DNA of 8,512 bases, taken from Desulfobacterales bacterium (GTDB lineage Bacteria; Desulfobacterota; Desulfobacteria; Desulfobacterales; UBA2174_A). Position 1 is the stretch's first letter. Every line of letters starts with the position of its first letter. The position numbers and the translations under genes are program-made. Below are positions 1 through 8,512 of this stretch, one piece after another. The DNA lies in contig JALOPD010000174.1 of the NCBI GenBank assembly GCA_025454075.1, positions 1 through 8,512 on the forward strand, in the 5' to 3' direction. The notes under the pieces are model-generated. The model was not told the origin of the DNA. It saw only the letters and a program-made list of their open reading frames with translations, and did not search any database.

Positions 1-1025
1 TCGGCCACCACCCCCTGGCCGGCGAAGGCCGCGTCCCCGTGGATCAGCAGCGCCAGCACCTGCTTTCTCTCGCCGGTGCTCAAAAGCTCCTGCCGCCCGC
101 GGGCAAAGCCTTCCACCACCGGGTCCACGGCCTCGAGGTGGCTGGGATTGTTCATCAGGATCATCCGCAGGTCCCGGCCGGCTGCGGTCTTCAGGTCGTT
201 GAGATAGCCGTTGTGGTACTTCACGTCGCCGGCGCCCACCAGCATCTCCGGGTCGTAGCAGTTCTCGAACTCGCTGAAGATGTCGGTGAAAGGCTTGGCG
301 AGAATGTTGGCCTGGACGTTGAGCCGGCCGCGGTGGGCCATGCCGAGGATGACCTCGCGGCAGCCGAGCTCGGAGGCCCGCTCCACGAGCATGTCCAGCC
401 CCGGGATGAGGGTGTCCCCACCCTCGAGGGAAAAGCGCGTGACCCCCACGTACTTGGTGTTCAGGAACTGCTCGAAGACGGTGCTGTGGATGAGCTTTTC
501 CAAAATGCGGCGCCGCGCGGGCGCCTCGAGTTTCGGCGCGTTGCGCACCGGCTCCATGCGTTCGATGAGCCAACGCCGTTCGGCCGGGTCCTGCAGGTGC
601 ATGAACTCGACCCCGACGGAGCGGCTGTAGGTTTCACGAAACCCGGCGAGGATGTCCCGCAGCGGGGCCTTCACGTTCGGGGGCCCGTCGGGGACGACGA
701 ACGGCTTTTCCAGGTCCTCGGGGGAAAACCCGACCGCCTCCAGGCTCAGCAGGGGGTGGTCGATGGGGCAGGCCTCCAGGGGGTCGAGGCAGGCCAGCAG
801 GTGGCCGATCTCGCGGAAGCGGTAGACGAGGGCGTGGGCCCGCGCCTGGCCCAGGGCCTGCTCGGCGTTCGCTGCGCCGAACCCCTCCGCCCGGCCGGAG
901 GCCGCCAGCTCGAAGCCCTCGAAAAAAAACCGCCAGTCTTGGGGAAGGGACTCAGGGTCGGATATCCATTTGGCGTGCTGCGATTCGATGAAATCAAGGT
1001 TCAGGGTGATCAGGGAAGAAGCCAT
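1..1025 (-). CDS. sucA: 2-oxoglutarate dehydrogenase E1 component, N-terminal part (runs off left edge)
   Basis: E1 is the thiamine-diphosphate-dependent decarboxylase of the 2-oxoglutarate dehydrogenase complex. It converts 2-oxoglutarate and passes the succinyl group to the lipoyl E2 subunit in the TCA cycle. I translated the minus strand across the whole stretch and found one uninterrupted frame of 341 codons plus two bases. Family landmarks appear in order: VGVEFMHL near residue 135, the GMAHRGRLNV motif at 228-237, KYHNGY near 268, and HGDAAFAGQG at 329-338. The start is ATG at 1025-1023, preceded by GGAGG about ten bases upstream. The N-terminus (MASSLITLNLDFIESQHAKW) resembles the usual E1 opening that helps bind E2. 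The remaining roughly 550-600 residues, including most of the catalytic half, lie outside the window. It is transcribed away from fumC. Calling it sucA rather than another thiamine-dependent E1 rests on the HRGRLN and HGDAAFAGQG motifs. Confidence 0.96.
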   Translation of the reverse strand, partial: MASSLITLNLDFIESQHAKWISDPESLPQDWRFFFEGFELAASGRAEGFGAANAEQALGQARAHALVYRFREIGHLLACLDPLEACPIDHPLLSLEAVGFSPEDLEKPFVVPDGPPNVKAPLRDILAGFRETYSRSVGVEFMHLQDPAERRWLIERMEPVRNAPKLEAPARRRILEKLIHSTVFEQFLNTKYVGVTRFSLEGGDTLIPGLDMLVERASELGCREVILGMAHRGRLNVQANILAKPFTDIFSEFENCYDPEMLVGAGDVKYHNGYLNDLKTAAGRDLRMILMNNPSHLEAVDPVVEGFARGRQELLSTGERKQVLALLIHGDAAFAGQGVVA

Positions 1026-1081
1026 GGGGAGTCAGTCCTCCGGCGATCAGGAATCGGATCCCTTTCAAGAAACCGAGACGG

Positions 1082-1110
1082 ATCATAAAGAAAAGGATGG
1101 GCAGTGTCAA
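1082..1110 (-). promoter_or_regulatory. Predicted sigma-70 promoter of sucA
   Basis: On the minus strand there is a perfect TTGACA (1110-1105), a 17-base spacer, and TATGAT (1087-1082), which matches the -10 consensus at five of six positions. It points at sucA and would place transcription start near 1075, about 50 bases ahead of the ATG at 1025. No operator was obvious around it. The match is much closer to consensus than other candidates in this window. Confidence 0.75.
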
Positions 1111-1372
1111 ACGATCCCCTCACGGCCGCATCGGCCACCGGCGGACCCCTGTATTTTTACAACTCATTGAATTTCATGGCAAGATGGCAATAACGCAGAA
1201 GATGCCATCGGAAGGCCCTATCCGAACAGGAGCTGTCGCCGGGATGGCCGGGCGAATCCTGTATTTTGATTTTTCCACACGCGGCATTATCTTGGCTCAT
1301 ATGTCAACACCCTTGCCACCGATCAACTCCAAGGGAGGCCGTTTCACCCAGGAAGCCGAAGGGAGACCATCG
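1111..1372. other. Divergent intergenic region between sucA and the 85-residue gene
   Basis: This stretch separates the two divergent genes. The frame of the downstream small gene stays open back to an ATG at 1097. That extension lacks a ribosome binding site, overlaps the spacer of the sucA promoter and reads as low-complexity non-protein sequence, so I treat it as non-coding. The only other candidate signal is the weak plus-strand promoter listed separately. I saw no RNA gene or strong hairpin. Confidence 0.5.
1266..1293 (+). promoter_or_regulatory. Weak candidate promoter for the fumC-side genes
   Basis: TTGATT (1266-1271), a 16-base spacer and TATCTT (1288-1293) lie about 80 bases ahead of the ATG at 1373. 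Both boxes deviate from consensus, so this is only the best candidate I could find on the plus strand here. Confidence 0.3.
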
Positions 1373-1630
1373 ATGATCGACAAGAAAGAGCTTTGCGAAA
1401 AAATTCGGAAGATCTATCCAGATGTAGGAGAGTGCGGAATCGATGTCGCGGCGGAATACGATGCCGCCCAGAAGGCCTGGGTGGTGCACCTTAAGAAGGG
1501 CACCTACAAGCTCAAGACCTTCCTTGAGGAGGGCGATGCCGAAAAATGCATGCTGGGGCAGAAGTGCGTCGGCCTCGGCATCGAGATCGCGCAGCTCAGG
1601 GCCAACATCGAACGCCTGAAGGAAGCCTGA
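1373..1630 (+). CDS. Uncharacterised 85-residue protein with four cysteines
   Basis: I do not recognise a named family. The start is ATG at 1373, with GGGAG seven bases upstream. The same frame is open further 5', but without a ribosome binding site. The protein is small and soluble, with no signal peptide or membrane segment. An N-terminal helix (KKELCEKIRKIYPDVGECG, 4-22) leads to two probable strands around WVVHLKKG (36-43). These are followed by a helical stretch with a CMLGQKC pair at C59/C65 and a charged, amphipathic C-terminus. Cysteines are at 8, 21, 59 and 65. That spacing could suit metal binding or disulfides but is not a standard zinc finger. It lies 80 bases upstream of fumC on the same strand, so co-transcription is plausible. 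Codon use, rich in G/C at third positions, supports real coding. Confidence 0.75.
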   Translation: MIDKKELCEKIRKIYPDVGECGIDVAAEYDAAQKAWVVHLKKGTYKLKTFLEEGDAEKCMLGQKCVGLGIEIAQLRANIERLKEA

Positions 1631-1710
1631 AGGTATCGGCGGGTCCGCTGTCGTTCTTGTTTTAAACGGCTCACCCCAATACAGGAACACCAAAACGCGT
1701 CGTCATTCCT

Positions 1711-3081
1711 ATGGCCGCCTACCGCGAAGAAAAAGACACCATGGGTGTGGTCCGAGTGCCCGAGACGGCTTACTACGGTGCCCAGACCCAGCGGGCCGTA
1801 GACAACTTTCCCATCGGCGACCTCAGGATGCCGCTCGACTTCATTCGCGCCCTGGCGCTGATCAAGCGCTGCGGGGCCGAGGTCAACCGGCGGCTGGGCC
1901 TGCTGGAGCCCCGGCTGGCCGACGCCGTGGCCTCCGCCGCCCGGGAGGTCCTGGAGGGCCGGTTCGACGACCAGTTCGTCGTGGGCGTCTTCCAGACCGG
2001 CTCCGGCACATCGAGCAACATGAACCTGAACGAGGTGATCGCCTCCCGCGCCAATGAAATCCTCACCGGGAAGAGAGGCGGGAAATTCCCGGTCCACCCC
2101 AACGACCACGTCAACCTCGGCCAGTCCAGCAACGACACGGTCCCTGCCGCCATCCACATCTCGGCGCTGGTGGCCATCCACAACAAGCTTGCCCCGGCGC
2201 TGCGGCGGCTGCAGCGGGCGTTGTCGAACAAGGCGCAGGAATTCGCCGATGTGCGCAAGATCGGCCGCACCCACCTCCAGGACGCCGTGCCCATGACCCT
2301 CGGACAGGAGTTCTCCGGCTATGCCCGGCAGGTGGAGCTCGGCATCGAGCGGCTGCACGGGGTCGAACCGCGCCTGGCCGAACTGGCGCTCGGGGGCACG
2401 GCCGTCGGCACCGGTGTCAACGCCCACCCCGGGTTCGCAGGCGAGACCGTCGCCCTCATTGCGCAGGAGACCGGCATCGGCTTCCGCAAGGCCGTCAACT
2501 TTTTCGAGGCCCAGGCGGCGAAGGACGCCGCCGTGGAGGCGAGCGGTGCGCTCAAGACCCTGGCCGTGAGCCTGACCAAAATCGCCAACGACATCCGCTG
2601 GCTCGGCTCGGGGCCGCGCTGCGGGCTGGGGGAGATCGCCCTGCCGAGCCTTCAGCCGGGCTCATCGATCATGCCGGGCAAGGTCAACCCGGTGATTCCC
2701 GAGGCCGTGATCCAGGTCGCCGCCCAGGTGGTCGGCAACGATGCGACCATCACCATCAGCGGGCAGTCCGGAAGCTTCGAGCTCAACGTGATGATGCCGG
2801 TGATCGCCTATAACCTGCTGCAGTCCATCGAACTGCTGGCGGCGGCGGCGGCGGTTTTCGCCGAGAAGTGCGTGGAAGGCCTCTCCGCCAACCGCGAGGC
2901 CTGCGCCGCCTTCATCGAGCGCAGCCTGGCCCTCGCGACGGGTCTCGTCCCCCGCATCGGCTACGACCGTGCGGCCGCGGTGGCCAAGGCGGCCTACGAT
3001 TCCGGCAGAACGGTGCGCGCGGTGCTGATCGAGGAAAAAATTCTGCCGAAAGCGGAAATCGAAAAACTGCTGAACATTTGA
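1711..3081 (+). CDS. fumC: Class II fumarate hydratase (fumarase C)
   Basis: Class II fumarase is an iron-free homotetramer that interconverts fumarate and L-malate in the TCA cycle. The 456-residue length is normal. Visible motifs: GAQTQR near residue 24, GSGTSSNMN at 97-105, HPNDHVN at 129-135, GRTHLQDAVP with H188, and the mobile-loop signature GSSIMPGKVNP at 317-327, with S318/S319. H188 falls at the same number as the catalytic histidine of E. coli FumC, and H129/N131/D132 match its second anion site, so there are almost no indels in this part. The GSSIMPGKVNP loop is shared with aspartase and other superfamily members. HPNDHVN with THLQDAVP favours fumarase over aspartase, and the chance of aspartate ammonia-lyase is small. 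The ATG at 1711 has no clear ribosome binding site, but MAAYREEKDTMG aligns with the usual fumarase start. The zinc-ribbon gene follows 20 bases after its stop. Confidence 0.95.
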   Translation: MAAYREEKDTMGVVRVPETAYYGAQTQRAVDNFPIGDLRMPLDFIRALALIKRCGAEVNRRLGLLEPRLADAVASAAREVLEGRFDDQFVVGVFQTGSGTSSNMNLNEVIASRANEILTGKRGGKFPVHPNDHVNLGQSSNDTVPAAIHISALVAIHNKLAPALRRLQRALSNKAQEFADVRKIGRTHLQDAVPMTLGQEFSGYARQVELGIERLHGVEPRLAELALGGTAVGTGVNAHPGFAGETVALIAQETGIGFRKAVNFFEAQAAKDAAVEASGALKTLAVSLTKIANDIRWLGSGPRCGLGEIALPSLQPGSSIMPGKVNPVIPEAVIQVAAQVVGNDATITISGQSGSFELNVMMPVIAYNLLQSIELLAAAAAVFAEKCVEGLSANREACAAFIERSLALATGLVPRIGYDRAAAVAKAAYDSGRTVRAVLIEEKILPKAEIEKLLNI

Positions 3082-3101
3082 GAGACCGAAAGGAGGTCGG
3101 A

Positions 3102-3311
3102 ATGGCTAAAAAAAAGCGTTACACGGTGAAGGCGGCCTGCCCGCAGTGCGGCTGCAGCGGGGCCACGGTGATGTCGGAAGAGGAGTTGAAAGAACGCTAC
3201 GGCAATGTGCCCAACTTCGACATGGAGTGCGGCGAGTGCATGGCCAAGTTTTCCACACCCGCCAAGGACGCCTGCCCGGAGTGGGACGCGGAGTGCCGCA
3301 TGAAGTCATAG
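3102..3311 (+). CDS. Small seven-cysteine zinc-ribbon-like protein
   Basis: This 69-residue cytoplasmic protein begins MAKKKRYTVKAACPQCGC. The cysteines are C13, C16, C18, C43, C46, C58 and C65. The CPQC (13-16) and CGEC (43-46) knuckles form a classic four-cysteine zinc ribbon, separated by a charged helix (SEEELKERYGNVP). The extra CPEWDAEC at 58-65 adds two more possible ligands. It has a near-perfect ribosome binding site, AAAGGAGGT, ending five bases before the ATG at 3102. It sits 20 bases after the fumC stop and so is very likely in the same transcript. I do not know its function. Zinc binding is an inference from cysteine spacing, and nucleic-acid binding or an assembly role cannot be distinguished. 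Confidence 0.85.
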   Translation: MAKKKRYTVKAACPQCGCSGATVMSEEELKERYGNVPNFDMECGECMAKFSTPAKDACPEWDAECRMKS

Positions 3312-3312
3312 C

Positions 3313-3331
3313 CGCCGGAGTGAACCCGGCG
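3313..3331. other. Hairpin between convergent genes, possible weak terminator
   Basis: CGCCGG (3313-3318) and CCGGCG (3326-3331) form a six-pair GC stem with a seven-base loop just after the zinc-ribbon stop, in the 57-bp gap between convergent genes. There is no T-tract on either strand, so this is not a canonical intrinsic terminator. In such GC-rich sequence it could be chance. Confidence 0.3.
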
Positions 3332-3368
3332 AACAGGACGGCGCGGCGCCGGGAGACCGCCTCGGCGC

Positions 3369-4040
3369 TCAGAAGAGCATTCGGATCGCCTTGTGGCCCA
3401 TCTTGACGGCCATGTAGATCATCAGAATCCCGGAGACGATGTCCGACTGCCGGCGGTAGCGGCTGAAAAGGGCCGAGGCTCCGGTGCCCAGCAGGATGAG
3501 GCCGGGCGTGGTGCCCATCGCAAACGCCAGGGTGGCCAAAACCCCCTGGAGGGCATCGGCGTTGCCGAGGGCCTGGGCAAAGGCACCGTAGGAAAGGCCG
3601 CAGGGGAGGAACCCCAGCATCAGGCCCATCCAAAAGAAGGCGGCGTGCGCCCGGTCTCCCGCCGCGCCCTCCAGGGCGCTTTTGAAGCCGGGGATTCGCT
3701 CGGGGGAGACCGCCTTGAGCCATCCCGGTTCACGGAGGATGCCCAGCCTCGTGATTCCCAACACGAGCAACAGCGCCGACGCGATCAGCCAAAGGGCGAC
3801 CTTGATCACGACCACCCCTGCGCTGCCGGCGGCGGCCCCGGCCATCAACTGGCCGATGCCCCCCATGACCCCGCCGATGACCGTGTAGGTGGCGACCCGC
3901 CCGAGGTGGTAAAGAAGGTGCGGAAGAAATCGGCCCGTGCGGCCGGGGAGGGCGAAGATGAGCGGCCCGCACATGCCGATGCAGTGACCGGTGCCCAGCA
4001 GCCCCAGCAGAAACATGCCCCAGATGTCGCCCCTGTCCAT
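3369..4040 (-). CDS. TauE/SafE-type (DsbD_2-like) integral membrane protein
   Basis: The protein has 223 residues with about six hydrophobic segments and resembles the group annotated as sulfite exporter TauE/SafE or the cytochrome c biogenesis DsbD_2 domain. The start is ATG at 4040-4038, with AAGGAGGT about nine bases upstream. Two internally related motifs are visible: GTGHCIGMCGP at 16-26 (C20, C24) and GFLPCGLSYGAFAQAL at 143-158 (C147). The pairing of an N-terminal GHCxGMCG with a mid-protein LPCGL is typical of this family and of related CcdA/UreH-like transporters. In these, cysteines near the membrane are linked to electron or metal transfer. The exact substrate is unknown; the sulfite exporter name is a family label, not evidence of sulfite transport here. 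It diverges from the UbiA-b5 genes, so a link to heme or copper-enzyme maturation is a reasonable guess only. Confidence 0.85.
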   Translation of the reverse strand: MDRGDIWGMFLLGLLGTGHCIGMCGPLIFALPGRTGRFLPHLLYHLGRVATYTVIGGVMGGIGQLMAGAAAGSAGVVVIKVALWLIASALLLVLGITRLGILREPGWLKAVSPERIPGFKSALEGAAGDRAHAAFFWMGLMLGFLPCGLSYGAFAQALGNADALQGVLATLAFAMGTTPGLILLGTGASALFSRYRRQSDIVSGILMIYMAVKMGHKAIRMLF

Positions 4041-4089
4041 TTCCCTTGACCTCCTTGTTGCTCTTTACGCGGACCCTGCCGCCGCTGTG

Positions 4090-4117
4090 CCAATAGCAGA
4101 TTCCGGCGCCATGACAA
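4090..4117 (-). promoter_or_regulatory. Candidate promoter for the TauE/SafE gene
   Basis: On the minus strand TTGTCA (4117-4112), a 16-base spacer and TATTGG (4095-4090) lie about 50 bases ahead of the start at 4040. The -35 box is good and the -10 box is poor. Confidence 0.3.
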
Positions 4118-4143
4118 AGAGAAATCCAAACCGGGGCATTGCC

Positions 4144-4173
4144 TTGACGCGGTTTCAAGAGACGTGTTAGACA
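4144..4173 (+). promoter_or_regulatory. Candidate extended -10 promoter for the UbiA-b5 operon
   Basis: TTGACG (4144-4149) is followed by TGT at 4165-4167 and TAGACA (4168-4173), an 18-base spacer with an extended -10 element. It would start transcription near 4180, about 45 bases before the chosen GTG start. The -35 box matches consensus at five of six positions and the -10 at only three, with the TGn element compensating. Confidence 0.45.
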
Positions 4174-4223
4174 ACCATCGTTTACCGCCACCGGCTTGCA
4201 ATTAGTTGATCGGGAAGGGTGAA

Positions 4224-5168
4224 GTGGCCGAACCGGCAAGTCATCCATCTTTCAGCGGGGTCTCCCGCCTGAAGCTCTTCTGGGCTCTGTCCAGGACGCC
4301 TCACGGGCTCCTTGATATGTGCACGCCGATCTTCGCCGCCCTGCTCTGGCTGGGCGGGTTTCCTCCGATTCACGTCGTTGTCATCGGGTTGATCACCACC
4401 TTCGCGGGCTACACGGCGGTCTATGCCCTCAACGACCTGGTCGACTTTCGCGTCGACCGGGAAAAGGCGGCCGCCGGGGGGCTGGCCGAGGCCGGCGGCG
4501 ACATCGACGGGGTGATCGTCCGGCACCCGATGGCCCAGGGGCTTCTCACGTTCAGGGAAGGCCTGGCCTGGGCGCTTTTCTGGTTCGCGGTGGCCCTGCT
4601 CGGCGCGTTCAAACTGAACCCGGTGTGCGCTGCCATCTTTCTGGCAGGCTGCGCTTTCGAGGCCGTCTATTGCTGGCTGTGGCGTGTGAGCCCCTACCGG
4701 GCCCTGGTGAGCGGGGCGGTCAAAACCTCCGGCTCCATGGCCGCCGTGTTCGCGGTTGACCCCCAACCGTCGCCCGCGTTCGTGGTCGCCCTGTTTTTTG
4801 CCATTTTCCTCTGGGAGATCGGCGGGCAAAACATCCCCAACGACCTTACCGACCTTGAGGAGGACCGCCGCATGCAGGCGCGGACCATTCCGGTGCACTT
4901 CGGGGTCGAACGAGCCGTAACCCTTGCCGTGGCGGCGGCGGCCCTGGCGCTGGTCCTCAACGTGGTCGTCTTCCAGCTCAGCCCGCTGCCGCATGCCGAG
5001 GTGCTTGCCCTGCCGGCTCTGGCGGCCGGGTGCTTTCTGATGGCGTGGCCCGGCCTGCGGCTGTCCGCAGCCAAGGACCGGGCCGCGGCCATGAACCTTT
5101 TCACCCGGGCGAGCTATCTTCCGGCGGCGCTGCTGGGGGTGGTGCTGCTGGGCCTCATGACCGCGTAA
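4224..5168 (+). CDS. UbiA-family prenyltransferase
   Basis: UbiA-family enzymes are integral membrane prenyltransferases that move an isoprenoid chain from a polyprenyl diphosphate onto an aromatic, quinone-precursor, heme or lipid acceptor. The protein has 314 residues from GTG at 4224, which follows AAGGGTGAA. A TTG at 4206 would add six residues but has no ribosome binding site. Both diagnostic Asp-rich motifs are present: NDLVDFRVD at 70-78 and NDLTDLEED at 206-214, which bind the magnesium-diphosphate. About eight or nine hydrophobic helices surround them, beginning with LFWALSRTPHGLLD. The acceptor cannot be read from the sequence. I see no quinone or heme biosynthesis gene beside it, so ubiA, menA or ctaB would each be a guess. 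The b5/DUF2231 gene follows after 61 bases and is probably co-transcribed, hinting at a membrane redox or heme context. Confidence 0.88.
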   Translation: MAEPASHPSFSGVSRLKLFWALSRTPHGLLDMCTPIFAALLWLGGFPPIHVVVIGLITTFAGYTAVYALNDLVDFRVDREKAAAGGLAEAGGDIDGVIVRHPMAQGLLTFREGLAWALFWFAVALLGAFKLNPVCAAIFLAGCAFEAVYCWLWRVSPYRALVSGAVKTSGSMAAVFAVDPQPSPAFVVALFFAIFLWEIGGQNIPNDLTDLEEDRRMQARTIPVHFGVERAVTLAVAAAALALVLNVVVFQLSPLPHAEVLALPALAAGCFLMAWPGLRLSAAKDRAAAMNLFTRASYLPAALLGVVLLGLMTA

Positions 5169-5229
5169 AAGCCTTTTTGGCAAACGAACGTCCTGAACCG
5201 TTGCGGGGGGACAACCGAGAGGAGATGAA

Positions 5230-5946
5230 ATGAGGGAATTCACACCGGAGGAGCTGGCGTCCTTCAACGGCGAAAACGGGAAGCCGGTTTACATCGCCCA
5301 CGAGGGCAAGGTGTACGACGTCAGCGCCAGCAAAATGTGGAAGACCGGAACGCACATGAAGCGGCACCGCTCCGGCCAGGACCTCACCACCGACATCCAG
5401 GGGGCCCCCCACACACCGGAGGTGCTCGAACGCTTCCCCCAGGTGGGCATGCTCAAGGCGGAGAACGCAGCCGAAGACCCGCGCGTGCCCCCGGCCCTGG
5501 CCGCGCTGATCCGGACCTTTCCCTTCCTGCGGCGGCACCCGCATCCGATGACCGTGCACTTCCCGATCGTGTTCATGTTCTCCACCACGGTCTTCAGCCT
5601 GCTCTATCTCGTCACCGGGGAGAAATCCTTCGACACCACGGCGTTTCACTGCCTGGGGGCGGGGGTGGTCTTCAACGTCATCGGGATCGCGACCGGCTTC
5701 TACACCTGGTGGCTCAATTACATGGCCAAACCGTTGAACCCGGTCAAAATCAAGATCCCGCTCACCCTGGCCATGCTGATCACCTCGATCGTCCTTTTCG
5801 TCTGGCGGCTGGAGGCCCCGAACATTCTGGATGCGCTCAGCGGCGCCGGGCTCCTTTACATCTTGCTCGTGCTGTCGCTGTCGGCGATGGTGACCGTCAT
5901 CGGCTGGAACGGGGCGTCGATGACGTTCCCGGTCGAAAAAGAATAG
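5230..5946 (+). CDS. Cytochrome b5-like heme domain fused to DUF2231 membrane domain
   Basis: The 238-residue protein has two parts. Residues 1-75 form a compact cytochrome b5-like domain: FTPEELASFNG, then PVYIAHEGKVYDVSASKMW, then HMKRHRSGQDLT (H42, H46), and APHTPEVLERFPQVG (H61). H61 and one of H42/H46 are the likely axial heme ligands; the usual HPGG motif is missing. A proline-rich linker leads to HPHPMTVHFP (103-112), characteristic of DUF2231, and four hydrophobic helices at about 108-128, 139-161, 176-194 and 207-226. There is no signal peptide, so the heme domain is probably cytoplasmic. The start is ATG at 5230, with GAGGAG about five bases upstream; an ATG at 5225 is out of frame and stops at once. 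Known b5 domains transfer single electrons, and DUF2231 function is unknown. A membrane electron-transfer protein is a reasonable inference, with the partner unidentified. Confidence 0.85.
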   Translation: MREFTPEELASFNGENGKPVYIAHEGKVYDVSASKMWKTGTHMKRHRSGQDLTTDIQGAPHTPEVLERFPQVGMLKAENAAEDPRVPPALAALIRTFPFLRRHPHPMTVHFPIVFMFSTTVFSLLYLVTGEKSFDTTAFHCLGAGVVFNVIGIATGFYTWWLNYMAKPLNPVKIKIPLTLAMLITSIVLFVWRLEAPNILDALSGAGLLYILLVLSLSAMVTVIGWNGASMTFPVEKE

Positions 5947-5947
5947 C

Positions 5948-5977
5948 CGACGCCCCGCAACCGGCGAAGGGGTGTCG
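5948..5977 (+). other. Hairpin just after the b5/DUF2231 stop
   Basis: CGACGCCCC (5948-5956) pairs with GGGGTGTCG (5969-5977) through nine pairs including one G-U, with a 12-base loop. It begins two bases after the stop codon. There is no T-tract directly behind it, so it may serve as a 3'-end stabiliser or a weak terminator ahead of the strong one downstream. Confidence 0.4.
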
Positions 5978-6072
5978 ATACTCGATTGTTTGCGGGATGA
6001 CTGTCAGGCCCTGGCGCGACTGGACGATAGGGGAAAAAGCGAGGCGAATTGATTCACACAAAAACCGTTTTC

Positions 6073-6123
6073 AAATAAACCATCCCCGCCCTTCGGGGCG
6101 GGGATGGTTTATTTGTTTTTTTT
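6073..6123. terminator. Strong intrinsic terminator with UUCG tetraloop, probably bidirectional
   Basis: A perfect 19-pair stem joins 6073-6091 and 6096-6114, with TTCG at 6092-6095 closed by C-G, the very stable cUUCGg tetraloop. On the plus strand it is followed by one G and eight T (6116-6123), a textbook intrinsic terminator for the UbiA-b5 operon. It also sits seven bases beyond the stop of the convergent minus-strand gene. The A/T pairs at the stem base give that strand TTTATTT, so it can plausibly stop both transcripts. The T-tract overlaps the last bases of the minus-strand stop codon. Confidence 0.93.
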
Positions 6124-6652
6124 ACTTTTTCTTTTTTCCGGGTGCCGGCGGCTTCTCGCGGATGGGGTAACCCTTGACCTTGGCGACCTTGGTGAAAGTG
6201 GGAGCGTGGGTGTAGATGACCCCGTAGAAGCTATTTCCCTTGTACAAAGTCGCCTTGGTGTTGCCGAGCAGCCACGTCGAGGTTTTGGCACTTGAAGATT
6301 TGGGTTGTCCGTGCGTTTTCACGAGCTCATTTTTCAGATGGTCGAACGAGACGATCCGAGGGTCGAAATAGGCGGCCCCGAAATAGAATTTATTATCGAA
6401 AAAGCCGAATGAAGAAGATGTTGCGGCGATGCCGTTGAAGGTCTTCTCTTTGCCAAACAGAGTGCTTTCGTTCGCGAGTTTATCCGGCAGGGTCAGGACT
6501 TGTTCGCTGCAGATTCCCTGCTTCCGGCAATCGCCCGCGGATTGCGACCATTTCAGACCCATGAAGCCGTTTGGATCCGTGACAGCGAACGCCGCTCTTG
6601 TTGCCAAAACCGATACCATCGCAAAGAAGACGATCCACACAAAACGTTTCAT
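6122..6652 (-). CDS. Small exported protein of unknown function
   Basis: I do not recognise a named family. The 176-residue protein starts at ATG 6652, with AAAGGA seven bases upstream. An in-frame ATG 21 bases earlier lacks a ribosome binding site and would put charged residues before the signal. Residues 1-23 form a signal peptide (MKRF, hydrophobic core, then RAAFA), with cleavage likely after A23. The mature protein begins VTDPNGFMGLKWSQSAGDC. C42 and C48 could form a disulfide in the periplasm. The rest is rich in aromatic and Gly/Ser residues (FGFFDNKFYFGAAYF) and suggests a small beta-rich fold. The C-terminus is Pro/Lys-rich and ends in four lysines. It lies 53 bases after the Hint gene on the same strand and is probably in the same operon. 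Base composition is lower in GC than in the flanking metabolic genes. Confidence 0.8.
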   Translation of the reverse strand: MKRFVWIVFFAMVSVLATRAAFAVTDPNGFMGLKWSQSAGDCRKQGICSEQVLTLPDKLANESTLFGKEKTFNGIAATSSSFGFFDNKFYFGAAYFDPRIVSFDHLKNELVKTHGQPKSSSAKTSTWLLGNTKATLYKGNSFYGVIYTHAPTFTKVAKVKGYPIREKPPAPGKKKK

Positions 6653-6705
6653 CCCGTCATCCTTTCTTTTCATTTTCCGAGGGGAAGGTAGAACGGCCTT
6701 CGCTG

Positions 6706-7296
6706 CTATTTGCCGCCGCCACCGCCGCCGGTGTTGTGGACGAGGTAGTTCTCCTTATCGCCGAGCACAAAGAAGTCGTGGTGCTCTTCAACTTCCATGT
6801 TAAAAACTTCGACGTTCGCTTTGACCCATTTCTTGCTTTTCAGAGGAACCCACCCGCTTTCCGTTTTGAGGTTCATGCCGATTTCGAGATCCTGGGCCCG
6901 GATCCAGCCCTGCTCGGTCAGAAAGCGATGAAAGGCGGTAACCCGTATCTCACCGTTCAAAATGCAGTAGTGATCCTCCCTTCCTTGAAACGCCTTGAGA
7001 ACCCGTCGGTAGGTGAGCTTGCCGGTGGCCTCGTCGTATACGAGGACCTCTTCGCCGGGCAAGACGGCGGCGATGCTTTTAACCCCGCCCGCCATACGGA
7101 CCCGGGAGTCCGGAGTGAAACAGGACGGGCTGGCGGAGGACGAGGAGACTTTGCTGCTTTGTGCCATCGCTTGTTCCAGTCGAGTGCGTTCCGTTTTCAA
7201 CTCGGCGGCCTCCTGATTCAATTTGGCTATTTCCGCATCTTTTGCATTCATCATATCCCGGCAGGTGTTCATGTTGGCGTTGTGCATGGTGATCAT
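6706..7296 (-). CDS. Coiled-coil protein with a C-terminal Hint (hedgehog/intein) domain
   Basis: Reading from ATG 7296 gives 196 residues. Residues 17-46 form a charged coiled coil (NAKDAEIAKLNQEAAELK and on), followed by a Ser-rich linker. The Hint domain spans 59-188. C59 opens block A (CFTPDSRVRMAGG). GEEVLVYDEATG is at 81-92. Block B is VTAFHRFLTEQGWIRAQDL, with T120 and H123 as the TxxH pair. Block F is VEVFNMEVEEHHDFFVLG, and YLVHN ends at H187/N188. T189 follows as a possible +1 nucleophile, then a tail of six glycines and a lysine. These are the residues needed for N-S acyl shift and Asn cyclisation, so self-cleavage or splicing is plausible. It most resembles the HINT modules of polymorphic toxins, but no toxin follows. 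An upstream in-frame ATG at 7578 lies inside the neighbouring ribosome binding site and gives Arg-rich, non-protein sequence. This frame has no export signal unless joined to the lipoprotein. Confidence 0.85.
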   Translation of the reverse strand: MITMHNANMNTCRDMMNAKDAEIAKLNQEAAELKTERTRLEQAMAQSSKVSSSSASPSCFTPDSRVRMAGGVKSIAAVLPGEEVLVYDEATGKLTYRRVLKAFQGREDHYCILNGEIRVTAFHRFLTEQGWIRAQDLEIGMNLKTESGWVPLKSKKWVKANVEVFNMEVEEHHDFFVLGDKENYLVHNTGGGGGGK

Positions 7297-7562
7297 AGTG
7301 CCGACGGCATTTTGGGTCCCATCCCGGTCAATTTGCTCAATTCGAAAAAAGACTCGCGCATTTGGTTTTCGGCGGCCTCGCGCATGTCTTGAGCCAAGTT
7401 TTTCTGGTTTTCGATGGAAGCCAATTGGGAGTTTATTTCGCTCAAACGAGTCGAGGAAGGGGATGGCGCGGAACTGGTGAGGTTCCCGAGCGTGGTTTCG
7501 AGGCAAGCGGTTGTGCCGAGTGCTAAGGCCAGAACGAACATCAGGGAATAGAATCTCGACAT
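7293..7562 (-). CDS. Small coiled-coil lipoprotein overlapping the Hint gene
   Basis: The 89-codon frame starts at ATG 7562, preceded by AAAGGAG with a six-base spacer. Residues 1-20 are a lipoprotein signal, MSRFYSLMFVLALALGTTAC, with C20 as the likely lipidated residue. The lipobox (TTAC) is weaker than the usual LxxC. A Ser/Pro/Thr-rich linker (about 26-39) leads to a helical, coiled-coil-like region (about 40-75) rich in Asn, Gln and Glu. The frame ends in TGA at 7295-7293, which overlaps the Hint start as ATGA. Coiled-coil character continues in the Hint frame, which suggests the two were, or still are, one protein. Either this is a separate small lipoprotein translationally coupled to the Hint gene, or it is the N-terminus of a 285-residue fusion made by a -1 shift, or the sequence carries a one-base error or mutation. 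Confidence 0.75.
   Translation of the reverse strand: MSRFYSLMFVLALALGTTACLETTLGNLTSSAPSPSSTRLSEINSQLASIENQKNLAQDMREAAENQMRESFFELSKLTGMGPKMPSAL
7344..7350 (-). promoter_or_regulatory. T TTT TTC heptamer: possible -1 frameshift site joining lipoprotein and Hint
   Basis: On the minus strand the lipoprotein codons TCT TTT TTC (7352-7344) contain T TTT TTC in the correct X XXY YYZ phase. A one-base backward slip here enters the frame that encodes the Hint domain without meeting a stop. I saw no clear downstream hairpin and no strong upstream Shine-Dalgarno-like stimulator. The same six-T run is also a likely site for a real indel or a sequencing error. Confidence 0.4.
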
Positions 7563-7608
7563 CCGGATCTCCTTTCATATGGGAAGAATGGTCTTGAATT
7601 AATCAGGC

Positions 7609-7628
7609 GCGCAGGTGAAAAACTGCGC
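7609..7628. repeat. Short inverted repeat upstream of the lipoprotein gene
   Basis: GCGCAG (7609-7614) and CTGCGC (7623-7628) are separated by eight bases, 47 bases upstream of the lipoprotein start. Its position suits an operator, but six-base arms may arise by chance. I could not identify a convincing promoter here. Confidence 0.35.
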
Positions 7629-7671
7629 AAGTCGATACGAGACAATCTTCGAGGAAAAGCAAATCATATGC

Positions 7672-7698
7672 CAACCCCTACAATCTCCGTAGGGGTTG
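7672..7698. repeat. Ten-base inverted repeat in the lipoprotein-operon upstream region
   Basis: CAACCCCTAC (7672-7681) and GTAGGGGTTG (7689-7698) are perfect complements with a seven-base loop, in the region between the divergent lipoprotein gene and the ORF at 7784. No T-run follows directly on either strand, so it looks more like an operator or a transcript-leader hairpin than a terminator. Confidence 0.55.
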
Positions 7699-7783
7699 AA
7701 AATACTTTATCTTTCAGATTTTCAGTATAGGAGGGGGCGGGTTGGGGGCTTGCCGTGTTCAAAATTTTGGCAGGTAATACGAA

Positions 7784-8005
7784 ATGTATGCGGCGGCGTT
7801 GAAACCCGAGCGGTCGGCTGCCGAAGCGGCCGGGTTGAATCCCCTGGATGACGTGGCGCCGTGGCAGTCCCTGGATCCCGGCGGCCGCCTTATGCTGGTC
7901 GGCCGCCTTCCTTTCATGGAACGGTTGGCGGCGTTGCCGGTGGCCGGCATCCCGGAAAAGGCGGTCATCCGCTTCCGTTTTTATTCCAAACACCCAAACG
8001 CCTAA
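7784..8005 (+). CDS. Unrecognised 73-residue ORF
   Basis: I do not recognise this protein. It begins MYAAALKPERSAAEAAGLNP and ends FRFYSKHPNA. It looks soluble, with no signal peptide, membrane segment or cysteine. Support for coding is the strong G/C preference at third codon positions on this strand, which contrasts with the A/T-richer DNA just upstream. Against it, the ribosome binding site is weak (AGG nine bases before the ATG) and no promoter is evident. It is convergent with the thioesterase gene and divergent from the lipoprotein operon. It may be a genuine small protein or the remaining tail of a larger gene. The overlapping minus-strand frames are Arg-rich and look like shadows. Confidence 0.45.
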   Translation: MYAAALKPERSAAEAAGLNPLDDVAPWQSLDPGGRLMLVGRLPFMERLAALPVAGIPEKAVIRFRFYSKHPNA

Positions 8006-8034
8006 CTATCAAAACACCTGAATCCCCCTATCCC

Positions 8035-8512
8035 TCACACTTGTTTGAATATCTTCTCGAACCACTGGATGGAAGCCTCGTCGGCGATGCCCAGGCGGCG
8101 GGCCACCGCCGGCGAGAAGACCTTGAATACGGCGGTGGCCCGGGCGCAGACATCGCCCTTCGGATCGTAGATCACTCCTTCGGTGGCGGCATCGTTCTTG
8201 CCGTTGGTATCCCGCACCCGCGCCTGCGCCTCCAAATCGCCGCCGATCTGGACGGGCTTCACGAACTCCACCGTCATGCTATGGGTGAGGGCGATGCGCT
8301 TCAGCAGATGGATGGCCGACCAGCTCATGATCTCGTCCAAAATGGTGGTGAGCACGCCGCCGTGGACGATGTGGCTCCAGCCGCAGAGGTGTTCCGGCAC
8401 CTTCAGCCGCGAGTAAACGCTCTCCCCGTCGGTGAAAAAACGCATCCGCAGGCCGGAGGGGTTTGTCGGGCTGCAGCCGAAGCAGTTATGGTTTCGGCTG
8501 CTTGGCAGTTCT
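8035..8512 (-). CDS. PaaI-family hotdog-fold acyl-CoA thioesterase (runs off right edge)
   Basis: Hotdog-fold thioesterases hydrolyse acyl- or aryl-CoA thioesters in the cytoplasm. The frame stays open to the window edge, giving 158 residues here. An ATG at 8445 is internal: the residues before it, NHNCFGCSPTNPSGLRM, are the typical conserved opening of this subfamily (CFGC, then NP.GL). The real start therefore lies a few codons outside the window. The core motif HIVHGGVLTTILDEIMSW carries the HGG turn and the Asp on the long helix that form the active site. It is followed by strands SMTVEFVKPVQIGGDLEAQARV and GDVCARATAVFKVF. The acyl-CoA substrate cannot be told from sequence. Expected family length is about 150-170 residues, so only a small part is missing. 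Confidence 0.9.
   Translation of the reverse strand, partial: ELPSSRNHNCFGCSPTNPSGLRMRFFTDGESVYSRLKVPEHLCGWSHIVHGGVLTTILDEIMSWSAIHLLKRIALTHSMTVEFVKPVQIGGDLEAQARVRDTNGKNDAATEGVIYDPKGDVCARATAVFKVFSPAVARRLGIADEASIQWFEKIFKQV

What the first reader, a model, noticed from the sequence alone, without database searches (positions are those of the whole stretch)
6706..7562. Lipoprotein-linked Hint domain with all intein-type catalytic residues but no passenger
The Hint domain keeps C59, T120/H123, H187-N188 and T189, which together would allow cleavage or splicing. Known bacterial Hint modules usually sit between a delivery region and a toxin or other effector. Here the module is the end of the protein, and its N-terminal partner is a coiled-coil lipoprotein. 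If fused and exported, this would be a membrane-anchored self-processing protein, a layout I do not recognise as a described system. Its possible roles include releasing the anchored part, forming a thioester for attachment to another molecule as Hedgehog does with cholesterol, or making a branched or cross-linked product.
Basis: partly seen in the sequence, partly recalled or inferred. Interest (0 to 1): 0.8.

Follow-up and report, generated by a model that had tools for sequence, protein, structure and literature searches.

The report
Self-processing lipoprotein with lysine-ended tail
A family of exported, mostly lipid-anchored bacterial proteins ends in an intein-like self-processing domain followed only by a short flexible tail with a lysine at its very end, which suggests that the domain builds or releases a covalent tether in the cell envelope rather than carrying a toxin.

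Summary
The minus-strand frame carries a Hint domain (PF07591, 8e-14) with Cys, TxxH and His-Asn; relatives have it fused to a lipoprotein coiled coil. In the window the two halves lie in different frames, whereas a 97% identical relative, P0003, has one frame, so this copy is broken or misassembled.

'No passenger' needs correcting. In 129 of 129 usable relatives His-Asn is followed by a Gly/Ser-rich tail of 5-23 residues whose last residue is Lys; +1 is Thr/Ser/Cys in 127. Of 16 genomic loci found with a tail-free profile, 12 show this and 4 do not. In 109 of 129 the block-B His is Glu. All 9 such loci with downstream DNA are followed by a Sel1/peptidoglycan-binding gene, against 0 of 8 TxxH loci; these loci are not independent.

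The closest solved folds are bacterial intein-like domains. Best reading: the domain joins the lipoprotein to its Lys-ended tail (or to a Lys), which then serves as an attachment point. The chemistry is inferred; no processing was observed.

The parts
7293..7562 (-). Lipoprotein start (signal peptide ending ...GTTAC, then coiled-coil region), first frame; stops early in this copy
   Evidence: aligns with the N-part of 18 full-length homologs
6706..7359 (-). Second open frame: rest of the coiled coil, Hint domain, tail and stop codon
   Evidence: 20 homologous proteins
6733..7122 (-). Hint domain from Cys1 to the final Asn
   Evidence: PF07591 8.1e-14; nearest solved relative 2lwy, profile E 9.3e-12
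6706..6732 (-). Mini C-extein TGGGGGGK plus TAG stop; +1 Thr and terminal Lys
   Evidence: conserved form in 129 of 129 relatives
6122..6673 (-). Next gene: exported protein of 176-183 aa ending GKKKK; the same kind of gene follows the Hint gene in L001 and L002 (40-41% identity)
8035..8511 (-). Upstream 4HBT/PaaI-like thioesterase gene, cut by the window edge; also upstream of the Hint gene in L001 (73% identity). Shared neighbourhood, no functional link claimed

Best explanation
Shown by sequence: the gene belongs to a family of exported, mostly lipid-anchored coiled-coil proteins with a bacterial intein-like (Hint) domain near the C-terminus, followed by a mini C-extein [Thr/Ser/Cys]-(Gly/Ser)n-Lys-COOH. 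Inferred mechanism: after export Cys1 takes the bond to the N-part as a thioester, the +1 Thr/Ser/Cys takes over the acyl group, and Asn cyclisation frees the Hint domain, so that the lipid-anchored coiled coil is joined to the short flexible Lys-ended tail. Inferred further: the terminal Lys is an attachment point, most plausibly for peptidoglycan as in Braun's lipoprotein and OutB, giving a self-built envelope tether. In the branch where block-B His is Glu, the co-encoded Sel1/peptidoglycan-binding protein may supply or license the reaction; in the window's branch the neighbour is the exported protein ending KKKK.
For: Cys1 and His-Asn 129 of 129, +1 Thr/Ser/Cys 127 of 129, last residue Lys 129 of 129, with 84 different tails of 5-23 residues; Thr is 68 of 129 at +1 but 3 of 1086 inside the tails, Lys 129 of 129 at the end but 2 of 1086 inside. 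Cys1 and the +1 nucleophile are kept also where block-B His is Glu (109 and 107 of 109). Of 16 loci found with a tail-free profile 12 have such a tail. Tail Gly codons are mixed, both Lys codons and all three stops occur. GGGGK-TRA in 18 bearer genomes: 12 matches, only the 4 in Hint genes lie in frames over 100 codons. Fold nearest to BIL domains 2lwy and 6y75. A-type BIL domains cleave but do not ligate, and a single mutation made BIL domains splice well (PMC7765530, PMC7664689, passages). A single C-terminal Lys is necessary and sufficient for attachment of OutB to peptidoglycan (PMC12274547, passages). The TxxE partner has PG_binding_1 in 9 of 9 loci.
Against: No processing observed. Block-B His, essential in many inteins when Gly is at -1 (PMC6333167, passages), is Glu in 109 of 129, and all 109 have Gly at -1, so step one may be dead or partner-dependent there. 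The four remaining loci of the tail-free sample lack the pattern: two have HNK-Gly tails without terminal Lys, two have lost His-Asn. Over 20% of E. coli periplasmic proteins and lipoproteins end in Lys (PMC12274547), so terminal Lys alone is not telling. YkuD enzymes are in 17 of 18 bearers but also in 52 of 58 sampled genomes of one order: no support either way. The window's own copy is frameshifted.
Confidence: 0.35

Rival explanations
1. Isopeptide transfer: the Cys1 thioester is attacked by a Lys amine (the tail's own, that of another copy, or the KKKK end of the neighbour), so the lipoprotein becomes conjugated to Lys, as BIL2 of the Tetrahymena BUBL1 locus does with a ubiquitin-like domain.
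For: BIL2 (6y75) is the first or second closest fold of both models and forms an isopeptide bond to Lys (PMC8616854, passages). Terminal Lys on a flexible linker is invariant in the 129; the neighbour ends KKKK in 3 of 3 loci of the window's branch.
Against: Does not explain why +1 is Thr/Ser/Cys in 127 of 129. The TxxE partner proteins do not end in Lys in most loci. Shared fold is no evidence of shared chemistry.
Confidence: 0.2
2. C-terminal cleavage only: Asn cyclisation releases the Gly-rich Lys-ended peptide, and the rest stays a lipoprotein with a spent Hint domain; this may hold mainly for the TxxE branch.
For: His-Asn 129 of 129; block-B His lost in 109; A-type BIL domains cleave their C-terminus with Asn (PMC7765530, passages).
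Against: Cys1 is kept in 109 of 109 TxxE members and +1 Thr/Ser/Cys in 107, which C-cleavage does not need.
Confidence: 0.2
3. No processing: Hint and tail are a static domain and linker, kept for binding or display, or a slowly decaying module.
For: Two distant loci have lost His-Asn (L057, L060) and one hit has stops inside (G387), so decay occurs; the window's own copy is frameshifted.
Against: Every residue of the core reaction except block-B His is near-invariant down to 22% Hint identity.
Confidence: 0.15
4. Remnant of a polymorphic toxin that lost its C-terminal toxin.
For: Pfam and one source name the domain pretoxin or polymorphic toxin-type HINT.
Against: In 129 of 129 relatives the ORF stops 5-23 residues after His-Asn, always at Lys; neighbours are an exported Sel1/PG-binding protein or the KKKK protein.
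Confidence: 0.05

Closest known systems
A-type bacterial intein-like (BIL) domains, e.g. C. thermocellum BIL (PDB 2lwy)
   Different: A +1 nucleophile in 127 of 129 where A-type BILs lack one; fixed Gly/Ser-Lys tail; export; Glu for block-B His in 109 of 129
BIL2 of the Tetrahymena BUBL1 locus (PDB 6y75, 6tmm)
   Different: Eukaryotic, flanked by ubiquitin-like domains; here export, coiled coil and a tail of 2-23 residues
Class 1 inteins
   Same: Cys1, His-Asn, +1 Thr/Ser/Cys; models align with mini-inteins from Cys1 to Asn
   Different: N-parts are variable rather than one conserved host protein; no Hint-less copy of the N-part in 242 genomes; block-B His often Glu
Polymorphic-toxin PT-HINT domains (PF07591)
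   Same: Pfam family match above cut-off
   Different: No toxin after the domain in 129 of 129; other neighbours
Hedgehog Hog/Hint
   Different: No sequence after the domain long enough for a sterol-recognition region
Braun's lipoprotein (Lpp) and OutB
   Same: Lipid or membrane anchor, helical periplasmic part, C-terminal Lys (PMC12274547, passages)
   Different: A Hint domain lies between helix and tail; wall attachment untested

Membership tests
Hint superfamily / PF07591 | Profile match above the curated cut-off | tested here: met
   52.5 bits against 27.7; also L003-L006
Polymorphic-toxin PT-HINT | Toxin or effector domain after the Hint domain | tested here: not met
   0 of 129; at most 23 residues follow
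A-type BIL domain | Cys1 and His-Asn in the BIL/Hint fold | tested here: met
A-type BIL domain | No nucleophile at +1 | tested here: not met
   Thr/Ser/Cys in 127 of 129
Class 1 intein | Cys1, His-Asn and +1 Cys/Ser/Thr | tested here: met
Class 1 intein | Block-B TxxH | tested here: inconclusive
   His in 20, Glu in 109 of 129; some natural inteins lack this His (PMC7664689)
Class 1 intein | Inserted in a conserved host protein that also exists without it | tested here: not met
   N-part profile: 3 of 242 genomes, all Hint proteins, and all three were in the profile; N-parts differ between loci
Class 1 intein | Splicing activity | not testable with these tools
   needs expression and mass spectrometry
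Braun-lipoprotein-like wall tether | Lipobox, helical region, C-terminal Lys | tested here: met
   lipobox-like Cys 111 of 129; helices in models; Lys 129 of 129
Braun-lipoprotein-like wall tether | Covalent link to diaminopimelate by an L,D-transpeptidase | not testable with these tools
   YkuD presence does not discriminate
Hedgehog Hog | Sterol-recognition region after the Hint domain | tested here: not met
   at most 23 residues follow in 129 relatives

The most novel reading that the evidence does not exclude
A two-gene envelope system in which an exported intein-like lipoprotein ligates itself, without ATP, to its own Lys-ended tail or to a Lys amine and so makes an outer-membrane-to-wall tether; in the TxxE branch loss of the standard catalytic His makes the reaction depend on the co-encoded Sel1/peptidoglycan-binding partner, so that ligation happens only at the wall.
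Probability: 0.15. Interest if true: 0.9.

Novelty: new variant of a known kind. Interest (0 to 1): 0.7.

Why it matters
What bacterial intein-like domains do outside toxins is mostly unclear. Here one is kept with its nucleophiles, a fixed mini-substrate and, in one large branch, a fixed partner gene, in genomes labelled Desulfobacterales, Desulfuromonadales and Campylobacterales. That makes its role directly testable. If it acts on its own tail it would be an ATP-free self-ligating envelope tether, and a possible tool for attaching proteins through Lys in the periplasm.

Tried and rejected
Toxin with lost C-terminus: no relative of 129 has one.

Tail as artefact of the search: the protein search collects candidates by shared five-residue words, and the patterns that gave L001-L006 contained the tail motif, so both favour tailed proteins. 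The tail-free profile A5 (built from seven tailed members) was therefore searched in genomes. Apart from L001-L006, 16 further loci were examined: 12 with the tail, 4 without. Their E-values run to 4e-33 for tailed ones (L062, a fragment at a contig edge) and from 1.4e-34 for untailed ones (L057), so the split by E-value is close but not clean.

Tail as a general sorting tag: not seen for the form GGGGK-TAA/TGA; TAG stops were not covered by that pattern.

YkuD co-occurrence as support for wall attachment: not discriminating.

Empty alleles: the N-part profile found no Hint-less copy in 242 genomes. Searching by the partner gave two Hint-less cassettes: L108, partner then a 147-aa lipoprotein ending GGGGGGC; and L114, partner then a 123-aa exported protein ending RKKTK. 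With signal peptides included, L108 scored above 999 shuffles against the N-part profile; with the first 25 residues removed, 17 of 1999 shuffles reached its score, and 1278 of 1995 reached that of L114. I do not claim homology.

Plasmid, phage and viral collections: partial or weak Hint matches only, none covering 80% of the query in plasmids or phages.

The KKKK neighbour: one protein search found only the window's own protein; no Pfam family.

Rows dropped: P0022 (chimeric, no His-Asn) from the 129; G387 (stops inside) was not fetched, so 22 of the 23 genomes with hits at 1e-20 or better were examined; L052 has 163 bases downstream and is left out of the partner count; L057-L060 are outside the block-B/partner table (L060, with a decayed Hint domain, has a Sel1 neighbour without the PG-binding domain). 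L053 and L054 are near-identical, and L001 and L002 are related. Fisher p = 4e-5 ignores relatedness; TxxE may be one lineage. One search listed the best 120 of 130 proteins, of which 110 were new; with the 20 this makes 130, less P0022. One search scored at most 6 candidates per genome. Some genomic loci and listed proteins are the same genes (for example L003 and P0023).

Papers: nine literature searches showed no description of this layout in their listings; most hits were not opened, and most papers of subscription journals are not held.

Full report
What was checked. The finding describes a Hint domain on the minus strand beside a lipoprotein start. Both are there: the Hint frame (P0001, 6706-7359) and the lipoprotein frame (P0002, 7293-7562) lie in different frames. 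Pfam gives PT-HINT at 8.1e-14, above its cut-off, with weak Hint and intein matches. A protein search found 20 relatives, 18 of them full length (294-307 aa) with lipoprotein start and Hint domain in one frame; P0003 is 97% identical over 92% of the query. Compared by eye with P0003, the window lacks a short stretch at the seam and is frameshifted. The window lies in no held genome.

The family. In the 18 close homologs the lipoprotein Cys, Hint Cys1, the Thr and His of TxxH, His-Asn and three tail Gly are invariant. A profile search from six members gave 130 proteins at 1e-10 or better, 120 of them listed. Together this makes 130 sequences; one, P0022, is a chimera and was left out. All 129 have Cys1, block-F Asn, penultimate His and final Asn, and all 129 end in Lys. 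Between lies a Gly/Ser-rich tail of 5-23 residues in total, 84 different ones. +1 is Thr 68, Ser 52, Cys 7, Gly 1, Tyr 1. Inside the tails Thr is 3 and Lys 2 of 1086 residues, so both ends are conserved in their own right. Hint domains in the set are as little as 22% identical to each other. A simple rule finds a lipobox-like Cys in 111 of 129; by eye, about eight of the other 18 look N-truncated and the rest have other signal peptides or anchors, four with a FecR domain.

Is the tail real? The protein search and the patterns that gave L001-L006 favour tailed proteins. A Hint profile ending at Asn (A5) was therefore searched in genomes: 11 of 297 of one phylum at 1e-8, two of them at about 1e-50 or better and the others at 2e-13 or weaker; then, at 1e-20, 8 of 136, 9 of 242, 2 of 249 and 3 of 46 in narrower groups. 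These are 23 genomes, of which 22 were examined: the six of L001-L006 and 16 new ones. Of the 16, 12 end His-Asn-[Thr/Ser/Cys]-...-Lys, from HNSK to HNTGNGGGNGDTEMERDLKRLLK. Four do not: two read HNK plus Gly without terminal Lys, two have lost His-Asn. Gly codons are mixed, and both Lys codons and all three stops occur. In 18 bearer genomes GGGGK-TAA/TGA occurs 12 times; only the four in Hint genes are in frames over 100 codons.

Block B and the partner gene. The His of TxxH is present in 20 of 129 (the window's branch) and Glu in 109. The Glu branch keeps Cys1 in 109 of 109, Gly at -1 in 109 of 109 and Thr/Ser/Cys at +1 in 107 of 109. Among the 18 tailed genomic loci ten are TxxE and eight TxxH. 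At all nine TxxE loci with downstream DNA the next gene encodes a protein with Sel1 repeats and PG_binding_1; the nine are homologous to each other, 22-68% identical. A profile of them finds nothing in the eight TxxH loci or the window. At the window, L001 and L002 the neighbour is another exported protein ending KKKK. The full-length partner occurs at 1e-40 or better in three of 134 genomes of one order, two beside a Hint gene (both were in the profile), and at 1e-33 in five of 389 of another, four beside a Hint gene (three were in the profile). The two without Hint have, right after the partner, an exported protein ending GGGGGGC (L108) or RKKTK (L114). Their similarity to the N-parts of Hint proteins is weak or absent, so only the layout is suggestive.

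Structure. Models of P0003 and P0023 give a confident Hint domain, two long helices and a low-confidence tail. The closest solved folds are 2lwy (C. thermocellum BIL) and 6y75 (BIL2 of Tetrahymena BUBL1), then inteins.

How it may work. Cys1, Asn and a +1 nucleophile are what class 1 splicing needs; A-type BIL domains are described as cleaving without ligating (PMC7765530 and PMC7664689, passages). The simplest reading is splicing of the lipoprotein to a Lys-ended mini-extein. The main rival is BIL2-like transfer to a Lys amine (PMC8616854, passages). Against both, in the TxxE branch: block-B His is essential in some inteins with Gly at -1 (PMC6333167, passages), and TxxE members all have Gly there; that branch may only cleave at Asn, or need its partner. 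The terminal Lys recalls Braun's lipoprotein and OutB, where one terminal Lys suffices for attachment to peptidoglycan (PMC12274547, passages); the same paper notes that over 20% of E. coli periplasmic proteins and lipoproteins end in Lys. YkuD presence gives no support either way.

Verdict. The better description is not 'no passenger' but 'a conserved, very small passenger ending in Lys'. It is a new variant of the BIL/Hint kind, not described in the listings of the nine literature searches made, with a clear experimental test.

Noticed in passing
L016, L019, L022, L023, L026: Tandem Hint layout: a first Hint domain ends ...HNKG and a second begins at once with CFLPDSP or CFL, in large proteins of the same phylum.
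   Followed up: no
P0022: A 289-aa metagenome protein with a short piece 89% identical to the window's Hint domain inside unrelated sequence; probably a chimeric assembly.
   Followed up: no
L108 4204-5433 and L114 4471-5646: Sel1/PG-binding partner followed by a Hint-less exported protein ending GGGGGGC or RKKTK; possible Hint-free version of the cassette.
   Followed up: partly
L033 (G387), L057, L060: Decaying relatives: stops inside the Hint domain, or His-Asn lost; L060 still has a Sel1 neighbour.
   Followed up: partly
L058 and L059: Distant lipoprotein-like Hint proteins with Lys at +1 (HNKGGSS, HNKGGGGMS) and no terminal Lys: a different tail type.
   Followed up: no
window 6072-6115: Perfect 20-nt inverted repeat with a 4-nt loop and T-run on the + strand, a terminator-like element between the genes ending at 5946 and 6122.
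   Followed up: no
window 5230-5946 (+): Cytochrome b5-like domain fused to a DUF2231 membrane region.
   Followed up: no
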